Below, in pieces: positions 1 through 64,000 of a DNA stretch of 64,000 nt. Made by a program: the position numbers and the translations under genes. This DNA is from Clostridioides difficile ATCC 9689 = DSM 1296. Its GTDB lineage: Bacteria; Bacillota; Clostridia; Peptostreptococcales; Peptostreptococcaceae. The stretch lies in the NCBI RefSeq assembly GCF_001077535.1, contig NZ_CP011968.1, forward strand, positions 2,108,001-2,172,000, given 5' to 3'. The number at the start of each line of letters is the position of its first letter. Position 1 is the first letter of the stretch. Under the pieces are notes generated by a model that worked only from the letters and a program-made list of their open reading frames with translations, was not told the DNA's origin and searched no databases.

Positions 1-66
1 TCCAATTTTATATTCTTTGATAATATTTTTTGCTTCTACAGCTAAACTATTATGTGTAATTTTCAT
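1..66 (-). CDS. ABC transporter ATP-binding protein, N-terminal end only
   Basis: The first 22 codons of a minus-strand gene run off the left edge (N-terminus MKITHNSLAVEAKNIIKEYK). The sequence reads like the opening beta strand of an ABC ATPase, just before the Walker A region, which lies outside the window. A good ribosome binding site (TGGAGG, 6-7 bases before the ATG) supports the start. The gene begins 14 bases after the stop of the FtsX-type permease, so the two probably form one exporter. No Walker motif is visible, so the family call rests on context and the short N-terminus. Confidence 0.6.
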   Translation of the reverse strand, partial: MKITHNSLAVEAKNIIKEYKIG

Positions 67-80
67 ATTAACCTCCATAA

Positions 81-2558
81 TTATTCAAACTTAATTTCTT
101 CTATCAGTTTCATTTTCTTCCCTTTTATAATAGGCACTATTGAACCTATTAAAGTTACTATAATTCCCAATAACCCAACAATAATAAATGTTTTAAAATC
201 TAAATCTGGTTTCATTGAAATTTTTGGTCCTGCAACTATAAAGATAGTTTGAATCTCAAGTATAGATATCACAATACCAATAACAGCTCCAAGTAAACCT
301 GAAGTAAACCCTTCAATCAATGTTACTTTTATATTTTGTTTATCACTTAGTCCTATAGATTTATACATAGCTATAGAACGTCTTTTTTGAATATAATTAA
401 TCAGTAGATTATTAATAATACCTACTGTAGCAAGAAGAAAAATGAAATAGGTCATCTTATTCATAGGAGACAAAAAACTACTTATAGTATTTAAAGAATC
501 ATTATTAAATTCTTCAACTGTACGACTCCAATTATATGTATCTCCAAATAAATATCTTATCTGAATCATAACAGCATCTGGATTGACTGCTGTATATACT
601 AAAAAACCATAATTAGTTTTATCAAAATCATTAACTGCATAATGTGATGGTATAACAGCTTCTACATCATTTGCACGGGATTTAAAACTACCTACTATTT
701 TATAAGAAAAATCATACTTATCATTAGATAGAGTTATTGTATCTCCTATAGATAAGCCTACTTTTTTTAGAGTATCTTCATTCAAAATAACAGAACGTTT
801 ATCATTAAAAGCTTCTATTACTTGTTTTTTTATCTCAAAATTTGTATAATTGATTCCAAACATAGAGTTATATAGTTTTATATTATCTGTACCCTCTAGT
901 CTTGATAATGTTACACCATTACCAGAAATCTCATTATTCATAACATAAAGAGGTAATATTTTTTTAATTCCATCCATATGTCTAACATCTTCAATAAACT
1001 CTTCATTCATCTTTCCATCTGCAAAACCTTGTAATTCTGCGTCACGAAACACATCTGTTATATAAGTTTTGACAAAGTTACCAACAACACTTATTGCAAT
1101 AACTGCAGAAATACTTATAAATAGTAAAGTGATATTCTGTATTATATTTTTGTTATTTTTCATATTTCTAGCAGCTAATTTACCCTCATTCCCTAAAATA
1201 TTTTTATAAACAAACTCAAAAACTATAGACATGATATCAGTAATAAGAGGAATCAACACAATAGTAGCTACAATTAATCCCAGTAATGAAAATCCACCAG
1301 CTAGATACAATGTATTTTCAGGGGATATTCTTGGAAGTAAAATAGATAAAATAAACATTATACTTCCTATAAAAAGTATAGAACGATTTGAAACATTCTT
1401 TTCTTCTACTGTTCCTAGTACAATATTTTTTATCGGCAAATGGCTAGCTTTTTTAACAGGTATATATGCACTAAATGAAGAAACGATTATTGCTACTATA
1501 ACAGATATAATCACTCCAATGGGTGATATTACTACTGGAATTGATATTCCTTGCTCGAGAGAATTTCCTAACCCATGAAGCATTAAATTTAAAACAACTA
1601 CACCAATAGGAATAGCAATTAATCCTCCTATACTTCCGTATAATATACTTTCAAGCATCAATATACGAGTTACAGTTTTTTCATTGGCACCAATACTTCT
1701 AAATGTTCCAATAAAAGGAAGACGTTCTAATGTAATAACCTTATAACTGCTGTATATTATAAATATACTAAGGGTTAATGCAAAAAAACTTATTAAAAAG
1801 AAAGGCATTGTCTTTTGTCTAGCATCTGAAATTATCTTAGTTTCATTTATAGTATTTGATACCATATATTTTTCAGTAGAAAGTTCTTTGGATAATTTAT
1901 TTACTAGATTTTCTGTAATTTCTTCTTCTGACTCTATAAGAATTCTTGTATATCCACTGCCTTTATTTATAATTTTTGATAGAGTCTCTTTGGGTAGCAG
2001 TGCATTTACACCTCTTGTGTTCCTCAAAAATACTGTATCATAAGATGCAATATCACTAACTTGAAAAGTATAAGACTTTCCATAAATCTGCAAAGTAATA
2101 GAATCACCTTTTTTTATTTTATATTTTGATGTAAAGCGATTTGGAAGAATAATTTTATCACCAGAAAAATCAGTAATACTATCGCCATTTTCTAATCGTG
2201 GCTTGTTGATTTTATTTAGTTGACTTAAGTCTGCTGATATAAGACTAAATTCTTCATAGTATCCCCCTTTATTATAAATAGCAGAGCTTTCCAATACACC
2301 AACCTTTGATTTTATAGCATTTAAATCAGGTATGTCTTCTAAATTGGTTAATATATCTGGATTTTTACTTTGGACAGATATAGTCGCTGTACCATACATA
2401 CCTTTTGCCATTTTTCTTTGTGCACTTTCATAAGATAATCCAATTGAGAATGAAACAAAAAGTAAAACTGTTGATAAAACTATGGACAATAACATAACTG
2501 CTGTTCTAATTTTTCGTTCTTTAATATTTGTGAAAATATACTTTAATATAATTTTCAA
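81..2558 (-). CDS. FtsX/MacB-type ABC transporter permease
   Basis: This 825-residue membrane protein has the layout of a duplicated FtsX permease. It has one N-terminal membrane segment (about residues 17-37), an extracytoplasmic domain (about 40-255), three segments (about 258-380), further segments near 395-440, a central segment near 480-500, a second outside domain (about 500-715), and three C-terminal segments. Such permeases pair with an ATPase to export or extract lipids, lipoproteins or antimicrobial peptides. The ATPase begins just downstream and a sensor kinase lies upstream on the same strand, which suggests a stress- or peptide-sensing module. The ATG at 2558 has an upstream GAAGG-type ribosome site. 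The substrate cannot be read from sequence. Confidence 0.85.
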   Translation of the reverse strand: MKIILKYIFTNIKERKIRTAVMLLSIVLSTVLLFVSFSIGLSYESAQRKMAKGMYGTATISVQSKNPDILTNLEDIPDLNAIKSKVGVLESSAIYNKGGYYEEFSLISADLSQLNKINKPRLENGDSITDFSGDKIILPNRFTSKYKIKKGDSITLQIYGKSYTFQVSDIASYDTVFLRNTRGVNALLPKETLSKIINKGSGYTRILIESEEEITENLVNKLSKELSTEKYMVSNTINETKIISDARQKTMPFFLISFFALTLSIFIIYSSYKVITLERLPFIGTFRSIGANEKTVTRILMLESILYGSIGGLIAIPIGVVVLNLMLHGLGNSLEQGISIPVVISPIGVIISVIVAIIVSSFSAYIPVKKASHLPIKNIVLGTVEEKNVSNRSILFIGSIMFILSILLPRISPENTLYLAGGFSLLGLIVATIVLIPLITDIMSIVFEFVYKNILGNEGKLAARNMKNNKNIIQNITLLFISISAVIAISVVGNFVKTYITDVFRDAELQGFADGKMNEEFIEDVRHMDGIKKILPLYVMNNEISGNGVTLSRLEGTDNIKLYNSMFGINYTNFEIKKQVIEAFNDKRSVILNEDTLKKVGLSIGDTITLSNDKYDFSYKIVGSFKSRANDVEAVIPSHYAVNDFDKTNYGFLVYTAVNPDAVMIQIRYLFGDTYNWSRTVEEFNNDSLNTISSFLSPMNKMTYFIFLLATVGIINNLLINYIQKRRSIAMYKSIGLSDKQNIKVTLIEGFTSGLLGAVIGIVISILEIQTIFIVAGPKISMKPDLDFKTFIIVGLLGIIVTLIGSIVPIIKGKKMKLIEEIKFE

Positions 2559-2700
2559 ATTTACACCTTCTTTCCTTATCTAAGATATTTCAATCTAATA
2601 TTTTTATACTTTAATCTAAATTAAATCTCTAATAGACTCCTCCATACTTTTATCATTCTATTTATAATATTTTTAATCAAATCACCCCTTAAATAAAAAA

Positions 2701-2740
2701 GATTGATAAACTACTATATAAATATAATAATCTATCAACC
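2701..2740 (-). terminator. Probable intrinsic terminator after the sensor kinase
   Basis: Eight-base inverted arms (gattgata / tatcaacc, with one G-U pair) enclose an A/T loop. On the minus strand they are followed by a run of T. The hairpin lies between the kinase stop and the permease start, so the permease/ATPase pair may have its own promoter or be partly attenuated. Confidence 0.55.
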
Positions 2741-2776
2741 TTAATATATTTTTTATTTAACCTTAATTAACCTTAA

Positions 2777-4180
2777 TTAAATAGGAAAGGTGATATAAAA
2801 TGAGCTACCTAATCCAGGTATACTTTCAACAGATATATTCCCTCCATGAACTTCAATAATTTGCTTCGTTATTGCTAGTCCTAAACCAGTTCCTTCTATT
2901 TTTTGTTTTGTATTGCTTCCTCTATAATAACGATTAAACAAATTTGATGCTTCTTCTCTTGACATCCCTTTTCCATTATCAGATATAATGATTTCAATTC
3001 TTTCATTTAATGTTATATGTACACAAACTTTAGTATTTTTATCTCCATATGTAAAAGCATTGACAATAAGATTACTAAAAGCTCGTTTTAATAGTGTACA
3101 ATCAAAATCAAAGTTAATATTATCTATATTACTCTTAAATTCAACTATATTTGATTCATATTCTGGATAATTTAAAATATCAATGGATAATTCTTTCAAA
3201 AATCTTACTAAATCATAATTATTTTTATTTAAAGGGATTATTCCATTTTTTAATTGATAGGTTAATTTTAAATCGTTTATAAGTGTATTTGTATATTCTA
3301 TGTTCTTTAACATGATTGAAGCATATTTATGTACTTTTTCAGGTGAATAATTAGTACTACTATCTGTAAGAAGCTCTGCATACCCTTTTATTGGTGAAAG
3401 TGGAGTTTTTAAATCATGAGTTATATTTGAAATCCACTCTTCTCTCATAATATCAGTTTTATTTTGTATCTCATCACTTTTATGAATTTCTTCATTTAAA
3501 ATATTTAAACTATTATATATATCAGCAAAAACACCTTTAATATTAACTGGAAGATAGCTTCGTTTTGAAATATCGCTAACAGCAGATGTAATATTTGATA
3601 TGCACTTTGTTACCCAGTAACCATAAGCAATTCCAGAAACCAAAATTATTAAAAATATAATCCCTATGATTGAAAATATAATTGACTTACCACCTATAAA
3701 TTTACCTCCATCAAAAAACATATTCACTTTAGATATATTTAATGGAAAATATATAATATAAATATAGTCATTTTTATTATTTTTAATTGTATTAAAGTAT
3801 ACAGTTCCATTACTTGAATTATTTTGGTTAGCTAATGCTAATAATTCAGAATTAGAATAATAATCTTTATGCTCTTTTGGTTCTAAAAACCCATAAACTC
3901 TATTTCCACTAGAATCTAAAATTTGCAACCACAATTGATTTTCTCGAAGTTTTTTTAATCCAGACTGTTTTACTTGTGGCTTATTATCTATAAATACGAT
4001 TTGTTCATTAAAGTTTTCTGTAAATTTTTTCGGCCAGTCACTACGAATAAATTCCCCATTTGGTTTCTGAATAGTAATAAGTGATAAGAAAATACCTATT
4101 ACTGTCAGGATTAAGCAAATAAAAATCATGAAAAAAATAATGTATGAATGAAATACTGTTTTATAACTAGGTTTATGCAT
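2777..4180 (-). CDS. Sensor histidine kinase
   Basis: This 467-residue kinase has membrane segments near residues 12-33 and 163-187, which bracket an extracytoplasmic sensor domain of about 130 residues. A dimerisation/phosphoacceptor box follows (ITHDLKTPLSPIKG, His near residue 254), and then a C-terminal HATPase domain with N (NLIVNAFTYG), G1 (DNGKGM) and G2 (GTGLGL) boxes, so it looks catalytically complete. It lies upstream of the FtsX permease on the same strand. No response regulator is adjacent inside the window. The partner may lie beyond the left edge after the ATPase. The ATG at 4180 overlaps a weak AAGAAAAG-type ribosome site. Confidence 0.9.
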   Translation of the reverse strand: MHKPSYKTVFHSYIIFFMIFICLILTVIGIFLSLITIQKPNGEFIRSDWPKKFTENFNEQIVFIDNKPQVKQSGLKKLRENQLWLQILDSSGNRVYGFLEPKEHKDYYSNSELLALANQNNSSNGTVYFNTIKNNKNDYIYIIYFPLNISKVNMFFDGGKFIGGKSIIFSIIGIIFLIILVSGIAYGYWVTKCISNITSAVSDISKRSYLPVNIKGVFADIYNSLNILNEEIHKSDEIQNKTDIMREEWISNITHDLKTPLSPIKGYAELLTDSSTNYSPEKVHKYASIMLKNIEYTNTLINDLKLTYQLKNGIIPLNKNNYDLVRFLKELSIDILNYPEYESNIVEFKSNIDNINFDFDCTLLKRAFSNLIVNAFTYGDKNTKVCVHITLNERIEIIISDNGKGMSREEASNLFNRYYRGSNTKQKIEGTGLGLAITKQIIEVHGGNISVESIPGLGSSFYITFPI

Positions 4181-4673
4181 TTAATCAACTCTTTTCTTAA
4201 ACTTTTATTTTGATTGTTGCTTATATAAAATAGACAATAATTATTGATATGTAAAAATTTATTTAAAAATACAACTATCTACATAAATTATATTTATATA
4301 ATTATATGTTATCAAGCTGTCTGTTGTATTTAATAAATCATTTTGATAACATATAAAAGTAAGATAAATTTTTCCATCAAATACCTTATAATTATACACA
4401 AAATCTCTATATACGTTAAACAGTATAGAGAAAATTTTCATAGAACCATCTTTATAGGGGATACTTTATAAAAGAATAAAAAAATTATAATATATAAAAA
4501 ACTTCATAGGAGTGTAACAACATCAGTAAAGATATGAAAACACTATATAAAAATTCAAAAATATTAAGAATAATGAAATACTTGAAATTGCTTATATCAA
4601 GAAATTTTATATAATATAAACTGGTCAAATATGTTATAATATTAAATTGTGACAAGTTCATGGAGGTGTTTAT
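4181..4673 (+). other. Intergenic region, divergent promoters
   Basis: These 493 bases separate the minus-strand kinase and the plus-strand YitT gene. They are very A/T-rich. Open frames of about 60 codons occur on the minus strand but lack ribosome sites and overlap the YitT promoter and leader, so I do not call them. A TATAAT near 4635 could be the YitT -10 element. Confidence 0.5.
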
Positions 4674-5534
4674 ATGAAAAAACAAAAGTCGCCAATTTTA
4701 CTTGAAATGCTTGGACTATTTTTTGGTTGTATATCAATGAGTATTGGTATAAATATGTTTTTAAAACCACATACAATTGCTCCTGGAGGACTTAGTGGTC
4801 TATCATTAGTACTAAACAAGGTTACAGGACTTCCAGTATCAGCTATCATGTTAATTATAGGTGTCCCATTAGTAATACTTGCTTTTAGAATTATGGGTAC
4901 AAAAAATTCATTAAAAACTTTATTTGGAACAGTTGTATTTTCAGCTATAGTTCAATTAACAGACCCATTATCAAAACTAAGATTTACTAATGACTTATTA
5001 TTGTCTTCTATTGCAGGAGGAATCCTAGTTGGTATAGGTTTAGGAATAATGTTTAAATCAGATGCTTCTACTGGAGGAACAGACTTAATTGCACTCATAC
5101 TTAGTAAGAAATTCCCAGGAATAAAAGCTACAAAATTCATGTCATGCCTAGATGGAATGGTTGTTATATCTTCTGGTATAGTAAATCGTAGTTTAGAAAC
5201 TGCTCTTTACTCTGGTATAGCACTTTGTGTATTAATAAAAATAGCAGATATGATAATGGAAGGATTTGACCATTCAAAAGCATTTTTTATTATCTCTGAT
5301 GAGCCTGAAAGTTTAAGACAAGCTATAACTGAAGAACTTGATAGAGGTCTTACTATTCTTGATGGTAAAGGTGGATACACTAGAGAAAATAAAGAAGTTC
5401 TATTAGTCGTAGTTTCTAAAAAACAAGAACTTTATCTAAAGAGATTAGTTAAAAGAACTGACCCTACTGCATTTGTTATTGTTACAGATGTACATGAGGT
5501 TCTTGGAGAAGGATTTAAAAATTTAGAGAACTAA
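4674..5534 (+). CDS. YitT family membrane protein
   Basis: This 286-residue protein has five or so membrane segments in the first 190 residues and a soluble C-terminal DUF2179 domain (about residues 200-280, containing DGKGGYTRENKEVLLVVVSKKQ). The glycine-rich stretch FKSDASTGGTDLIA is typical of the family. YitT proteins are widespread in Firmicutes and their transport substrate is not settled. The ATG follows TGGAGGTG at normal spacing. The gene is monocistronic, with a strong terminator downstream. Confidence 0.9.
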   Translation: MKKQKSPILLEMLGLFFGCISMSIGINMFLKPHTIAPGGLSGLSLVLNKVTGLPVSAIMLIIGVPLVILAFRIMGTKNSLKTLFGTVVFSAIVQLTDPLSKLRFTNDLLLSSIAGGILVGIGLGIMFKSDASTGGTDLIALILSKKFPGIKATKFMSCLDGMVVISSGIVNRSLETALYSGIALCVLIKIADMIMEGFDHSKAFFIISDEPESLRQAITEELDRGLTILDGKGGYTRENKEVLLVVVSKKQELYLKRLVKRTDPTAFVIVTDVHEVLGEGFKNLEN

Positions 5535-5588
5535 TAAAAATTAATATTTTAAGTATATATACTATTTTAATTAAAATACGATTTATTC

Positions 5589-5636
5589 AAAAAGAGTGTC
5601 TCATAAACTTTTTAGTTCATGAGACACTCTTTTTTG
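5589..5636 (+). terminator. Strong intrinsic terminator after the YitT gene
   Basis: Arms AAAGAGTGTCTCAT and ATGAGACACTCTTT enclose a 13-base loop and are followed by a T run. Confidence 0.9.
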
Positions 5637-5772
5637 TATAAAATCAAATGCATTTTCAGTATTTTAACAATAAAAACAGGATTATCTATATTTTGAGGCA
5701 ACCACTTTATTGAAATTTTATTTAGAAAACAATCATTACTAAATAACCAGCATAGATATTAAATGATTATAT

Positions 5773-6330
5773 CTATTGTTTTTTCAATTCATATTGATAA
5801 CAAGGAACATTTTTTACAGTATTTCCAGTATGAATTTTTTTGATATACTTTCCTGTACATTTAAATCCTAATAAATCTAATGATTTTGTAGAATTTTGGT
5901 TTTCTTCATAGGTTATTGCAATTATTTTATTTAAGTTTAGTTCTCTAAATCCATACTGTATTACTCTTTTTGTTATCTCAGTAGCAAAATCATGTCCCCA
6001 ATAGCTTGGATTTATACATATACCTATTTCTGCTTCTAATGCTTTAGGATTTATATTATTAAACCCCATATTTCCAATAACTTTATTGTCTCTTTTATAT
6101 ACTATAGCAAAGTGGCCAATTTTCCCTTTTTTATATGGATTTAGAAAAAATGATTTTATAAACTTTCTTGTATCTTCTAAAGATTTATGCTCACTAAATG
6201 GTAAATGTTTTACTACTATTTTATTTTTATAACAGTCAAAAAAATCTTCAACATCATCTAATGATGCAGGTCTTAGTATACAACTTCTAGTTTCTAAGGT
6301 TTTCATTTGAGGATATTCAGAATCAGACAT
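5773..6330 (-). CDS. GNAT acetyltransferase, RimJ/RimL type
   Basis: The 185-residue product opens MSDSEYPQMKTLETRSCILRP, which is the usual N-terminus of RimJ/RimL-like N-acetyltransferases. These transfer acetyl groups from acetyl-CoA to protein N-termini or small amines. The family pattern is present (GNMGFNNI, then EAEIGICINPSYWGHDFATEI for the acetyl-CoA loop, then the LNKIIAITYEENQNSTKSLDLLGFK segment). I chose the ATG at 6330 because AAAGGGGG lies 7 bases before it. An upstream in-frame start at 6372 has no ribosome site. Its substrate is unknown. Confidence 0.85.
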   Translation of the reverse strand: MSDSEYPQMKTLETRSCILRPASLDDVEDFFDCYKNKIVVKHLPFSEHKSLEDTRKFIKSFFLNPYKKGKIGHFAIVYKRDNKVIGNMGFNNINPKALEAEIGICINPSYWGHDFATEITKRVIQYGFRELNLNKIIAITYEENQNSTKSLDLLGFKCTGKYIKKIHTGNTVKNVPCYQYELKKQ

Positions 6331-6519
6331 TTCTAATCCCCCTTTATACATTAATCTAAATATACTGTTCATATTTAAAATACGATATTAATTATATAAA
6401 TGTTCTCAAATTAACCTTATTTTTATTTTTAATAAAAACTAATTACTATATGAATCTTTCAAATTTACAAATTTATCTCTATTTTTATATTAAATTACTT
6501 GTGAAATATGTATTCTAAA

Positions 6520-7407
6520 TTATATATTATTAGATATCATGCTTAAAAATTCTTTGGTTGCTAAGGATAAAGATATATCTTTTAAATGGCAATAACCTAT
6601 ATTTCTCTTAGGTATTGGCTCTTTTATATCTAATTTAAACAATTTCTCATTTTCCAAATAATCTATGCTAAATTCTTCTATAACACAAGACACTCCAAGA
6701 TTTATATACGCAAATTCTAAAAGTAATTCATGAGAACCCAATTCTATATCCGGGTTTAGTTTTATACCTTTTGATAAAAAATATTCATTTACATAAAGTC
6801 TTGAATTTGCTTTATTTTCTAGCATTATTAAAGGCAATGTGTTTAATTCTTCCAATGATATTTTCCTACCTTTGTATTCTATGTAATCATTTGCACATAC
6901 AAATATATCATGTATTTCAATACATTCAACAATATTTAGTGTATCATCTTCTATTGGCATGTTTATAATTGCTATATCTATATTCCCATCTTTGAGTAAA
7001 GATATAAGTTCTCTACTCGTTCTATTTATTGTAGATACATGTATATGTGGATACTTCTTATGAAAAATTTCTAAATATTTTAACAAGAAAAAACGTGCAG
7101 CTGTATCTCCTACTCCTATTTTCAGAGAACCGTATTCTAATTTTTTAAATTTATTTATTCTATCTTCTCCTGATGATATTAACTTTAATGCAGTAGTGAC
7201 ATGTTCACTTAGAATTTTCCCCTCTGGAGTTAATTTTACTCCCTTATTGTTTCTATAAAATAATAAAGTATCTAATTGTTCTTCTAATTGCTTTATTGAC
7301 TGGCTTACAGCTGGCTGTGACATAAACAATTCCTTAGCAGCAAGAGAAAAACTCTTATTATTTACAACTGCATTAAAAACCTTATAAAGTTCAAGTTTTA
7401 TATTCAT
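6520..7407 (-). CDS. LysR family transcriptional regulator
   Basis: This 295-residue regulator has an N-terminal winged helix-turn-helix (about residues 1-60; SFSLAAKELFMSQPAVSQSIKQLEEQLDTLLF) and a LysR substrate-binding domain (about 90-290). It is transcribed divergently from the CofE-like ligase at 7526 with about 118 bases between the starts, the usual arrangement for a LysR protein and its target. A palindrome with LysR-box geometry lies in that gap. The effector is unknown. The start has GGAG 8 bases upstream. Confidence 0.92.
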   Translation of the reverse strand: MNIKLELYKVFNAVVNNKSFSLAAKELFMSQPAVSQSIKQLEEQLDTLLFYRNNKGVKLTPEGKILSEHVTTALKLISSGEDRINKFKKLEYGSLKIGVGDTAARFFLLKYLEIFHKKYPHIHVSTINRTSRELISLLKDGNIDIAIINMPIEDDTLNIVECIEIHDIFVCANDYIEYKGRKISLEELNTLPLIMLENKANSRLYVNEYFLSKGIKLNPDIELGSHELLLEFAYINLGVSCVIEEFSIDYLENEKLFKLDIKEPIPKRNIGYCHLKDISLSLATKEFLSMISNNI

Positions 7408-7451
7408 ATATAATTACTCCTTATGTCAAATATTAGTATTATTTATTTTAC

Positions 7452-7474
7452 TTATAATTATATTTGAATTATAA
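7452..7474. promoter_or_regulatory. Probable LysR binding palindrome
   Basis: TTATAATT and AATTATAA are separated by 7 bases between the divergent LysR and CofE-like genes. The spacing contains the T-N11-A pattern expected of LysR operators. The site is very A/T-rich, so chance similarity is possible. Confidence 0.5.
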
Positions 7475-7525
7475 TATACATGGTACTAATATGACAATAT
7501 TAATTCTTTAGGAGGATTTTAGATA

Positions 7526-8725
7526 ATGGATAGATTAGTTGGAACTGTTTCAAGAGGGGTTAGAGCACCTATTATAAGACAAGGAGATGACTTAGTTAAA
7601 ATAGTTGTTGATTCTGTTTTAAATGCGTCAAAAAGTGAAAACTTTGAAGTTAGGGACAAAGATGTAATTGCCGTTACAGAAGCTGTTGTAGCTAGAGCAC
7701 AGGGAAATTATGCTCACGTTGACAATATTGCAAAAGATGTAAAAGATAAATTTGGAGATGATACTGTTGGGGTTATATTCCCAATTTTAAGTAGAAATCG
7801 TTTTGCTATATGTTTAAAAGGAATTGCAAAAGGATGTAGAAAAGTCGTATTAATGTTAAGCTACCCTTCTGATGAAGTTGGAAATCACTTAATAAGTATT
7901 GATGAACTTGATGATAAGGGAATAAATCCTTGGTCAGATGTTTTAACAGAAGAAAAATACAGAGAACTATTTGGATATAACAAGCATACATTTACTGGTG
8001 TAGATTATGTTGATTATTATAAGAATTTAATCAAGGATTGTGGTGCAGAGGTAGAAATAGTATTTGCAAACAATCCAAAAACTATTCTTAACTATACAAC
8101 AAGTATTTTAACTTGTGATATACATACAAGACAAAGAACAAAGAGAATTTTAAGACAAAATGGAGCTAAAAAAGTATATTCACTTGATGATATAATGACA
8201 GCAAGTGTAGATGGTAGTGGTTACAATGACCAGTATGGACTTTTAGGTTCAAACAAAGCTACAGAAGAAACAGTAAAATTATTCCCTATAAATTGTGATG
8301 AAGTTGTAAACAAAATCCAAGGTAATATAAAAGAAATAACAGGGAAAGATGTAGAAGTAATGGTTTATGGAGATGGAGCTTTTAAAGACCCTGTAGGTAA
8401 AATATGGGAATTAGCTGACCCAGTAGTATCTCCTGCTTATACAAAAGGGCTAGAGGGAACTCCAAACGAAGTAAAATTAAAATACTTAGCAGATAATGAT
8501 TTTGCTGACTTATCTGGTGATGAGTTAAAAGAAGCAATTTCAAAATACATAGTTGAAAAAGATAATAAATCTGATGATTTAACAGGAAACATGGTTTCTC
8601 AAGGTACTACTCCAAGAAGATTAACAGACCTTATAGGTTCTTTAGCAGATTTAACATCTGGAAGTGGAGATAAGGGTACTCCTATTATTTACATACAAGG
8701 ATATTTCGATAACTATACAAAATAG
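7526..8725 (+). CDS. CofE-like amide ligase (F420:gamma-glutamyl ligase family)
   Basis: This 399-residue protein matches the CofE family (F420-0:L-glutamate ligase fold), with an N-terminal GTVSRGVRAPIIRQGDDL, the DVIAVTEAVVARAQGNY motif, and a C-terminal VMVYGDGAFKDPVGKIWELADPVVSPAYT segment. Family members form amide bonds using GTP. I see no other F420-pathway gene here, and Clostridia of this type are not known F420 producers, so the substrate is probably something else. The gene is divergent from a LysR regulator and stands alone before a hairpin terminator. The start at 7526 has AGGAGG upstream. The family call is firm and the substrate is unknown. Confidence 0.8.
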   Translation: MDRLVGTVSRGVRAPIIRQGDDLVKIVVDSVLNASKSENFEVRDKDVIAVTEAVVARAQGNYAHVDNIAKDVKDKFGDDTVGVIFPILSRNRFAICLKGIAKGCRKVVLMLSYPSDEVGNHLISIDELDDKGINPWSDVLTEEKYRELFGYNKHTFTGVDYVDYYKNLIKDCGAEVEIVFANNPKTILNYTTSILTCDIHTRQRTKRILRQNGAKKVYSLDDIMTASVDGSGYNDQYGLLGSNKATEETVKLFPINCDEVVNKIQGNIKEITGKDVEVMVYGDGAFKDPVGKIWELADPVVSPAYTKGLEGTPNEVKLKYLADNDFADLSGDELKEAISKYIVEKDNKSDDLTGNMVSQGTTPRRLTDLIGSLADLTSGSGDKGTPIIYIQGYFDNYTK

Positions 8726-8782
8726 TATGTTTTAATAAGATTTAAATTTTTTGGATTATATATATTAACATGAAAATTTATT

Positions 8783-8834
8783 AAAACCTCTTAATAGATA
8801 TGACTTTTCAAGAGTTATATCTATTAAGAGGTTT
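8783..8834. terminator. Bidirectional terminator between convergent genes
   Basis: Seventeen-base near-perfect arms (AAACCTCTTAATAGATA and its complement) enclose a 17-base loop, with T-rich flanks on both sides. It serves the CofE-like gene on plus and the ABC permease on minus. Confidence 0.85.
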
Positions 8835-8918
8835 ATTTAATGTTCACAGATAAGATATATTTAAATAATTTAAACAAGATTGTCAGAAAGTTATATAATC
8901 TTAAAAATTTATATAACT

Positions 8919-11474
8919 CTAATTCTTATTTATTTCTGAAATAATATCACTCTTCAAAATTTGTCTTACTGGAATAATTACAGCAACTATACTAATAGTG
9001 ATATTTAAAATAATCATACCTATGTATAGAGGTGTATTTATTTTAAGAATTGGATTTATATATAAGTATACACGTTTTACCATAAAATAAATCATAAATT
9101 GTCCAATAACACTTCCAATTACCATTATAATACTTGCATAGAATCCATATAAAAAACCTTCTCTTATCATCATAAGTAAAAACTTATTATCCGTAATACC
9201 CATAGCTCTTAAAATTCCAAACTCATGTCTTCTTGAAAAAATTAAGTAACTTACTGTATTGATTATATGGAACAAACTTATTGCAAGAAGTACAAATACA
9301 ATACCATATATAAATAAGAGTTTTTGATTTAAGTAGGTATTATTTTTTTCAATAGCAATGGTATAATCTGTTACAATACATCTTTTTACATCACTTACAA
9401 CACTTTTTATGTTCTCAGACAATTCCTCACTGTTACTATCTTCTGTCTTTTTTATACTTACTGAATTATAATTTTCGATATCAAAGTTATTTTTCATTTG
9501 CCCATTCGTCATAACTATATCCATACCATAATCACCAATGAAATATATGTTATTTGCCATCACACGTTTTACAGTAGCAGCAACTACAAATTCTTTTGTT
9601 GTATAATCATTCTTATTTTCTTCTTTAAATTTAACAATTTCATCTGTTGGTTTCATTGTCTTTGGCACTTTAACTTTTATTGTATCTCCTGGATTTATAT
9701 CAACTGCATCATACATCCCAGTTCCATCCATAGGTAGTCTAACTATAACCTTATTATTTTTAACCATATCATGGGTATTAATCTCCCCATCTATAATATA
9801 AGAATTTAATCCTTCTAACATACCATTGTTATAACCATAAATATTTGTTTTTAAAAGATAGCCACCTTCATTTTGCTTTGTACAAATACCATCAAAAAAA
9901 GTCTTTATCCTGTAATCTTTTTCAAGAGGTTTAAAGAAATTTTTCCAAAATAGTTGTTCTTCTTTAATTTGCATAGCTCCAAATAAATATCTTACTGGAT
10001 AGACTTTTGATATTCCCTCAACATTGTTTAATCTTGAAATTTTATCTTTTGGTATACCTACATCAAAATCTGTTGTTTGCATAGTTATTTGGTAGTCAGA
10101 ATTTAAACCATCATCAGCTTTCATTGTAAGTTCATTGTTATTTTTAGTAAGCTGTATAGAGTAACTAGAACATAGAAATATAATTCCACCAAGTGATAAT
10201 GAAAACAAAATTCCAATAAACATTCCCTTTTTTTGAGTCATGTATTTATGAGATAATACTTTTGTCATGTTAGAGTGTTTTACACTTTCTAATATTCTCT
10301 TTTTCTTATTAGTAATCTTAAAGTTTTTCATAGATTCTATACTAGAGTATTTATTCAACTGATGTACAACACGTACAGCAATTAAAATTAACAACAATAA
10401 GATAAATAAAAAGCCTAAATAAATAGATTTTTCACTTATAAAAAATGCTCCTGGAACAATATCACTACTCAAAAATATATGTGGAAATTGTTCATATATT
10501 GTAGACGCTACTCCAATACCTAAGAAGCAACCTATAGGAAATCCAACAATAAAAAGTAAAAATAACTCTAAAAATAGTAGAAATAAAAGTTGTTTATTAT
10601 TAGCGCCTAATACTTCTAAAACCCCATATTGTGATATTCTCTGAAGTATTGAAACATGGAAAATACTATATACTGCTGCTGCACCAAACACTCCAACAAG
10701 CAATATAATTGCATTTGTATTTAGTTCTAAATTTTTTAAGAACTCAAATATATTATATTTTTCTATATTTTTTGGTGGTTTTACTCCAAATTCAACTGAA
10801 AGAGGCCAGTTTATATAAGTTTTTTCTTTTGATATGTTGAATTTTTTCATAAATTTATAATTTTGATTTTTAATATTTTTATTTTCATCATATTTTACAT
10901 AAACTATATAAGAATCCTTTTCTTTAGGCTGAAAATAATCGTTTACAAATCCCTCCAGAGCAGTTTCTGGGTTTGAAAGACTTGATAAAATACCACATAA
11001 CTTATAGATTTTACCATCTAAATTGATTTCTGTTCCAATTTCTTTGTTTACATTTAAATTGTTTAGAGAATATGTGTCAAGTACTATCTCTCCATCTTTA
11101 CTAGGAAGAGTTCCTTTTAATAATTTTCTACCTGTCATATCTAAATATGAAGAATCAGCATTTAAAAATTCTATAATAAAAGGTTCATCTATCTGATTTT
11201 TAGGTTTTGTAACGCCAAGTCTATCTACAGTGTATTCCTTTGATTTTTTATTTTCTTTAATTTTATTAAGTTGTTCCTTATCTACTTTATAGAAATAATG
11301 ATAATCTCCACTATCTTCCCTTATCTTTTCAATTCTACTTTTGTCTGCACTATGAACTAAAGAACCAATTCCCGTCAATAATGCTACTGATAGTACTATG
11401 CTTAAAACTATAGATATAGATTGTTTTTTATAATGCTTTATATATTGAATTGAAAATTTTACTAGAGACATCAT
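8919..11474 (-). CDS. FtsX/MacB-type ABC permease of a two-component-linked exporter
   Basis: This 851-residue permease has eight predicted membrane segments in a 1+3+1+3 layout: one at about 18-38, three between about 255 and 375, one near 420-440, and three at the C-terminus (about 735-840). Two large outside domains lie at about 40-250 and 445-735. This differs from classical BceB permeases, which have ten segments and a single large loop. The ATG overlaps the ATPase stop by 4 bases, so the two are translationally coupled. It is the last gene of the regulator-kinase-ATPase-permease set that starts at 13815. The role is probably export of, or resistance to, an envelope-active compound. Confidence 0.88.
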   Translation of the reverse strand: MMSLVKFSIQYIKHYKKQSISIVLSIVLSVALLTGIGSLVHSADKSRIEKIREDSGDYHYFYKVDKEQLNKIKENKKSKEYTVDRLGVTKPKNQIDEPFIIEFLNADSSYLDMTGRKLLKGTLPSKDGEIVLDTYSLNNLNVNKEIGTEINLDGKIYKLCGILSSLSNPETALEGFVNDYFQPKEKDSYIVYVKYDENKNIKNQNYKFMKKFNISKEKTYINWPLSVEFGVKPPKNIEKYNIFEFLKNLELNTNAIILLVGVFGAAAVYSIFHVSILQRISQYGVLEVLGANNKQLLFLLFLELFLLFIVGFPIGCFLGIGVASTIYEQFPHIFLSSDIVPGAFFISEKSIYLGFLFILLLLILIAVRVVHQLNKYSSIESMKNFKITNKKKRILESVKHSNMTKVLSHKYMTQKKGMFIGILFSLSLGGIIFLCSSYSIQLTKNNNELTMKADDGLNSDYQITMQTTDFDVGIPKDKISRLNNVEGISKVYPVRYLFGAMQIKEEQLFWKNFFKPLEKDYRIKTFFDGICTKQNEGGYLLKTNIYGYNNGMLEGLNSYIIDGEINTHDMVKNNKVIVRLPMDGTGMYDAVDINPGDTIKVKVPKTMKPTDEIVKFKEENKNDYTTKEFVVAATVKRVMANNIYFIGDYGMDIVMTNGQMKNNFDIENYNSVSIKKTEDSNSEELSENIKSVVSDVKRCIVTDYTIAIEKNNTYLNQKLLFIYGIVFVLLAISLFHIINTVSYLIFSRRHEFGILRAMGITDNKFLLMMIREGFLYGFYASIIMVIGSVIGQFMIYFMVKRVYLYINPILKINTPLYIGMIILNITISIVAVIIPVRQILKSDIISEINKN

Positions 11475-12157
11475 AGTACTTCACCACCAGTATTCACCAC
11501 AATTCCATCTTCAATATGGATAATTGAGTCGCATACTTGTGCTATATTTTCATTGTGTGTTACCATAAGTATCGTTTGATGGAATTTTGCACTACTTTCT
11601 TTTAATAAACATACCACTTCCATTGTAGTTTTACTATCGAGATTTCCTGTTGGTTCATCTGCTAATATAAGCGCAGGTTTATTTGCCAAAGCTCTAGCAA
11701 TTGCTACCCTCTGTTGTTGACCACCAGATAGTTCGCTTGGAAATTTTAAACGCTTATCCCAAATTCCCAATGTCTTCATCAGCATTTCAATATATTCATG
11801 GTCTATATGGTTTCCTTTATCTAATGTAACAGGAAGAGCTATATTATCATAAGTGTTTAATACGGGCATTAAACTGTAGTTTTGAAATATAAATCCTATA
11901 TTTCTTCTTCTAAACACTGTCAAATCTTTTTTTCCTATTTTAGATATGTTCTTTCCTTTAATTATTACATCACCTGAAGTTGGATTATCTAATCCACCTA
12001 TAATATTTAACAATGTGCTTTTTCCAGAACCAGAAGTTCCAACTATAGCAGTAAATGTATCTCGTTCAATTTCTATACTTACTCCATTTAAGGCTTTTAC
12101 TTTAGTCTCACCTTTTCCATAGTGTTTTACTAAATTATTCGTCACTAATATACTCAT
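11471..12157 (-). CDS. ABC transporter ATP-binding protein (MacB/LolD type)
   Basis: This 228-residue ATPase has all motifs: Walker A GTSGSGKST (about residues 40-48), Q-loop FIFQNYSLMP, signature LSGGQQQRVAIARAL, Walker B LILADEPTGNLDS and H-loop MVTHN. The GNLDS ending of Walker B is characteristic of the LolD/MacB/BceA group. It powers the adjacent permease. The start has AAGGAG 7 bases upstream. About 76 bases separate it from the kinase gene upstream, and they contain a possible regulator site. Confidence 0.95.
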   Translation of the reverse strand: MSILVTNNLVKHYGKGETKVKALNGVSIEIERDTFTAIVGTSGSGKSTLLNIIGGLDNPTSGDVIIKGKNISKIGKKDLTVFRRRNIGFIFQNYSLMPVLNTYDNIALPVTLDKGNHIDHEYIEMLMKTLGIWDKRLKFPSELSGGQQQRVAIARALANKPALILADEPTGNLDSKTTMEVVCLLKESSAKFHQTILMVTHNENIAQVCDSIIHIEDGIVVNTGGEVL

Positions 12158-12199
12158 TTAATTTCTCCTTTCAATACAGATATATGTTCTATAAAATAT

Positions 12200-12219
12200 T
12201 GTAAGTGACGATAATTACA
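12200..12219. promoter_or_regulatory. Possible response-regulator site upstream of the ABC genes
   Basis: TGTAA and TTACA half sites are separated by 10 bases in the short gap between the kinase and ATPase genes. Similar inverted TNACA/TGTAA half sites are known for Bce-type regulators. The match is short and the assignment is inference. Confidence 0.3.
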
Positions 12220-12233
12220 CTCATCCTACAAAA

Positions 12234-13142
12234 TTAGTTTAAACTCTTACAATTCTGTAAGAAGATACTAAAACAACATCCACTTCCTAGTTTAGATTCT
12301 ACTATAATGTTTCCATTTTCTTTTTCTAAAATTAATCTTGTAAGATATAGACCAATCCCTGTGCCATTTTGGTTTTCCACATTTTTACTTCTGTAAAATC
12401 TTTTAAAAATATCATTTAGTTCTCTACTATCAATACCTATTCCCTCATCTTTAATAGTAATCTTCGTATATAGTTCCATTTTTATTACAGAAATAGTAAT
12501 CGTGCTATCTGATGGTGAGTATTTTATTGCATTTTCTAAAACATTTACAATTGCTTCTATGGTCCACTTTTTATTATGAACTAATTTTATGTCTGAAAAT
12601 GGTTCGAGATTTATCCTTATATTTTTAGCTTCTGCTTTATTAAAGATAGTACTGATACTTTGAATAAGAGTATCTTTAATTAGTAGTTCTTCTACTTCAA
12701 ATTCTATAACTCCATCCTCTAATTTAGTCATTTTAAATAAGGATTGTAACAGCCAGTCAATCTTAAAAGTTTCATTTTTCATCTTTTGTAAAAACTCCTT
12801 CTTCTGTAATGTGGAAATATTTATATTCTCCAGAAGTTCACAATAAATGGTTATATTTGAAAGTGGAGTTTTTAATTGATGTGACATATTTGATATTAAA
12901 CCTTTAATCGCTTCTTTTTCTGACTTTGACTGTTCTACCTCTATTTCTATCATATCCTTAATTTTTTTTACTTGGTGAGAAATTTTTGACGCTCTTGTAT
13001 CCTTTGTATCTGGATAAGTAACTTCTTTACCTTCCAATATTTGATTTAACATCAAATTTAATTCATCATATCTTCTTTGATTTATTTTAGTAGATACTAT
13101 AAATATAACAACTGTACATATTATAAAGGCTAATATAAACAT
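12234..13142 (-). CDS. Sensor histidine kinase with minimal sensor domain
   Basis: The 302-residue kinase has one clear membrane segment at the very N-terminus (about residues 1-18) and no obvious outside domain. It has an H-box (SNMSHQLKTPLSNI, His about 87) and a HATPase domain with N (NVLENAIKYS), DEGIGID and GTGIGLYL boxes. Kinases without a sensor domain that sit beside ABC exporters often sense through the transporter. It begins one base after the response regulator stop. The partner gene order is regulator, kinase, ATPase, permease on the minus strand. Confidence 0.92.
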   Translation of the reverse strand: MFILAFIICTVVIFIVSTKINQRRYDELNLMLNQILEGKEVTYPDTKDTRASKISHQVKKIKDMIEIEVEQSKSEKEAIKGLISNMSHQLKTPLSNITIYCELLENINISTLQKKEFLQKMKNETFKIDWLLQSLFKMTKLEDGVIEFEVEELLIKDTLIQSISTIFNKAEAKNIRINLEPFSDIKLVHNKKWTIEAIVNVLENAIKYSPSDSTITISVIKMELYTKITIKDEGIGIDSRELNDIFKRFYRSKNVENQNGTGIGLYLTRLILEKENGNIIVESKLGSGCCFSIFLQNCKSLN

Positions 13143-13143
13143 A

Positions 13144-13815
13144 TTATTCTACCTCATTCCATAAATAACCCATTCCATAAGCTGTTTTTATATATTTTGG
13201 ATTAGATGGGTCATCCTCTACTTTTACTCTAAGTCTTCTTATATTTACAGATACAATATTATCATCAACATAATTTTCTTCGCTGTCCCAAATATGGTGT
13301 AAAATTTGTTCCTTTAATAATATTTGACCTTTATTTTCAATTAGATAACTTAGAAGCTTATATTCTACAGAGCTAAGTTCCAAACATTCTTTATTTTTAT
13401 ATACTTTTAGTAACTTTTGGTCCAATTTTATTCCATTGGAATATATTACTTTATTATTCGATTTTTTTCTTATTGCTACTTTGACTCTTGCCTTTAATAC
13501 AGATAAAGAAAATGGTTTTGTAATATAATCATCAAGCCCTATTTCTAATCCTTTTACTTCATCAATTTCTGAGTCTCTTGCAGTAAGCATTATAATTGGT
13601 ATATCTGACTTTTCCCTTATTATTTGACATACATCAAATCCATCTCCATCTGGAAGATTGCAGTCTAAGATTATAAAATCTATATTTTTACTATTAAATA
13701 TATTTAATCCTTCTTGTTTTGTATAAGCCTTAAATACATTAAATCCATCATTCTCAAATGCATAAAAAAGACCTTCATTTAAGTTTATATCATCTTCAAT
13801 AATTAATAAGTTCAA
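13144..13815 (-). CDS. OmpR-family response regulator
   Basis: This 223-residue regulator has a receiver domain (acidic pair near residues 8-9, phosphoacceptor Asp51 in FIILDCNLPDG, and the switch lysine in DDYITKPF) and a C-terminal winged helix (about 130-223; VDDNIVSVNIRRLRVKVE). Translation appears to start at a TTG preceded by AAGGAGAG. It heads the four-gene export module on the minus strand. Its promoter region is shared divergently with the iron-sulfur protein at 14077 and contains two nested palindromes. Confidence 0.95.
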   Translation of the reverse strand: MNLLIIEDDINLNEGLFYAFENDGFNVFKAYTKQEGLNIFNSKNIDFIILDCNLPDGDGFDVCQIIREKSDIPIIMLTARDSEIDEVKGLEIGLDDYITKPFSLSVLKARVKVAIRKKSNNKVIYSNGIKLDQKLLKVYKNKECLELSSVEYKLLSYLIENKGQILLKEQILHHIWDSEENYVDDNIVSVNIRRLRVKVEDDPSNPKYIKTAYGMGYLWNEVE

Positions 13816-13969
13816 TTTTACTCTCCTTTAGATTTTTTAGATAAATAATTATTTTCTTGCATTATCATACTAAAAATATTTTAATTTTATTTATTTCACT
13901 AAAAAGATTGTATTTAAATTTGTTTTCAAAATAAAAACATCATAATCAAGCATATAGTTATATATTTCC

Positions 13970-14046
13970 CAATTTAATTACGCTTAAATTGAAAATATAA
14001 CTTTATTCTTATATAATTAAATTATACAACAATAAAGTTATATTTT
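13970..14046. promoter_or_regulatory. Two adjacent palindromes in the divergent promoter region
   Basis: CAATTTAA/TTAAATTG (8-base arms, 6-base spacer, 13970-13991) abuts a perfect 16-base inverted repeat (13992-14007 with 14031-14046, 23-base spacer). Both lie between the response regulator (minus) and the reductive-dehalogenase-like gene (plus). They could be regulator sites, or a hairpin that insulates the two transcripts. Confidence 0.45.
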
Positions 14047-14076
14047 TTAAATATATTTTTACTAGGGGGAATAGAA

Positions 14077-15141
14077 TTGAAAAGGGTTGATGAGAGAAAT
14101 ACTATGTTTGCAAGAGCAAATTACAAAAAAGATAGTACTGCTTATAATGACTATTATAAGAAAAATCCTGACAAAAAAGAAATTGATGATAGTATAAGAA
14201 ATAGACCAAATTTATGTAGTGAAGGAACAATGACTTACAATGAGTTAAACTCTCCAATGGCAAGTAGTGCATTCGATTTTTTATCTGATATCAAATCTTT
14301 ATGCGAAGGAAAAGTTTCTGATACTAAAGTAGATGTAGATGCAAAGTCAATGACAAAAAAAATTAAGGGTCTTGCAAAGCAGTATGGAGCTTCTGTAGTT
14401 GGTATAACTAAATTAAAAGACTATCATATTTATACAAATAGGGGTAGACATGAAGAAAATTACGGTGAAGAAATTAATCTAACTCATAAGTATGCAATTG
14501 TATTTGGATGTGAGATGGATAAAGAAATGATAAATAGAGCTCCAATGATATGTGAAGTTATAGAAACATCAAAGTGCTATGTGGATGCATCTATCGTCGG
14601 CATGATTTTAAGTTACTATATAAGAAATTTAGGATATGATGCTAGAAATCATATGGATGCTAATTATTTAGTAATGCCTGTTTTTATAGCTCGTGATGCT
14701 GGTTTAGGAGATATAGGAAGAAATGCTATACTTACGAATAAAGATTATGGCTCTAGACTTAGATTAGGTGTTGTTACTACAGATATTCCTCTTTTAGAAG
14801 ATGAATATGTTGATTTTGGACTAGAAGATTTTTGTAAGGTCTGTAAAAAATGCTCTTTTAACTGCCCTTCTCATTCGCTTTCTAATGATATTAAAATTGG
14901 TGATGATGGAAAATATAATTGGGTAATTGAACATGAGACATGCTATATTAAATGGAGATATTTAGGTACAGATTGTGGTATGTGTATATCTGCTTGCCCA
15001 TTTAGCCAAAATCTCGAAACTATAAAGAATACTACTTCATTTAAGGGTAATAATGAGCTTATTCAAAAAGCTTTAGATGAGTATACTTCAAAATTTGGTA
15101 AAAGAATATTTATACCTGGAAATCCATCTTGGTTGAAATAA
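14077..15141 (+). CDS. Reductive-dehalogenase-like 4Fe-4S protein
   Basis: This 354-residue protein carries two ferredoxin-type cysteine clusters, CKVCKKCSFNCP (about residues 254-265) and C...CGMCISACP (about 288-308). Before them is a corrinoid-dehalogenase-like domain (about 110-245, with YVDASIVGMILSYYIRNLGYDA and IARDAGLGDIGRNAILTNKDYGSRLRLGVV). This matches the C-terminal half of reductive dehalogenases and relates to QueG. No Tat signal is present, so it is probably cytoplasmic. The start is a TTG after AGGGGGA. No rdhB-type membrane anchor is nearby. It is flanked by two exporter/two-component modules. A dehalogenating reaction is not proven by sequence. Confidence 0.75.
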   Translation: MKRVDERNTMFARANYKKDSTAYNDYYKKNPDKKEIDDSIRNRPNLCSEGTMTYNELNSPMASSAFDFLSDIKSLCEGKVSDTKVDVDAKSMTKKIKGLAKQYGASVVGITKLKDYHIYTNRGRHEENYGEEINLTHKYAIVFGCEMDKEMINRAPMICEVIETSKCYVDASIVGMILSYYIRNLGYDARNHMDANYLVMPVFIARDAGLGDIGRNAILTNKDYGSRLRLGVVTTDIPLLEDEYVDFGLEDFCKVCKKCSFNCPSHSLSNDIKIGDDGKYNWVIEHETCYIKWRYLGTDCGMCISACPFSQNLETIKNTTSFKGNNELIQKALDEYTSKFGKRIFIPGNPSWLK

Positions 15142-15146
15142 TTTTA

Positions 15147-15198
15147 TTTAATAAAGAATCTGTACTAGAATTTATCATAGGACAGGTTCTTTATTAAA
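15147..15198 (+). terminator. Intrinsic terminator after the iron-sulfur protein gene
   Basis: TTTAATAAAGAA-CTGT pairs with ACAG-TTCTTTATTAAA around an 18-base loop. The downstream sequence is A/T-rich. Confidence 0.75.
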
Positions 15199-15298
15199 TA
15201 TATAAATTTTTAAATACTTTTTCTCGTTTATAACAATTCAGCAATGTTTTTAGTCTATAATTGACATTATAAAATATTAAACTAAAAGGAGTAACTGT

Positions 15299-15985
15299 AT
15301 GGAAAAAATATTAGTAGTAGAAGATGATTCTATATTAAATAAAACTCTATCATATAACCTAATTGAAGATGGATATATAATTACTTCAAAATTTACAGCT
15401 AAATCTGCACTGAAGTCTATTTTTGAATGTGAATTTGATTTAATAATTTTGGATATTAATTTACCAGATAAAAGTGGGTTTGAATTATGTAATGAAATAA
15501 AGGAAAATTACAATATACCAATAATTTTTTTAACTGCTAATGATATGGAATGTGATATGATTAAAGGCTATGAACTTGGAGCTTTGGATTATATAACAAA
15601 ACCATTTAATATCAATATATTTAAACAGAAAGTTAAAGCTTTTTTAAATCATCTTACAGTAAAAACAAAACAAGATTACTATAGGGATGGATATCTTGAA
15701 ATTAACTTTTCTGAGTTATCTGCCAATATAAATGGAAATCAAATTATATTTACACCATTAGAATATCGTACTTTAAAACTGCTTACTGAAAATCCTAAAA
15801 GTATTTTAACAAGGAAAGTACTTTTAGAAAAACTCTGGGATATAGATGCTAACTTTGTAGATGAACATACTTTAACATCTGTTATAAGTAGGATTAGAAG
15901 CAAAATTGAAAAAGACAATCTTAAGTATATCAAAACGGTATATGGTATGGGATATATGTGGTTAGGTGAAAGAAATGAATTTTAA
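15299..15985 (+). CDS. OmpR-family response regulator
   Basis: This 228-residue protein has a receiver domain with phosphoacceptor Asp52 (LIILDINLPDKSGF) and the switch lysine in LDYITKPF, followed by a winged-helix DNA-binding domain (about 130-225; VDEHTLTSVISRIRSKIE). The ATG has AAAAGGAG upstream. The kinase gene overlaps its end by 20 bases. It is the first gene of the second complete regulator-kinase-ATPase-permease set, arranged as a mirror image of the set at 8919-13815. Confidence 0.95.
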   Translation: MEKILVVEDDSILNKTLSYNLIEDGYIITSKFTAKSALKSIFECEFDLIILDINLPDKSGFELCNEIKENYNIPIIFLTANDMECDMIKGYELGALDYITKPFNINIFKQKVKAFLNHLTVKTKQDYYRDGYLEINFSELSANINGNQIIFTPLEYRTLKLLTENPKSILTRKVLLEKLWDIDANFVDEHTLTSVISRIRSKIEKDNLKYIKTVYGMGYMWLGERNEF

Positions 15986-17006
15986 AAAATTTTCTTTTAG
16001 TTCTATTTATTTAATAATTGCTGTTGGTATAATTTTTACAGCTATTTTATTTAGTATCTCAATTTATCTAATAACTGATGATTTAAAACTAATTGCTCTA
16101 TTATTAATATATACAATAGTACTTTGTGGATTTATAGCATTAACAATATTTTTACTTCATAAAAAAATAGTTATATTTTGTTCTAAAATATGTCACACTT
16201 TAGATAGTATGATGAATAGTGAAGACAATATTGAAATTGAATTAGAAGAAGAAACTATTTTATCACGTATCAATCACAGATTAATTAGAATGTATGAAGT
16301 TATTCAAGAAAATCGCAATAGTATTGCTATAGAGAAAGCTGATTTACAAGAACTAGTTTCTGATATATCTCATCAAATTAAAACTCCTATTGCAAATTTA
16401 AAAATGATTAATACTACTCTACTAAATCAAACATTTAAAACAGAAATTCAAAAGGATTTTTTAATGGATATGGAAAACCAATTAGATAAATTAGATTTTT
16501 TAATGCAATCTATGGTAAAAACCTCCAGACTAGAGACAGGTATAATCACACTATCTAAAAAGAAAAATTCAATTTATGAAACAATTGCTACAGCACTTAG
16601 TGGAATTTTGTTTGATGCTGAAAAAAAGAATATTGAAGTTACAGTTGATTGTGACCCAAATTTATATATAATTCATGACAAGAAATGGACTTCTGAAGCT
16701 ATTTTTAATATATTAGATAATGCTGTAAAATACACAAATTCTAATGGTAAGATACATGTAGCTACAGAATGTTGGGTTATGTATACAAAAATAGATATTA
16801 TTGATAATGGAAAAGGAATATCAGAAAGTCATCAAGCAGAAATCTTTAAAAGATTTTATCGTGAAGAAGATGTCCATGACATAGAAGGTATTGGAATAGG
16901 TCTCTATCTTTCAAGAAAAATTATATCTCTTCAAGGTGGCTATATTAAAGTTACATCAGATATTGGAAAAGGGTCGACTTTTTCTATTTTCTTACCTAAT
17001 AAATAA
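15966..17006 (+). CDS. Sensor histidine kinase
   Basis: This 346-residue kinase has two membrane segments close together near the N-terminus (about 12-34 and 41-64) with almost no outside loop, the intramembrane-sensing layout. The H-box is SDISHQIKTPIANL (His about 136), and N (NILDNAVKYT), DNGKGIS and GIGIGLYL boxes are present. Overlap with the regulator gene indicates coupled translation. About 80 bases separate it from the ATPase gene, enough for an extra promoter regulated by its partner. Confidence 0.93.
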   Translation: MKEMNFKKFSFSSIYLIIAVGIIFTAILFSISIYLITDDLKLIALLLIYTIVLCGFIALTIFLLHKKIVIFCSKICHTLDSMMNSEDNIEIELEEETILSRINHRLIRMYEVIQENRNSIAIEKADLQELVSDISHQIKTPIANLKMINTTLLNQTFKTEIQKDFLMDMENQLDKLDFLMQSMVKTSRLETGIITLSKKKNSIYETIATALSGILFDAEKKNIEVTVDCDPNLYIIHDKKWTSEAIFNILDNAVKYTNSNGKIHVATECWVMYTKIDIIDNGKGISESHQAEIFKRFYREEDVHDIEGIGIGLYLSRKIISLQGGYIKVTSDIGKGSTFSIFLPNK

Positions 17007-17087
17007 ATTTTTAAATATTTCATTTGTAATGATTCTGCAACATTTTGGTTTTATACTGTATTTACAAGATGTTAAGGAGGTATTATT

Positions 17088-17753
17088 ATGAGTATTTTAC
17101 AAGTAATTAATTTAAAGAAATATTATGGACAAAGTTCAAACATTACAAAAGCTCTTGATGGTGTAACTCTATCTATTGAAAAAGGCGAATTTATTTCTAT
17201 TGTAGGTACATCTGGTAGTGGCAAATCCACATTATTAAATATGATGGGAGGATTAGATAATCCTACATCTGGAAAGGTTATTATAAAGGGTAAGGAATTA
17301 TCTACTATGACTGATGAACAGCTTACAATCTTTAGACGCAGAAATATAGGTTTTATATTTCAAAATTATAATCTTGTTCCTTTACTTAATGTATATGAAA
17401 ATATTATCTTACCAATAGGATTGGATGGAGAGACCATAGATAAGGATTTTATAAATGAAATTATAAATATGCTTTCTCTTGAAGAAAAATTATATGATAT
17501 GCCAAGTAATCTTTCTGGTGGTCAACAGCAACGTGTTGCTATAGCTAGAGCACTTGTAACAAAACCAGCTATTATACTAGCTGATGAACCAACAGGTAAC
17601 CTTGATAGTAGAACTAGTTCAGATGTACTGAGTTTACTTAAAGTGACAAGTAAAAAATTCAACCAAACAATTGTAATGATTACACACAATAATGAAATTG
17701 CACAACTAACTGATAGAATTATTCGTATTGAAGATGGAAAAATTGTTAACTAG
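17088..17753 (+). CDS. ABC transporter ATP-binding protein (MacB/LolD type)
   Basis: This 221-residue ATPase is a clear paralogue of the one at 11471. It has Walker A GTSGSGKST, Q-loop FIFQNYNLVP, signature LSGGQQQRVAIARAL, Walker B IILADEPTGNLDS and H-loop MITHN. The start has AAGGAGG about 8 bases upstream. The permease begins 12 bases after its stop. Together they form an exporter that probably responds to the kinase/regulator pair upstream. Confidence 0.95.
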   Translation: MSILQVINLKKYYGQSSNITKALDGVTLSIEKGEFISIVGTSGSGKSTLLNMMGGLDNPTSGKVIIKGKELSTMTDEQLTIFRRRNIGFIFQNYNLVPLLNVYENIILPIGLDGETIDKDFINEIINMLSLEEKLYDMPSNLSGGQQQRVAIARALVTKPAIILADEPTGNLDSRTSSDVLSLLKVTSKKFNQTIVMITHNNEIAQLTDRIIRIEDGKIVN

Positions 17754-17765
17754 GAGGTGTAGTAT

Positions 17766-20183
17766 ATGTTTAGAAATAATAATCGCACATTTATAAGAAA
17801 AATAGCTTTAAATGATTTAAAAATTAATAAACTTAAAACATATCTTTCAGGTATCATTATAATGATTTCTACATGTTTATTATTAACAGTGACCTTAGTT
17901 TCATATAATGCCTCTGTAGATTTAGTTAATGCATCTCCATATCATGCTATATATAAATCTGTAGATGAAAAAGCAAAAAATATACTATATAAAGATAAAA
18001 ACTTTAGTGGCGTAGGAACTTACAAATTAATTGGAAGTAATAAAAAGACAGATTGTATTATGTCGATTGTTTATGCAGATGATACAGCAATTAAACTTAT
18101 GAATTTTCAACCATTGAAAGGCAAACTACCTACAAATAAAAATGAAATTGCTATTTCAGAAAAATATTTACAGGAATTTGGTTTAGATAAAGATATTGGA
18201 GATAGCATTAAATTAAATTATTATGATGATATTACGAATAAAGAAGTTCAATGTGATTTTATTATTGTTGGATTTCTAGAAAATTATTATCAAGATAATG
18301 CCAAGCAATACTATACAGTCGTTTCAAATGATTATTTTAAGAATATAGCTTCTACACCTTTACAAAATAAAAGTAATACTTTTGACGAGTCAAGACCTGA
18401 TACTGTAGATGTATTAGTTAAACTATCAGAAGAAAATACAGAGAAAGATTCAGCTTCAATTAAGACACAGTTAAAGAAAATTGGTTTATCTTTAGGTATT
18501 AAGAAATATAATATATACTTAAATGATAACTATATTGAATCAAATTTAATTGATGGTGAGCAGATTATTACAGTTTTAGTAGTTGGAATAGTTGTTCTTT
18601 TTTCTAGCGTTTTTGTTATATATAGTATTTTTTATATTTCAGTTGTTAATTCAGTTCAGATGTATGCTAAGTTGAAATCGTTAGGTATGACTTCTTTTCA
18701 GTTAAAAAAGATTATTTCTCTACAAGGAAATATTTTGTCAATTATTTTTATTCCATTAGGGGTTATAGCTTCTTGTATAATTGCTTACATAATTCAACCA
18801 TTAGCATGGCAAATGATAGCTGATTTATTTATAATTTTAATTTTATCACTGGTAATGTTTTTAACTGTTAGAATTTCTTTATTTAAACCAGCTAGAATTA
18901 TTTCTAAAATATCTGCTATTGAAGCCATGCAATATACAGAAACTAAATTTAGAAAAAAAGCAAAAAATTTTAGTTATATAAATATAAAAAATCTAGCATT
19001 AAAGAATATCGAGTCAAATAGAAAAAAAAATTTGATTGCATTAATATCGCTAAGCATTAGTGGAGTTTTATTTATTTCAATCGCTAATCTTGCTAATTCA
19101 ATAGATTTCAAAAAACAACTATCTCAACAATTTGTCTATAACGAAGATTATATAATTAGCATTAAGAGTGATAACTTATATGAGCATATTACAGAAATCC
19201 AACAAAATAATCCACTAACAGATTCTCTTAAGAATGAAATTAAATCTATTCATGGAGTAAAAAAATTAATTGAATCCAAATCAATTAAAAGTAATATTAT
19301 AGAACCTTACATCAAAGATAGAGACGAAAAACAATTTATTACTCTAATTAAAGGTATTACGCCTGAACTTTCAAAATCACTTGAAGAATATATTGTCAGT
19401 GGAAAAATAGACTATACACATTTAGATTCAGATAGTTTAATTATAAATAAATATAGAACAAAATATTATGGATTAAATTTAAAAGTTGGAGATACAGTTA
19501 CATTTAATATCTTTAGTGGAAATGATATTATTAAAAAGAAAATGAAAATTATAGGAATCATTGACAATTCCAATACAGGAGGTATGTTTTTTGCTTCAGA
19601 CAAAACTTTAGAATCTCTAACACCATATAATACAAATTTAGATTTTTCTATTTTAATAGATAAAAAGCATTCTAAAGAAGTTGAAGAAAAGTTGTTAAGT
19701 ATAATTCAGAAAAATTCAAATTTAATGCTTTATTCATATGAAGATGATTATAGAATGATTACTAGAGCATTTCAATATATAATTATAGCTTCATACATTT
19801 TTGTTGGTTTAATTTCTTGCTTTGGTATACTAAATATGACCAATACCCTAATAAACAGCGTTTTAATTAGAAAAAAAGAGTTTGCATTACTTCAAGCCGT
19901 TGGAATGACAAGAAAGCAACTGCGAAATATGCTTTATAGAGAAGGTCTAAACATAAGTATCAAAGCTATATGTACTTCAAGTATACTAGGTTATTTTGGT
20001 TCAAATCTACTTTGCACTTTTATAAAAGATGTAATTAGATTAGACTTTATTAATTTTAAATTTTCTATATTTACTATTTTAATTTTTTCATTCGTATTAA
20101 TTGGTATACAAGTTTTAGTGACTGAATTACTTGTAAGAAATATAGAAAAAAAATCACTTACAGAACGCTTACGTTCTCAGTAA
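17766..20183 (+). CDS. FtsX/MacB-type ABC permease of a two-component-linked exporter
   Basis: This 805-residue permease has the same 1+3+1+3 membrane layout as the protein at 8919: a segment near 27-48, three between about 265 and 370, one near 422-440, and three from about 690 to 795, with outside domains at about 50-260 and 445-690. The start has AGGAGGTG upstream. The end lies just before a strong terminator, which closes the four-gene unit. The two exporter sets look like old paralogues with diverged outside domains, so they probably handle different ligands. Confidence 0.88.
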   Translation: MFRNNNRTFIRKIALNDLKINKLKTYLSGIIIMISTCLLLTVTLVSYNASVDLVNASPYHAIYKSVDEKAKNILYKDKNFSGVGTYKLIGSNKKTDCIMSIVYADDTAIKLMNFQPLKGKLPTNKNEIAISEKYLQEFGLDKDIGDSIKLNYYDDITNKEVQCDFIIVGFLENYYQDNAKQYYTVVSNDYFKNIASTPLQNKSNTFDESRPDTVDVLVKLSEENTEKDSASIKTQLKKIGLSLGIKKYNIYLNDNYIESNLIDGEQIITVLVVGIVVLFSSVFVIYSIFYISVVNSVQMYAKLKSLGMTSFQLKKIISLQGNILSIIFIPLGVIASCIIAYIIQPLAWQMIADLFIILILSLVMFLTVRISLFKPARIISKISAIEAMQYTETKFRKKAKNFSYINIKNLALKNIESNRKKNLIALISLSISGVLFISIANLANSIDFKKQLSQQFVYNEDYIISIKSDNLYEHITEIQQNNPLTDSLKNEIKSIHGVKKLIESKSIKSNIIEPYIKDRDEKQFITLIKGITPELSKSLEEYIVSGKIDYTHLDSDSLIINKYRTKYYGLNLKVGDTVTFNIFSGNDIIKKKMKIIGIIDNSNTGGMFFASDKTLESLTPYNTNLDFSILIDKKHSKEVEEKLLSIIQKNSNLMLYSYEDDYRMITRAFQYIIIASYIFVGLISCFGILNMTNTLINSVLIRKKEFALLQAVGMTRKQLRNMLYREGLNISIKAICTSSILGYFGSNLLCTFIKDVIRLDFINFKFSIFTILIFSFVLIGIQVLVTELLVRNIEKKSLTERLRSQ

Positions 20184-20241
20184 GAATGTATATAAAAAAT
20201 AGCCATTTTTTATACAAGTTTTAATATGATTTTTTAAAAGC

Positions 20242-20287
20242 TATAGGGATAGAAAATTTTGACTTTACATAATTTTCTATCCCTATA
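20242..20287. terminator. Terminator between convergent permease and methyltransferase genes
   Basis: Perfect arms TATAGGGATAGAAAATT and AATTTTCTATCCCTATA enclose a 12-base loop. The plus side continues into CTTGTTTTTA. Confidence 0.85.
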
Positions 20288-20363
20288 CTTGTTTTTATTT
20301 TATACAGATACACTTACTTATATCTCCGAGCAACATCACCAGAGACATAAACAAGCATATTCC

Positions 20364-21155
20364 TTATTTTCTAAATATGTCAATTGCATGACTTGTAACC
20401 CCTACTAAATCTTCACGTTCACAAGTAGCAAGGTGATATTTTAAATATAATGCAAATGCATCATCATCCATAGAGTCTACTGCTTCACGCATATACAAAG
20501 CCAAACCATCTGATGCGACATAATGCAGTCTAGTTACATTAAATGCAGACATCAAATCATCAATGTTTTCTTTACGTACAAGCTCAAACAAATCCTTTGG
20601 TTCAGACTTAGCAGCAAATGTCTGTGGATCAATCAAACCTTTTTCAATATATTCAGATACATTAATATTTCCTCTATGGAACCCCTCGTCAATGAGACAG
20701 CCATCAGATATAACATATGCAGCAAAAACCACACCACCAGGTTTTGTTACACGAATTGCCTCATGTAAAGCTTGTTGTTTATCTTCTTTGTTATAAAGAT
20801 GATATAGTGGTCCTAACAGTAACGTAATATCATATTTATTATCTGGGAAAACAGATAAATCCATAGCATTACCCTGAGTAATGCTTATATTTTCATTTGA
20901 TTGAGTATTTTTATGGAAAACCTCTATATTATGTTCGACTAATTCCACTGCGTCAACATCATATCCCTGACGTGCCAGTGTGTGAGAATAACGACCAGTT
21001 GCAGCGCCAATTTCAAGCACACAATCACCTGATTTTATGTACTTATCAATGTAATGCATAGTAGTGAGAAATTCCACCATTCCATGTTTTAATGCAAGTC
21101 GACTATCTTCATCATAAGTATTATAAAAGTCAATTAAGTATTGTTTTGTTTCCAT
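20364..21155 (-). CDS. Class I SAM-dependent methyltransferase
   Basis: This 263-residue protein has the Rossmann methyltransferase pattern: motif I VLEIGAATGRYS (about 46-57), the acidic residue ending strand 2 (VDAVELVEHN), and a later YDITLLLGPLYHLYN segment with RVTKPGGVVFAAYV. The substrate is unknown. It sits 32 bases downstream of a TetR regulator on the same strand, so the two form a small self-regulated unit. Base composition is richer in G+C than its neighbours, with more C/G-ending codons, which suggests acquisition. The ATG has GAGGTG upstream. Confidence 0.88.
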   Translation of the reverse strand: METKQYLIDFYNTYDEDSRLALKHGMVEFLTTMHYIDKYIKSGDCVLEIGAATGRYSHTLARQGYDVDAVELVEHNIEVFHKNTQSNENISITQGNAMDLSVFPDNKYDITLLLGPLYHLYNKEDKQQALHEAIRVTKPGGVVFAAYVISDGCLIDEGFHRGNINVSEYIEKGLIDPQTFAAKSEPKDLFELVRKENIDDLMSAFNVTRLHYVASDGLALYMREAVDSMDDDAFALYLKYHLATCEREDLVGVTSHAIDIFRK

Positions 21156-21187
21156 AATTTCACCTCTTCTATATTAGTTAATAAACA

Positions 21188-21775
21188 TCAAATAGACAAA
21201 TTCCAATCTGGTTTTTCTTGTCTTATAAAAGCTGTTAATATATTTTTCAACATTTTTTCAGCACTATATCTATCTAATGTTAATTTTTTTGTTGCTGTTA
21301 AGACAGCTATGCCATGAGTATAAAGAAATAAATCTAAAAATATTACTTTTGCACATTCCAAATCTATTCCAATGCTTTCCGAAAAAAGTCTTGCCTTTTT
21401 TTCATTGTAAATTTCTTTATAAAAATCATTCGCCTCTTTCATCATCAAATCTAAATCATTTATAAATAACAACTTAAATAAATACGTTTCTTCTTGAGCA
21501 AATTCAATGTATGAAAGCGGAAGCAGTAAATAAGGGCTTACACTTTTAGAATTACGATAATTAACAACATACTGATTATAATATTCATATGCAAAAGCAA
21601 GAAATTCATTTTTTAATTCATTCATGTTTTCGTAACAAGTAAAAATTGGTCGAGTGGAACACTGTAATTTACTTGCAATACTCCTCGCATTTACAGCTTC
21701 AAATCCCACTTCTCTTGTAATATCCAAGACTGTATTCAAAATCATTTCTTTTGTTATCTTTACTTTAGGTGGCAT
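21188..21775 (-). CDS. TetR family transcriptional regulator
   Basis: The 195-residue protein has an N-terminal helix-turn-helix (about 8-52; ITREVGFEAVNARSIASKLQCSTRPIF) followed by an all-helical ligand domain. It is upstream of, and co-directional with, the methyltransferase. The ATG at 21775 has GGAGAGGTG at good spacing. TetR proteins usually repress their own operon, so the methyltransferase is the likely target. Confidence 0.88.
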   Translation of the reverse strand: MPPKVKITKEMILNTVLDITREVGFEAVNARSIASKLQCSTRPIFTCYENMNELKNEFLAFAYEYYNQYVVNYRNSKSVSPYLLLPLSYIEFAQEETYLFKLLFINDLDLMMKEANDFYKEIYNEKKARLFSESIGIDLECAKVIFLDLFLYTHGIAVLTATKKLTLDRYSAEKMLKNILTAFIRQEKPDWNLSI

Positions 21776-21904
21776 ATATGTTCACCTCTCCATTAAATTT
21801 TTATAAAACACATATGTTATATAACTATAGTAACATATCAAGAAATTATGTCAAGAAAAAGCTTTGCATTTTTTTGCAATTCCTAAAACTTATAAATAAA
21901 ACAT

Positions 21905-21941
21905 GAGTTGCAATTAATCTATTAATAGATAACAGCAACTC
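21905..21941 (-). terminator. Terminator after the 12-segment permease gene
   Basis: GAGTTGC and GCAACTC arms flank a pairing A/T centre. The minus-strand 3' side runs into ATGTTTTATTT. Confidence 0.65.
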
Positions 21942-21951
21942 AGATTTTCCT

Positions 21952-23343
21952 TTAAATACTCTTCTTTTTGTCTAATATTTCATATACACAATCTTCTATT
22001 GAATTAATATCTTTTTCTTTTCTTTTTTTAGAATCAATTAAAATGAAATACAGTATAAAACCTACAGCAAGTCCCCATGTTCCGCCTTTAGCAGCAATTA
22101 CACCTCCCATAAGTCCAATCAATCCCTTCTCAACACCTGTATTACATAGCTCCATTGATAGCTTTGTACATAAATATCCTTGAACTAAAAGTGTTACTGA
22201 CAATGCTAATGGTATAAGAGGTGTAGCAATCTGCGCAATTGGATAAAAACAGATAAAAATTGCTGAAACCCATACTAATGTACCCATGCCACTAAAAACA
22301 GACTGCATGGCTTCCTTTCCAACCTTGTACCTTTGAGCAACACTTCCTGTAAGTGTCGCAGCTAATGGACCGCACATTGGTATATATGGAGAAAAGATTG
22401 CCATAAAAATATTTCTTATCCCACTTATAACATTAGACCTATTTGAATTGAAATCTATATATTCATCTTTTCTATTTTCACTTTCAGAAAGTACTAAGTT
22501 TTCACCTGTTATAAAATCACCAAAGGCAATTATGTATATCATAAAAGCCATTGGTATCCCTTGTATAAATAACATTACACTTGGAAAACCTATTCCAAAA
22601 GGAGATACTGTATTTATCAGATTTTTAAAATCTACTATGTAAACTAAATTGTCAAAACTAAATCTAGGAATTTCTATTTCTTTACTAAATATACCTACTA
22701 TTAAACTCACTAAAATAGCTGATACTACACCATATTCTCCTAAATGAAATAAAAACTTATTCTTAACTTTTAGAGTATCAAATCTTTCAGAAAACATTAC
22801 AAAACAAGCAACCAAAATTCCTACTGTTATAGATATAGGATAAGAATCAAATCTCCCTTTAGGATTAAACTCTGATATTATAGTCGATATACCGACACCC
22901 ATTAGTATTCCACCTTTAATAGAATTTGGTATCTTACTAACTAACTTTCCAGCTACACCAGTTATACCCATTAAAATAAATATTATTCCTAAATCTATTT
23001 GTAAAGCTGTTAATGCTTGTATTCTTTCAATGCCCATGCTGAACTTTAACAAATATGCAGTTGTAAGAGTTATAGAAGCTGTAATCCAGCCAGGTACAAC
23101 TGGGTCTCCCATAAAAACATGCAAACAGTATAATATTGAGTTAATGATAGCCATACTCCATGCCACTTCATAGGGTAATCCCAAAATTTGTGTACTAAGG
23201 CCAATTGTGCCTAAACTTGTCATACTTGATATTATACCTTGAATAGCTTCTGGTTTCTCAAATCTGTAATGTATAAATGGAATTCTTATCTTAAACATTC
23301 CAAATTTTATATGAGGTTGTTCCCTTCTAGCGAGTCTTTCCAT
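21952..23343 (-). CDS. Polytopic membrane transporter, NCS2/SulP-like fold likely
   Basis: This 463-residue protein has about 12 hydrophobic segments. The repeated layout and stretches such as GIISSMTSLGTIGLSTQILGLP, GGILMGVGISTI and MCGPLAATLTGSVAQRYKVGKEA recall the xanthine/uracil (NCS2) and SulP superfamily, but I cannot assign a substrate. The start has AAAGGTGG upstream. It follows the BAAT-like hydrolase gene on the same strand at a gap of about 190 bases, which includes a short palindrome, so co-transcription is uncertain. Confidence 0.65.
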   Translation of the reverse strand: MERLARREQPHIKFGMFKIRIPFIHYRFEKPEAIQGIISSMTSLGTIGLSTQILGLPYEVAWSMAIINSILYCLHVFMGDPVVPGWITASITLTTAYLLKFSMGIERIQALTALQIDLGIIFILMGITGVAGKLVSKIPNSIKGGILMGVGISTIISEFNPKGRFDSYPISITVGILVACFVMFSERFDTLKVKNKFLFHLGEYGVVSAILVSLIVGIFSKEIEIPRFSFDNLVYIVDFKNLINTVSPFGIGFPSVMLFIQGIPMAFMIYIIAFGDFITGENLVLSESENRKDEYIDFNSNRSNVISGIRNIFMAIFSPYIPMCGPLAATLTGSVAQRYKVGKEAMQSVFSGMGTLVWVSAIFICFYPIAQIATPLIPLALSVTLLVQGYLCTKLSMELCNTGVEKGLIGLMGGVIAAKGGTWGLAVGFILYFILIDSKKRKEKDINSIEDCVYEILDKKKSI

Positions 23344-23532
23344 AACTTCACTCCACCTTTCAATAACTCTTATAAGTTTACAACTTTATAATTGTTTATA
23401 AATTATCAATGTCATTAAAATTAGTATATAACATGCAAATTATATAAACAATAAATTAAATCTATAAAATTGATAGATTTTGTGCATATATAGAAAGACC
23501 GCTTCATTTTTAGTTACTTAAATCACTTAATA

Positions 23533-24831
23533 TTAGTTATTTAAATCACTTGATAAAGGTTTTTTATAAAATTCAATAGTTCTATTCCATGATTCAAACT
23601 GTCCTTTTGAATTTCCTTCTACAGTTCCACCTGAAGAAAAAATCCCTCCACTCATACTCATACATAAAGTCTCCTTTAGAGGCATAATATATGGAATTGG
23701 TAACGGATGACCCATATTATTGTATGTTAATAATTCTACGTTATATGGATAATTATTTTCTTCAAAGATTTCTAATGCCTTTAAACAAGCTTCATAACTA
23801 TTCCATATGTTATCTTCTTTTCCAGCAATCATAAGTATATCTGCTTTGGAATTTTCTATTTTTATTCTAGCCTCTTTTCTATTCTCTGCTCTTTTAAGAC
23901 TTTTCTTATAAGTACTATTAAATCCAAATGGAATACCTTTTGATATATTTTTTTTCTGTTCTTCAAAGAATATATCATTGTCTACTTTGATATATGGAAA
24001 TGGCTCTCCTTTATATGACCATGATGAAGTATCATTTCCACTCATCAATCCATTAAGAGCTTGGAAACAATAAATGTGAGGTTGTGATACTACAACCTTT
24101 TTAATTTGTTCATATCTTGAAGCAAGTAAAAAGGCCAATTCTCCACCCTTTGATGTCCCATGTACAAATATTTCTTTAGTACTGGTAATTTCATTTTCAC
24201 TAATCCACTCAAATACTTTTTCAAAATATTCTAATGGAACCTCTTCTAATTTATCTGGTAACCCTTCTAAAGCAAAGTATGCAACTGTTAGTACATTGAA
24301 TCCTCTAGATGCAAGTGGAGCTGCTAAAAGGTCTAGAGCGTCTAAATTTCCATCAGAACCACCTAGCATTAAAATTGTTTTATTATTAGAATTTTGTTTA
24401 TAAAATAATTTTCCTATAAACTCATCAGATATGTATTTTGTGGTAATATCTTCTGATTTAAATATTCTCTTTAATTCAACTTCTTTTCTTTCAATAGAAG
24501 TTTCAAATATCATATTCATAATTATTGGTTTATCAATAGATATATTTTCTGCAAAATTTTTACCTTCAGTTTTAGATTTTTCCAGCGAATAAATTAACCC
24601 CATACAATTATCAGCCTTATAAGTACCTTCTATAGGTTCAACTAAATCTAAATCTACTTCTCCTTTTTCATTTGAACAAAACACTCCATAAGATGAAAAT
24701 TCTTCTCCCTTGCACCATGGAAATTCCATTTTCACACTTATTTTAAGTTTAGTATTTTGAATTAAGTCCGAAACCATAATCTTAAGTCTTTCATCCACAA
24801 ATGATTCTACATTGTATACATTTACTTTCAT
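23533..24831 (-). CDS. BAAT/acyl-CoA thioesterase family hydrolase
   Basis: This 432-residue protein has the two-domain layout of the acyl-CoA thioesterase / bile acid-CoA:amino acid N-acyltransferase family. An N-terminal beta-rich domain (about 15-130) is followed by an alpha/beta hydrolase domain (about 145-425) with the nucleophile elbow HGTSKGGEL (Ser about 226), a possible acid in MIAGKEDNIW and a late GHPLP histidine. The nucleophile is Ser, as in thioesterases, where mammalian BAAT has Cys. A clean promoter lies just upstream. Candidate substrates are acyl- or bile-acyl-CoA thioesters, but this is inference. Confidence 0.82.
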   Translation of the reverse strand: MKVNVYNVESFVDERLKIMVSDLIQNTKLKISVKMEFPWCKGEEFSSYGVFCSNEKGEVDLDLVEPIEGTYKADNCMGLIYSLEKSKTEGKNFAENISIDKPIIMNMIFETSIERKEVELKRIFKSEDITTKYISDEFIGKLFYKQNSNNKTILMLGGSDGNLDALDLLAAPLASRGFNVLTVAYFALEGLPDKLEEVPLEYFEKVFEWISENEITSTKEIFVHGTSKGGELAFLLASRYEQIKKVVVSQPHIYCFQALNGLMSGNDTSSWSYKGEPFPYIKVDNDIFFEEQKKNISKGIPFGFNSTYKKSLKRAENRKEARIKIENSKADILMIAGKEDNIWNSYEACLKALEIFEENNYPYNVELLTYNNMGHPLPIPYIMPLKETLCMSMSGGIFSSGGTVEGNSKGQFESWNRTIEFYKKPLSSDLNN

Positions 24832-24934
24832 AATCTATTTCTCCTTATAATAATTATTTATGTTTTATATAAAACAGCTTTATCTAATGCAACATAAATA
24901 AATTTTTAAATTAAGACACCATATTGACTATTTC

Positions 24935-24963
24935 ATTTTATCAACATATTCCATATTTGTCAA
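24935..24963 (-). promoter_or_regulatory. Sigma-A-type promoter for the BAAT-like gene
   Basis: On the minus strand TTGACA (24958-24963) and TAAAAT (24935-24940) are 17 bases apart, about 105 bases before the start codon. The element TCAACATATT occurs twice, 19 bases apart (24941 and 24960), and overlaps the promoter, which could make an operator. Confidence 0.7.
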
Positions 24964-25073
24964 CATATTGTCTTTTTTAGTAATTTAAAATTATGTAGTC
25001 TATATGAAATCCAGTTGATTTTTGGCTAATTAAAGATAGGAATGCTATTAGGTTTAGAATATATATATTCAAA

Positions 25074-25106
25074 ATAAAAAACCACTCATTTAAAGAATGG
25101 TTTTTA
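25074..25106 (-). terminator. Terminator after the 291-residue unknown gene
   Basis: AAAAACCA and TGGTTTTT arms with further CATT/AATG pairing. The 3' side on minus is T-rich. Confidence 0.65.
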
Positions 25107-25189
25107 ATATAAACTATTTGTTATTAATAAGGATATTTTTTTATTTAAATTTATATAATCGAACATCTAATATTTAATGTTTAATAAAA

Positions 25190-26065
25190 TTATGCATTTG
25201 CAAAAGTATATATGGCATTAACTCTTGCTACATATAAATTCTCATCACTACATCCAATATATCTAGCATATTTTTCAATCTTTTCTTTTGCATTTTCAAC
25301 ATCATTTTCATCGCTCTCCATTAACTCATTTATATAAATATCCATTAATGACGCTTTATATTCTCTTATATCATAGCCTAAAAATTCAGTCAATCTCTCA
25401 ATTTCCTTACTAAAATCTCCATCTTCTTTTACCAAAAATTCGTATACATCTTCCCTATATGGATTTAAAGTTATTATTTGTTTTACTACTTTGCATTCGT
25501 CAGCCTTCCCAATAAAACCATCTTTATAATTATTAAATAAGGCATTAGATTTTTTTATAGATTCTTCATCAATATAAGAATGTACCGCAGTTATACGATT
25601 TTCTATAAGGGCATCTACAACAGCATAATGAATTTTAAAACAATCATTGTATAAATAATTGCTCATTTTCTTTATTGTCGATTCTATTTCTAAGAAGCTC
25701 GCGTGGCCATTTTTTTTATTTTTATTTGGTATAATAAAAGTTTTATTCAAATTATTAAAAAGTCTCTTAAAATCTAAATATTTTTCACAATAAACACTTT
25801 TAAAGGTATCGATATCTATAGTTATAATTCCAAAACTTACTATAGTCTCAATTCCTTTCTTAAAAGACTCTTCTATATATTTTTCTCCTAAACTTAAACC
25901 TCTATCAGATATTTGCTTTAGATTTTGAAAACTATTTAAACAATCTCTCTCAAAGTTTTTAGATATTTCCAAAGCATATAATTTAAAGATTTTCCTTATC
26001 TTATTATAATTATTTTTTGTATCATCAAATCTGATAATAGCTCCATTTACATCAAAAGTAATCAT
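25190..26065 (-). CDS. Conserved-looking protein of unknown function
   Basis: I do not recognise this 291-residue protein. It is soluble, has no signal peptide or membrane segment, and is rich in charged helical stretches. The N-terminus (MITFDVNGAIIRFDDTKNNYNKIRKIFKLYALEISKNF in part) reads as a short beta strand and then helices. The region from about 225 to 285 is predicted helical and acidic. The ATG has GGGGAGG upstream, although at a rather long spacing of about 12 bases. It stands alone between two terminators. Codon use matches its neighbours. Confidence 0.75.
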   Translation of the reverse strand: MITFDVNGAIIRFDDTKNNYNKIRKIFKLYALEISKNFERDCLNSFQNLKQISDRGLSLGEKYIEESFKKGIETIVSFGIITIDIDTFKSVYCEKYLDFKRLFNNLNKTFIIPNKNKKNGHASFLEIESTIKKMSNYLYNDCFKIHYAVVDALIENRITAVHSYIDEESIKKSNALFNNYKDGFIGKADECKVVKQIITLNPYREDVYEFLVKEDGDFSKEIERLTEFLGYDIREYKASLMDIYINELMESDENDVENAKEKIEKYARYIGCSDENLYVARVNAIYTFANA

Positions 26066-26196
26066 TGAGTTTTAACCTCCCCATTAGTTTCATCAATAAA
26101 ATAAATTTAATATAAACTTTATAATCATAATATTAAACTTATTTATACTATAATTATTAATTTGATGATAAAAGCTATTTTCCTTCTAAATAAAAA

Positions 26197-26230
26197 ATTT
26201 GTCTAAAGTTTCTAAAAAATTTAGACAAAT
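26197..26230 (-). terminator. Terminator after the DUF554 gene
   Basis: ATTTGTCTAAA and TTTAGACAAAT are perfect 11-base arms. The minus-strand 3' side is TTTTTTA. Confidence 0.85.
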
Positions 26231-26257
26231 CTTAGGTTATTACTCTTTAAATTATTT

Positions 26258-26944
26258 TTAAATTATTCCAAATACGCCAAATAATATTGGTATAAATATA
26301 GCTGGTAACAAATTGGCTACTTTTATATTCGTTAATTTAAGTACATTTAGACCAAGTCCTATAATTAATAAACTTCCAGCTGCTGTCATTTCTGTGACTA
26401 CAGGATCACTTAAAAATCCATTTAAAAATGATGCTCCCACACATATAATACCTTCATACAAAAATACAGATATTGCAGAAAACATTACACCTATACCTAA
26501 AGAAGCAGTAAATATAATTGAAGCTATTCCATCTATAACAGATTTTACAAATAAAGTATCATGACTTCCTGTAAGACCACTTTCTAATGAACCAACTACT
26601 GCCATGGCTCCTATACAGAATAATAAACTAGATGATATAAAACCCTCTGCTATAGAATCTTTTTTATTTCCTTTAGAAAATTTACTTTGTAAAAAAGCAC
26701 CCAACTTATTTACCCATTTGTCAATATCTATTAATTCTCCTATCAGAGCACCTACAGCTACAGATATTATTGTCACTAATGTGTTTTTTCCTTCTAGTGC
26801 TCCTGATATACCAATGTACAATACACATAAAGCAATTCCATTCATTATAGTATCGCTTACTCTTTGAGGTAATCCTCCTTTTATTATAAGACCTACTATA
26901 CATCCACCTGCAATTGCTAGACTATTTGCTATTACTCCAAACAT
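26258..26944 (-). CDS. DUF554 family membrane protein (YdfK-like)
   Basis: This 228-residue protein has about seven hydrophobic segments and the DUF554 signature. It starts with a G-rich first helix (IANSLAIAGGCIVGLIIKGGLP), contains GIALCVLYIGISGALEG, GALIGELIDIDKWVNKLG and FCIGAMAVVGSLESGLTG, and ends VANLLPAIFIPILFG. Function in Gram-positives is not established. The start has GAGGGGAG at normal spacing. It is followed by a strong terminator, so it is probably the last gene of its transcript. Confidence 0.9.
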   Translation of the reverse strand: MFGVIANSLAIAGGCIVGLIIKGGLPQRVSDTIMNGIALCVLYIGISGALEGKNTLVTIISVAVGALIGELIDIDKWVNKLGAFLQSKFSKGNKKDSIAEGFISSSLLFCIGAMAVVGSLESGLTGSHDTLFVKSVIDGIASIIFTASLGIGVMFSAISVFLYEGIICVGASFLNGFLSDPVVTEMTAAGSLLIIGLGLNVLKLTNIKVANLLPAIFIPILFGVFGII

Positions 26945-26992
26945 TTTTTCTCCCCTCGATTAGCTAATTGAAATTTATCCTATTATTAAAAC

Positions 26993-27526
26993 CTAAACAT
27001 CTATACTTTGTATTGGATATTTTAAATATTCCAAAAATTCTTCAAAACCTTTTCTAGATATATTTACAGTTTTAGTATTTATGTTAGGATGAAAATTTAA
27101 GTAATCTTCTTTAATTACATCTTTATCTATGTAAAGCTCAACTTTTCTTTCTGTATCATTTATTAATGAAAAAGGATTTACACTTCCAGGAAGAAGTTTA
27201 AGTACATTGTATAGTCTTTCAGGTGAAGCAAACGATAATCTAGAACTTCCTATCTTATCTTTAAGTGAGTTTAAATCAACTTGTTTTTCTCCTTTAACTA
27301 CAATAAGATAATACTTATTTCCTTTGGCATTTCTTAAAAATAAATTTTTACATTGACACCCCTTTGTTATTCCATCTAAAATGACTAATTGCTCTGCTGT
27401 ATATACAGCTTCATGCTCTACTACATCATATTCAACATTTAATTTATCCAAAATATCATATATTTTAGTTTCATTCATGCTAGATTCATTTTCATCTTGT
27501 TCTTTTTTATTATTTAAATCACTCAT
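26993..27526 (-). CDS. ProX/YbaK-type aminoacyl-tRNA deacylase
   Basis: The 177-residue product matches the ProX (prolyl-tRNA synthetase-associated editing domain) family, which hydrolyses mischarged Ala- or Cys-tRNA(Pro) in trans. Visible motifs are YDVVEHEAVYTAEQL, GCQCKNLFLRNAKGNKYYLIV with the conserved lysine, and a late GSVNPFSLINDTERKVELYID. I chose the ATG at 27526 because AAGGAG lies 6 bases before it. The upstream start at 27544 has none. The first 20 residues are an acidic, probably disordered extension. Clostridia that ferment proline commonly carry such proteins. Confidence 0.88.
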   Translation of the reverse strand: MSDLNNKKEQDENESSMNETKIYDILDKLNVEYDVVEHEAVYTAEQLVILDGITKGCQCKNLFLRNAKGNKYYLIVVKGEKQVDLNSLKDKIGSSRLSFASPERLYNVLKLLPGSVNPFSLINDTERKVELYIDKDVIKEDYLNFHPNINTKTVNISRKGFEEFLEYLKYPIQSIDV

Positions 27527-27569
27527 ACTTTTCTCCTTAAACACTTCATCATAATATCATTGTGAGGTA

Positions 27570-28202
27570 TTATTCTACTATAGCTATTGCTCTTACTGGA
27601 GCTCCATCAGCATCATTATACTTAAATGGTGCTGCTATAAATAGAAATTTTTCTGGAACAGTTTCTAAATTTGTAAGATTTTCTATGATTATTTTTCCTT
27701 TTTCAAATAAAATATGATGCACTTCAAATACTGATGTGTCATATCTATCCACTGATAGCATATCTATTCCTATGCCTTTTATATTAGTATTAGCTATATA
27801 GTTTGCAGCTTCTTTTGTTAATGTAGGATAACCTACATAGTACTGCTTTTTATCCCAAAATTTTGACCAACCTGATTTAAATATTATAAAATCACTATTT
27901 TTTATTTCATCTTCATATTTTTTTAGATATTCTAATTCTATATTCTCATTTCCCTTTTCAAGTTCCAATACATAAGCTTTCCCAACAAAATTTTCTATAT
28001 CCAACTTATCTAGGGTCTCACCTTTAGTATACATATGTCTTGGTGAATCCATATGAGTTCCATTGTGAGAAAATACACTAATTAATGTTTCTTGATAACC
28101 ATTTTCTTCAATAATAGCTACTTTCTTGATATCTGGTCTATTAGGCTCTGCATATACAGGCATGTCATTATGTGTCACATGAGTTAAATCAAAAACCTTC
28201 AT
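27570..28202 (-). CDS. Cyclase / kynurenine formamidase-like metal hydrolase
   Basis: This 210-residue protein belongs to the cyclase family (PF04199). The metal-binding signature is HNGTHMDSPRH (about 46-56), with a further conserved GIDMLSVD and the late FEVHHILFEKGKIIIENLTNL segment. Family members hydrolyse N-formylkynurenine or related amides at a Zn or Mn centre. No tryptophan-degradation gene is adjacent, so the substrate is open. The start has AGGGGG upstream at long spacing. The ProX-like gene follows after 43 bases and may share its transcript. Confidence 0.87.
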   Translation of the reverse strand: MKVFDLTHVTHNDMPVYAEPNRPDIKKVAIIEENGYQETLISVFSHNGTHMDSPRHMYTKGETLDKLDIENFVGKAYVLELEKGNENIELEYLKKYEDEIKNSDFIIFKSGWSKFWDKKQYYVGYPTLTKEAANYIANTNIKGIGIDMLSVDRYDTSVFEVHHILFEKGKIIIENLTNLETVPEKFLFIAAPFKYNDADGAPVRAIAIVE

Positions 28203-28291
28203 CTTTATATACCCCCTATGTTTTTATTTTCTATTATATACCTAAATTCATTTTATTTCTATCAGATTTTATTCCATTATATACCATACTA

Positions 28292-29371
28292 CTATATATT
28301 TTTTATAAACCTCAAGGGATTTACCGAAAAATCTTGGAAAGAATTATCAGTAAATATAACATCTTCACCCAAAAAACGTTTATACCTTCCTTCTTCTTTC
28401 TTTAAAGTAATTCTCTGTTTTTGTGAATGATTATTAAAAACCATTATCTTAAGAGGAGGTTTTTTTCTATTAGTCTGCACTCTTTTTAACATGTATTTTA
28501 TGTGCATATCAGCTTCAGGAAATGAATATCCACAAAATATTAAAAGGTCAGTATCTCTTAAAGTTTTTTCTGTTTCATTCCAAACATTACTTAAAAATAT
28601 GTTTGACATATTCTTAAAATATGTTGGTGGCACTATAATAGGTTCTGTTAACTCACCACACTCTAAACATTTTGTCTCTGAACTATTTTCAATAAGCTTC
28701 ATGACACCACCTTCATGTGGTGTAAGAGTTACACTATTACAAATGGGGCAATAAAGCCAATTCAATGACCCATGTATCTTATATAATTTGATTAATGGTT
28801 CTTTTGGTTTTCTCCAATTTAACTCCTCTTTAAAATTTGTAAACTCCACACCATAATCAAGCATAATTGGCAAATCATTCTTATCTCTTAATCCAGTAAC
28901 TGTATTGTCTATATGTATATCATAATTTGCACTAATAAAAGTAGTATCAAGAAGCAAATCATTTTCCAAAAGATTTTCAACTAAAAGTTTATGATATTTA
29001 TTATCTGTTCTAGGTGTATTATGAATTGCTTCAGCCATTAGTAGTATTAAATATTGTCTTAAAAAACGTATACTATCACTTCTGTTATTTAGATTTTCTA
29101 GTCCAAAATTTCTAAATGCTTCTTTTCTTTGTTCTGCTAAGTCTAAAAGACCTAAAACTTCTTCAAAGGTAGGAAAATTTGCATTATCTATATTATCTTT
29201 TACTATATCAATATTGAACATCTGTTTAAAGAAAATATACAATTCTCTATTCATTTTGGTATTATAATTTGTGGGATTTAGTTTTTTAAAATATTCGCTA
29301 AAAAGTTCATTTTGAATAGGTAGATTCTCTGCTGCTGAAGCTCCTGCTCCTAAAAATATTGCTATTTTCAT
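28292..29371 (-). CDS. SIR2-like domain protein
   Basis: This 359-residue protein begins MKIAIFLGAGASAAENLP, the NAD-binding GAGAS motif of SIR2 folds. Also present are SANYDIHID, KIHGSLNWLYCPICN, a second cysteine pair (CLECG) that would complete a zinc site, and FCGYSFPEADMHIKYML. The length, internal insert and absence of other domains fit the stand-alone bacterial SIR2_2 type. Relatives include both deacylases and NAD-depleting defence effectors. The start at 29371 has TAGGAGG upstream. An in-frame start at 29431 lacks one. No partner defence gene is adjacent. Confidence 0.82.
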   Translation of the reverse strand: MKIAIFLGAGASAAENLPIQNELFSEYFKKLNPTNYNTKMNRELYIFFKQMFNIDIVKDNIDNANFPTFEEVLGLLDLAEQRKEAFRNFGLENLNNRSDSIRFLRQYLILLMAEAIHNTPRTDNKYHKLLVENLLENDLLLDTTFISANYDIHIDNTVTGLRDKNDLPIMLDYGVEFTNFKEELNWRKPKEPLIKLYKIHGSLNWLYCPICNSVTLTPHEGGVMKLIENSSETKCLECGELTEPIIVPPTYFKNMSNIFLSNVWNETEKTLRDTDLLIFCGYSFPEADMHIKYMLKRVQTNRKKPPLKIMVFNNHSQKQRITLKKEEGRYKRFLGEDVIFTDNSFQDFSVNPLRFIKNI

Positions 29372-29450
29372 ATAGTTCCTCCTAATATAAATATTACTCC
29401 TATTTTTATATCCATTAAATATCCATATCATTTATTTTATGATACAACAA

Positions 29451-29496
29451 TAAAGCTGTCTTTTACTAGAAAAAATCCTATTACAAGACAGCCTTA
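29451..29496 (-). terminator. Hairpin after the PepV-like gene
   Basis: TAAAGCTGTCTT and AAGACAGCCTTA arms, 21-base loop. The T run is weak. Confidence 0.5.
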
Positions 29497-29503
29497 TATT
29501 ATA

Positions 29504-30850
29504 TTAAATCTTTAATAATTCGTAAATAGAAAGAGCATATATTTGAGTAGCTTTTATAATATCCTCTACTATTAAGTATTCATTAGCTTGGTGTTCTGTT
29601 TCTGGTTTTCCTGGAAAAATAGCTCCAAATGCAACACAATTATCTAAAGCTCTTGCGTATGTTGCTCCTCCAGATGAAAGTGGTGTTCCATCAAGACCAG
29701 TTTCTTCTTCATATACTTTTCTAAGTGTCTTAACAAGAAGAGTATCTTCTGGAACATAGATTGAATCCAAGAAATCATATTCTTCATAATTTAAATTGTA
29801 TTTATCTGTCATTTTCTTTAACTCTTTTACAAAATCATCCTTTTTGTATGTTACTGGAATCCTTACATCTATTCCTGCAAATTCTTTTTCGTTATCAATA
29901 GTTACTCTACCTATATTTACTGTTAGTTTACCTGATACATCATCCTTGCAATTAGGAATTATATTGTTTCCATTAGCATCTTCACCAATAACTTCTGCTA
30001 AAAACTTAATTATATTAGAATCTATACCTATATTATTAAGAGCTATACAAAGTCTAGCCACTGCATTTATACCAGTATCACTTGCTGCTGAATGGACACT
30101 CTTTCCAATTATACAGATTTTATTACCTTCAACAGTATATTCAAAATTTAATTTATCAAGTTCTTTTTTTAATTTATCAGAGTATTTTCCAATATAGATT
30201 GCTTTACCTGGAACTGCATTTAAAGCCTTTCCAACTGACAACTCTATATCACTTTTGCTATCACAAGTCAAATGAACTTGTAAAAGACCTTTCTCTGCAT
30301 TTGTTATTGGGAATCTAGAATCTGGAGTAAATCCATAGTTTGGTATTTCTTCATTATTTTCTTTATATTTATTTATACATCTCCAAAGATTTTCTTCATC
30401 AGCCCCAAAAATGAATCTTATCCTCTTATTAAAGTCTACATTTAAATCCATAAGAGCTTTCACTGCATAAATTGCTGCTATTGTAGGTCCTTTATCATCT
30501 TGTGTTCCTCTTCCATACAATTTACCATCTTCTAAAACAGCTTCAAATGGAGGGTAATTCCAGCTTTCTAAATCACCTTCTGGAACCACATCAACGTGAC
30601 CAAGTATACCTATCATTTTTTCACCTTGTCCTATTTCTGCATATCCATAATATCCATCTTTGTATACTGTCTTAAATCCTAAAGATTTACATAAGTCTAA
30701 GATACCTCTTAAAGCTTTATCTACATTTTCACCAAATGGACAATTTTCAGTTGCTTCAGATATAACACTAGGTATTTTTACACTTTCTTGTATTGAAGAA
30801 ATCATTTCATCTTGTAGAGAATTTACTTTTTCTTTAATTTGCTCTTTCAT
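29504..30850 (-). CDS. M20 family dipeptidase (PepV/Sapep-like)
   Basis: This 448-residue metallopeptidase has the M20 pattern. GILGHVDVVPEGD gives the first metal His and Asp. YGRGTQDDKGPTIAAIYA follows, then FGADEE (catalytic and metal Glu), GFTPDSRFPITNAEKG typical of PepV, and a late SGGATYARAL. A large central lid domain (about 185-380) matches PepV/Sapep. It should cleave Xaa-containing dipeptides in the cytoplasm. The ATG at 30850 has AGGGTG nearby. The upstream start at 30865 does not. It probably follows the aluminium-resistance-like gene on one transcript. Confidence 0.9.
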   Translation of the reverse strand: MKEQIKEKVNSLQDEMISSIQESVKIPSVISEATENCPFGENVDKALRGILDLCKSLGFKTVYKDGYYGYAEIGQGEKMIGILGHVDVVPEGDLESWNYPPFEAVLEDGKLYGRGTQDDKGPTIAAIYAVKALMDLNVDFNKRIRFIFGADEENLWRCINKYKENNEEIPNYGFTPDSRFPITNAEKGLLQVHLTCDSKSDIELSVGKALNAVPGKAIYIGKYSDKLKKELDKLNFEYTVEGNKICIIGKSVHSAASDTGINAVARLCIALNNIGIDSNIIKFLAEVIGEDANGNNIIPNCKDDVSGKLTVNIGRVTIDNEKEFAGIDVRIPVTYKKDDFVKELKKMTDKYNLNYEEYDFLDSIYVPEDTLLVKTLRKVYEEETGLDGTPLSSGGATYARALDNCVAFGAIFPGKPETEHQANEYLIVEDIIKATQIYALSIYELLKI

Positions 30851-30918
30851 ATTATCACCCTTCAATTTTCATCATAATATACTAATAAATATTTTGACCT
30901 TTAAAAAAAAAAATATGC

Positions 30919-32199
30919 TTATTTTTTCAGTTTTTTTATAAATTCAATCGCTTTTAAAGTCCCCATTTTTGAATGGTCAAATGTAAGTCCACCTTGAAAA
31001 TAAACATTATAAGGAGGTCTTATTGGAGCATCTGCACTTAATTCTATAGAAGAACCTTGTATAAATGCTCCTGCTGCCATTATGACTTCACTTTCGTATC
31101 CAGGCATGTCCCAAGGAACAGGTTTTACATAAGAATCGACTGGTGCAGCTTCTTGTATACCTTCACAAAAACTTATTACTTCATCAGCATTATTAAGTCT
31201 AATACATTGAATAATATCACTTCTTAAGTCATCATATTTTGGTAATACATCATATCCTAATTTTTCAAAAGCTCTTGAGCAAAAGATAGCTCCCATTACA
31301 GCCTGAGATACTATATAAGGCGCCAAGAAAAAACCCTGAAGTACATTTCTAGTTGTTCCAAAAGTAAGACCACATTCTTTTCCTATTCCAGGAGAAGTCA
31401 TTCTATAAGATATAAGCTCAATCAAATCTTTTCTACCAGCTATATATCCACCTGTCAATGCAAGCCCACCACCAGGATTTTTTATTAAAGAGCCAGCCAT
31501 AACATCTGCTCCAACATCAGTAGGCTCTTTGGTATCTAAAAACTCACCATAACAATTATCAACCATTACTATAGCTTCTGGTTTAACAGACTTTATTACT
31601 TCTATAGCTTCTTTTATATCACTAATTGAAAGTGATTTTCTCCAAGAATATCCTTTTGACCTTTGTATCATAACGAGTTTAGTTCTATCATTTATTTTGT
31701 TTTTAATTCCTTCTAAATCTAAGTTTCCATCCTCTAAAAAATCTACATCATCATATGTAACACCATACTCTTTCAATGAACCTTTTTCTTCTCTTATGCC
31801 TATAACTCCCTCTAAAGTATCATATGGTCTACCAGTAACAGATAAAATTTCATCTCCTGGTCTAACTATACCTTGTATACATAAAGTAAGTGCATGTGTA
31901 CCATTTACAATTATTGGTCTTACAAGAGCATCTTCTGTATTAAATACTTTAGAATAAATTTCCTCTATTTTTTCACGACCAATATCATTATATCCATATC
32001 CTGTAGTCCAGTTAAAGTGCATATCACTTAGTTTAGATTCTTGCATAGCTTTTAAAACTTTATATTGATTATATTCTCTTATTTCTTTTATTTCTTCAAA
32101 CTTATCTTTTATTTCTTCCATTATTTCTTGCGATAGTTTAAAAGTATCATCATCTATTCCATAGTAGTCTTTTAATAATTCTTTTGTCTCATTAAGCAT
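30919..32199 (-). CDS. PLP-dependent 'aluminium resistance' family protein
   Basis: This 426-residue protein is a full-length member of the Alum_res (PF06838) family, which are fold-type I PLP enzymes near methionine gamma-lyase. The region VMVDNCYGEFLDTKEPTDVGADVMAGSLIKNPGGGLALTGGYIAG contains the expected PLP lysine (SLIKNPGG). IVNGTHALTLCIQGIVRPGDEILSVTG marks the cofactor phosphate region. The true reaction is unproven and the resistance label is historical. In many Firmicutes this gene follows hfq or miaA, and it does here (127 bases after hfq). Confidence 0.9.
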   Translation of the reverse strand: MLNETKELLKDYYGIDDDTFKLSQEIMEEIKDKFEEIKEIREYNQYKVLKAMQESKLSDMHFNWTTGYGYNDIGREKIEEIYSKVFNTEDALVRPIIVNGTHALTLCIQGIVRPGDEILSVTGRPYDTLEGVIGIREEKGSLKEYGVTYDDVDFLEDGNLDLEGIKNKINDRTKLVMIQRSKGYSWRKSLSISDIKEAIEVIKSVKPEAIVMVDNCYGEFLDTKEPTDVGADVMAGSLIKNPGGGLALTGGYIAGRKDLIELISYRMTSPGIGKECGLTFGTTRNVLQGFFLAPYIVSQAVMGAIFCSRAFEKLGYDVLPKYDDLRSDIIQCIRLNNADEVISFCEGIQEAAPVDSYVKPVPWDMPGYESEVIMAAGAFIQGSSIELSADAPIRPPYNVYFQGGLTFDHSKMGTLKAIEFIKKLKK

Positions 32200-32239
32200 T
32201 TTATCACCTGTCTCTTTATTATTTTATTTAAACATGTAA

Positions 32240-32297
32240 AGGAGACTATTTTACTAAAACAAATAAATTATAGTTTATAAGTTAGTATAAGTCTCCT
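32240..32297 (-). terminator. Hairpin after hfq
   Basis: AGGAGACT and AGTCTCCT arms with additional partial pairing around an A/T loop, between hfq and the next gene. The T run is short, so readthrough is possible. Confidence 0.5.
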
Positions 32298-32325
32298 CTC
32301 AATCATCTTAAATTAAATTAATTAT

Positions 32326-32586
32326 CTATCTGTTGTTATTATTATTGTTGTTTTGGTTTTGATTTGTTAGATTAATATACTTTCCAGGTTGTATAGTTGA
32401 TACAGCATGTTTATAAATCATGTTTTGTTGTCTATTATCCCCTTCTATTAATATTATATAACTATCAAACCCCTTTACAAGCCCTTTAACTTGCACTCCA
32501 TTAACTAAATATATAGTAACAGGTATCCTTTCTTTCCTTGCATTATTTAAAAACAAATCTTGTAAATTTAAAACTGTATTTTTCAT
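32326..32586 (-). CDS. hfq: RNA chaperone Hfq
   Basis: This 86-residue Hfq has both Sm motifs (about residues 8-40 with the conserved [19 protein letters not shown] and [18 protein letters not shown], then [12 protein letters not shown] for Sm2, where YKHA is the Gram-positive form of the YKHA/YKHAI signature). The C-terminal tail is nearly all Asn and Gln (about residues 75-86) and probably disordered. It forms a hexameric ring that binds small RNAs and mRNAs. It lies downstream of miaA, the common order in bacteria. GGGAGGGT precedes the start. Confidence 0.97.
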
Positions 32587-32699
32587 TAGATTTGTACCCT
32601 CCCAAGATTAAATTGAACTTCTAAAATATTCCTACCTTATATTCTATATAAGTTATGACAAATTTTCAATATTAAGTTGTATACTTAAAAATTTATATA

Positions 32700-33635
32700 T
32701 TATTTTATAGAATCTTTAATATATAAGATTATTTCATTTTTTAATTCGTCTATATTTTCATATTGGTCTAAATCAAACCATTTTGCTGTTTTATATCTTT
32801 TAAACCATGTTATCTGACGTTTTGCATACCTTCTAGAATCTCTTTTAATTATTTCAATAGCTTCTTCGTATGTATATTCTCCATCCAGATACTTTAATAT
32901 CTCTTTATAACCTATACCTTGCATTGATATCATATCTTTTTTAAATCCCATACTTAAAAGTTTTTTTACCTCTTCAACCAATCCATTTTTAAGCATAATA
33001 TCAACTCTCATATTTATTCTTTGATACAAATGTTCTCTATCTCTATTTAGAACTATTATTATTGGTTGATATTCTTCATTAAATTTTAAATCACTTGAAA
33101 AATCATTCATTTTCTTACCACTTAGACAAACTTCAAGAGCTCTTATGACCCTTTTAGTATTGTTTTTATGGATTCTATTAGCAGATTCTTCATCAAGTTC
33201 TTTTAACTTATTATGCATGTAATCTATTCCCTTTTCAGCAAGCTGTTTTTGAAGTTCTTCTCTTAATTCATTATTGGCATCAGATTGTGCAAAATCCATA
33301 TTATATATTAAAGAGTTTAAATAAAGTCCTGTGCCTCCAGTTACTAAAACACATTTTTCCTTTTCATTTATTTCATGTATATATTTTTTTGCTCTTTGTT
33401 GAAACTCTGAAACTGAAAATGGATAGTCAGGCTTAACTTCATCTATAAGGTAATGCTTCACTCCTTGCATCTCTTCCTCTGTAACTTTTGCACTTCCAAT
33501 ATCCATATATTCATATATTTGCATAGAATCAGCTGAAATTATCTCTGCATTCATATCTTTTGCTAATTTTATTGACAAATCTGTTTTTCCAACAGCAGTT
33601 GGACCTGTAAGTATTATAAGTGGTATTTTTTTCAT
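32700..33635 (-). CDS. miaA: tRNA dimethylallyltransferase
   Basis: This 311-residue enzyme adds a dimethylallyl group to A37 of tRNAs that read UNN codons. It has the P-loop GPTAVGKTDLS (about 9-19), the DSMQIYEYMDIGSAK motif, HYLIDEV, GGTGLYL, and the C-terminal RRYAKRQITWFKR. I chose the ATG at 33635 because GGAAAGGA lies just upstream. An alternative start is at 33650. It follows mutL by 23-37 bases and precedes hfq, so the repair, modification and RNA chaperone genes are one cluster. MiaB, which acts next on the same base, is encoded at 46122. Confidence 0.97.
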   Translation of the reverse strand: MKKIPLIILTGPTAVGKTDLSIKLAKDMNAEIISADSMQIYEYMDIGSAKVTEEEMQGVKHYLIDEVKPDYPFSVSEFQQRAKKYIHEINEKEKCVLVTGGTGLYLNSLIYNMDFAQSDANNELREELQKQLAEKGIDYMHNKLKELDEESANRIHKNNTKRVIRALEVCLSGKKMNDFSSDLKFNEEYQPIIIVLNRDREHLYQRINMRVDIMLKNGLVEEVKKLLSMGFKKDMISMQGIGYKEILKYLDGEYTYEEAIEIIKRDSRRYAKRQITWFKRYKTAKWFDLDQYENIDELKNEIILYIKDSIK

Positions 33636-33672
33636 AACATTCCTTTCCATATATTTTAAATATCCAAATATT

Positions 33673-35640
33673 TTACATAATTCTTTTAAACATTTTTTCT
33701 ATTTCTGTCTTAGATATTTCGACCATTATAGGTCTTCCATGAGGACATGTAAATGGATTCTCACACTTTTCTAGCTGTTCCAATAAACTTTTTATTTCAA
33801 TATCGTATATTTTATCATTTGCTTTTATAGCAGACCTACATGCCATAGATGCAAATCTCTCTCCTTTTAAATCATAATTACTTGTAATTTCTTCTATATT
33901 ATCAATTATTTGAAGTATAAATTTCTCAGTTTCAGGTACTCCAAATATAGTAGGAACACATCTTACCATTATATGATTATTGCCAAAAATTTCTAGCTCA
34001 AAACCAAATTTCATAAATAACTCCAAGTTATTTTCAATTTGAAGCATATCTACATTTGATACTTCAATAACCACTGGGTCTAAAAGTATTTGCATATTTA
34101 TATCTTGTCTATAGAACTTCTCCATATATCTTTCATATAGTATTCTTTCATGTGCAGCATGTTGGTCCAACAAATACATAGAATCGTCTTTGCTCAAAAT
34201 TATATAAGTATTAAATACAACTCCAATTACAGAATATCCGTATAAAGAAAACTTGCGTTTTGAACTACACGAGTATTCTTCTTCACTGTCCTTAATACTA
34301 TCTCCTAAGTAATAATTTCCTTCATTTTTAATTCCATCAACTTGAAACTCTTCTTGTATATTATCATTTGCACTATCTTCACTTAGATAATTAATGTTTT
34401 TTACATCATCTTCTACACTTGCATTTAGGACTTCACTTACTGATTGAAATTCATTTATTGGTTTTTCACTTGATAAAGTAACAACTTCAATGACTTCATC
34501 CTTACCTTTAGTAATATTACTCTTTTTAGGAGTAGATTCTAATAAATCATTATTTCTTAATTTATAATCTGTACTTTTTTCTCTACTGTTAATAGCGATT
34601 CTAGGTTGTGTTTTTTTATCACTATAAGTAGCATACTTTCCAATAAGATTTGAGTGTATTAATTTAACCTTTAAAAAATCTCTAAGTTCTATATACACTT
34701 CTTGTTCTTTTTCAAATTTAATTTCAAGTTTATTGGGGTGTATATTTACATCTATACATGATGGGTCTACTTCTATATTTAAGAAGCACACTGCATGTTT
34801 ACCTATTGGAATTATAGACTTATAACTTTCTGTTATTGCATCTATGATTATTTTACTTTTTACAAATCTTTTATTTATATAGATATGTTGTAAGTTTTTA
34901 TTTGAACGGTATATATTGTTATTACCTATATATCCATTCATTTTAAAGTGATTGCACTTAAACTCTACATCTATTATATTTTCCGTTATTTCTTTTCCAT
35001 ATATACTTCTAATAGTGTTTACAAGTTTTCCATCCCCTGGAGTATTTAGCATCTGTTTATTGTTATTTGTATATTTAAATTGAATGTTTGGATTACCTAT
35101 TGCAAGTTTATTTATCAAATCACTTATGTTTATAGTTTCTGCATGAGTAGATTTTAAAAATTTCTGTCTTGCTGGTGTATTAAAGAAAATATCTTTTATA
35201 ATGATGGTAGTTCCATTAGTAGAACCTATTGGTTCTTTCGATATTATTTTTCCACCTTCAACATATATTTTAGTTCCTATTATTTCATCTTTAGTTTTAG
35301 TCGTCATTTCTAATTTTGATACAGCTGAAATAGATGCCAATGCTTCTCCTCTAAAACCAAGAGAGTATAAATCATACAAATCATCAATTTTTTTAATTTT
35401 ACTAGTAGCATGTCTCAAAAATGATTTTTCAACTTCACTTGAAGGTATTCCTATTCCATTATCTGTAATCTTAATTAGACTTTTTCCTCCATCAATTATA
35501 TCTATGGAAATTTTATTTGCACCTGCATCAATGGAGTTTTCAATAAGTTCTTTTACTACAGAAGAAGGTCTTTCTACAACTTCACCTGCTGCTATCTTAT
35601 TTATAGTCAAATCATCTAGGATGTTAATTATATTTTTCAT
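33673..35640 (-). CDS. mutL: DNA mismatch repair protein MutL
   Basis: This 655-residue protein has an N-terminal GHKL ATPase (about 1-330) with ENSIDAGA, DNGIGI and GFRGEAL, then a variable acidic linker (about 345-455), then the C-terminal dimerisation/nuclease domain. The endonuclease motif DQHA-x2-E-x4-E is intact (DQHAAHERILYE, about 493-504), as are ACRSAIK and CPHGRP, so it should nick DNA without MutH. It starts 10 bases after mutS, so the two are co-transcribed. The start has AGAGGTG upstream. Confidence 0.97.
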   Translation of the reverse strand: MKNIINILDDLTINKIAAGEVVERPSSVVKELIENSIDAGANKISIDIIDGGKSLIKITDNGIGIPSSEVEKSFLRHATSKIKKIDDLYDLYSLGFRGEALASISAVSKLEMTTKTKDEIIGTKIYVEGGKIISKEPIGSTNGTTIIIKDIFFNTPARQKFLKSTHAETINISDLINKLAIGNPNIQFKYTNNNKQMLNTPGDGKLVNTIRSIYGKEITENIIDVEFKCNHFKMNGYIGNNNIYRSNKNLQHIYINKRFVKSKIIIDAITESYKSIIPIGKHAVCFLNIEVDPSCIDVNIHPNKLEIKFEKEQEVYIELRDFLKVKLIHSNLIGKYATYSDKKTQPRIAINSREKSTDYKLRNNDLLESTPKKSNITKGKDEVIEVVTLSSEKPINEFQSVSEVLNASVEDDVKNINYLSEDSANDNIQEEFQVDGIKNEGNYYLGDSIKDSEEEYSCSSKRKFSLYGYSVIGVVFNTYIILSKDDSMYLLDQHAAHERILYERYMEKFYRQDINMQILLDPVVIEVSNVDMLQIENNLELFMKFGFELEIFGNNHIMVRCVPTIFGVPETEKFILQIIDNIEEITSNYDLKGERFASMACRSAIKANDKIYDIEIKSLLEQLEKCENPFTCPHGRPIMVEISKTEIEKMFKRIM

Positions 35641-35650
35641 TTTTACACCT

Positions 35651-38494
35651 CTAAGATTTTATTTCTTTTGCTTTTCTTTGAAGATTATAAAGAGAGTTTA
35701 TAGCATCTAATGGAGTCATATTTAAAATATCCAGATTTAAAATTTCTTCTGATAGTATATCTCTATTTACACTATCAAAAGAGATTTGAGTTAAGGCTAC
35801 TTCTTTTACAGAATCCTCTTGATTAATTTTCTCTTTATCATCATTTTGCTTCATTAAAGCAACTTCATCATTTAATGCTTTAAATTTAGAATTTAATTTA
35901 TCATAATCCTTTTTTATATGTTTGTAATCTTTTACTATAAGTTCATGTTCTATTTTTAGAGATTCATATTTATTCTTAAAATTACTTTGATTTACCTTAA
36001 CTAATTCTTCGTCCAAATTACTATTAATTATATTATTGTTTTCTTTATCTCCATTTATTGCAACACTGTTGTAAACATGATTTTTTTCCAAGTCTTTAAG
36101 TATATATTTTGCTCTTTCTATGACTTCGTCTGGTAATTTAGCTAATTTAGCAACATATATTCCATAACTCTTGTCTGCTCCCTGAGGAATTATTTTTCTT
36201 AAAAATATTATTCCTTCCCCATCTTCTTTGACTGCTATTGAATAATTTTTAACCTCTTTAAACTCTTCTTCTAAATCAGTAAGTTCATGATAATGTGTTG
36301 CAAATAATGTCTTACATCTAATATTTTTTTGAATATATTCCACTATTGACCATGCTAAACTTATACCATCATAGGTACTAGTTCCACGACCTATTTCATC
36401 TAATATAACTAAACTTCTCTCTGTTGCATTTTTTAATATAAGGGATACTTCGTTCATCTCTACCATAAAAGTAGATTGACCTTGAGATAAATCGTCACTA
36501 GCTCCAACTCTTGTAAATATTCTATCTAATATTGGAATATCAGCAGACTCTGCTGGTACAAATGAGCCTATATGTGCCATAAGAGCTATTATAGCAGTTT
36601 GCCTCATATATGTTGATTTACCTGACATATTAGGACCAGTTATTATGTTAATAATGTTTTCTCCACGATTTAAATAAGTATCATTTGGAACGAAATTTTC
36701 CTCTCCTACTATATTTTCGACAACAGGATGTCTACCATTTCTTATATCAAGTTTATTATTTTCATTTATTGCTGGTTTTACGTAGTTATTTATATGTGCA
36801 ACTGTTGCAAGGGACACAAAAACATCTATATTAGCTATAGTCTTAGCCACTTTTTGTATTCTATCTATGTTTTTATATATTGTATCTCTTATCTCTACAA
36901 ATATCTCGTATTCTAAAGATTTAATCTTTTCCTCTGCATGTAGTATCTTTTCTTCTATTTCCTTTAATTCTGGAGTTATATATCTTTCTGCATTACTAAG
37001 TGTTTGCTTTCTTATATATGTCTCATCTAGCTTTGCCTGTTTAAAGTTAGCTTTTGTTATTTCTATATAATATCCAAAAACTTTATTAAAGCCTATTTTT
37101 AATGATTTAACTCCTGTTTTTTCTCTTTCCCTGTTTTCTATTTCCTTTACAAGAAAGGCTCCATTCTTAGAAATCTCTCTTAGTTCCTTAAGTTCATCAC
37201 TAAAATCTGATTTAATTATGTTTCCATCTTTTATGGTTATCGTAGGTTCTTCTAGAATAGCTTCATCTATTAAATTGTATATATCATCTAATTTATCCAT
37301 TTCTGAAACATACTCTTTTAGGATTTTTGCATTTGATAAATTTATAGTATCTTTTAAATTAGGTAACTTTTCTATCGAATTTTTTAAGTGAATTAACTCT
37401 TTTGGTGTTACTCTCTCAAATGCTATCTTTCCACATATTCTTTCTATATCGTATATATTTTTAAGTATATCATTTAGGTCTTCTCTTAATATAAAGTCAT
37501 CTTTTATTTCTTCTATTACATCTAATCTATTTTCAATTTTAGATTTATTTATCAAAGGTTCTTCTACATATTTTCTTAAAAGTCTACCTCCCATTGCTGT
37601 AGAAGTTTTATCAAGTACGTGTAATAATGAACCTTTTTTCTTATTCCCTCTTATAGTTTGAGTAAGTTCTAAATTAGTTCTAGTAAACATATCTAAAACC
37701 ATATATTCTGATGAATTGTATATATTTATATTATTAATGTTAGATGTTATTTGTTTTTGAGTATTGTATATATAATTCAGAAGAATTGATAAGCTTGACT
37801 TTATTAGACCTTTATCATCAAACTTTAGTTTTTGTAGATAAACATCTGGAAAATATTCTTTTAATATATTTATATCCAAATAGTTATCACTAAAACTTTC
37901 ATTTATGTATATATTACTTACAGTAGCTATATCTCTAAGCTTTTCTATAAAGTCTAAATCATTTATAATTATTTCAGTTGGATGGATTTTTGCAATTTCT
38001 TCAATTACCTTATCTTCATTTAAACATGTTGCATTAGTTTCTCCTGTACTTATATCAACATAAGTTAGACCTATATTAGTACCATCCTTATACAAAGATA
38101 ATAAATAATTATTCTTTTTATTTTCAAGTAAATTTCCATCTAAAACTGTACCAGGAGTGATGACCCTTATAACCTCTCTTCTAACAATTCCTTTTGCTGT
38201 AGATGGGTCTTCCATTTGTTCACCTATTGCTACTTTATATCCATTTTCAACTAATTTTGATATATATGAATTGGCTGAGTGGAAAGGAACACCACACATA
38301 GGAGCACGTTCTTCTAAACCACAAGCTTTTCCTGTCAATGCTATTTCAAGAGCTTTTGAAGCTACTAATGCATCTTCAAAAAACATTTCATAAAAATCTC
38401 CAAGTCTAAAAAACAGTATACAGTCTTTATATCTATTTTTTACTTCAAGATACTGTTTCATCATAGGAGTTAATTTATTCATATCTATTTGCAT
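35651..38494 (-). CDS. mutS: DNA mismatch recognition protein MutS
   Basis: This 947-residue MutS is full length. The mismatch-reading Phe-x-Glu is in FFRLGDFYEMFFEDA (near residue 30-40). A long lever/clamp region follows, then the ATPase with Walker A GPNMSGKST (about 617-625), a STFMVEMNEVS loop, Walker B LVILDEIGRGTST and FATHYHEL. A coiled, charged linker of about 100 residues (about 800-900) precedes the C-terminal DILNMTPLDAINSLYNLQ tail. I chose the ATG at 38494 because AGGAGG lies 7 bases before it. The TTG two codons earlier is too close. It heads the mutS-mutL-miaA-hfq group. Confidence 0.97.
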   Translation of the reverse strand: MQIDMNKLTPMMKQYLEVKNRYKDCILFFRLGDFYEMFFEDALVASKALEIALTGKACGLEERAPMCGVPFHSANSYISKLVENGYKVAIGEQMEDPSTAKGIVRREVIRVITPGTVLDGNLLENKKNNYLLSLYKDGTNIGLTYVDISTGETNATCLNEDKVIEEIAKIHPTEIIINDLDFIEKLRDIATVSNIYINESFSDNYLDINILKEYFPDVYLQKLKFDDKGLIKSSLSILLNYIYNTQKQITSNINNINIYNSSEYMVLDMFTRTNLELTQTIRGNKKKGSLLHVLDKTSTAMGGRLLRKYVEEPLINKSKIENRLDVIEEIKDDFILREDLNDILKNIYDIERICGKIAFERVTPKELIHLKNSIEKLPNLKDTINLSNAKILKEYVSEMDKLDDIYNLIDEAILEEPTITIKDGNIIKSDFSDELKELREISKNGAFLVKEIENREREKTGVKSLKIGFNKVFGYYIEITKANFKQAKLDETYIRKQTLSNAERYITPELKEIEEKILHAEEKIKSLEYEIFVEIRDTIYKNIDRIQKVAKTIANIDVFVSLATVAHINNYVKPAINENNKLDIRNGRHPVVENIVGEENFVPNDTYLNRGENIINIITGPNMSGKSTYMRQTAIIALMAHIGSFVPAESADIPILDRIFTRVGASDDLSQGQSTFMVEMNEVSLILKNATERSLVILDEIGRGTSTYDGISLAWSIVEYIQKNIRCKTLFATHYHELTDLEEEFKEVKNYSIAVKEDGEGIIFLRKIIPQGADKSYGIYVAKLAKLPDEVIERAKYILKDLEKNHVYNSVAINGDKENNNIINSNLDEELVKVNQSNFKNKYESLKIEHELIVKDYKHIKKDYDKLNSKFKALNDEVALMKQNDDKEKINQEDSVKEVALTQISFDSVNRDILSEEILNLDILNMTPLDAINSLYNLQRKAKEIKS

Positions 38495-38586
38495 TATCAA
38501 ACCTCCTTCTTTTCTAATTAAATATTATATCATAGTAGATGATTATTATTAACACAATATATAAAATTTTGACATATAACTAAAAA

Positions 38587-38618
38587 CAATCCAAAATGTA
38601 TACTCACATTTTGGATTG
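38587..38618 (-). terminator. Terminator of the thiamine uptake operon
   Basis: Perfect 13-base arms CAATCCAAAATGT and ACATTTTGGATTG around a 6-base loop, then TTTTTAG on minus. It also separates the operon from mutS. Confidence 0.9.
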
Positions 38619-38654
38619 CTAAGTTTAATGCTTATTAAATAAAAATATTTTTTT

Positions 38655-40392
<1,738 letters not shown>

Positions 40393-41163
40393 TTAATCTA
40401 TTAATCTATGTCTTATAACAACTTTTTTTACAGCCTGTACAATTCCTACAAACATTAAACTAAATATAACTACTAATATAGTAGATGCAAATACTTTATC
40501 AAGTGCATATGCACTTTTTGACCTAAGCATATAAACACCAAGTCCTTTCGTTCCACCTAGCCATTCTGCAACAGTTGCTGCCATTACAGCATACGTTGCA
40601 GATATTTTAAGTCCAGAAAAAAATTTATCCATTGCCATAGGAAATTTAAGGTGAATGAATGTATTAACTTTATTTGAGTCCATAGTCTTAAATAAATTTA
40701 AATAATCTTTATCAATATTCTCAATGCCATCTACAAAACTTATTAATATAGGAAAAAAACAAGTAAGCATTACCATCAATACTTTTGGCATTGTTCCAAA
40801 TCCAAACCATATCATAAAGAGTGGTGCTATAATTATTGTAGGTATCATCTGTGTAACCAACATAATAGGATAAAGACATTTTTTTATTATTGATACAAAA
40901 TCCATCAATATTCCAATTACCAATGATATTATAATTGCGACTATAAAACCAAGTATTGCTTCTCCTATAGTAACCACAGCATGCATGGATAAATTTTGAT
41001 AATCTTTAAAAAACACATTAATTATATCTACTGGTGTGGGTAGTATATACTGAGGAACTTCTAAAACTCCTACCATAGATTGCCAAAGAATAAGTATAAA
41101 CAAAAATGTTGCTATTGGATATATACTATCTTTGACTTTATCTATGATTTCTAAGTTTTTCAT
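40393..41163 (-). CDS. thiX: ABC transporter permease for thiamine precursor uptake
   Basis: This 256-residue BPD_transp_1 permease has six membrane segments (first about 13-33) and the cytoplasmic coupling loop FKTMDSNKVNTFIHLKFPMAMDKFFSGLKISATYAVMAATVAEWLGG in part. It belongs to the SsuC/ThiX-like group. It overlaps the thiamine-binding protein gene by 26 bases and is followed at 21 bases by the lipoprotein gene. All four genes sit behind one TPP riboswitch, which fixes the pathway. The exact ligand is inferred. Confidence 0.87.
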   Translation of the reverse strand: MKNLEIIDKVKDSIYPIATFLFILILWQSMVGVLEVPQYILPTPVDIINVFFKDYQNLSMHAVVTIGEAILGFIVAIIISLVIGILMDFVSIIKKCLYPIMLVTQMIPTIIIAPLFMIWFGFGTMPKVLMVMLTCFFPILISFVDGIENIDKDYLNLFKTMDSNKVNTFIHLKFPMAMDKFFSGLKISATYAVMAATVAEWLGGTKGLGVYMLRSKSAYALDKVFASTILVVIFSLMFVGIVQAVKKVVIRHRLID

Positions 41164-41428
41164 CTATAGTCAGACCTCCAGCTTTTTCATCTACTCTAGC
41201 TACTGTTATGACTCTTTCACATCCAAGATTAAAAGGGATTTTATGTACCTTTTTTAATAATTCAAAAACTTCATCAAAATCACCTTCAACAGTAGTGCTC
41301 ATTGCTCCTATTTCACATTTAAGACCACTTTTTTCAATTTCAGCAATACAAGCATCTACTACTTTATACATCTCTTCTTCACCTTTGTAAGGTCTTAGTG
41401 GCATTACTGCTATGTCTGCGATTACCAT
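41138..41428 (-). CDS. Thiamine-binding protein, MTH1187/YkoF family
   Basis: This 96-residue protein has the MTH1187/YkoF (DUF77) fold. It starts VIADIAVMPLRPYKGEEEMYKVVDACIAEIEKSGLKCEIGAMSTTVEGDFDEVFELLKKVHK in part. Family members bind thiamine or its pyrimidine part in the cytoplasm. It is the first gene after the TPP riboswitch and overlaps the permease. AAAGGAG precedes its start. Confidence 0.9.
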   Translation of the reverse strand: MVIADIAVMPLRPYKGEEEMYKVVDACIAEIEKSGLKCEIGAMSTTVEGDFDEVFELLKKVHKIPFNLGCERVITVARVDEKAGGLTIDEKLRNHR

Positions 41429-41528
41429 TTAAATCACTCCTTTAAAAATAATTAATACCTACTAGGTATATTTTGTTTTTTATTAAAAAATTTTATTACT
41501 AAAAAGATATTATATTTAAATAAAAGAA

Positions 41529-41556
41529 AAGTCTTATCCAAAATAGGATAAGACTT
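41529..41556 (-). terminator. Regulatory terminator of the TPP riboswitch
   Basis: Perfect AAGTCTTATCC/GGATAAGACTT hairpin with a T-rich tail on minus, placed just after the aptamer. TPP binding should favour it and lower operon expression. Confidence 0.9.
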
Positions 41557-41569
41557 ATTTTTATCTTAA

Positions 41570-41652
41570 CTGGTCTCCCTACACTGGCATTATCCAAACA
41601 GGTTCAAAGGGTCGAGATAAAATCTCCTCTCAGCACATTAGCTCCCCGAAAT
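41570..41652 (-). ncRNA. TPP riboswitch (THI element)
   Basis: The minus strand reads CGGGGAGCTAATGTGCTGAGAG, ACCCTTTGAACCTG and GATAATGCCAGTGTAGGGA in order, which are the conserved core elements of the THI box. It precedes a transcription terminator and the four-gene thiamine uptake operon. The mechanism is expected to be off in the presence of TPP. Confidence 0.96.
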
Positions 41653-41673
41653 ATATTATATCTTTTCTACTTG

Positions 41674-41702
41674 ATTATACTACACTTATCATATTTTAAC
41701 AA
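41674..41702 (-). promoter_or_regulatory. Promoter of the thiamine operon
   Basis: TTGTTA (41697-41702) and a perfect TATAAT (41674-41679), 17 bases apart on minus, about 25 bases before the aptamer. Confidence 0.75.
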
Positions 41703-41765
41703 ATTTTTTATTTATATTAGATATTTTATCCGTTCAAAAATATCTAATATAAATTGTACATTATT

Positions 41766-41915
41766 ACACCAAATAAATTATCTTAAAATGCTAATTTATC
41801 AACATCTTCCAAAACTAGATTAACTGAATTTTCTAGTTTTTATTTTGCTATTTCAAGCATATTTGGATGTATATCAATTCCATACAAATATTGTGCTAAA
41901 TTTCTGTTTTCACTC
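41766..41915 (-). pseudogene. Decayed methyltransferase fragment
   Basis: One minus-strand frame reads MSENRNLAQYLYGIDIHPNM, then LEIAK*KLENSVNLVLEDVDKLAF*DNLFGV. The GIDIHPNMLEIAK and LVLEDVDKLAF stretches are the motif I/II and III region of a UbiE-like methyltransferase. Two TAA stops interrupt the frame, and both the N-terminal and C-terminal parts are missing or unrecognisable. Upstream sequence to about 42000 may hold more decayed pieces. Confidence 0.6.
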
Positions 41916-42233
41916 ATCTAATTTGCAATCGTTACAGATTACAGATTAGAAATAGCTTTTAGACTCTACTTATCTTTATCTACAAAAAATCCTTCAATAA
42001 ATTCAGTAATAATATTCAGTAATCTAAAAATAAACCTCTATCTAGATTTTTAAGATACAAGCCTTTTAATAAGTACCTTTTGTGATAATATAAAAATTAC
42101 TCGTCATTATCATCAAAATCCTCAGCAACCAACATTTTAGATAAGAATCAAACTCTATAATATAATTATTTTATCCAATTTATTTTTGAGAAATAAAATA
42201 TTTTTTTAATTTTTAAATTTTTTAATATGCACC

Positions 42234-42262
42234 TTGAAAAAAGAAACGTTTTCCTATATTAT
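42234..42262 (+). promoter_or_regulatory. Promoter before the first c-di-GMP riboswitch
   Basis: TTGAAA (42234-42239) and TATTAT (42257-42262) are 17 bases apart, and the aptamer begins about 22 bases downstream. The copy at 53822 has the same spacing. Confidence 0.75.
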
Positions 42263-42283
42263 GGTAATAGTAGAATAAAACTA

Positions 42284-42372
42284 AATAGGCAAAACTAGAG
42301 AAATTTAGTGACGCAAAGCTATAGGGACTAAGACTTATGAAATGAGTTATGTCAGCCAGTTGCCAAAGAGAT
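42284..42372 (+). ncRNA. c-di-GMP-I (GEMM-I) riboswitch, copy A
   Basis: The core contains GGCAAAAC, a GAAA-capped stem, the invariant GACGCAAAGC, GGGACTAAG, and a closing GTCAGCCAGTTGCC that pairs with the 5' GGCAA. A weak hairpin (AAAGA...TCTTT) and a TTTTTAT stretch follow, and could be the expression platform. The next gene is the 58-residue protein at 42420. Confidence 0.93.
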
Positions 42373-42419
42373 ATTTTCTTTTTGTTTTTATGAATGTTTT
42401 TTAGGGGGATATATGATAT

Positions 42420-42596
42420 ATGTTTATGGATAAAATGGATAGATGTACACATATACTAACTGCATATATATGCAGTTCACGCGATTACTGCAATTTTATA
42501 GATACACAATTAAATGATTTTATACTAGAATATGGAGAGAATGTGGTAGAATCTTGTTTGCATCAAGTGATGGTATTGGTAAGCAGATATAATTAA
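42420..42596 (+). CDS. 58-residue protein downstream of a c-di-GMP riboswitch, copy A
   Basis: I do not recognise this family. The product opens MFMDKMDRCTHILTAY and ends LHQVMVLVSRYN. It is predicted helical, without a signal peptide or membrane segment, and has Cys at 9, 18, 24 and 46. It shares 49 of 58 residues with the protein at 54018. Most codon differences between the two are synonymous (for example GTG/GTA, GAA/GAG, TTG/TTA, CAT/CAC), so the protein is under selection. AGGGGGAT lies about 11 bases before the ATG. A second in-frame ATG at 42426 is possible. Expression should depend on c-di-GMP. Confidence 0.8.
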   Translation: MFMDKMDRCTHILTAYICSSRDYCNFIDTQLNDFILEYGENVVESCLHQVMVLVSRYN

Positions 42597-42710
42597 AGAA
42601 ATTTTATTTTCTAGAAAACCCTTTTTAGTTTTATCTACGTTTTATAATTCATTAAAGAACTAATTAAAATAAGCTTCATTATATATTTTTCATGAAGTAA
42701 ACAGTTGAGT

Positions 42711-43085
42711 TTATCTCATATACTGTTTACCCCAATTACATAATTCTAATAATATAGATTCCAATGATTTACCACGTTTAGTAGACAAATATTCAACTTT
42801 TGGAGGAATAGTTGGATAAGAAATCCTCTTAATAAGTCAATCTCTTTCAAAATACTTTAATTCTTGTGACAGTATCTTATGACTTATATGAACAACTTCT
42901 TTTTTTAATTGACTGTAACGTATTGGCTCTTGTTTTAAAATATGCCATAAAATAATTGCCCTCCATTTACTTCCTATCACAGTCATGGTAAAACCAATTG
43001 AACAATTAAAATCTTTTTGTCTTTCTTCAATATTTGGAAATTCTTCAAAATTATTATCTATATCCATCTCAATCCTATCTTTCAA
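42711..43085 (-). pseudogene. HxlR/MarR-type regulator broken by one stop codon
   Basis: The frame reads a normal HxlR winged-helix protein (FNCSIGFTMTVIGSKWRAIIL, then SQLKKEVVHISHKILSQELK) up to ...ELKYFERD. It then meets TGA at 42837-42839 and continues in the same frame with LIKRISYPTIPPKVEYLSTK and a normal end. The family has Gly at the stop position (DGL...), so a single GGA-to-TGA change explains the break. The residual 82-residue product would lack the beta wing. It is divergent from the PhzF-like gene. Confidence 0.85.
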
Positions 43086-43322
43086 AATAGTAAGTATCTA
43101 ACTAAAAAGTGCATTCTTGTTTAGCGTACTAATTCGTAATATAATCTTGATTGTAGTATAGAGCCTTACATAATACTACTTTTTTAGATGTATATGTTTA
43201 AATTTTAATATAGACATAGGTTATTTTATTAATTTTATTTAAACAGATAATAATAAATAATAATTTATCTCAAGTTTTCTATGTAGATAAACTAATCTAA
43301 TGTTTAGAAAGGATTATATAAT

Positions 43323-44237
43323 ATGAATAAAAAATTTCGTCTTTATCAAGTTGACTCATTTACAAAGGAAAAATTTACAGGTAATCCAGCTGGTGTAATT
43401 ACAAATGCTGATGGCTTATCTGAATCACAAATGCAAAAAATAGCAAGAGAATTAAATAATTCAGAAACTGCTTTTATTTTCAATAACTTGGCTAAAAATC
43501 ATCAAGAAAATTATGATGTACATATCAGATTTTTTACACCAACTAATGAGGTTCCTATATGTGGTCATGCTACTATTGCTGCCCATTATGTTAGAGCAGT
43601 AGAAAACCAATTCAATAACAAAACAGTATTTCAAAAAACTGGTGCTGGAATATTACCAGTTGATATTATAAAAAAAGATAATGATTATGAAATAATTATG
43701 ACACAAGGAAAAATTGAAGTACCTCCACCATTACAACAAACCTATCAAAAAAGATTACTTAATGCATTTGGTATTTTAAAGAAAGATATTCGTACAGATT
43801 GTCCTATTGCCATATCATCTACAGGACATTCAAAAGTTATGATTGGAATAAAGGAATTATCAACATTAAATAGTTTATCTCCAAATTTATATGAATTATC
43901 GAAAATAAGTCAAGAAATAAAATGTAATGGACATTATATTTTTACATTACATAATAAAGAAACTCTACAAGTTCATGGAAGAATGTTTGCTCCTGCAATT
44001 GGTATTTCAGAAGACCCTGTTACAGGAAATGCTAATGGACCCTTAGGTGCGTACCTTGTACATTATAAAGTAATACCTACACCCAACACAGAGTTTATAT
44101 TTGAAGCAGTTCAAGGAGAAGCAATAAAACGCAAAGGCAAGATGTTAGTAAAAGTAATTATTTTAGATAATAAGCCAGTTGAAGTAAAAATAATTGGAAA
44201 AGCTGTAATTGCATTCTCAACAAACATAGAAATCTAA
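43323..44237 (+). CDS. PhzF family isomerase
   Basis: This 304-residue protein has the PhzF/YddE pattern. The N-terminal VDSFTKEKFTGNPAGVI is followed by NNSETAFIF with the catalytic Glu (about 47). RFFTPTNEVPICGHATIAAHY and the late GISEDPVTGNANGPLGAYL are both diagnostic. Family members epimerise or isomerise small acids, and most have unknown substrates. AAAGGA precedes the start. It is divergent from the broken HxlR gene, which was probably its regulator, so its control may now be lost. Confidence 0.92.
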   Translation: MNKKFRLYQVDSFTKEKFTGNPAGVITNADGLSESQMQKIARELNNSETAFIFNNLAKNHQENYDVHIRFFTPTNEVPICGHATIAAHYVRAVENQFNNKTVFQKTGAGILPVDIIKKDNDYEIIMTQGKIEVPPPLQQTYQKRLLNAFGILKKDIRTDCPIAISSTGHSKVMIGIKELSTLNSLSPNLYELSKISQEIKCNGHYIFTLHNKETLQVHGRMFAPAIGISEDPVTGNANGPLGAYLVHYKVIPTPNTEFIFEAVQGEAIKRKGKMLVKVIILDNKPVEVKIIGKAVIAFSTNIEI

Positions 44238-44467
44238 TTATAGATTCCTTCTAAGTAAATTTTTGAACTTTTTAATACTAATTTAATAACAAACTAATTT
44301 ATATACAATCAAATTAATTTTTTTATTATTTGTTAATATATATTTATCATTATATTATATAATAATATAGATAGTTACTATATCTTATAATTAGATAAAT
44401 CATAATTATATATTATTGTTAAAACTCAATTATATAATTTTTAATAATATTATTTTAGGAGGTAAAA

Positions 44468-45079
44468 ATGATAAACGATATTAAAAATAAATTCAAAAAT
44501 TACAAACCATATATAAATGGATACAAGAATATGAAGAGAGCATCTGTTTTAATTCCAATAGTAGAAATAAATAACACACACTATATATTATTTGAAGTTC
44601 GCTCAAAAAATTTGAAGCATCAACCTAGCGAAATTTCTTTTCCAGGTGGTAAAATAGAATCAGGTGAGACTCCATATGAAGCTGTTATTAGAGAAACTTG
44701 TGAGGAACTTGGAACTTTTAGTGACAATATAGAAGTAATATCAAGTCTTGACCTCCTTATAACACCAGTAAAGTTTATCATACATCCATACTTAGGATAT
44801 ATAAAAAATATTAATAATTTAAATATAAACAAGGATGAAGTTGACCATACTTTTTTGGTTCCTATAAAATATCTTTTAGAGAATCCTCCAAATACTTATA
44901 GTAATACTGTAAAAGTTTTTCCAGATGAAAATCTACCATATGGTTCAATTCCAAACCAAAAAGATTATAAATTTGAAAGTGGAAGTTATCCTATTCTGTT
45001 TTATAAATATAAAGATTATGTAATTTGGGGAATGACAGCAAAAATACTAGAAAACTTTTTAAATTTTTTATCAGAATAA
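44468..45079 (+). CDS. Nudix hydrolase, CoA pyrophosphatase type
   Basis: This 203-residue enzyme has an intact Nudix box GKIESGETPYEAVIRETCEELG (about 60-81) and, just before it, LKHQPSEISFPGG, the UPF0035/NUDT7-like signature of CoA diphosphatases. It should cleave CoA or its oxidised forms with Mg2+ or Mn2+. AGGAGG lies 6 bases before the start. About 230 bases of A/T-rich sequence separate it from the PhzF-like gene, so it is probably a single-gene unit. Confidence 0.9.
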   Translation: MINDIKNKFKNYKPYINGYKNMKRASVLIPIVEINNTHYILFEVRSKNLKHQPSEISFPGGKIESGETPYEAVIRETCEELGTFSDNIEVISSLDLLITPVKFIIHPYLGYIKNINNLNINKDEVDHTFLVPIKYLLENPPNTYSNTVKVFPDENLPYGSIPNQKDYKFESGSYPILFYKYKDYVIWGMTAKILENFLNFLSE

Positions 45080-45376
45080 CACTCATAATAAATCATCAAA
45101 ACTTTTACATAAGAAATTTATAAAAGTTTCTAAATTTAACAATTCTAAAATATCAATAACTATATTTTGTAGCACTTTTTTATTTTATTATTGTTTGAAT
45201 ATTTGATGGTTTTCAATGCAATTTCAACATAAATACTATGTATTAGTGTATACTGTTGATGAATTAAAGTATGATAATCTATTTAATAAAGTATGAAGTA
45301 AATGATTTTAATGTGTCTTTATGGTAAAATTACTAATAAGTAATAAAATTAATTAAAATATATGGAGGTGCTTATA

Positions 45377-45715
45377 ATGTTTGCTGTAGGATTTGTTGTT
45401 ATAATTGCACTTGCCTTTTTCATTTTAAGTGTACTATTATTTAATGGAAAAGCCAGTATGCTACTAGCAGGTTATAACTCTATGAGTAATAAAGAAAAAG
45501 CACGATACGATAAAAAAAAATTATGTAGAAGTTCTAGCATTGTTACTTTTATTGTCTCTATAATGCTATTTATTATGGCGTTTTTGGGATATAGAATAGA
45601 GAGTGGTCAAATGGACGAAAAAAAAATGGTTCCCTTTTCTATAATATTTATAATAGTCATACTTTCCAGTGTATTTTTTAATATCCTCTACTCTAACAAA
45701 AAATGTAAAAAATAA
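45377..45715 (+). CDS. DUF3784 small membrane protein
   Basis: This 112-residue protein has three membrane segments (about 3-22, 52-72, 85-105) and, after the first, the typical LFNGKASMLLAGYNSMSNKEKARYDKKKLCR loop of DUF3784 proteins. Function is unknown. I chose the ATG at 45377 because TGGAGGTG lies 6 bases before it. The ATG at 45362 sits inside the ribosome site. No operon partner. Confidence 0.88.
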   Translation: MFAVGFVVIIALAFFILSVLLFNGKASMLLAGYNSMSNKEKARYDKKKLCRSSSIVTFIVSIMLFIMAFLGYRIESGQMDEKKMVPFSIIFIIVILSSVFFNILYSNKKCKK

Positions 45716-45947
45716 ATAGTTGTAAGTTGAGCAGTTAATTATAAAAGATTGACTGCTTTTTCATGTATATTGACTACTCTTATTAAATATTTTAACATTT
45801 AAAAATCTATGTAAAAATAATGAATATAGTACAAACTTCTAATAATGATTTTACCTTTGTGGTTACAGTCCACTATATATAATTTAATATGATAACAGGG
45901 AATTACTAATGACAACTAAGTAAACTTTTATAAAATATAATAAAACA

Positions 45948-46086
45948 AAAATAGATGTACAATGAAATTATATCTTATATCAAATTTATTTTTATTAATA
46001 GCAAAAACTTACATTAGTATAACATATGACAAATTCGCTTAAAATAAAAATTTTTAATATAATTTGTTCTATAGTACATCTATTTT
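45948..46086. repeat. Long imperfect inverted repeat
   Basis: AAAATAGATGTAC (45948-45960) is repeated inverted at the other end (GTACATCTATTTT). The arms continue with partial pairing further inside (AAATTATAT with ATATAATTT, then A/T-rich stretches), so about 139 bases could fold as one hairpin. It lies between the DUF3784 and miaB genes. It may be a small non-autonomous element or a bidirectional terminator. Confidence 0.6.
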
Positions 46087-46121
46087 GATTAGTTTGCATA
46101 ATTTTATTATTTTGTACAATA

Positions 46122-47558
46122 TTAATTATTTACTAATATCCCATTTAATGAAAAAGTTCTAGGTTCAGTAATTTTGACCATAACTAATTTACCAATTAAA
46201 TCATCATTTCCACCTTCGAAATTTACGAGTTTATTTTGTCTAGTTCTACCAGCAAACTTATTTTCATTATTTTTACTTCTTCCTTCAACTAGAACTTCAA
46301 CTATTCTATCTTTATATCCATCATTTATTTCTGCAGAAATCCTATTTACAGCTTCTAACACCCTATTAAATCTATCATGCTTTATATCTTCTGGTATTTG
46401 ATTTTCCATTTTAGCAGCAGGAGTTCCCTGTCTTTTAGAATAAATAAATGTAAAAGCTGAATCATATCTAACTTTTTCAACCACATCTAAAGTGTCCAAT
46501 AAATCTTCTTCTGTTTCTCCTGGGAAACCAATCATTAAGTCTGTAGAAAAAGCAATACCTGGAACTTCCTTTTTAGCTTTTTCTATTATTTCTAAATAAT
46601 ATTCCTTTGTATAATGTCTATTCATTTTTTTCAAAAGGCTACTGCTTCCACATTGTATTGGTAGATGTAAAAACTCACACACCTTATCACAATCTCTAAT
46701 TGCGTATATTACTTCATCAGATATATCTTTTGGATGAGATGTCATAAATCGAACCCTTTCAATTCCTTCTATATCATTCACTTTTCTTAAAAGTTCTGAG
46801 AATGAAACTGGATTTTCAAGTGTCTTACCATAAGAATCTACATTTTGTCCAAGTAAAGTGATTTCTTTCGTTCCATTTGCAACAAGCTCTTTTATCTCGT
46901 TAATTATATCTTCAGGAGTTCTACTTCTTTCTCTTCCTCTTGTGTATGGGACTATACAATATGTGCAGAAATTATTGCATCCATACATTATATTTACAAA
47001 TGCTTTTAATTCAAATTTTCTATTACTTCTAAGACCTTCTATTACTTCTCCATCAACATCCCATACATCCACTAACATTTTGTCAGAATTTATTGATTCT
47101 GTAAGTAATTGCGGAAATTTATATAGATTATGTGTTCCAAATATAAGGTCTACATGTTTATATTTTTTTCTTAATTCCTCTACAACATGTGGTTGTTGCA
47201 TCATACATCCACATACAGCTATTTTCATATCTGGATTTTTTCCTTTTAGATGTTTTAATTGTCCTAAGTTACCATATACTTTTAGCTCTGCATTTTCTCT
47301 AACTGCACAGGTGTTATATATTATTAAATCACTTTCTTCAACCATCATTGACATTTGGTATCCCATCTCTTCTAACATTGAACATAATTTTTCTGAATCA
47401 TGTTCATTCATTTGACACCCGAAGGTTTGAGTAAACACGAGTTTTCTCTTTCCAGTTCTGTTGAAGTATTCTTCATTTTGTCTGTGTATTTGTTCTATAT
47501 ATTTATCTTGTTCTTGTATTTTCTCTATAGGTATTGTTACTTGTTTTCTTTTGCTCAC
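46122..47558 (-). CDS. miaB: tRNA-2-methylthio-N6-dimethylallyladenosine synthase
   Basis: This 478-residue radical-SAM methylthiotransferase has an N-terminal UPF0004 domain with [17 protein letters not shown] and further Cys at about 90 and 124, the radical-SAM CxxxCxxC in [23 protein letters not shown], and a C-terminal TRAM domain (about 405-475). It adds the 2-methylthio group to the A37 base made by MiaA (32700). The start is GTG, preceded by AGGAGG at 8 bases. It has a hydrophilic N-terminal extension of about 38 residues, common in Clostridia. Confidence 0.97.
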
Positions 47559-47728
47559 GTCTATTCCTCCTAGTTAATTTCTTATATTACACATAACCTT
47601 AATTATATCAAATAAGAAAAATCTTTTAAAGATATTATTATTTTTCTAGTTGTGTTTTAATAGTAAATCTAATGATTTATATATACTATATTTCTAAAAT
47701 ATAAAATCATATAATTATTATAATAATA

Positions 47729-47763
47729 AAAAGATGTTTTAAATTAAAACTTAAAACACCTTT
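47729..47763 (-). terminator. Terminator after the Cwp28-like gene
   Basis: AAAGATGTTTTAA and TTAAAACACCTTT arms, T-rich 3' side on minus. Confidence 0.8.
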
Positions 47764-47805
47764 CCTTAAATAAAATATATGATTTACTATTAAATACAAT
47801 TACAT

Positions 47806-49242
47806 CTATTCATTTTCAATTAAATAACAATCATTTAATATTAAATATTGACCTTCCTCAACCGTTATATATCTTCTTCCTGAAAAAGTATCATTAGTAA
47901 CTATTCCCTCTGCATTACCTAAGCTATCATTTCTAACTTCATAATATGCATCAGAAGAATTTGACATTATAATATATTCTCCAGCAGGAATTTCTAATCC
48001 AATTTTATACATACCATTTCCAAACTTACCATTCTTGGCCTTCTGGGCTTTAGCATACTTTGCTAATGTCATTGTTGAATCCTCAATTTTAATATATTGA
48101 CCATTCTTTAAGGTGATATATCTAGTCCCACTAAAAATATCATTTGAAAGTATACTATCAGCATTACCTGTACTATCACTTGTAACTTCATAATAAGAAG
48201 CATAACTTCCTGAGTTTGAAGTTATTAAGTATTCACCTGCTGAGATATCTTTTCCAACCTTATACATTCCATCTTTTATAGTCTTTGTAGTAGGTTTAAC
48301 ATTTTTTACAACCCCAGTATTAATATCTCCAATTCCATTTGTTATATTTAAACACTGTTGTACTATATTTGAATCTATATATCCTATAGAAGTTATCTTC
48401 TTAGCATTTTTTAAAATGCTTTTATTGCTACCATCATTAACTAAAACCATTGGACCATGTTTTGATAAAGAAGATCCTACAAGTGCATTTGTTAATTCAT
48501 AAGCTCCAGCTATATAAAACTCTCTAGCATCCTTATAAAACTTATTTATTATTGCTTTATTAGTTTCAAAACGAGTACTCCCCCCTAGTCTAGTAGATTT
48601 AGTATTGTTTACTAAAGTGGTACTCATTGAAGCTGTTCCTCCTATTACATAAGACTTTAAACCACTAGTTGAAAAAGGTATACTTTGTCCATTAGTAAGA
48701 ATTATTGGTGCTTTATCTCTTGCTGCTACAGATGCAATACTTATAGCATCTGCTTCTCCTTTATATGCATTGGTTAGCATAACAGTATTGACTTTTTTTA
48801 TTGAATTTATTTCTTTTGCAACATTATAACTTGTTTTTATTCTGTCATTTCCCTTAATTCTTACAACTTTCATTTTCTTAGATTTTAATGAATTTTCGAC
48901 AGATGTACTAATAGAATATGTTCCTCCAATTATATAAACTTTTGATACATTTTTTAATCTTGCAGATGTCTCAGTTGGTATAGTATTTTTTTCAGTTAAT
49001 AGTATAGGGGCATTTAAAGCTCCTGCTAGTCCACTTGCACTTAATCCATCTGCAATAGAGTTACTAGTATTAATTAATATAGCAGTTTTATATGCATTTT
49101 TATCTGCTATTTTACCTGCGATTTCATACTTATTTTTTCCTTGTATTTTTTCTACAGATGATATTGCATCTACTAATTGAATATTTGCAAATACAAAAGA
49201 AATACTTAAAGTCAATGTTAATATTCTTTTATAGAATTTCAT
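47806..49242 (-). CDS. cwp28: Cell-wall protein with three CWB2 repeats, Cwp28-like
   Basis: This 478-residue surface protein has a signal peptide (about 1-26), then three CWB2 (PF04122) repeats (about 30-310). Each shows the polymer-contact motif PILL or a variant: NAPILLTEKN, KAPIILTNG and HGPMVLVND. The CWB2 trimer anchors Cwp proteins to polysaccharide II in C. difficile. The C-terminus holds two copies of a roughly 70-residue repeat (about 324-395 and 409-478; GMYKVGKDISAGEYLI and GMYKIGLEIPAGEYII). No catalytic domain is seen. The symbol is from recall of gene order near mutS and miaB. Confidence 0.85.
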   Translation of the reverse strand: MKFYKRILTLTLSISFVFANIQLVDAISSVEKIQGKNKYEIAGKIADKNAYKTAILINTSNSIADGLSASGLAGALNAPILLTEKNTIPTETSARLKNVSKVYIIGGTYSISTSVENSLKSKKMKVVRIKGNDRIKTSYNVAKEINSIKKVNTVMLTNAYKGEADAISIASVAARDKAPIILTNGQSIPFSTSGLKSYVIGGTASMSTTLVNNTKSTRLGGSTRFETNKAIINKFYKDAREFYIAGAYELTNALVGSSLSKHGPMVLVNDGSNKSILKNAKKITSIGYIDSNIVQQCLNITNGIGDINTGVVKNVKPTTKTIKDGMYKVGKDISAGEYLITSNSGSYASYYEVTSDSTGNADSILSNDIFSGTRYITLKNGQYIKIEDSTMTLAKYAKAQKAKNGKFGNGMYKIGLEIPAGEYIIMSNSSDAYYEVRNDSLGNAEGIVTNDTFSGRRYITVEEGQYLILNDCYLIENE

Positions 49243-49981
49243 AATAAAATTGTCCCCCTCATAATAAATTTTTAATATATAAATACATATTCTTAAATTA
49301 GTTATGTACTTAACAAACTTATGTAAAATTGCAAATTATATTAAGCATATTACAAATAAATATTAATACAATTATTCATTTAGCTATAATTGTATTTACA
49401 TTTATATTAAAAATCAACTAGATTTGTATAAATACTTATAATTATATTTTTATTCTTAATATTTTTTTTATTATGTTATTTTAATAGATTTATTTTTCTT
49501 TTTTAAGCATAGAGATGTATTTTTCCATATATTCTATTTCTATTATAGTTTCGCTTATTTAATTCACCAAAAATTTCACTTAATATTAGAATTTTAAATC
49601 TTTTACTAAAACAGACTTTTATAGTTCTATTAAAATTTTTTACTAAACTTTATTTTTTATTATGAATTATCTATTTTTTTTGGCTAAATTTAAGCAAGTT
49701 TTTCACAAAAAATATATACATTACTATATTTTTAAAACTTTATAAATATATAATTGATTTAATTGGAAATTTTAGTGTATTCAAAAAATGAGAAATCAGA
49801 GGAGATTAATATAAAAATTTATCTTGAAAAGTCAATTAAATATATCTTATATTTAATAACTACAAATGAGATACATATAAGAATATTATATAGGTATGAT
49901 AATTTATCTGTTAAATTAAGTGTAATTGGTACTATATAAATATTTTATTAAAAATAAATATATAATACCAAATCTTTAAAC
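49243..49981. other. Long A/T-rich gap between cwp28-like and trpP genes
   Basis: I see no convincing gene in these 739 bases. The cwp28-like promoter should lie at the left end. One plus-strand frame (TTG at 49763 to TAA at 49939, 58 codons) stays open but has no ribosome site, and its product resembles nothing I know. Confidence 0.5.
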
Positions 49982-50024
49982 AACATAAGAATAAAATAGT
50001 TATAATCTACTTTATTCTTATGTT
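49982..50024 (-). terminator. Terminator after the tryptophan transporter gene
   Basis: Perfect 14-base arms AACATAAGAATAAA and TTTATTCTTATGTT, 15-base loop. The T run is weak. Confidence 0.65.
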
Positions 50025-50069
50025 ATTTAGTTATTATAATGCTTTATAAAGTAAAATATTATTTCGTGT

Positions 50070-50621
50070 TTAAGCTTGATAACTAACTCTTCTTATTGAT
50101 AGACTAACAATCTTGAATAAAAATATTCCTGCAACTAGATTTATTAAAACAGCTGGTAATACTACTGCTAAGAATAAAGCTGTAAATGAAGCCCCTGGAA
50201 GACCAACTATAGCTTGAGCTGCTAATAAAAAGATAGTTCCACTTACAAGAGTTCCTATTGGCATTATTATTGCAACTACTACAGTATCTTGTGTTTTCTT
50301 AGCTAATTTTTTTATAAAAGGCATATTATAACTAATATTCATTAATAAAAATACTATATTTGCTGTAAGAGTTTTATCTATTACATTAGGAATTTGACCT
50401 CCCGGAAAACTTGATGTAAGTGCTGTAAATATTCCTGTTACTATACCCGCTATCAAACAAGTTTTATAATCATCTCTATTTAAAACCAATATTACAAATA
50501 ACATTGCTAGTGGTACATCTGGCTTCATTGGTAATCCTATAGCTGGTGTGATTTGATGTATTAATAATCCCATCGCTAAAAGTATTGCATTTAAAGTTAA
50601 TTTTTTTGTATTTGTTTTCAT
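50070..50621 (-). CDS. trpP: Tryptophan transporter TrpP
   Basis: This 183-residue protein has about five membrane segments and the TrpP (YhaG) pattern: MGLLIHQITPAIGLPMKPDVPLAMLFVILVLNRDDYKTC in part, then FPGGQIPNVIDKTLTANIVF. It imports tryptophan in Bacillus. The Trp-specific T-box in its leader agrees with this independently. AGGAGG lies at good spacing before the ATG. A hairpin terminator follows, so it is a single-gene unit switched on when tRNA(Trp) is uncharged. Confidence 0.9.
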   Translation of the reverse strand: MKTNTKKLTLNAILLAMGLLIHQITPAIGLPMKPDVPLAMLFVILVLNRDDYKTCLIAGIVTGIFTALTSSFPGGQIPNVIDKTLTANIVFLLMNISYNMPFIKKLAKKTQDTVVVAIIMPIGTLVSGTIFLLAAQAIVGLPGASFTALFLAVVLPAVLINLVAGIFLFKIVSLSIRRVSYQA

Positions 50622-50759
50622 TTTTTGTACTTCCTCCTATTTTTTTAATTTTCAATTTATTTTTTTGCCAACCTACTATATCATCATCTTTAGCTTTTGA
50701 AATTCATAACATCTTTCTCACCACCTTCTATCTTTTAAATTTTCAGTAAAATAAAAAAC

Positions 50760-51045
50760 TCCGTCCTAAACTAATAGGACGGAGATTATCCGCGTTGCCA
50801 CCTAAATTATATAAAAATTAATATAAAATTCAATTTTCATACATCTCATTATCAGGTACTTACATACCTTATTCGCTATAACGTGCGACTGACGATAAAG
50901 TCTACTCTCAAAACTATGATTTCAATTTATTCCTCTAAGGGCCATTCATCAAATTTTTTCTTGCTAAGATTCCACCATCCTCAGCTCTCTATACTGAACC
51001 TAAATTTAACTACTCTTCCTTGTCATAGGATTTAATTTATTGTAT
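50760..51045 (-). ncRNA. T-box leader, tryptophan specifier
   Basis: The minus strand shows the T-box core AGGTGGCAACGCGG followed by a terminator hairpin (CTCCGTCCTA/TAGGACGGAG) and TTTTTT. Upstream, stem I is recognisable, with AAGGAAGAGTAG on the 5' side and GATGAATGGCCTTAG on the 3' side. The specifier loop reads GAA-TGG-C, so the codon is UGG for Trp. This matches the downstream trpP gene. Confidence 0.93.
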
Positions 51046-51065
51046 TGAATTTTGTTGTTAAAATA

Positions 51066-51094
51066 ATGATATTCTTTTTTCTAAAAAATGTCAA
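51066..51094 (-). promoter_or_regulatory. Promoter of the T-box/trpP transcript
   Basis: Perfect TTGACA (51089-51094) and TATCAT (51066-51071), 17 bases apart on minus. Confidence 0.75.
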
Positions 51095-51470
51095 TACCTT
51101 TTTATAAAAAATATATTTTGTAATCTATTTTTTATAAAAAAAGTAAATTATACTATACATTTCTTTTCATATACAAAATTCTATGAATAATTACTTTAAT
51201 GGTCTAATAGTCTGCTCTTTGGCTCTAATTCTTCTTATATTAATTTTGTGAATAACTGTTGATGTAATTTTATATTTTGATTCATGAGGAATTAAATTCT
51301 TCAAAGTTAATTAAGTACATTTATCAATAAATTTACTTAATTAACCATCATTTAATACTCATTCCTGTATTTATATGCCTCCTTTGAAACAGAATATTAC
51401 TCCATTTTAATTACATCATATTATTAAATAGATACCAATGATTAAAAAAATGATATTCTTTTAATTATTT
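51095..51470. other. Gap with no confident gene
   Basis: A minus-strand stretch near 51180-51320 can be read as about 45 codons (LKNLIPHESKYKITSTVIHK and onward) and may be a decayed coding fragment, but it has no start or ribosome site. The rest is A/T-rich spacer downstream of the 132-residue protein gene. Confidence 0.4.
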
Positions 51471-51869
51471 TTAGTAAAATTTTTTCTTCTTTCTTTTAAT
51501 AAATATTAGCACTACTAAAACTATAACCAAAAATATGACTATTATGGACAATATTAATTTTGTTAGGATATTATGTCTTCTTGCGTTTTGTCTTTTATAT
51601 TTATTTATAGTTTGATATCCATACTTTTTAGTTCTTATACTTCGTTTTTTCAACTTTACTTTACTTTTATTATATTTCCTACTTTTATGTCTACTTTTAG
51701 ATTTAATAGTTTTAAATTTAGTATTATCATATGTATAATTCTCTTTTATTGAAGAAATGTATACACTAGACTCAATAATAGCTTCTGCTTCTACTTGTAA
51801 TGGATTTATAATGCTGATTATAAGTAGAAAAGATATAGCTATCCCAATCAATTTTTTCTTCTTATTCAT
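51471..51869 (-). CDS. Small, very basic membrane-anchored protein
   Basis: I do not recognise this 132-residue protein. It has a signal peptide (about 1-28, cleavage near VEAEA), a strongly basic middle (about 55-98, mostly Lys, Arg, Ser and Tyr), a C-terminal membrane segment (about 104-126) and a KRKKKK end. The middle would face outside, where it could bind wall polymers or nucleic acid. That is inference from charge. GAGGGGG precedes the ATG. It stands alone. Confidence 0.7.
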   Translation of the reverse strand: MNKKKKLIGIAISFLLIISIINPLQVEAEAIIESSVYISSIKENYTYDNTKFKTIKSKSRHKSRKYNKSKVKLKKRSIRTKKYGYQTINKYKRQNARRHNILTKLILSIIVIFLVIVLVVLIFIKRKKKKFY

Positions 51870-52153
51870 ATTTTCCCCCTCATAAAAATTTTTAACTAGT
51901 TCATTATAATATATATATAACTAAAAATTACAAATTTTTTCAAGTTTCTTATATATCTTATTATCTTTAATATTATTTTTATTATCATAACTTTTACTTT
52001 TTTTAAGATTTTTCAAAGTAGTATTAATTTATGATACTTGGTGTATAAAGTATAAGTTAAATCTACTTTCAATTAAATTTACCATTTATAATTACTTTAT
52101 AATAAAAATAAATTAGTTAATTTATTCTCTTTAGTTCTGTTATAATGTTTCTA

Positions 52154-52187
52154 CAAAAAAGAATCCCATTAATGGGATTCTTTTTTG
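52154..52187. terminator. Strong terminator after the SH3b protein gene
   Basis: CAAAAAAGAATCCCA and TGGGATTCTTTTTTG around a 4-base loop. It works on both strands. Confidence 0.9.
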
Positions 52188-52224
52188 TGATTTATTAATA
52201 TATTTAAAGCTTGCTAGTATCGTA

Positions 52225-52710
52225 TTATAAACTTAAATGCTCTTCTATGTATTGATTATATACATATCCAGAATATCGTTTTTCATTTTTATTGATATTA
52301 ACTCTTGCCCATTTTCCAACGCTATAACATACTTCAACTTTAAAACCATCAGGGATTGTAGTTATAACTTTAGATTCTAATGTTCTATCATTTCTAAGTT
52401 CTAAACTTAATCCATTTGTTCTTATATTTCCTATGTAATTCTTTTTTCTATTTTTTATTGTATCATTACTATTGTTTTTAGCATTACTTAATCTTTCTAA
52501 ATATTTATAAAGTAACCAACCTTTGTCATAATTACTCTCAACTTCTGCCCATATTCCATCTACACACTTTAACTTAACAATTTTACCTTCTGGTATACTT
52601 TTTAATTTCAAACTATTTATGTCTGGTTTTTCTCTTAAATTCAATTTAATTTTAGTCTTAAAATTGATGCTAGATTTGCGAAAATTTTTTAACATTAATT
52701 CAGATATCAT
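52225..52710 (-). CDS. Protein with two SH3b domains under a c-di-GMP riboswitch
   Basis: This 161-residue protein has two bacterial SH3 (SH3_3) repeats. One is at about 20-74 (KLNLREKPDINSLKLKSIPEG, ending DKGWLLYKYLE). The other is at about 95-155 (LELRNDRTLESKVITTIPDG, ending YSGYVYNQYIE). There is no signal peptide or catalytic domain, so it is either cytoplasmic or exported in another way, for example by lysis. SH3b domains usually bind peptidoglycan. I chose the ATG at 52710 because AGGAGGG lies 7 bases before it. A c-di-GMP-I riboswitch lies about 80 bases upstream. Confidence 0.8.
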   Translation of the reverse strand: MISELMLKNFRKSSINFKTKIKLNLREKPDINSLKLKSIPEGKIVKLKCVDGIWAEVESNYDKGWLLYKYLERLSNAKNNSNDTIKNRKKNYIGNIRTNGLSLELRNDRTLESKVITTIPDGFKVEVCYSVGKWARVNINKNEKRYSGYVYNQYIEEHLSL

Positions 52711-52792
52711 CTTAAGCCCTCCTCTTGCCAAATATTAAGTTATTAAAATATATAACTCTAAAAATACTTTTAACAAAAAGAATTATTATCTT

Positions 52793-52879
52793 TTTGGCAA
52801 CTGGCTGACATGACCTTTATTACATAAAGATTTTAGTCCCTATAGTTTTGCGTCATTAGATTTATCTAATATTGCCTAT
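52793..52879 (-). ncRNA. c-di-GMP-I (GEMM-I) riboswitch, copy C
   Basis: The minus strand reads GGCAATATTAG, a small stem, TGACGCAAAACTATAGGGACTAA and then GTCAGCCAGTTGCC. It is close to copies A and B but has GCAAAAC where they have GCAAAGC. An AAAAAGA/TCTTTTT hairpin follows. It precedes the SH3b protein gene. Confidence 0.9.
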
Positions 52880-53203
52880 ATCTGAATAATAACATAATTT
52901 GAACAATTAAAAAATAATATTACCTCAAATTTTATATTATTTAAATATAAATTAAATTTTTAATTAATAATAATCAAAAAATATCTTTATATTTATTCAA
53001 TTACTGTTCTTTATAGTCAATATAAAAGACAGTAATTTATCTATAGTGTTACTTATATTTTATATATATGGCTATTTTTCAACATTTTACAATATATATA
53101 ACATTTATTTTTTTAACTTTTGTCAGTAAAATGTCAGCAAAACACTTTATCCACAATTTTTATATAAGTTTTCCACAACTTATCACCAATATTATCCACA
53201 TAA

Positions 53204-53236
53204 AAAAGGTAGCACTTATATTATTAGCTACCTTTT
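53204..53236 (-). terminator. Terminator after the broken BlaI gene
   Basis: AAAAGGTAGC and GCTACCTTTT arms, 13-base loop, T-rich 3' side on minus. Confidence 0.85.
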
Positions 53237-53241
53237 ATTTA

Positions 53242-53625
53242 TTAATCTTTATATTTCCAGCTTTTTATCCAACTTCCTATTTCTATTATTTTTTCTTCAG
53301 TTATTTCTTCTCCATCATGTAATTTTGAAATTAATTCTGATAAAGGATTGTTATGTAAACCTCTAAAAACTCTTTTTCCCTCTATTTTGAGATATTCTCT
53401 CTCTTTTATTAATACTGTATAGTGTACATGCCTCCCAATTCTCTATGATATTAAAAAACCTTTTTTGGTTAATCTAGCTAAAAGTATAATTGTAGTTGTA
53501 TGCTTCCAACCATATGTTTTTTCTATTTCATCTGCAACATCTTTTGATATTACAGTTTTATAACCAGTATTCCATATGCATTTCATAATTTTTAATTCTG
53601 TATCTGGTAATTTTTTATTTAGCAT
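53242..53625 (-). pseudogene. BlaI/MecI-type regulator broken by one amber codon
   Basis: The frame begins LPDTELKIMKCIWNTGYKTV and continues to LTKKGFLIS. It then has TAG at 53443-53445 and continues in the same frame with RIGRHVHYTVLIKEREYLK to a natural stop, 127 codons in all, the usual length for BlaI (about 125). Gln is expected near the stop (a CAG-to-TAG change). The remaining 60 residues contain the helix-turn-helix but no dimerisation domain. No BlaR1 sensor or beta-lactamase gene is adjacent. Confidence 0.87.
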
Positions 53626-53821
53626 AATATATTCCTTCTTTCAATTTATGTCACTTCTTCTTATGTCACTTCTTCAAATTTATCTAGCTTAAATTATAAT
53701 AGGAGCTTTTTAGAACAAAAACTATATTTAATTTTTACCAGGTACTCTACGTGTTTAGTCTGTTTTTAAGTGTAAAATAATGTTCATATCTATAAATTTA
53801 TTTAACTTTCAAACAATCCTG

Positions 53822-53850
53822 TTGAATAATAACTAATTCTATTGTATTAT
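53822..53850 (+). promoter_or_regulatory. Promoter before the c-di-GMP riboswitch copy B
   Basis: TTGAAT (53822-53827) and TATTAT (53845-53850), 17 bases apart, the same layout as at 42234. Confidence 0.75.
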
Positions 53851-53874
53851 TTTAGTTGTAGAATAAAACTAAAT

Positions 53875-53967
53875 CGGCAAAACTAGAGAAATTTAGTGAC
53901 GCAAAGCTATAGGGACTAAGACTTATATAAATATCTTATGAGTTATGTCAGCCAGTTGCCAAAGAGA
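53875..53967 (+). ncRNA. c-di-GMP-I (GEMM-I) riboswitch, copy B
   Basis: Nearly the same as copy A, with GGCAAAAC, the GAAA-capped stem, GACGCAAAGC, GGGACTAAG, a longer variable stem, and GTCAGCCAGTTGCC. An AAAGA/TCTTT hairpin and TTTTTAT follow. The 58-residue protein gene begins about 50 bases later. Confidence 0.93.
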
Positions 53968-54017
53968 TAGTGTTCTTTTTGTTTTTATGAAAGTTTTTTA
54001 GGGGGATAATAATTTAT

Positions 54018-54194
54018 ATGTTTGGAAATAAAATGGATAAATGTACACATGTATTGACTGCTTATATTAGCAGTTCGTATGATTATTGTAATTTTTTAGA
54101 TACACAGTTAGATGATTTTATATTAGAGTACGGAGAAAATGTAGTAGAGTCTTGTTTACACCAAGTAATGGTATTGGTAAGTAAGTATAATTAG
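54018..54194 (+). CDS. 58-residue protein downstream of a c-di-GMP riboswitch, copy B
   Basis: A paralogue of the protein at 42420 (49 of 58 residues identical). The product opens MFGNKMDKCTHVLTAY and ends LHQVMVLVSKYN, with Cys at 9, 24 and 46 in both copies. AGGGGGAT lies about 10 bases before the ATG. Promoter, riboswitch, leader and a post-stop segment (CTAGAAAACCCTTTTTAG) are all kept between the two loci, so the whole unit was duplicated. No known domain is recognised. The protein is predicted to be a small helical bundle or part of a complex. Confidence 0.8.
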   Translation: MFGNKMDKCTHVLTAYISSSYDYCNFLDTQLDDFILEYGENVVESCLHQVMVLVSKYN

Positions 54195-54325
54195 ATAGAC
54201 ATTGATTTCTAGAAAACCCTTTTTAGTTTTATCTACATTTATATTAATATATAGCAATGTAAAACGTTTAAATATATTTTTAATATTAAGAATAATTAAA
54301 ATGTTAACTAAAAAATATAATTAAG

Positions 54326-54354
54326 TAGACATTTCTATTAATCTATGATACAAT
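54326..54354 (+). promoter_or_regulatory. Promoter of the cold-shock gene
   Basis: TAGACA (54326-54331) and TACAAT (54349-54354), 17 bases apart. The leader before the ATG is about 60 bases, and long leaders are common in csp genes. Confidence 0.65.
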
Positions 54355-54419
54355 AGTATTTGTGGTAATACACAATTAAATCAAGTATATCTTGATATAG
54401 GTTAATAGGAGTATTTTTA

Positions 54420-54620
54420 ATGAATAATGGAATAGTGAAATGGTTTAATAATGAAAAAGGATTCGGTTTTATATCAATGGAAGGTAGAGATGATGTGTTT
54501 GCTCATTTCTCAGCTATACAAACTTCAGGATTTAAATCATTAGAAGAAGGTCAACAAGTAAGCTTTGATATAGTTAAAGGTGCTAGAGGTCCTCAAGCAG
54601 AAAATATAACTATATTATAA
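54420..54620 (+). CDS. Cold-shock domain protein (CspA family)
   Basis: This 66-residue single-domain protein has both RNA-binding motifs, KGFGFISME (RNP1) and VFAHFSAIQ (RNP2), and starts [17 protein letters not shown] as usual. It binds single-stranded RNA or DNA and melts structure. TAGGAG precedes the ATG. It is a single-gene unit with its own promoter and a strong terminator. C. difficile has more than one such gene, so I give no symbol. Confidence 0.96.
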
Positions 54621-54637
54621 TATATAGATTTTTCGGG

Positions 54638-54665
54638 AAAGACTCTTTTTAGAGTCTTTTTTTAT
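54638..54665 (+). terminator. Terminator after the cold-shock gene
   Basis: AAAGACTCT and AGAGTCTTT arms, 4-base loop, long T run. Confidence 0.92.
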
Positions 54666-54756
54666 TGTTAATATATGTAAGATAATCATTGGTGAAGTAA
54701 ATAAGGTATATTGAGTAATGTTCTTGATAGTTTATATGCTAATGAATTTCAAAAAA

Positions 54757-54785
54757 ATAAGCACTCCTATAAAAAGAGTGCTCTT
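54757..54785 (-). terminator. Terminator of a decayed ATPase gene
   Basis: AAGCACTC and GAGTGCTCTT arms with a T run on minus, directly at the end of the ATPase remnant. Confidence 0.8.
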
Positions 54786-54966
54786 AATGTAAATATAAAC
54801 CTTCATTGGTCCAGCCTAATACCCCGTATTCTCCAAGTTCTAACTATTTTTTATATACATTATCACTTTCATCCATATCTAACACAATTATTTCTTCTTT
54901 AGAATCAATTTGTAAAATATGAGGACTGTGTGTTGTGACAATTATTTGTGTTTTTAGGAGAATTGT
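54784..54966 (-). pseudogene. C-terminal remnant of an AAA/OLD-type ATPase
   Basis: The minus strand reads ILLKTQIIVTTHSPHILQID, then SKEEIIVLDMDESDNVYKK, then TAG (54844-54846), then LELGEYGVLGWTNEGLYLH and a natural stop. QIIVTTHSPHIL is the histidine-switch segment of RecF/OLD-like ATPases. The rest of the gene is missing upstream. The terminator still follows. Confidence 0.7.
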
Positions 54967-55237
54967 TTTTAATGTAATAAAAATTTTACATACCACATAG
55001 TTGATATAAAACCCAAAATAAACTTAGCATCTCCAATGTTTACACATATACAATGCTCTTAAAATTGCAGTGAACGCGCAATAGTGCAATTGATAATACT
55101 TATCATATATTCTCAATACCTTATATTTCAACTGCTAAACCTCAATTTATCACAAATATCGCTCACTGCAAAATTTCTATATTTTTATTATATCATAGCA
55201 TATAATTAATATTTTCAATTAATTTTTACATTTAATT
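54967..55237. other. Gap with a split inverted repeat
   Basis: TTGCAGTGA (55065-55073) is repeated inverted at 55163-55171, 89 bases apart. No gene is visible. It lies between two decayed genes and could be a remnant of a mobile element end. Confidence 0.4.
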
Positions 55238-55420
55238 ATGTTTAAATTCTATAATAATGCAACTTTAATGTTTCTTTCTGGAACTAATATAAAAACTATT
55301 TCAGAAAGATTAGGTCATGCAGATATAAAAATAACTATGAATAGCTACTCTCAGTTTTTAGAAGAGATGGACAGAGAAGCATTTGAAAATTTGAGCAAAA
55401 TACTATTTATTATATTTTAA
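55238..55420 (+). pseudogene. C-terminal remnant of a tyrosine recombinase
   Basis: About 60 codons match the end of a phage-type integrase: FYNNATLMFLSGTNIKTISERLGHADIKITMNSYSQFLEEMDREA. The second active-site box (LGH) and the catalytic Tyr (MNSYS) are present. The N-terminal domains and the first catalytic Arg (HDLRHT region, here decayed to FKFYNN) are gone. It cannot recombine DNA on its own. Confidence 0.8.
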
Positions 55421-55490
55421 AGAAGATGACTTATTCAATATTTGATGCTAGAATATAATTAATAAAAATTTAATTATAGGTGATTGTATT

Positions 55491-56336
55491 ATGAATATTA
55501 TTAAAAGCATAACTTTACTCTTAACATTATTAATTGTGATATTAATGACAGGCTGTTCCCCAAGAGAAAGTGCTAGTGAAGTTGCAAAAAAATATATTGA
55601 TAAGATGAACTCTGGTGACTATGAAACAGCATATAGTTTATTAAGTAAAGATAGTAAAAAAAAAATTAGTATAGAAAATCTTGAAGAATTTCAAAATATT
55701 TTAGTTAGTACAAAAAGAATAATTAGTTATAAAATAGGTAAAGAAAAAATCATAAAAAAATATAAACATGATGGAAAAGAATATAAAAATGTTGTTAAAT
55801 TAGAAGAAACTTTTAATATAAAAAACCTTCTTTATAAAAAAGATGATTCTCTAAAAGTAAATAGATATTTTGTAGTTGAAAATAACAAATACAAGCTATT
55901 ATTGTATGAAAGTTTCAAAAAAGAATTTGGTATTAATAGTATGGACCTTGCTCAACTTAAGCTTAATGATTTTGGACTAAAATACTTTAAAGAAGTTGAC
56001 CTTATACTAAAAAAAGCTATTGCTATTAATCCTACTGATTCAAAGCTTTATTATGCCCAAGCATGTAATTATATGAATTTTGATGGATTTCCTGGTTATT
56101 CAGATACAACATATAATGCTTTAGATTCAATTAATAAATCTTTAAAGTATTTAGATAAAAATGATTCTGACTACAAAAAAAATGCAAGTAATATATATAA
56201 CTTAAAAGGAGTTATTCTTATGTTTCACAAAAGATTTGATGAAGCACAACAATATTTAAATAAAGCCTTATACTTTAACAAAGATAATGAAGACCCAAAA
56301 TATAATCTAAATACAATAAAAAAACATCTAAACTAG
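55491..56336 (+). CDS. Lipoprotein with TPR-like C-terminus
   Basis: This 281-residue lipoprotein has a signal peptide and lipobox LMTGC (Cys about 22). An NTF2/DUF4878-like domain follows (about 28-145; ASEVAKKYIDKMNSGDYETAYSLLSKDSKK). The C-terminus (about 160-280) has TPR-type helical repeats, including DSKLYYAQACNYMNF and LKGVILMFHKRFDEAQQYLNKALYFNKDN. It should sit on the outer face of the membrane and bind another protein. Function is unknown. AGGTGATT precedes the ATG. It is not in an obvious operon. Confidence 0.8.
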   Translation: MNIIKSITLLLTLLIVILMTGCSPRESASEVAKKYIDKMNSGDYETAYSLLSKDSKKKISIENLEEFQNILVSTKRIISYKIGKEKIIKKYKHDGKEYKNVVKLEETFNIKNLLYKKDDSLKVNRYFVVENNKYKLLLYESFKKEFGINSMDLAQLKLNDFGLKYFKEVDLILKKAIAINPTDSKLYYAQACNYMNFDGFPGYSDTTYNALDSINKSLKYLDKNDSDYKKNASNIYNLKGVILMFHKRFDEAQQYLNKALYFNKDNEDPKYNLNTIKKHLN

Positions 56337-56514
56337 ATATTTAATTTTTGAATTTATAAAATATTTTTTTATGTATAATTCAGCACTGAATCATAATCTC
56401 TACTAAACTAATTACAAGTTTAAATTATAAAGACTTATTTCTATATAAATATTACTCTATAACAATAAGTTTCTTATTTAAATTTTAAAATATTATCTAA
56501 AAATCATAAAAAAG

Positions 56515-56551
56515 AAGGTATAAAGAGCTACCCTCAAGCTCAATATACCTT
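56515..56551 (-). terminator. Terminator after the 54-residue protein gene
   Basis: AAGGTAT/ATACCTT outer arms and GAGCT/AGCTC inner arms, with TTCTTTTTTATG on the 3' side of minus. Confidence 0.75.
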
Positions 56552-56559
56552 ATAAATAT

Positions 56560-56724
56560 CTAAACTTCATTTTTTACTAATTTTTCTATATCTTTGATAA
56601 TATGTTCTTTAGATTTTTTTCCAGCTATGGCATCAAAAATTGCAACAGCCTTTTTCTCTCCAAACTTTTCTGCTACATCATTAAAGTCTAAAAATCTAAC
56701 ACTTTCTTTTGGTTTACCAAACAT
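56560..56724 (-). CDS. 54-residue soluble protein, unknown function
   Basis: The product opens MFGKPKESVRFLDFNDVAEKFG and ends IIKDIEKLVKNEV. It is charged and helical, without a membrane segment. I chose the ATG at 56724 because GAGAGGTG lies 4-5 bases before it. An in-frame ATG at 56742 has no ribosome site. A proper terminator follows, so this looks like a real small gene. I do not recognise the family. Confidence 0.65.
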   Translation of the reverse strand: MFGKPKESVRFLDFNDVAEKFGEKKAVAIFDAIAGKKSKEHIIKDIEKLVKNEV

Positions 56725-57264
56725 ATAACACCTCTCATACATTTTTATATATTTATTATAACTTCTATAGACTTATTTTTCACCAATAAACGTTAGACAA
56801 ATTAGTCCCTTTATTTTTTTAAACTAGCTTTACCTTCAAAATTCTTAACAAAAACAGTTTATTCTACTCTATAAATAAAAATAGACAATTTAATTTGTAG
56901 GAAACTGATAATAGAATACAGTAAATAAAACTTTGTTTAATCTATCTGAAAAAGTTATCTATTAAAACTGCTATGAATTTATAAAGAATATTCTAGTTCA
57001 TAAAAATACAAATATGTAAATATAATCACCTTAATATTAATTTATTTAAAATAAAAAATGTATAAAAGATTTAATAATGACAATATACTATTCTCAATAC
57101 AATCTATGATGTAAATAATTTAAAACTACTATATTATTTAAAAATTTATATTTATATATGCAATTCTAAAAACTTAATAAGAAGTGAACTTAGAAAATAA
57201 AGCTTAATTTCAAAGACTTAAATAGACTATTATTATTAGTCTAAATAAACTACGTCTATCAAAA
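56725..57264. other. Gap with no gene seen
   Basis: These 540 bases are very A/T-rich. I see no ribosome site with an open frame behind it, no clear hairpin and no repeat. The promoter of the 54-residue gene should lie near the left end. Confidence 0.5.
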
Positions 57265-57597
57265 TTATATATTAAATTCTTCTAAAATTTTTATTGCAAA
57301 TCTTGCGTTTGGATATGTAATAGACCCGCCACCAATTACACCTATTTTTATAGCTTCTATAATTTCATCTTTACTTGCTCCAGAATTAATACAACCCTCA
57401 ATATGATAACAAATACACTCATCACATCGGCTTAAAATTGAAATAGCTAGTCCCATTAATTCCTTATTTTTTTTACTTATAGCCCCTTCTGAATAAGTCT
57501 TATCATCAAGACTTCCAAATACTCTAAAAAACTCATCTGTTTCGCTTAATTTTTTATTGTAAAATACCCTATATTCTTTCATTTCTCTAGTATTCAT
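57265..57597 (-). CDS. Carboxymuconolactone decarboxylase/AhpD-like protein
   Basis: This 110-residue protein has the CMD/AhpD fold. The CxxC-type motif is SRCDECICYHIEGCINSGASKDEI (about 57-80), with the trailing His that completes the AhpD proton-relay pattern. Such proteins act as small thiol peroxidase reductases or decarboxylases. Substrate is unknown. TAGGAGG lies 7 bases before the start. Single-gene unit. Confidence 0.88.
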   Translation of the reverse strand: MNTREMKEYRVFYNKKLSETDEFFRVFGSLDDKTYSEGAISKKNKELMGLAISILSRCDECICYHIEGCINSGASKDEIIEAIKIGVIGGGSITYPNARFAIKILEEFNI

Positions 57598-57740
57598 CTT
57601 CTACCTCCTATGTTTTTCTTATAAGAATATCACACTGTACTTATATTTTCAATATTAAATACAAATTTTCATTTTATGTTCATTAGCCTAATTTATATTA
57701 TTTTTTGAAATCTCAATAAGTTATCATATAAGTAAGATTT

Positions 57741-57798
57741 TTTCAGAACTAAAATAGAAATCTTAGTAATTTCTTTATTACCTATCTCAGTTCTGAAA
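57741..57798. repeat. Inverted repeat after the SdpI gene
   Basis: TTTCAGAACT and AGTTCTGAAA flank a second, inner AGAAAT/ATTTCT pair. It probably ends the SdpR-SdpI transcript, although the T run is poor. Confidence 0.5.
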
Positions 57799-57840
57799 TA
57801 TATTATTCTTATCCAAACATTATTATATTGATTAATTATA

Positions 57841-58482
57841 TTAGTTATTTTTACCTGAAATTTTATACATCAAATAAGAATATATAAATGGTAGTATTAC
57901 AATTACAAAGATTACAAAGATATTATAAAAAGGAATATTAATAAATGCATTAATAATTAATAATATTCCACCAATAAGCCAAATCCATCCAGCTAAATGG
58001 TGTGTCTTATTCCAATTATCTTCATCATTCAGAGTCCATGGCAAAATTATTCCTACTGAGTAATTTCGTTTACATTTAGGAAGATAGTTTCCAAATAAAA
58101 TAACTATTATTCCTAAAATTAATCCTGTATAAAAATTAGACTCCAAACTAACTCCTGTTGAATATAAAACCATCATTATTTGTATAATTACTGAAAGTAT
58201 AGCAACTCCCCATTTTGATAAATTTTGTATAACATTTGAAAAATTAGCTTTCTTAGGCTCATTCTCAAGTCTAAACCATGTATACAAATGGATACATAGC
58301 ATTAACAATGGTACACCAAAAGCTGCTATAACCTTTGGAGCATAATTATCTGGATTTCCATAATTATCAAAATGAATTGCAACTTCATTTGGTAATCTAT
58401 TATAAAAATATATTGATACAATAAATGGTATAAAACATATTAAAGTAGATAAAATAAATTGTTTATTTATCGCTTTTTTCAT
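57841..58482 (-). CDS. SdpI family membrane protein
   Basis: This 213-residue protein has six membrane segments and begins with a DUF1648 domain (about 10-60; YNRLPNEVAIHFDNYGNPDNYAPK), followed by the SdpI-type C-terminus (GIILPWTLNDEDNWNKTHHLAGWIWLIGG). In Bacillus, SdpI protects the cell from the SdpC toxin and passes the signal by holding the repressor SdpR at the membrane. It overlaps the regulator gene by 20 bases. No sdpABC toxin genes are visible, so it may sense a foreign toxin or have another envelope role. Confidence 0.9.
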   Translation of the reverse strand: MKKAINKQFILSTLICFIPFIVSIYFYNRLPNEVAIHFDNYGNPDNYAPKVIAAFGVPLLMLCIHLYTWFRLENEPKKANFSNVIQNLSKWGVAILSVIIQIMMVLYSTGVSLESNFYTGLILGIIVILFGNYLPKCKRNYSVGIILPWTLNDEDNWNKTHHLAGWIWLIGGILLIINAFINIPFYNIFVIFVIVILPFIYSYLMYKISGKNN

Positions 58483-58765
58483 TATCTTTTTCTCCCTTCT
58501 CCATAAATTGTGAAAACCAAAGCATAACCTCTTCGAAAACTGAAATATTTATTTCGTAGAAAATAAAGTTCTTATACTTTGTTTCAAATATGAGTCCTGC
58601 CTTTTTTAGTTGAGATAGATGATAAGAAATTGTAGCATTCGTCATATTAAATTTTTCACTAATTTCTCCTGCTGACATTTTATTCTCCCTCAACATAACC
58701 AATATTTCTCTTCTTATAGGGTCTGAAAGAGCTTTGAATGTTTCTGGAAACCCCAACACCATCAC
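58463..58765 (-). CDS. SdpR-like ArsR-family repressor
   Basis: This roughly 100-residue winged-helix repressor has the ArsR pattern: FPETFKALSDPIRREILVML, then KMSAGEISEKFNMTNATISYHLSQLKKAGLI. No metal-binding cysteines are present, as in SdpR. The start codon is uncertain. GAGG lies just before a run of GTG, ATG, GTG and TTG codons (58756-58765), of which the third or fourth has the better spacing. Two matching 24-base operators lie directly upstream, so it probably represses its own operon. Confidence 0.9.
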   Translation of the reverse strand: MMVLGFPETFKALSDPIRREILVMLRENKMSAGEISEKFNMTNATISYHLSQLKKAGLIFETKYKNFIFYEINISVFEEVMLWFSQFMEKGEKDNEKSDK

Positions 58766-58769
58766 CTCG

Positions 58770-58793
58770 CTATTTAGAATTTCATCTAAATAG
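58770..58793. promoter_or_regulatory. SdpR operator, proximal copy
   Basis: CTATTTAGA and TCTAAATAG arms with a 6-base spacer, immediately before the ribosome site of the repressor gene. Confidence 0.75.
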
Positions 58794-58825
58794 AATATAA
58801 CATAACATCCATTTTATTTCAATAG

Positions 58826-58849
58826 CTATTTAGAAATTTTTCTAAATAG
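58826..58849. promoter_or_regulatory. SdpR operator, distal copy
   Basis: The same CTATTTAGA-N6-TCTAAATAG palindrome, 56 bases upstream of the proximal copy. A further half site (TTTCTAAATATT) follows at about 58852. Confidence 0.75.
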
Positions 58850-59260
58850 TTATTTCTAAATATTTATTGAAAATTTTCATATTAAGATTCTCAATTTACT
58901 TAAGTCGCTTTTATTTAATCTTACTTTATCTAATTTTTTTAACTTAACAAAAGTGTATTGCACCATAATTGTTAAAGCAAAAACCTAATGACTGAGGTAC
59001 TTATATATATAACAATACTTTTAATTTTAAATTAAAAGTAGCTAAACCCAATTTAAAAAGTAGTTAAGTCCTATTTAAATAGAAAAGAATGAAACGAGAA
59101 ATATACTGTATAAAAGTACATAAAAACATCTACTAATTAGATACAACTATAACAGAATATATTTATTATTATAATAACAAAAGAATAAAAAAAAATTAAT
59201 TTAGCATAACCTTGTTAAATATAGATTTGAATATGAATTTAAAGTTATGTAAAATTAAAA
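58850..59260. other. Gap with no gene seen
   Basis: A/T-rich spacer. It contains a short imperfect direct repeat (AAAAGTAGCTAAACCCAATT and AAAAGTAGTTAAGTCCTATT, about 59034-59075). No open frame has a ribosome site. Confidence 0.45.
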
Positions 59261-59289
59261 ATACAGGAATGAAAATTCCATTCCTGTAT
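59261..59289 (-). terminator. Terminator after the 44-residue protein gene
   Basis: ATACAGGAATG and CATTCCTGTAT, perfect 11-base arms, 7-base loop, T-rich tail on minus. A second hairpin (GTCTCA/TGAGAC) lies at about 59306-59331. Confidence 0.85.
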
Positions 59290-59379
59290 AAAATCTAACT
59301 TTTGAGTCTCAGTACAATCTTATTTTGAGACAATCTTTTTTGTTTTATATTTTCTTATATTTAAAATATAACGCATATC

Positions 59380-59514
59380 TTATGCAACATATTCATATTT
59401 TTCTTTATATTCTTTCATCGCATCATTCCAAGCGTCTTGTACTGTTACACCTCTTTTATTAGCAATTTTTTGTGCCAGTTCAATTATCTTCATAGCTCTT
59501 CTTGATATGTTCAT
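59380..59514 (-). CDS. 44-residue helical protein, unknown function
   Basis: The product opens MNISRRAMKIIELAQKIANK and ends MKEYKEKYEYVA. It has two probable helices around RGVTVQDAWND. AGGAGG lies 7 bases before the ATG at 59514 (an in-frame ATG at 59520 is too close), and a clean terminator follows, so the gene is very probably real. I do not recognise a named family. Confidence 0.75.
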   Translation of the reverse strand: MNISRRAMKIIELAQKIANKRGVTVQDAWNDAMKEYKEKYEYVA

Positions 59515-59724
59515 AAACATTCCTCCTACAAATTACCATATATTTCATATATATAAATCAAGGTTATATTTTTATGATATATAATCCTTCTATTGTAAGA
59601 TTACAGTTTATATGTGTATTATATATGAACTATATTAGAAGATAATTAGAATTTTTATAAAGCTATATGATTAGATTAAATATAAAAGCTTTACAATTAC
59701 TTATAAATTTAAAAAGTCTATAAG

Positions 59725-60477
59725 CTAAACTAATGTTTGATATACCAATTTTACGACCATAAATAATGCCATTACTAAAAATATTGGTTTTATCATCTTT
59801 GAACCTTTCTTTATAGCAACTTTAGCACCTACATAAGCTCCCATTATCATCACTAATGCAAACACTATAGCAATTTTATAATCTACTTGACCATTTATCA
59901 TGAATAATAACAATGAAGTTATATTACTTGTTAAGTTTAATATTTTTGTATTTGCAGAAGCATGTAAAAAATCATATCCATATATTTTTATAAATCCAAA
60001 GGTCAAAAAAGTTCCTGTACCTGGACCAAAAAAACCATCATAAAAACCCATTATAAGAGCCATAAGCATCCCTAGTCTTAAATTTTTCTTATTAACAGCT
60101 TCAAAATTATCTTCTTGACCTAAATTTTTAGAAATAAAGGTGTAAATAGCCACTATTAAAATCATAACCACAACCAAAACATTTAATATCTCTTCACTTA
60201 TTGATAATACACATCTCACACCTAGAACACTACCAATAATAGTAAATGGTACTAATTTTTTTAAAAGGTCGTTATTAATTTTTCCAGACTTTGCATATCT
60301 ATAGGCACTACTTATACATCCTGCTGATGCTGCAAATTTATTTGTACCAATGGCAAGATGTACTGGCACTCCAATTGCCATAAGAACAGGCATGCTTATA
60401 AGTCCTCCTCCTCCTGCTATAGAATCTACAAAAGCAGCTAAAAACCCCCCTATACATAAAAAAATAACTGAAAACAT
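59725..60477 (-). CDS. TauE/SafE family anion exporter
   Basis: This 250-residue protein has about eight membrane segments and the TauE/SafE (DUF81) repeats: GGFLAAFVDSIAGGGGLISMPVLMAIGVP (about 8-36) and MALIMGFYDGFFGPGTGTFLTFGFI (about 133-157). Family members export sulfite, sulfoacetate or similar anions. It is 58 bases downstream of a cupin/AraC-type regulator on the same strand, which may control it. GGAGG lies at good spacing before the start. Confidence 0.9.
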   Translation of the reverse strand: MFSVIFLCIGGFLAAFVDSIAGGGGLISMPVLMAIGVPVHLAIGTNKFAASAGCISSAYRYAKSGKINNDLLKKLVPFTIIGSVLGVRCVLSISEEILNVLVVVMILIVAIYTFISKNLGQEDNFEAVNKKNLRLGMLMALIMGFYDGFFGPGTGTFLTFGFIKIYGYDFLHASANTKILNLTSNITSLLLFMINGQVDYKIAIVFALVMIMGAYVGAKVAIKKGSKMIKPIFLVMALFMVVKLVYQTLV

Positions 60478-60535
60478 AAAATTCCTCCATCATTCTCTTT
60501 CAATTTTTCTTACAATATATATTATATAATCTTAT

Positions 60536-62191
60536 TTAATACTTATTATCCAGCATATTCTTTCTATATTCATTTGGAGTTATACTATTAAACTTCTTAA
60601 ATATTTGTGAAAAATAACTACTGTTATTAAAACCTACTTTCTTACAAATATCACTAATACTCATGCTTCTATCTAACAGATATTTTTTAGATTCTTCTAT
60701 CCTAAGAAGATTTATATACTCAGTTATTGAAACTTTATTTCTTTCATTAAAAATAGAACTCAAATAATTTGGACTTATAAAAAAAACATCTGATATACTA
60801 TTCAAATTTATATTTTCTTTATAATATTTTTTTATATATTCGTTTATATTTTCAATTAGATTTCCTTTATCTTTTCTCCAAAATGCTCTATTCTTATCAA
60901 TACACTCTTTGGAAAATTCAAATAATACATTCCATAAATCTTCATCACTGTTTACAAGTGATATTTTTTTATTATATTTATTTCTTAAATAAGATATAAG
61001 TTTTAAATCCTCTAAATCTCTAAGCACTGTTCTAGACAATACAAATATCATTTCCTGAATAGTATCTCTAACATCATTATATCTTAATTTGTTTGTATCT
61101 ATTAGATTATAAACACCTTCTAAATTCATATTTTTAATTTCTTTTTCAATATAAAGTTCTAATTCAAAGGGATATTCTTTTGAAGAATTATTGAACATAT
61201 CTATCGGATTAATAATATACTCTTCTTCTAATAATCTACTATTTGCTTTTTTAAGTGCCTCTTCAAGTCTTATATTTTCTTTTCTACTCTTCAATATCTC
61301 CTCATCTTTTATACTAAGTTGATTTTCAAAAAAATTCCTCTTAGCTATTTCCTGAATAAATTCAGACATCATTAATAAATTTTCTTTTAATACATATAAC
61401 CTACTTTTAGGATTTAATGGAAATTCATTGTAAATTTTGTTTATGTATTTTATATCAATACCAGAACTACTTGATAATTCAGATAAATTTTTATCTATAT
61501 CAATAGACTTATATACTATAAAATTACCACATTCTATATATCCAACTATATTTTCTTCTAATACTATAGGTATCTCTAAACTGGAAACACCATACTCACA
61601 ATGGTACACTTTTTCAAAGTTATCATTATTTATGCTTTTAACAAGTTTTTTAGTACACTGTTTTATATTTTTACAAATATCGCAAAATTTATTTTCTTTC
61701 TTAGTCTCAAATATTTCTTTATACTTTAAGTCATATACAGATATTCTAAGCTTCAATATATTAGATATTTGATTTGCAAGATTTTCAATTATGTTTACAT
61801 TAACTAACTCCTGTATATTGTTTTCAGAAAATACTATAGGTATTTGTCTCAAACTCGAAAATTTATGAGGAACATAAGTAATTAATATTACTAAATCAAT
61901 TTTACCAGTGTTTATAATTTCATGTTCTGAATATGGTGGGCAATAAACTATAGATGTTTCCTTTATATTGACCTTTTTACCATCAATTATTTGTATTCCT
62001 TCTCCCTGAATCACATATAAAAGCTGTTCTTCACTTAAATGAAAATGCTTTTCTTGGCAGTTTCCCGGAAAAAATCTTACAATTCCAGCACTAAGTCTAT
62101 TGAATTGTGTTTTTGATGGTTCGTGTATCCACATAACCTCTCCCCAATCAAATTTTTGTACTTCATTATTTGACTCAATAAAATCCACCAT
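60536..62191 (-). CDS. AraC-family regulator with cupin and PocR-like domains
   Basis: This 551-residue regulator has three parts. An N-terminal cupin (about 35-115) contains GNCQEKHFHLSEEQLLYVIQG, with the expected His pair and Glu for a metal. A PocR-like sensory domain (about 130-275) contains the cysteines FCDICKNIKQC...YHCEYG, which could bind a metal or respond to redox state. A C-terminal AraC helix-turn-helix pair follows (about 450-548; LNSISDVFFISPNYLSSIF and SISDICKKVGFNNSSYFSQIFKK). PocR regulates propanediol/cobalamin genes elsewhere. Here the only linked gene is the TauE exporter. Confidence 0.88.
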   Translation of the reverse strand: MVDFIESNNEVQKFDWGEVMWIHEPSKTQFNRLSAGIVRFFPGNCQEKHFHLSEEQLLYVIQGEGIQIIDGKKVNIKETSIVYCPPYSEHEIINTGKIDLVILITYVPHKFSSLRQIPIVFSENNIQELVNVNIIENLANQISNILKLRISVYDLKYKEIFETKKENKFCDICKNIKQCTKKLVKSINNDNFEKVYHCEYGVSSLEIPIVLEENIVGYIECGNFIVYKSIDIDKNLSELSSSSGIDIKYINKIYNEFPLNPKSRLYVLKENLLMMSEFIQEIAKRNFFENQLSIKDEEILKSRKENIRLEEALKKANSRLLEEEYIINPIDMFNNSSKEYPFELELYIEKEIKNMNLEGVYNLIDTNKLRYNDVRDTIQEMIFVLSRTVLRDLEDLKLISYLRNKYNKKISLVNSDEDLWNVLFEFSKECIDKNRAFWRKDKGNLIENINEYIKKYYKENINLNSISDVFFISPNYLSSIFNERNKVSITEYINLLRIEESKKYLLDRSMSISDICKKVGFNNSSYFSQIFKKFNSITPNEYRKNMLDNKY

Positions 62192-62621
62192 AAACTCACC
62201 TCGTAGTTTTTGTCTAAATATTTTTTCTTCCCTTCTTATATTAAAATAATATCATCATCATTAACTTTCATTACTATAAAATCATCATACTCTTTTAATA
62301 CTCCTGTAATTTTAGTTGCACTTAGTTTACTACAATTCAGTTTTTTAATATATTGATAAATTCTATAATTACTTTTTTATTTTGTAAAATCAGTGTTTTC
62401 CCAAAATAATTATATCTATAAATGAAAGTATTTTTACTGCTTACATCAATATATGTTATCATAATTTTCCTTTTTATTGCATATATAAATAACTGTATAT
62501 AACATTGTCCAATACTATATAGAAATACATCTAAGAAAGAATATTATTAAATTGTTCCAATTAGTATTATTTTTCTTATAAAAATAAAAAAACTGTTGGA
62601 TTCTTTTAGAAAAATTATTTT
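62192..62621. other. Gap with one short coding fragment
   Basis: On minus, about 44 codons read NYRIYQYIKKLNCSKLSATK and continue ITGVLKEYDDFIVMKVNDDDIILI to a stop at about 62240. This could be the end of a lost gene, because it has no start. The remainder is A/T-rich. Confidence 0.4.
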
Positions 62622-62885
62622 TTACATACCTTTTTTGCTTAGATAGTCTATCTTCTCAGCTATTTTGTATATACACTCTTCTAGTTCATGATTTTATTTT
62701 AATATCTTGCTTATATTGCTGAAATAATTGAATTCTTTTATCTATCATATTGTCTCTTATATCATAAACATATTGTTTCTTATATCACAAAAATGAAAGC
62801 ATTCTTATATCTTCAATATATAAACCTGCTTTTTTTAATCTTGTAATAAATATAGGATACTCTATATTCTCTTCCTAGAAATAAC
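62622..62885 (-). pseudogene. Broken MerR-family regulator
   Basis: The minus strand reads EYRVSYIYYKIKKAGLYIED, then IRMLSFL, a TGA stop, YKKQYVYDIRDNMIDKRIQL and FQQYKQDIK. After a one-base frameshift it reads NHELEECIYKIAEKIDYLSK and KGM, then a stop. This is the typical second half of a MerR protein (KKAG-S-EDIR..., then a coiled coil ending in KI-YY-K). The DNA-binding N-terminus is missing or unreadable. Confidence 0.75.
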
Positions 62886-63177
62886 TAATACCACTTATTT
62901 TTCTATTATATAGAAAGTAATAAATCTTTTTCTTAATAAAATTCAATAGTAAGTGGAATAAAATTTTATATGAATAAGAACATTATAAAAATACTTTATA
63001 CAATAGTCAATAAAAGATATTAGCTTCAAATTATGTTAAAGTTGTATTATTTAAAGTGAAAAAACAAATAAAAAAGAAATAATAGTATAAGTAGAAAAAT
63101 ATACTTAAAACAAGGCGAAGCCTCTCTTGTATCTAAATCAAGTAGAGAATTAAATCTAAAAAAGAAAATAAATATAA
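62886..63177. other. A/T-rich gap
   Basis: No gene or repeat seen. It marks the boundary between low-GC sequence and the richer segment that starts near 63215. Confidence 0.4.
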
Positions 63178-63210
63178 AAGATGACTCCTGTACATTACAA
63201 GAATCATCTT
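63178..63210 (-). terminator. Terminator after the flavodoxin-like fragment
   Basis: AAGATGA and TCATCTT outer arms with further TGT/ACA pairing, T-rich tail on minus. Confidence 0.8.
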
Positions 63211-63303
63211 ATGGTTTCATAATCACTCCATGGTTTTTAACTGTCTGATATAAAGGTCTCAGTTCACTCATAGCATGACCACCCTTTCCGATTGCTGACC
63301 CCG
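63209..63303 (-). pseudogene. C-terminal fragment of a flavodoxin-fold NAD(P)H oxidoreductase
   Basis: The minus strand reads TGSAIGKGGHAMSELRPLYQ, then TVKNHGVIMKP and a stop. The TG-GSAIG-GGHA-SELRPL pattern is found near the end of FMN-dependent NADPH reductases. The rest of the gene is absent, and a perfect hairpin interrupts it upstream. The fold assignment rests on one short motif. Confidence 0.5.
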
Positions 63304-63332
63304 TCACTTATGGACAAAATGTCCATAAGTGA
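63304..63332. repeat. Perfect 13-base inverted repeat
   Basis: TCACTTATGGACA and TGTCCATAAGTGA with a 3-base spacer. There is no T run on either side, so it is not an ordinary terminator. It lies at the point where the flavodoxin-like fragment ends. Confidence 0.7.
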
Positions 63333-63463
63333 TAGTCCTCTCTTAAAACCCTCTAAATAGATATATCTCAAGCACCTCATTGAAACCAGTTGCTGGAAAC
63401 AAACTGAAGCGTTCTGGAATAGTAAAAGAAATTGCCACCATATCCACGTTACTGTCCTAGTTG

Positions 63464-64000
63464 TTACTTTGCTAACTTCGGAGCAATTTCCTCTAACAAT
63501 ACGCAGTCAAATTCTGCCTTTTTGCTAAGAAATGGCAGATGGTCTGCATCTGGTATAAAAAAAATCTGTTTGTCTGGCGCCACTATTTCATCAAAAAATT
63601 TCTTCGCTGGAAGATAGGGGCTATTATAGTCATTTTCTCCCATGATGTAGTATACAGGGACCTGATAGTCAACTCCATAATTTCTTATGTCAGCTTCTTC
63701 CACTAAAAACCGCAATACATCACCTTGATTGTCAATCGCATTTGGATTGACAATGGCCGTATTTTTTAACTCTCTCAATGAATAATACGGGGTTGCCAGT
63801 ATACTGATTATATTGCCCAAATCCATATTTATAGAAAGCCCATACTTGCTTTGGTATGTTCTTACTGTCATAAGAGCTGCCAAATAGCTTGGACCATATT
63901 TTGCTGGCGGATATGGTGCAATAGCTTCCAGCGCCTTGATATCTTTTTGCTTCCCTGCAGCTTTCACCATTTCAAGTGTCTTTTCATAGCCCACGCGCTC
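63464..64000 (-). CDS. Alpha/beta hydrolase, C-terminal part, cut by the window edge
   Basis: An open frame runs from the right edge to a stop at 63464, about 178 residues. It contains YDYQVPVYYIMGENDYNSPY-like sequence (VDYQVPVYYIMGENDYNSP), which places the acid residue of the catalytic triad, and FFIPDADHLPFLSKKAEFD, with the catalytic His. The nucleophile elbow lies outside the window. It resembles proline iminopeptidase-like hydrolases. Base composition is clearly richer in G+C than the rest of the window. Codon use differs too (GCC, CTG, CGC), suggesting recent transfer. Confidence 0.8.
   Translation of the reverse strand, partial: ERVGYEKTLEMVKAAGKQKDIKALEAIAPYPPAKYGPSYLAALMTVRTYQSKYGLSINMDLGNIISILATPYYSLRELKNTAIVNPNAIDNQGDVLRFLVEEADIRNYGVDYQVPVYYIMGENDYNSPYLPAKKFFDEIVAPDKQIFFIPDADHLPFLSKKAEFDCVLLEEIAPKLAK

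What the first reader, a model, noticed from the sequence alone, without database searches (positions are those of the whole stretch)
42234..42596. A 58-residue protein family with a dedicated promoter and c-di-GMP-I riboswitch, copy A
A sigma-A-type promoter, a complete c-di-GMP-I aptamer and a small gene form one compact unit. The protein matches no family I know. The second copy at 53822-54194 preserves all parts. The two proteins share 49 of 58 residues while many codons differ silently, which means selection on the protein. A second messenger controls a tiny soluble protein with conserved cysteines, which could be a regulator or adaptor in the switch between motile and sessile states. The gene is short enough to be missed by annotation.
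Basis: partly seen in the sequence, partly recalled or inferred. Interest (0 to 1): 0.78.

Follow-up and report, generated by a model that had tools for sequence, protein, structure and literature searches.

The report
c-di-GMP-switched gene for small protein
This is a real, conserved gene for a 58-residue protein that the signalling molecule c-di-GMP turns down; it belongs to a protein family seen here only in Clostridioides, one member of which was reported to lower sporulation when overproduced, and the two ends of its message are predicted to pair with each other.

Summary
Window 42234-42638 holds a sigma-A-type promoter, a c-di-GMP-I aptamer (79.3 bits), a terminator-like stem, a ribosome site and a 58-codon ORF. 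Copy B (53822-54236) repeats it; 49 of 58 residues agree. The unit is not new: it maps to Cdi1_6/RCd5 (CD1981.2 in a 2024 review), copy B to Cdi1_8/CD1990.3. RCd5 was published as a 398-nt stationary-phase sRNA, and a 2018 study detected no coding sequence there. I find a gene under strong purifying selection (pN/pS 0.057), open in 8 of 8 Clostridioides genomes.

The added value is the family. The riboswitch copies, CD16671 (reported to lower sporulation when overproduced) and a gene matching the RgaR target CD15111 are one protein family. One branch carries c-di-GMP riboswitches, the other RgaR-type promoter boxes. CD16671 lies inside the riboswitch branch; its aptamer has decayed and the RgaR-driven antisense RNA SpoZ covers it. 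The first ~33 nt of riboswitch-branch messages are complementary to their 3' end, and CD16671 keeps both ends, which suggests a closed (panhandle) mRNA; no compensatory changes prove it. Protein function is inferred, and the published sporulation effects are small.

The parts
42234..42262 (+). sigma-A-type promoter of copy A, TTGAAA-17-TATTAT
   Evidence: sequence; same motif and spacing published for RCd5
42269..42269 (+). start site of RCd5 mapped from 630 coordinate 2285913 by the aptamer anchor
   Evidence: mapping is mine, from two papers' coordinates
42270..42302 (+). 5' arm, complementary to the 3' arm; overlaps the 5' strand of the aptamer
42278..42367 (+). c-di-GMP-I aptamer (RF01051), Cdi1_6
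   Evidence: 79.3 bits
42364..42389 (+). terminator-like stem CAAAGAGA/UCUUUUUG with UUUUU
   Evidence: fold of the leader
42403..42409 (+). ribosome site AGGGGGA
   Evidence: sequence
42420..42596 (+). 58-aa ORF, fits CD1981.2
   Evidence: pooled pN/pS 0.057 over 7 orthologous sequences
42607..42638 (+). 3' arm
53822..53850 (+). promoter of copy B, TTGAAT-17-TATTAT
   Evidence: sequence
53858..53890 (+). 5' arm of copy B
53866..53963 (+). c-di-GMP-I aptamer of copy B, Cdi1_8
   Evidence: 74.7 bits
53960..53986 (+). terminator-like stem of copy B with U run
54018..54194 (+). 58-aa ORF of copy B, CD1990.3
   Evidence: same length (177 bases) and spacing as CD630_19903
54206..54236 (+). 3' arm of copy B

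Best explanation
Copy A is a c-di-GMP-OFF expression unit for a 58-residue, three-helix protein. Shown here: the ORF is conserved as protein across the genus; it belongs to a family held under two signal systems, c-di-GMP riboswitches in one branch and RgaR-type boxes in the other; CD16671 is a riboswitch-branch member whose aptamer decayed and which is covered by the RgaR-driven antisense RNA SpoZ. From print plus mapping: the 398-nt 'sRNA' RCd5 starts at about 42269 and spans the whole ORF, so it can serve as its mRNA; c-di-GMP lowers this riboswitch region and its paralogues. Inferred: bound c-di-GMP favours the terminator stem; the protein acts as CD16671 is reported to, damping sporulation-specific expression when it accumulates, probably by binding another protein, so that low c-di-GMP and stationary phase raise the dose. 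Inferred: the two message ends pair into a panhandle that takes part of the aptamer's 5' strand, so a finished mRNA is locked ON and end-protected.
For: Aptamer 79.3 bits. A orthologues open in 8 of 8 genomes, pooled pN/pS 0.057. CD16671: 58 aa, antisense to SpoZ; about 10-fold overexpression lowered sporulation ~1.8-fold and sigE/sigG ~1.6-fold; 81% identical to CD19903 = copy B (section 10 read); our copy at 1827858 is 81% identical to B and has the SpoZ box on its antisense side in 8 of 8 species. RgaR-type box with 0-1 mismatches upstream of 10 of 12 units of the 1638983 type. Tree of 72 genes: CD16671 inside the riboswitch branch, 95/96. RCd5: TTGAAA-17-TATTAT, 398 nt, 199-fold in stationary phase. 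Arms: 39 of 39 arm pairs -16.8 to -25.0 kcal/mol; arms 97.8% and 86.8% alike between riboswitch and CD16671 groups while the aptamer core is 58.5%; 3' arm worth 16.7-21.1 kcal/mol in 6 of 6 own transcripts folded. Model pLDDT 90, three helices.
Against: Deleting CD16671 did not change sporulation and the overexpression effect is small; knockdown of CD15111 did not change sporulation. c-di-GMP itself inhibits early sporulation (statement in PMC10602386), while it turns these genes down, so they cannot be its route to that effect. The 2018 study saw very few reads at Cdi-1-6 and no downstream transcript. Arms: 0 of 24 pairs changed on both sides, and shuffled columns score as well; in 2 of 39 arm pairs the best of 200 shuffles was lower than the real duplex (L054, L111). 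Box-branch genes have no arms. No partner, no activity and no usable fold match.
Confidence: 0.5

Rival explanations
1. RCd5 acts mainly as a regulatory RNA. The c-di-GMP-terminated leader, which carries the 5' arm, accumulates on Hfq and pairs in trans with the 3' arms of paralogous messages, CD16671 included; the ORF is secondary.
For: RCd5 is reported as Hfq-associated and raised in mice (passages); every own 5' arm pairs with every own 3' arm at -19.9 to -25.9 kcal/mol (6 by 6); the 2018 paper proposed functions other than cis control.
Against: The ORF is under strong selection; RCd5 is listed as 398 nt, the full unit, not the short leader; cis pairing should win over trans; I found no RCd5 mention in the main text of the RIL-seq paper (its datasets were not read).
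Confidence: 0.15
2. The paired ends are not a panhandle: the 5' end is kept for transcription start and riboswitch folding, the 3' element for a local terminator-like hairpin, and their complementarity has no function.
For: The 3' element can fold alone (last 45 nt -3.6 to -5.9 kcal/mol); no compensatory changes.
Against: That hairpin is weak, and the published RCd5 3' end maps ~29 nt further on. In full transcripts the arm is worth 16.7-21.1 kcal/mol. Both arms persist where the aptamer has decayed, including the terminal TCTAC, which the local hairpin leaves out in 6 of 8 folds shown.
Confidence: 0.3
3. The unit is a small mobile element and the arms are its terminal inverted repeats.
For: 8 intact and 3 broken copies in one genome; imperfect inverted repeats at both ends.
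Against: Homology runs 32-807 nt upstream of the 5' arm in 30 of 36 pairs of own copies, so the arm is not an end there; in the other 6 (5 of them with A) it starts within 13 nt of the arm or inside the leader, so A alone does not exclude it. No target duplications or empty sites were looked for.
Confidence: 0.05
4. The protein works in something other than sporulation (for instance stationary-phase physiology or host colonisation) and the CD16671 effect comes from overproduction.
For: Deletion of CD16671 and knockdown of CD15111 left sporulation unchanged; RCd5, Cdi1_11 and SpoZ are raised in mice.
Against: CD16671 levels follow sporulation in the four strains of the paper's Table 2; other copies may mask a single deletion.
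Confidence: 0.4

Closest known systems
Cdi1_8, Cdi1_9, Cdi1_10, Cdi1_11 riboswitches with CD1990.3, CD2309, CD1424, CD3368.2 (PMC3649979, PMC6200980)
   Same: Same unit; copy B is one of them; published as 88-93% alike, OFF switches with premature termination
   Different: Cdi1_6 (copy A) was not in that list of four and was said to lack a coding sequence; protein family, arms and links to CD15111 were not described in the passages I read
CD16671 / SpoZ locus (PMC10602386)
   Same: 58-aa homologue, 81% to copy B; same arms
   Different: No detectable aptamer; antisense SpoZ under RgaR control instead of c-di-GMP
CD15111, RgaR target (PMC10602386)
   Same: Copy at 1638983: small ORF with RgaR-type box beside a DUF2935 gene, about 54% identical to B
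   Different: No riboswitch and no arms; identity with CD15111 rests on box, place and size
hok-type mRNAs with 5'-3' fold-back (recalled, from no call)
   Same: Message ends pair and could control stability and access
   Different: Here the 5' partner overlaps a riboswitch aptamer, and no toxin role is indicated

Membership tests
c-di-GMP-I riboswitch (RF01051) | Aptamer over the curated score | tested here: met
   79.3 and 74.7 bits against 35
c-di-GMP-I riboswitch (RF01051) | Ligand-dependent expression | not testable with these tools
   Published: Cdi-1-6 region -6.41-fold, copy B gene -7.78-fold; [quoted passage not shown]
CD16671 protein family | Homologous 58-aa protein | tested here: met
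   A 76% and B 81% identical to the CD16671 copy; one tree branch, 100/99
CD16671 protein family | Antisense SpoZ-type RNA with RgaR box | tested here: not met
   No box pair within 330 nt upstream or 450 nt downstream (antisense) of A or B at up to 4 mismatches; found for 8 of 8 CD16671 orthologues
CD16671 protein family | Lowers sporulation when it accumulates | not testable with these tools
   Published for CD16671 only
Spo0E-like (PF09388) | Sequence profile match with the conserved S and R | tested here: not met
   hhalign probability 0.8%, 9 columns; the genome's only match to PF09388 is elsewhere, 3663995
Mobile element with terminal inverted repeats | Repeated unit ends at the inverted repeats | tested here: not met
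   30 of 36 copy pairs share 32-807 nt upstream of the 5' arm; 6 do not
Type I toxin-antitoxin | Small hydrophobic toxin with antisense antitoxin RNA | not tested
   No membrane predictor was run; the model is helical with many charged residues

The most novel reading that the evidence does not exclude
C. difficile runs one small-protein family as a dosage integrator of two signal systems: c-di-GMP sets most copies by riboswitch, RgaSR sets the others by promoter or antisense RNA. The riboswitch-branch messages close on themselves by a 5'-3' panhandle that takes apart the aptamer, so a finished mRNA is latched ON; and the c-di-GMP-terminated leaders can open the panhandle of any paralogue, CD16671 included, making a riboswitch fragment a trans-acting regulator of a sporulation-linked protein.
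Probability: 0.15. Interest if true: 0.85.

Novelty: new variant of a known kind. Interest (0 to 1): 0.6.

Why it matters
An RNA published as non-coding that rises about 200-fold in stationary phase (RCd5) contains a conserved, selected gene, so data on it as an sRNA need re-reading. Seven of 11 c-di-GMP-I riboswitches in this genome serve, or once served, one protein family, and the same family holds CD16671 and the gene matching CD15111. That joins two regulons, c-di-GMP and RgaSR, at one protein and gives a concrete candidate for a link between them. The complementary message ends, kept where the aptamer is lost, make a testable case of an mRNA panhandle that competes with its own riboswitch.

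Tried and rejected
Family searches: Pfam and NCBIfam gave no relative; weak hits (Usg in 6 of 23 members, best E 0.079; NSP15_C in 3 of 23; phrog_2625 in 6 of 23, best E 0.0078) I take as noise. PDB by sequence: one chain at E 0.71. Tblastn in phage records: no match; plasmid records: one Clostridioides plasmid. Outside the genus: 0 of 63 other genomes of the taxonomic family; in a sample of 297 genomes of the order only the 8 Clostridioides. PHROG phrog_9888 and 23 IMG/VR loci suggested a phage gene; in the two contigs that I read (L039, L042) the gene lies near BlaI-like repressor genes, near one end of the contig in L039, so I read it as host flank; the other 21 were not read for context.

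Rows dropped: one weak place (1507619, E 0.075) is not counted; the place at 2523398 fills two rows. One search used 48 units (39 distinct arm pairs) after requiring an open frame and both arms within set mismatches; one search used 40 of them, aligned. The structure counted was drawn from these sequences, so its slid control is lenient. The dN/dS set for A holds 7 sequences for 8 species, because G005's unit equals G001's in the compared core; sets for the other types hold 6 (own paralogues), 8, 8 and 6 sequences.

Full report
WHAT IS THERE. Copy A (window 42234-42638, + strand) is, in order: promoter TTGAAA-17-TATTAT; a start site at about 42269; a c-di-GMP-I aptamer at 42278-42367 (79.3 bits, cut-off 35); a CAAAGAGA/UCUUUUUG stem with UUUUU at 42364-42389; AGGGGGA; a 58-codon ORF at 42420-42596; and a conserved 3' element ending at 42638. 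Copy B (53822-54236) repeats these parts. The proteins agree at 49 of 58 residues, with about 20.7 of 31.0 synonymous and 11.3 of 143.0 non-synonymous sites changed.

WHAT IT IS CALLED. In PMC6200980 (passages) Cdi-1-6 lies at (+)2285923, Cdi-1-1 at (-)2296134 and Cdi-1-8 at (+)2297492 with gene CD630_19903 at 2297643-2297819. The spacing 11569 compares with 11588 between the two aptamers here, and the third window aptamer (52793-52886, minus strand) stands before an SH3_3-domain protein, as CD1990 does in the review table of PMC11477304 (table passage). So A is Cdi1_6 and B is Cdi1_8/CD1990.3. PMC3649979 Table 3 (passage) gives RCd5 a 5' end at 2285913, promoter 'TATTAT 17 bp TTGAAA', 3' end 2286311, 398 nt, 'GEMM RNA motif', 199-fold more in stationary phase, and 7-fold less in a sigH mutant. 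By the aptamer anchor this is window 42269 to about 42667, so the whole ORF and the 3' element lie inside RCd5. [quoted passage not shown] The 2024 review lists CD1981.2, small hypothetical protein, which fits A. PMC11651100 (passages) lists Cdi1_6/RCd5 (log2 2.855), Cdi1_11 (2.952) and n00620, which PMC10602386 names SpoZ (2.135), as raised in mouse infection, and RCd5 and n00620 as Hfq-associated.

THE FAMILY. The genome has 11 c-di-GMP-I aptamers and 8 intact plus 3 broken family copies. Seven of the 11 aptamers precede family copies: A, B and those at 3755270, 2526584, 1542869, 317115 (frame broken) and 2765102 (cut after about 29 residues by a CRISPR array). Eight of 8 Clostridioides genomes have the family, 8-12 matching places each at E 0.01, broken ones included; 0 of 63 other genomes of the taxonomic family do; in a sample of 297 genomes of the order only those 8. 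A's counterpart is open in 8 of 8; in 5 of the 8 the same contig shows an opposite-strand aptamer of 67.9-69.1 bits, like Cdi1_1, 10-16 kb away; for the other three I rely on the tree. Pooled pN/pS: A orthologues 0.057, own paralogues 0.154, 1827858 type 0.091, 1638983 type 0.110, 2610909 type 0.081.

LINK TO SPORULATION AND RgaSR. PMC10602386 (section 10 read whole; other passages) describes CD16671, a 58-aa ORF antisense to the sRNA SpoZ, which RgaR activates. About 10-fold overexpression lowered sporulation about 1.8-fold and sigE/sigG about 1.6-fold; deletion had no effect; CD19903 (copy B) is called its ortholog, 81% identical, likely similar in function but under other control. The copy at 1827858 is 81% identical to B, and its antisense side carries CTAGTTATACG/CCAGTTATGCA 21 nt apart, the period of the published -51/-72 residues; I take it as CD16671. 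Such a box (1-3 mismatches) stands there in 8 of 8 species. The copy at 1638983 has CCAGTTTTGCG/CCAGTTTTACA 21 nt apart upstream; 10 of 12 units of this type have a pair with 0-1 mismatches, 2 do not, and a plasmid copy in Clostridioides sp. ES-S-0173-01 has a perfect pair. It lies beside a DUF2935 protein; the papers place CD15111 beside cotB with a VirR-like site upstream; that cotB is a DUF2935 protein is recalled. It is very likely CD15111. Chance: no pair with 3 or fewer mismatches in 64 kb on both strands; genome-wide 6 pairs with 2 or fewer, among them these two. Knockdown of CD15111 did not change sporulation, and c-di-GMP, which turns the riboswitch copies down, is itself said to inhibit early sporulation; both speak against a simple reading. 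For CD15111, CD16671 or SpoZ the library returned 44 papers, 15 listed; in the listed rows only PMC10602386 held CD15111 or CD16671, and in what I read of it CD16671 is joined with CD19903 only. I did not see the wider family in print (searches); most subscription papers are not in that library.

HOW THE CONTROL MOVED. A tree of 72 distinct intact genes (midpoint root) puts the 1638983 and 2610909 types on one side and the riboswitch type with CD16671 on the other (100/99). CD16671 lies inside the riboswitch branch (95/96). Its leader still aligns with the riboswitch leaders, but Rfam finds no aptamer in the 8 CD16671-type loci at E up to 1. So a riboswitch gene has passed to antisense control by the other signal system.

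THE MESSAGE ENDS. The first ~33 nt of riboswitch-branch messages are complementary to their 3' element. In 39 of 39 distinct arm pairs (units chosen for having arms) the duplex is -16.8 to -25.0 kcal/mol, z -3.5 to -7.6 against shuffled 3' arms; in 2 of the 39 the lowest of 200 shuffles was below the real value. In the 6 own transcripts folded, the 3' arm is worth 16.7-21.1 kcal/mol and the first 17 nt pair with it with mean probability 0.81-0.87. On the 40-unit alignment 98.0% of 957 cells are standard pairs, against 45.5-60.2% when slid, but 0 of 24 pairs changed on both sides. Between the riboswitch and CD16671 groups identity is 97.8% in columns 1-18, 86.8% in the 3' arm, 58.5% in the aptamer core and 29.6% in the stretch between stop codon and 3' arm. 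At up to 2 mismatches the 3' arm occurs in the genome only at 7 family genes; the 5' arm at 8 family units plus one other site, 652057, with 2 mismatches. The paired stretch includes nucleotides of the aptamer's 5' strand, so panhandle and folded aptamer should exclude each other; this is inference.

THE PROTEIN. AlphaFold2 on copy B with 22 relatives: pLDDT 90, helices 2-16, 20-38 (broken at 30) and 40-57. Foldseek and VIA-align gave nothing usable. It is not Spo0E-like by sequence. I take it to act by binding a partner; no activity is shown.

VERDICT. Observation confirmed. The unit itself is known piecewise; what I add is the reading of RCd5 as carrying a selected gene, the joining of three separately studied sets into one family under two signal systems, and the conserved message ends. 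Function remains inferred.

Noticed in passing
window 54985-55197: Downstream of copy B lies one degenerate CRISPR-repeat-like stretch followed by sequence 82% alike to the far end of the CRISPR array region at genome 2765 kb: a likely array remnant.
   Followed up: partly
L020 1153-1405 (genome 2765102 onward): A family copy with intact aptamer (published orphan between CD2517 and CD2517.1, by place) is cut after about 29 residues by a CRISPR array. This would explain the orphan riboswitch.
   Followed up: partly
L075 (G007:C1:3612793-3613768): In another Clostridioides species a riboswitch unit is followed after about 250 nt by a CRISPR array with the same repeat.
   Followed up: no
L021 740-771 (genome 2610739): The 2610909-type gene has a weak RgaR-box-like pair, 21 nt apart, in 8 of 8 orthologues (3-4 mismatches): a possible further RgaR target.
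   Followed up: partly
L127 and L137: Two broken units in two genomes run, after about 30 residues, into alike sequence (YRFCFLENLF / YRFCFLENFF), as if truncated at one place.
   Followed up: no
L209 6001-6183: A family member sits on a 136-kb Clostridioides plasmid among hypothetical and cell-wall-binding protein genes, with a perfect RgaR-type box pair.
   Followed up: partly
genome 317115-317438: A further copy keeps a full aptamer (74.1 bits) and both arms but has a broken frame.
   Followed up: no
window 41559-41658 and 50772-51035: A TPP riboswitch and a T-box leader, both on the minus strand; ordinary.
   Followed up: no
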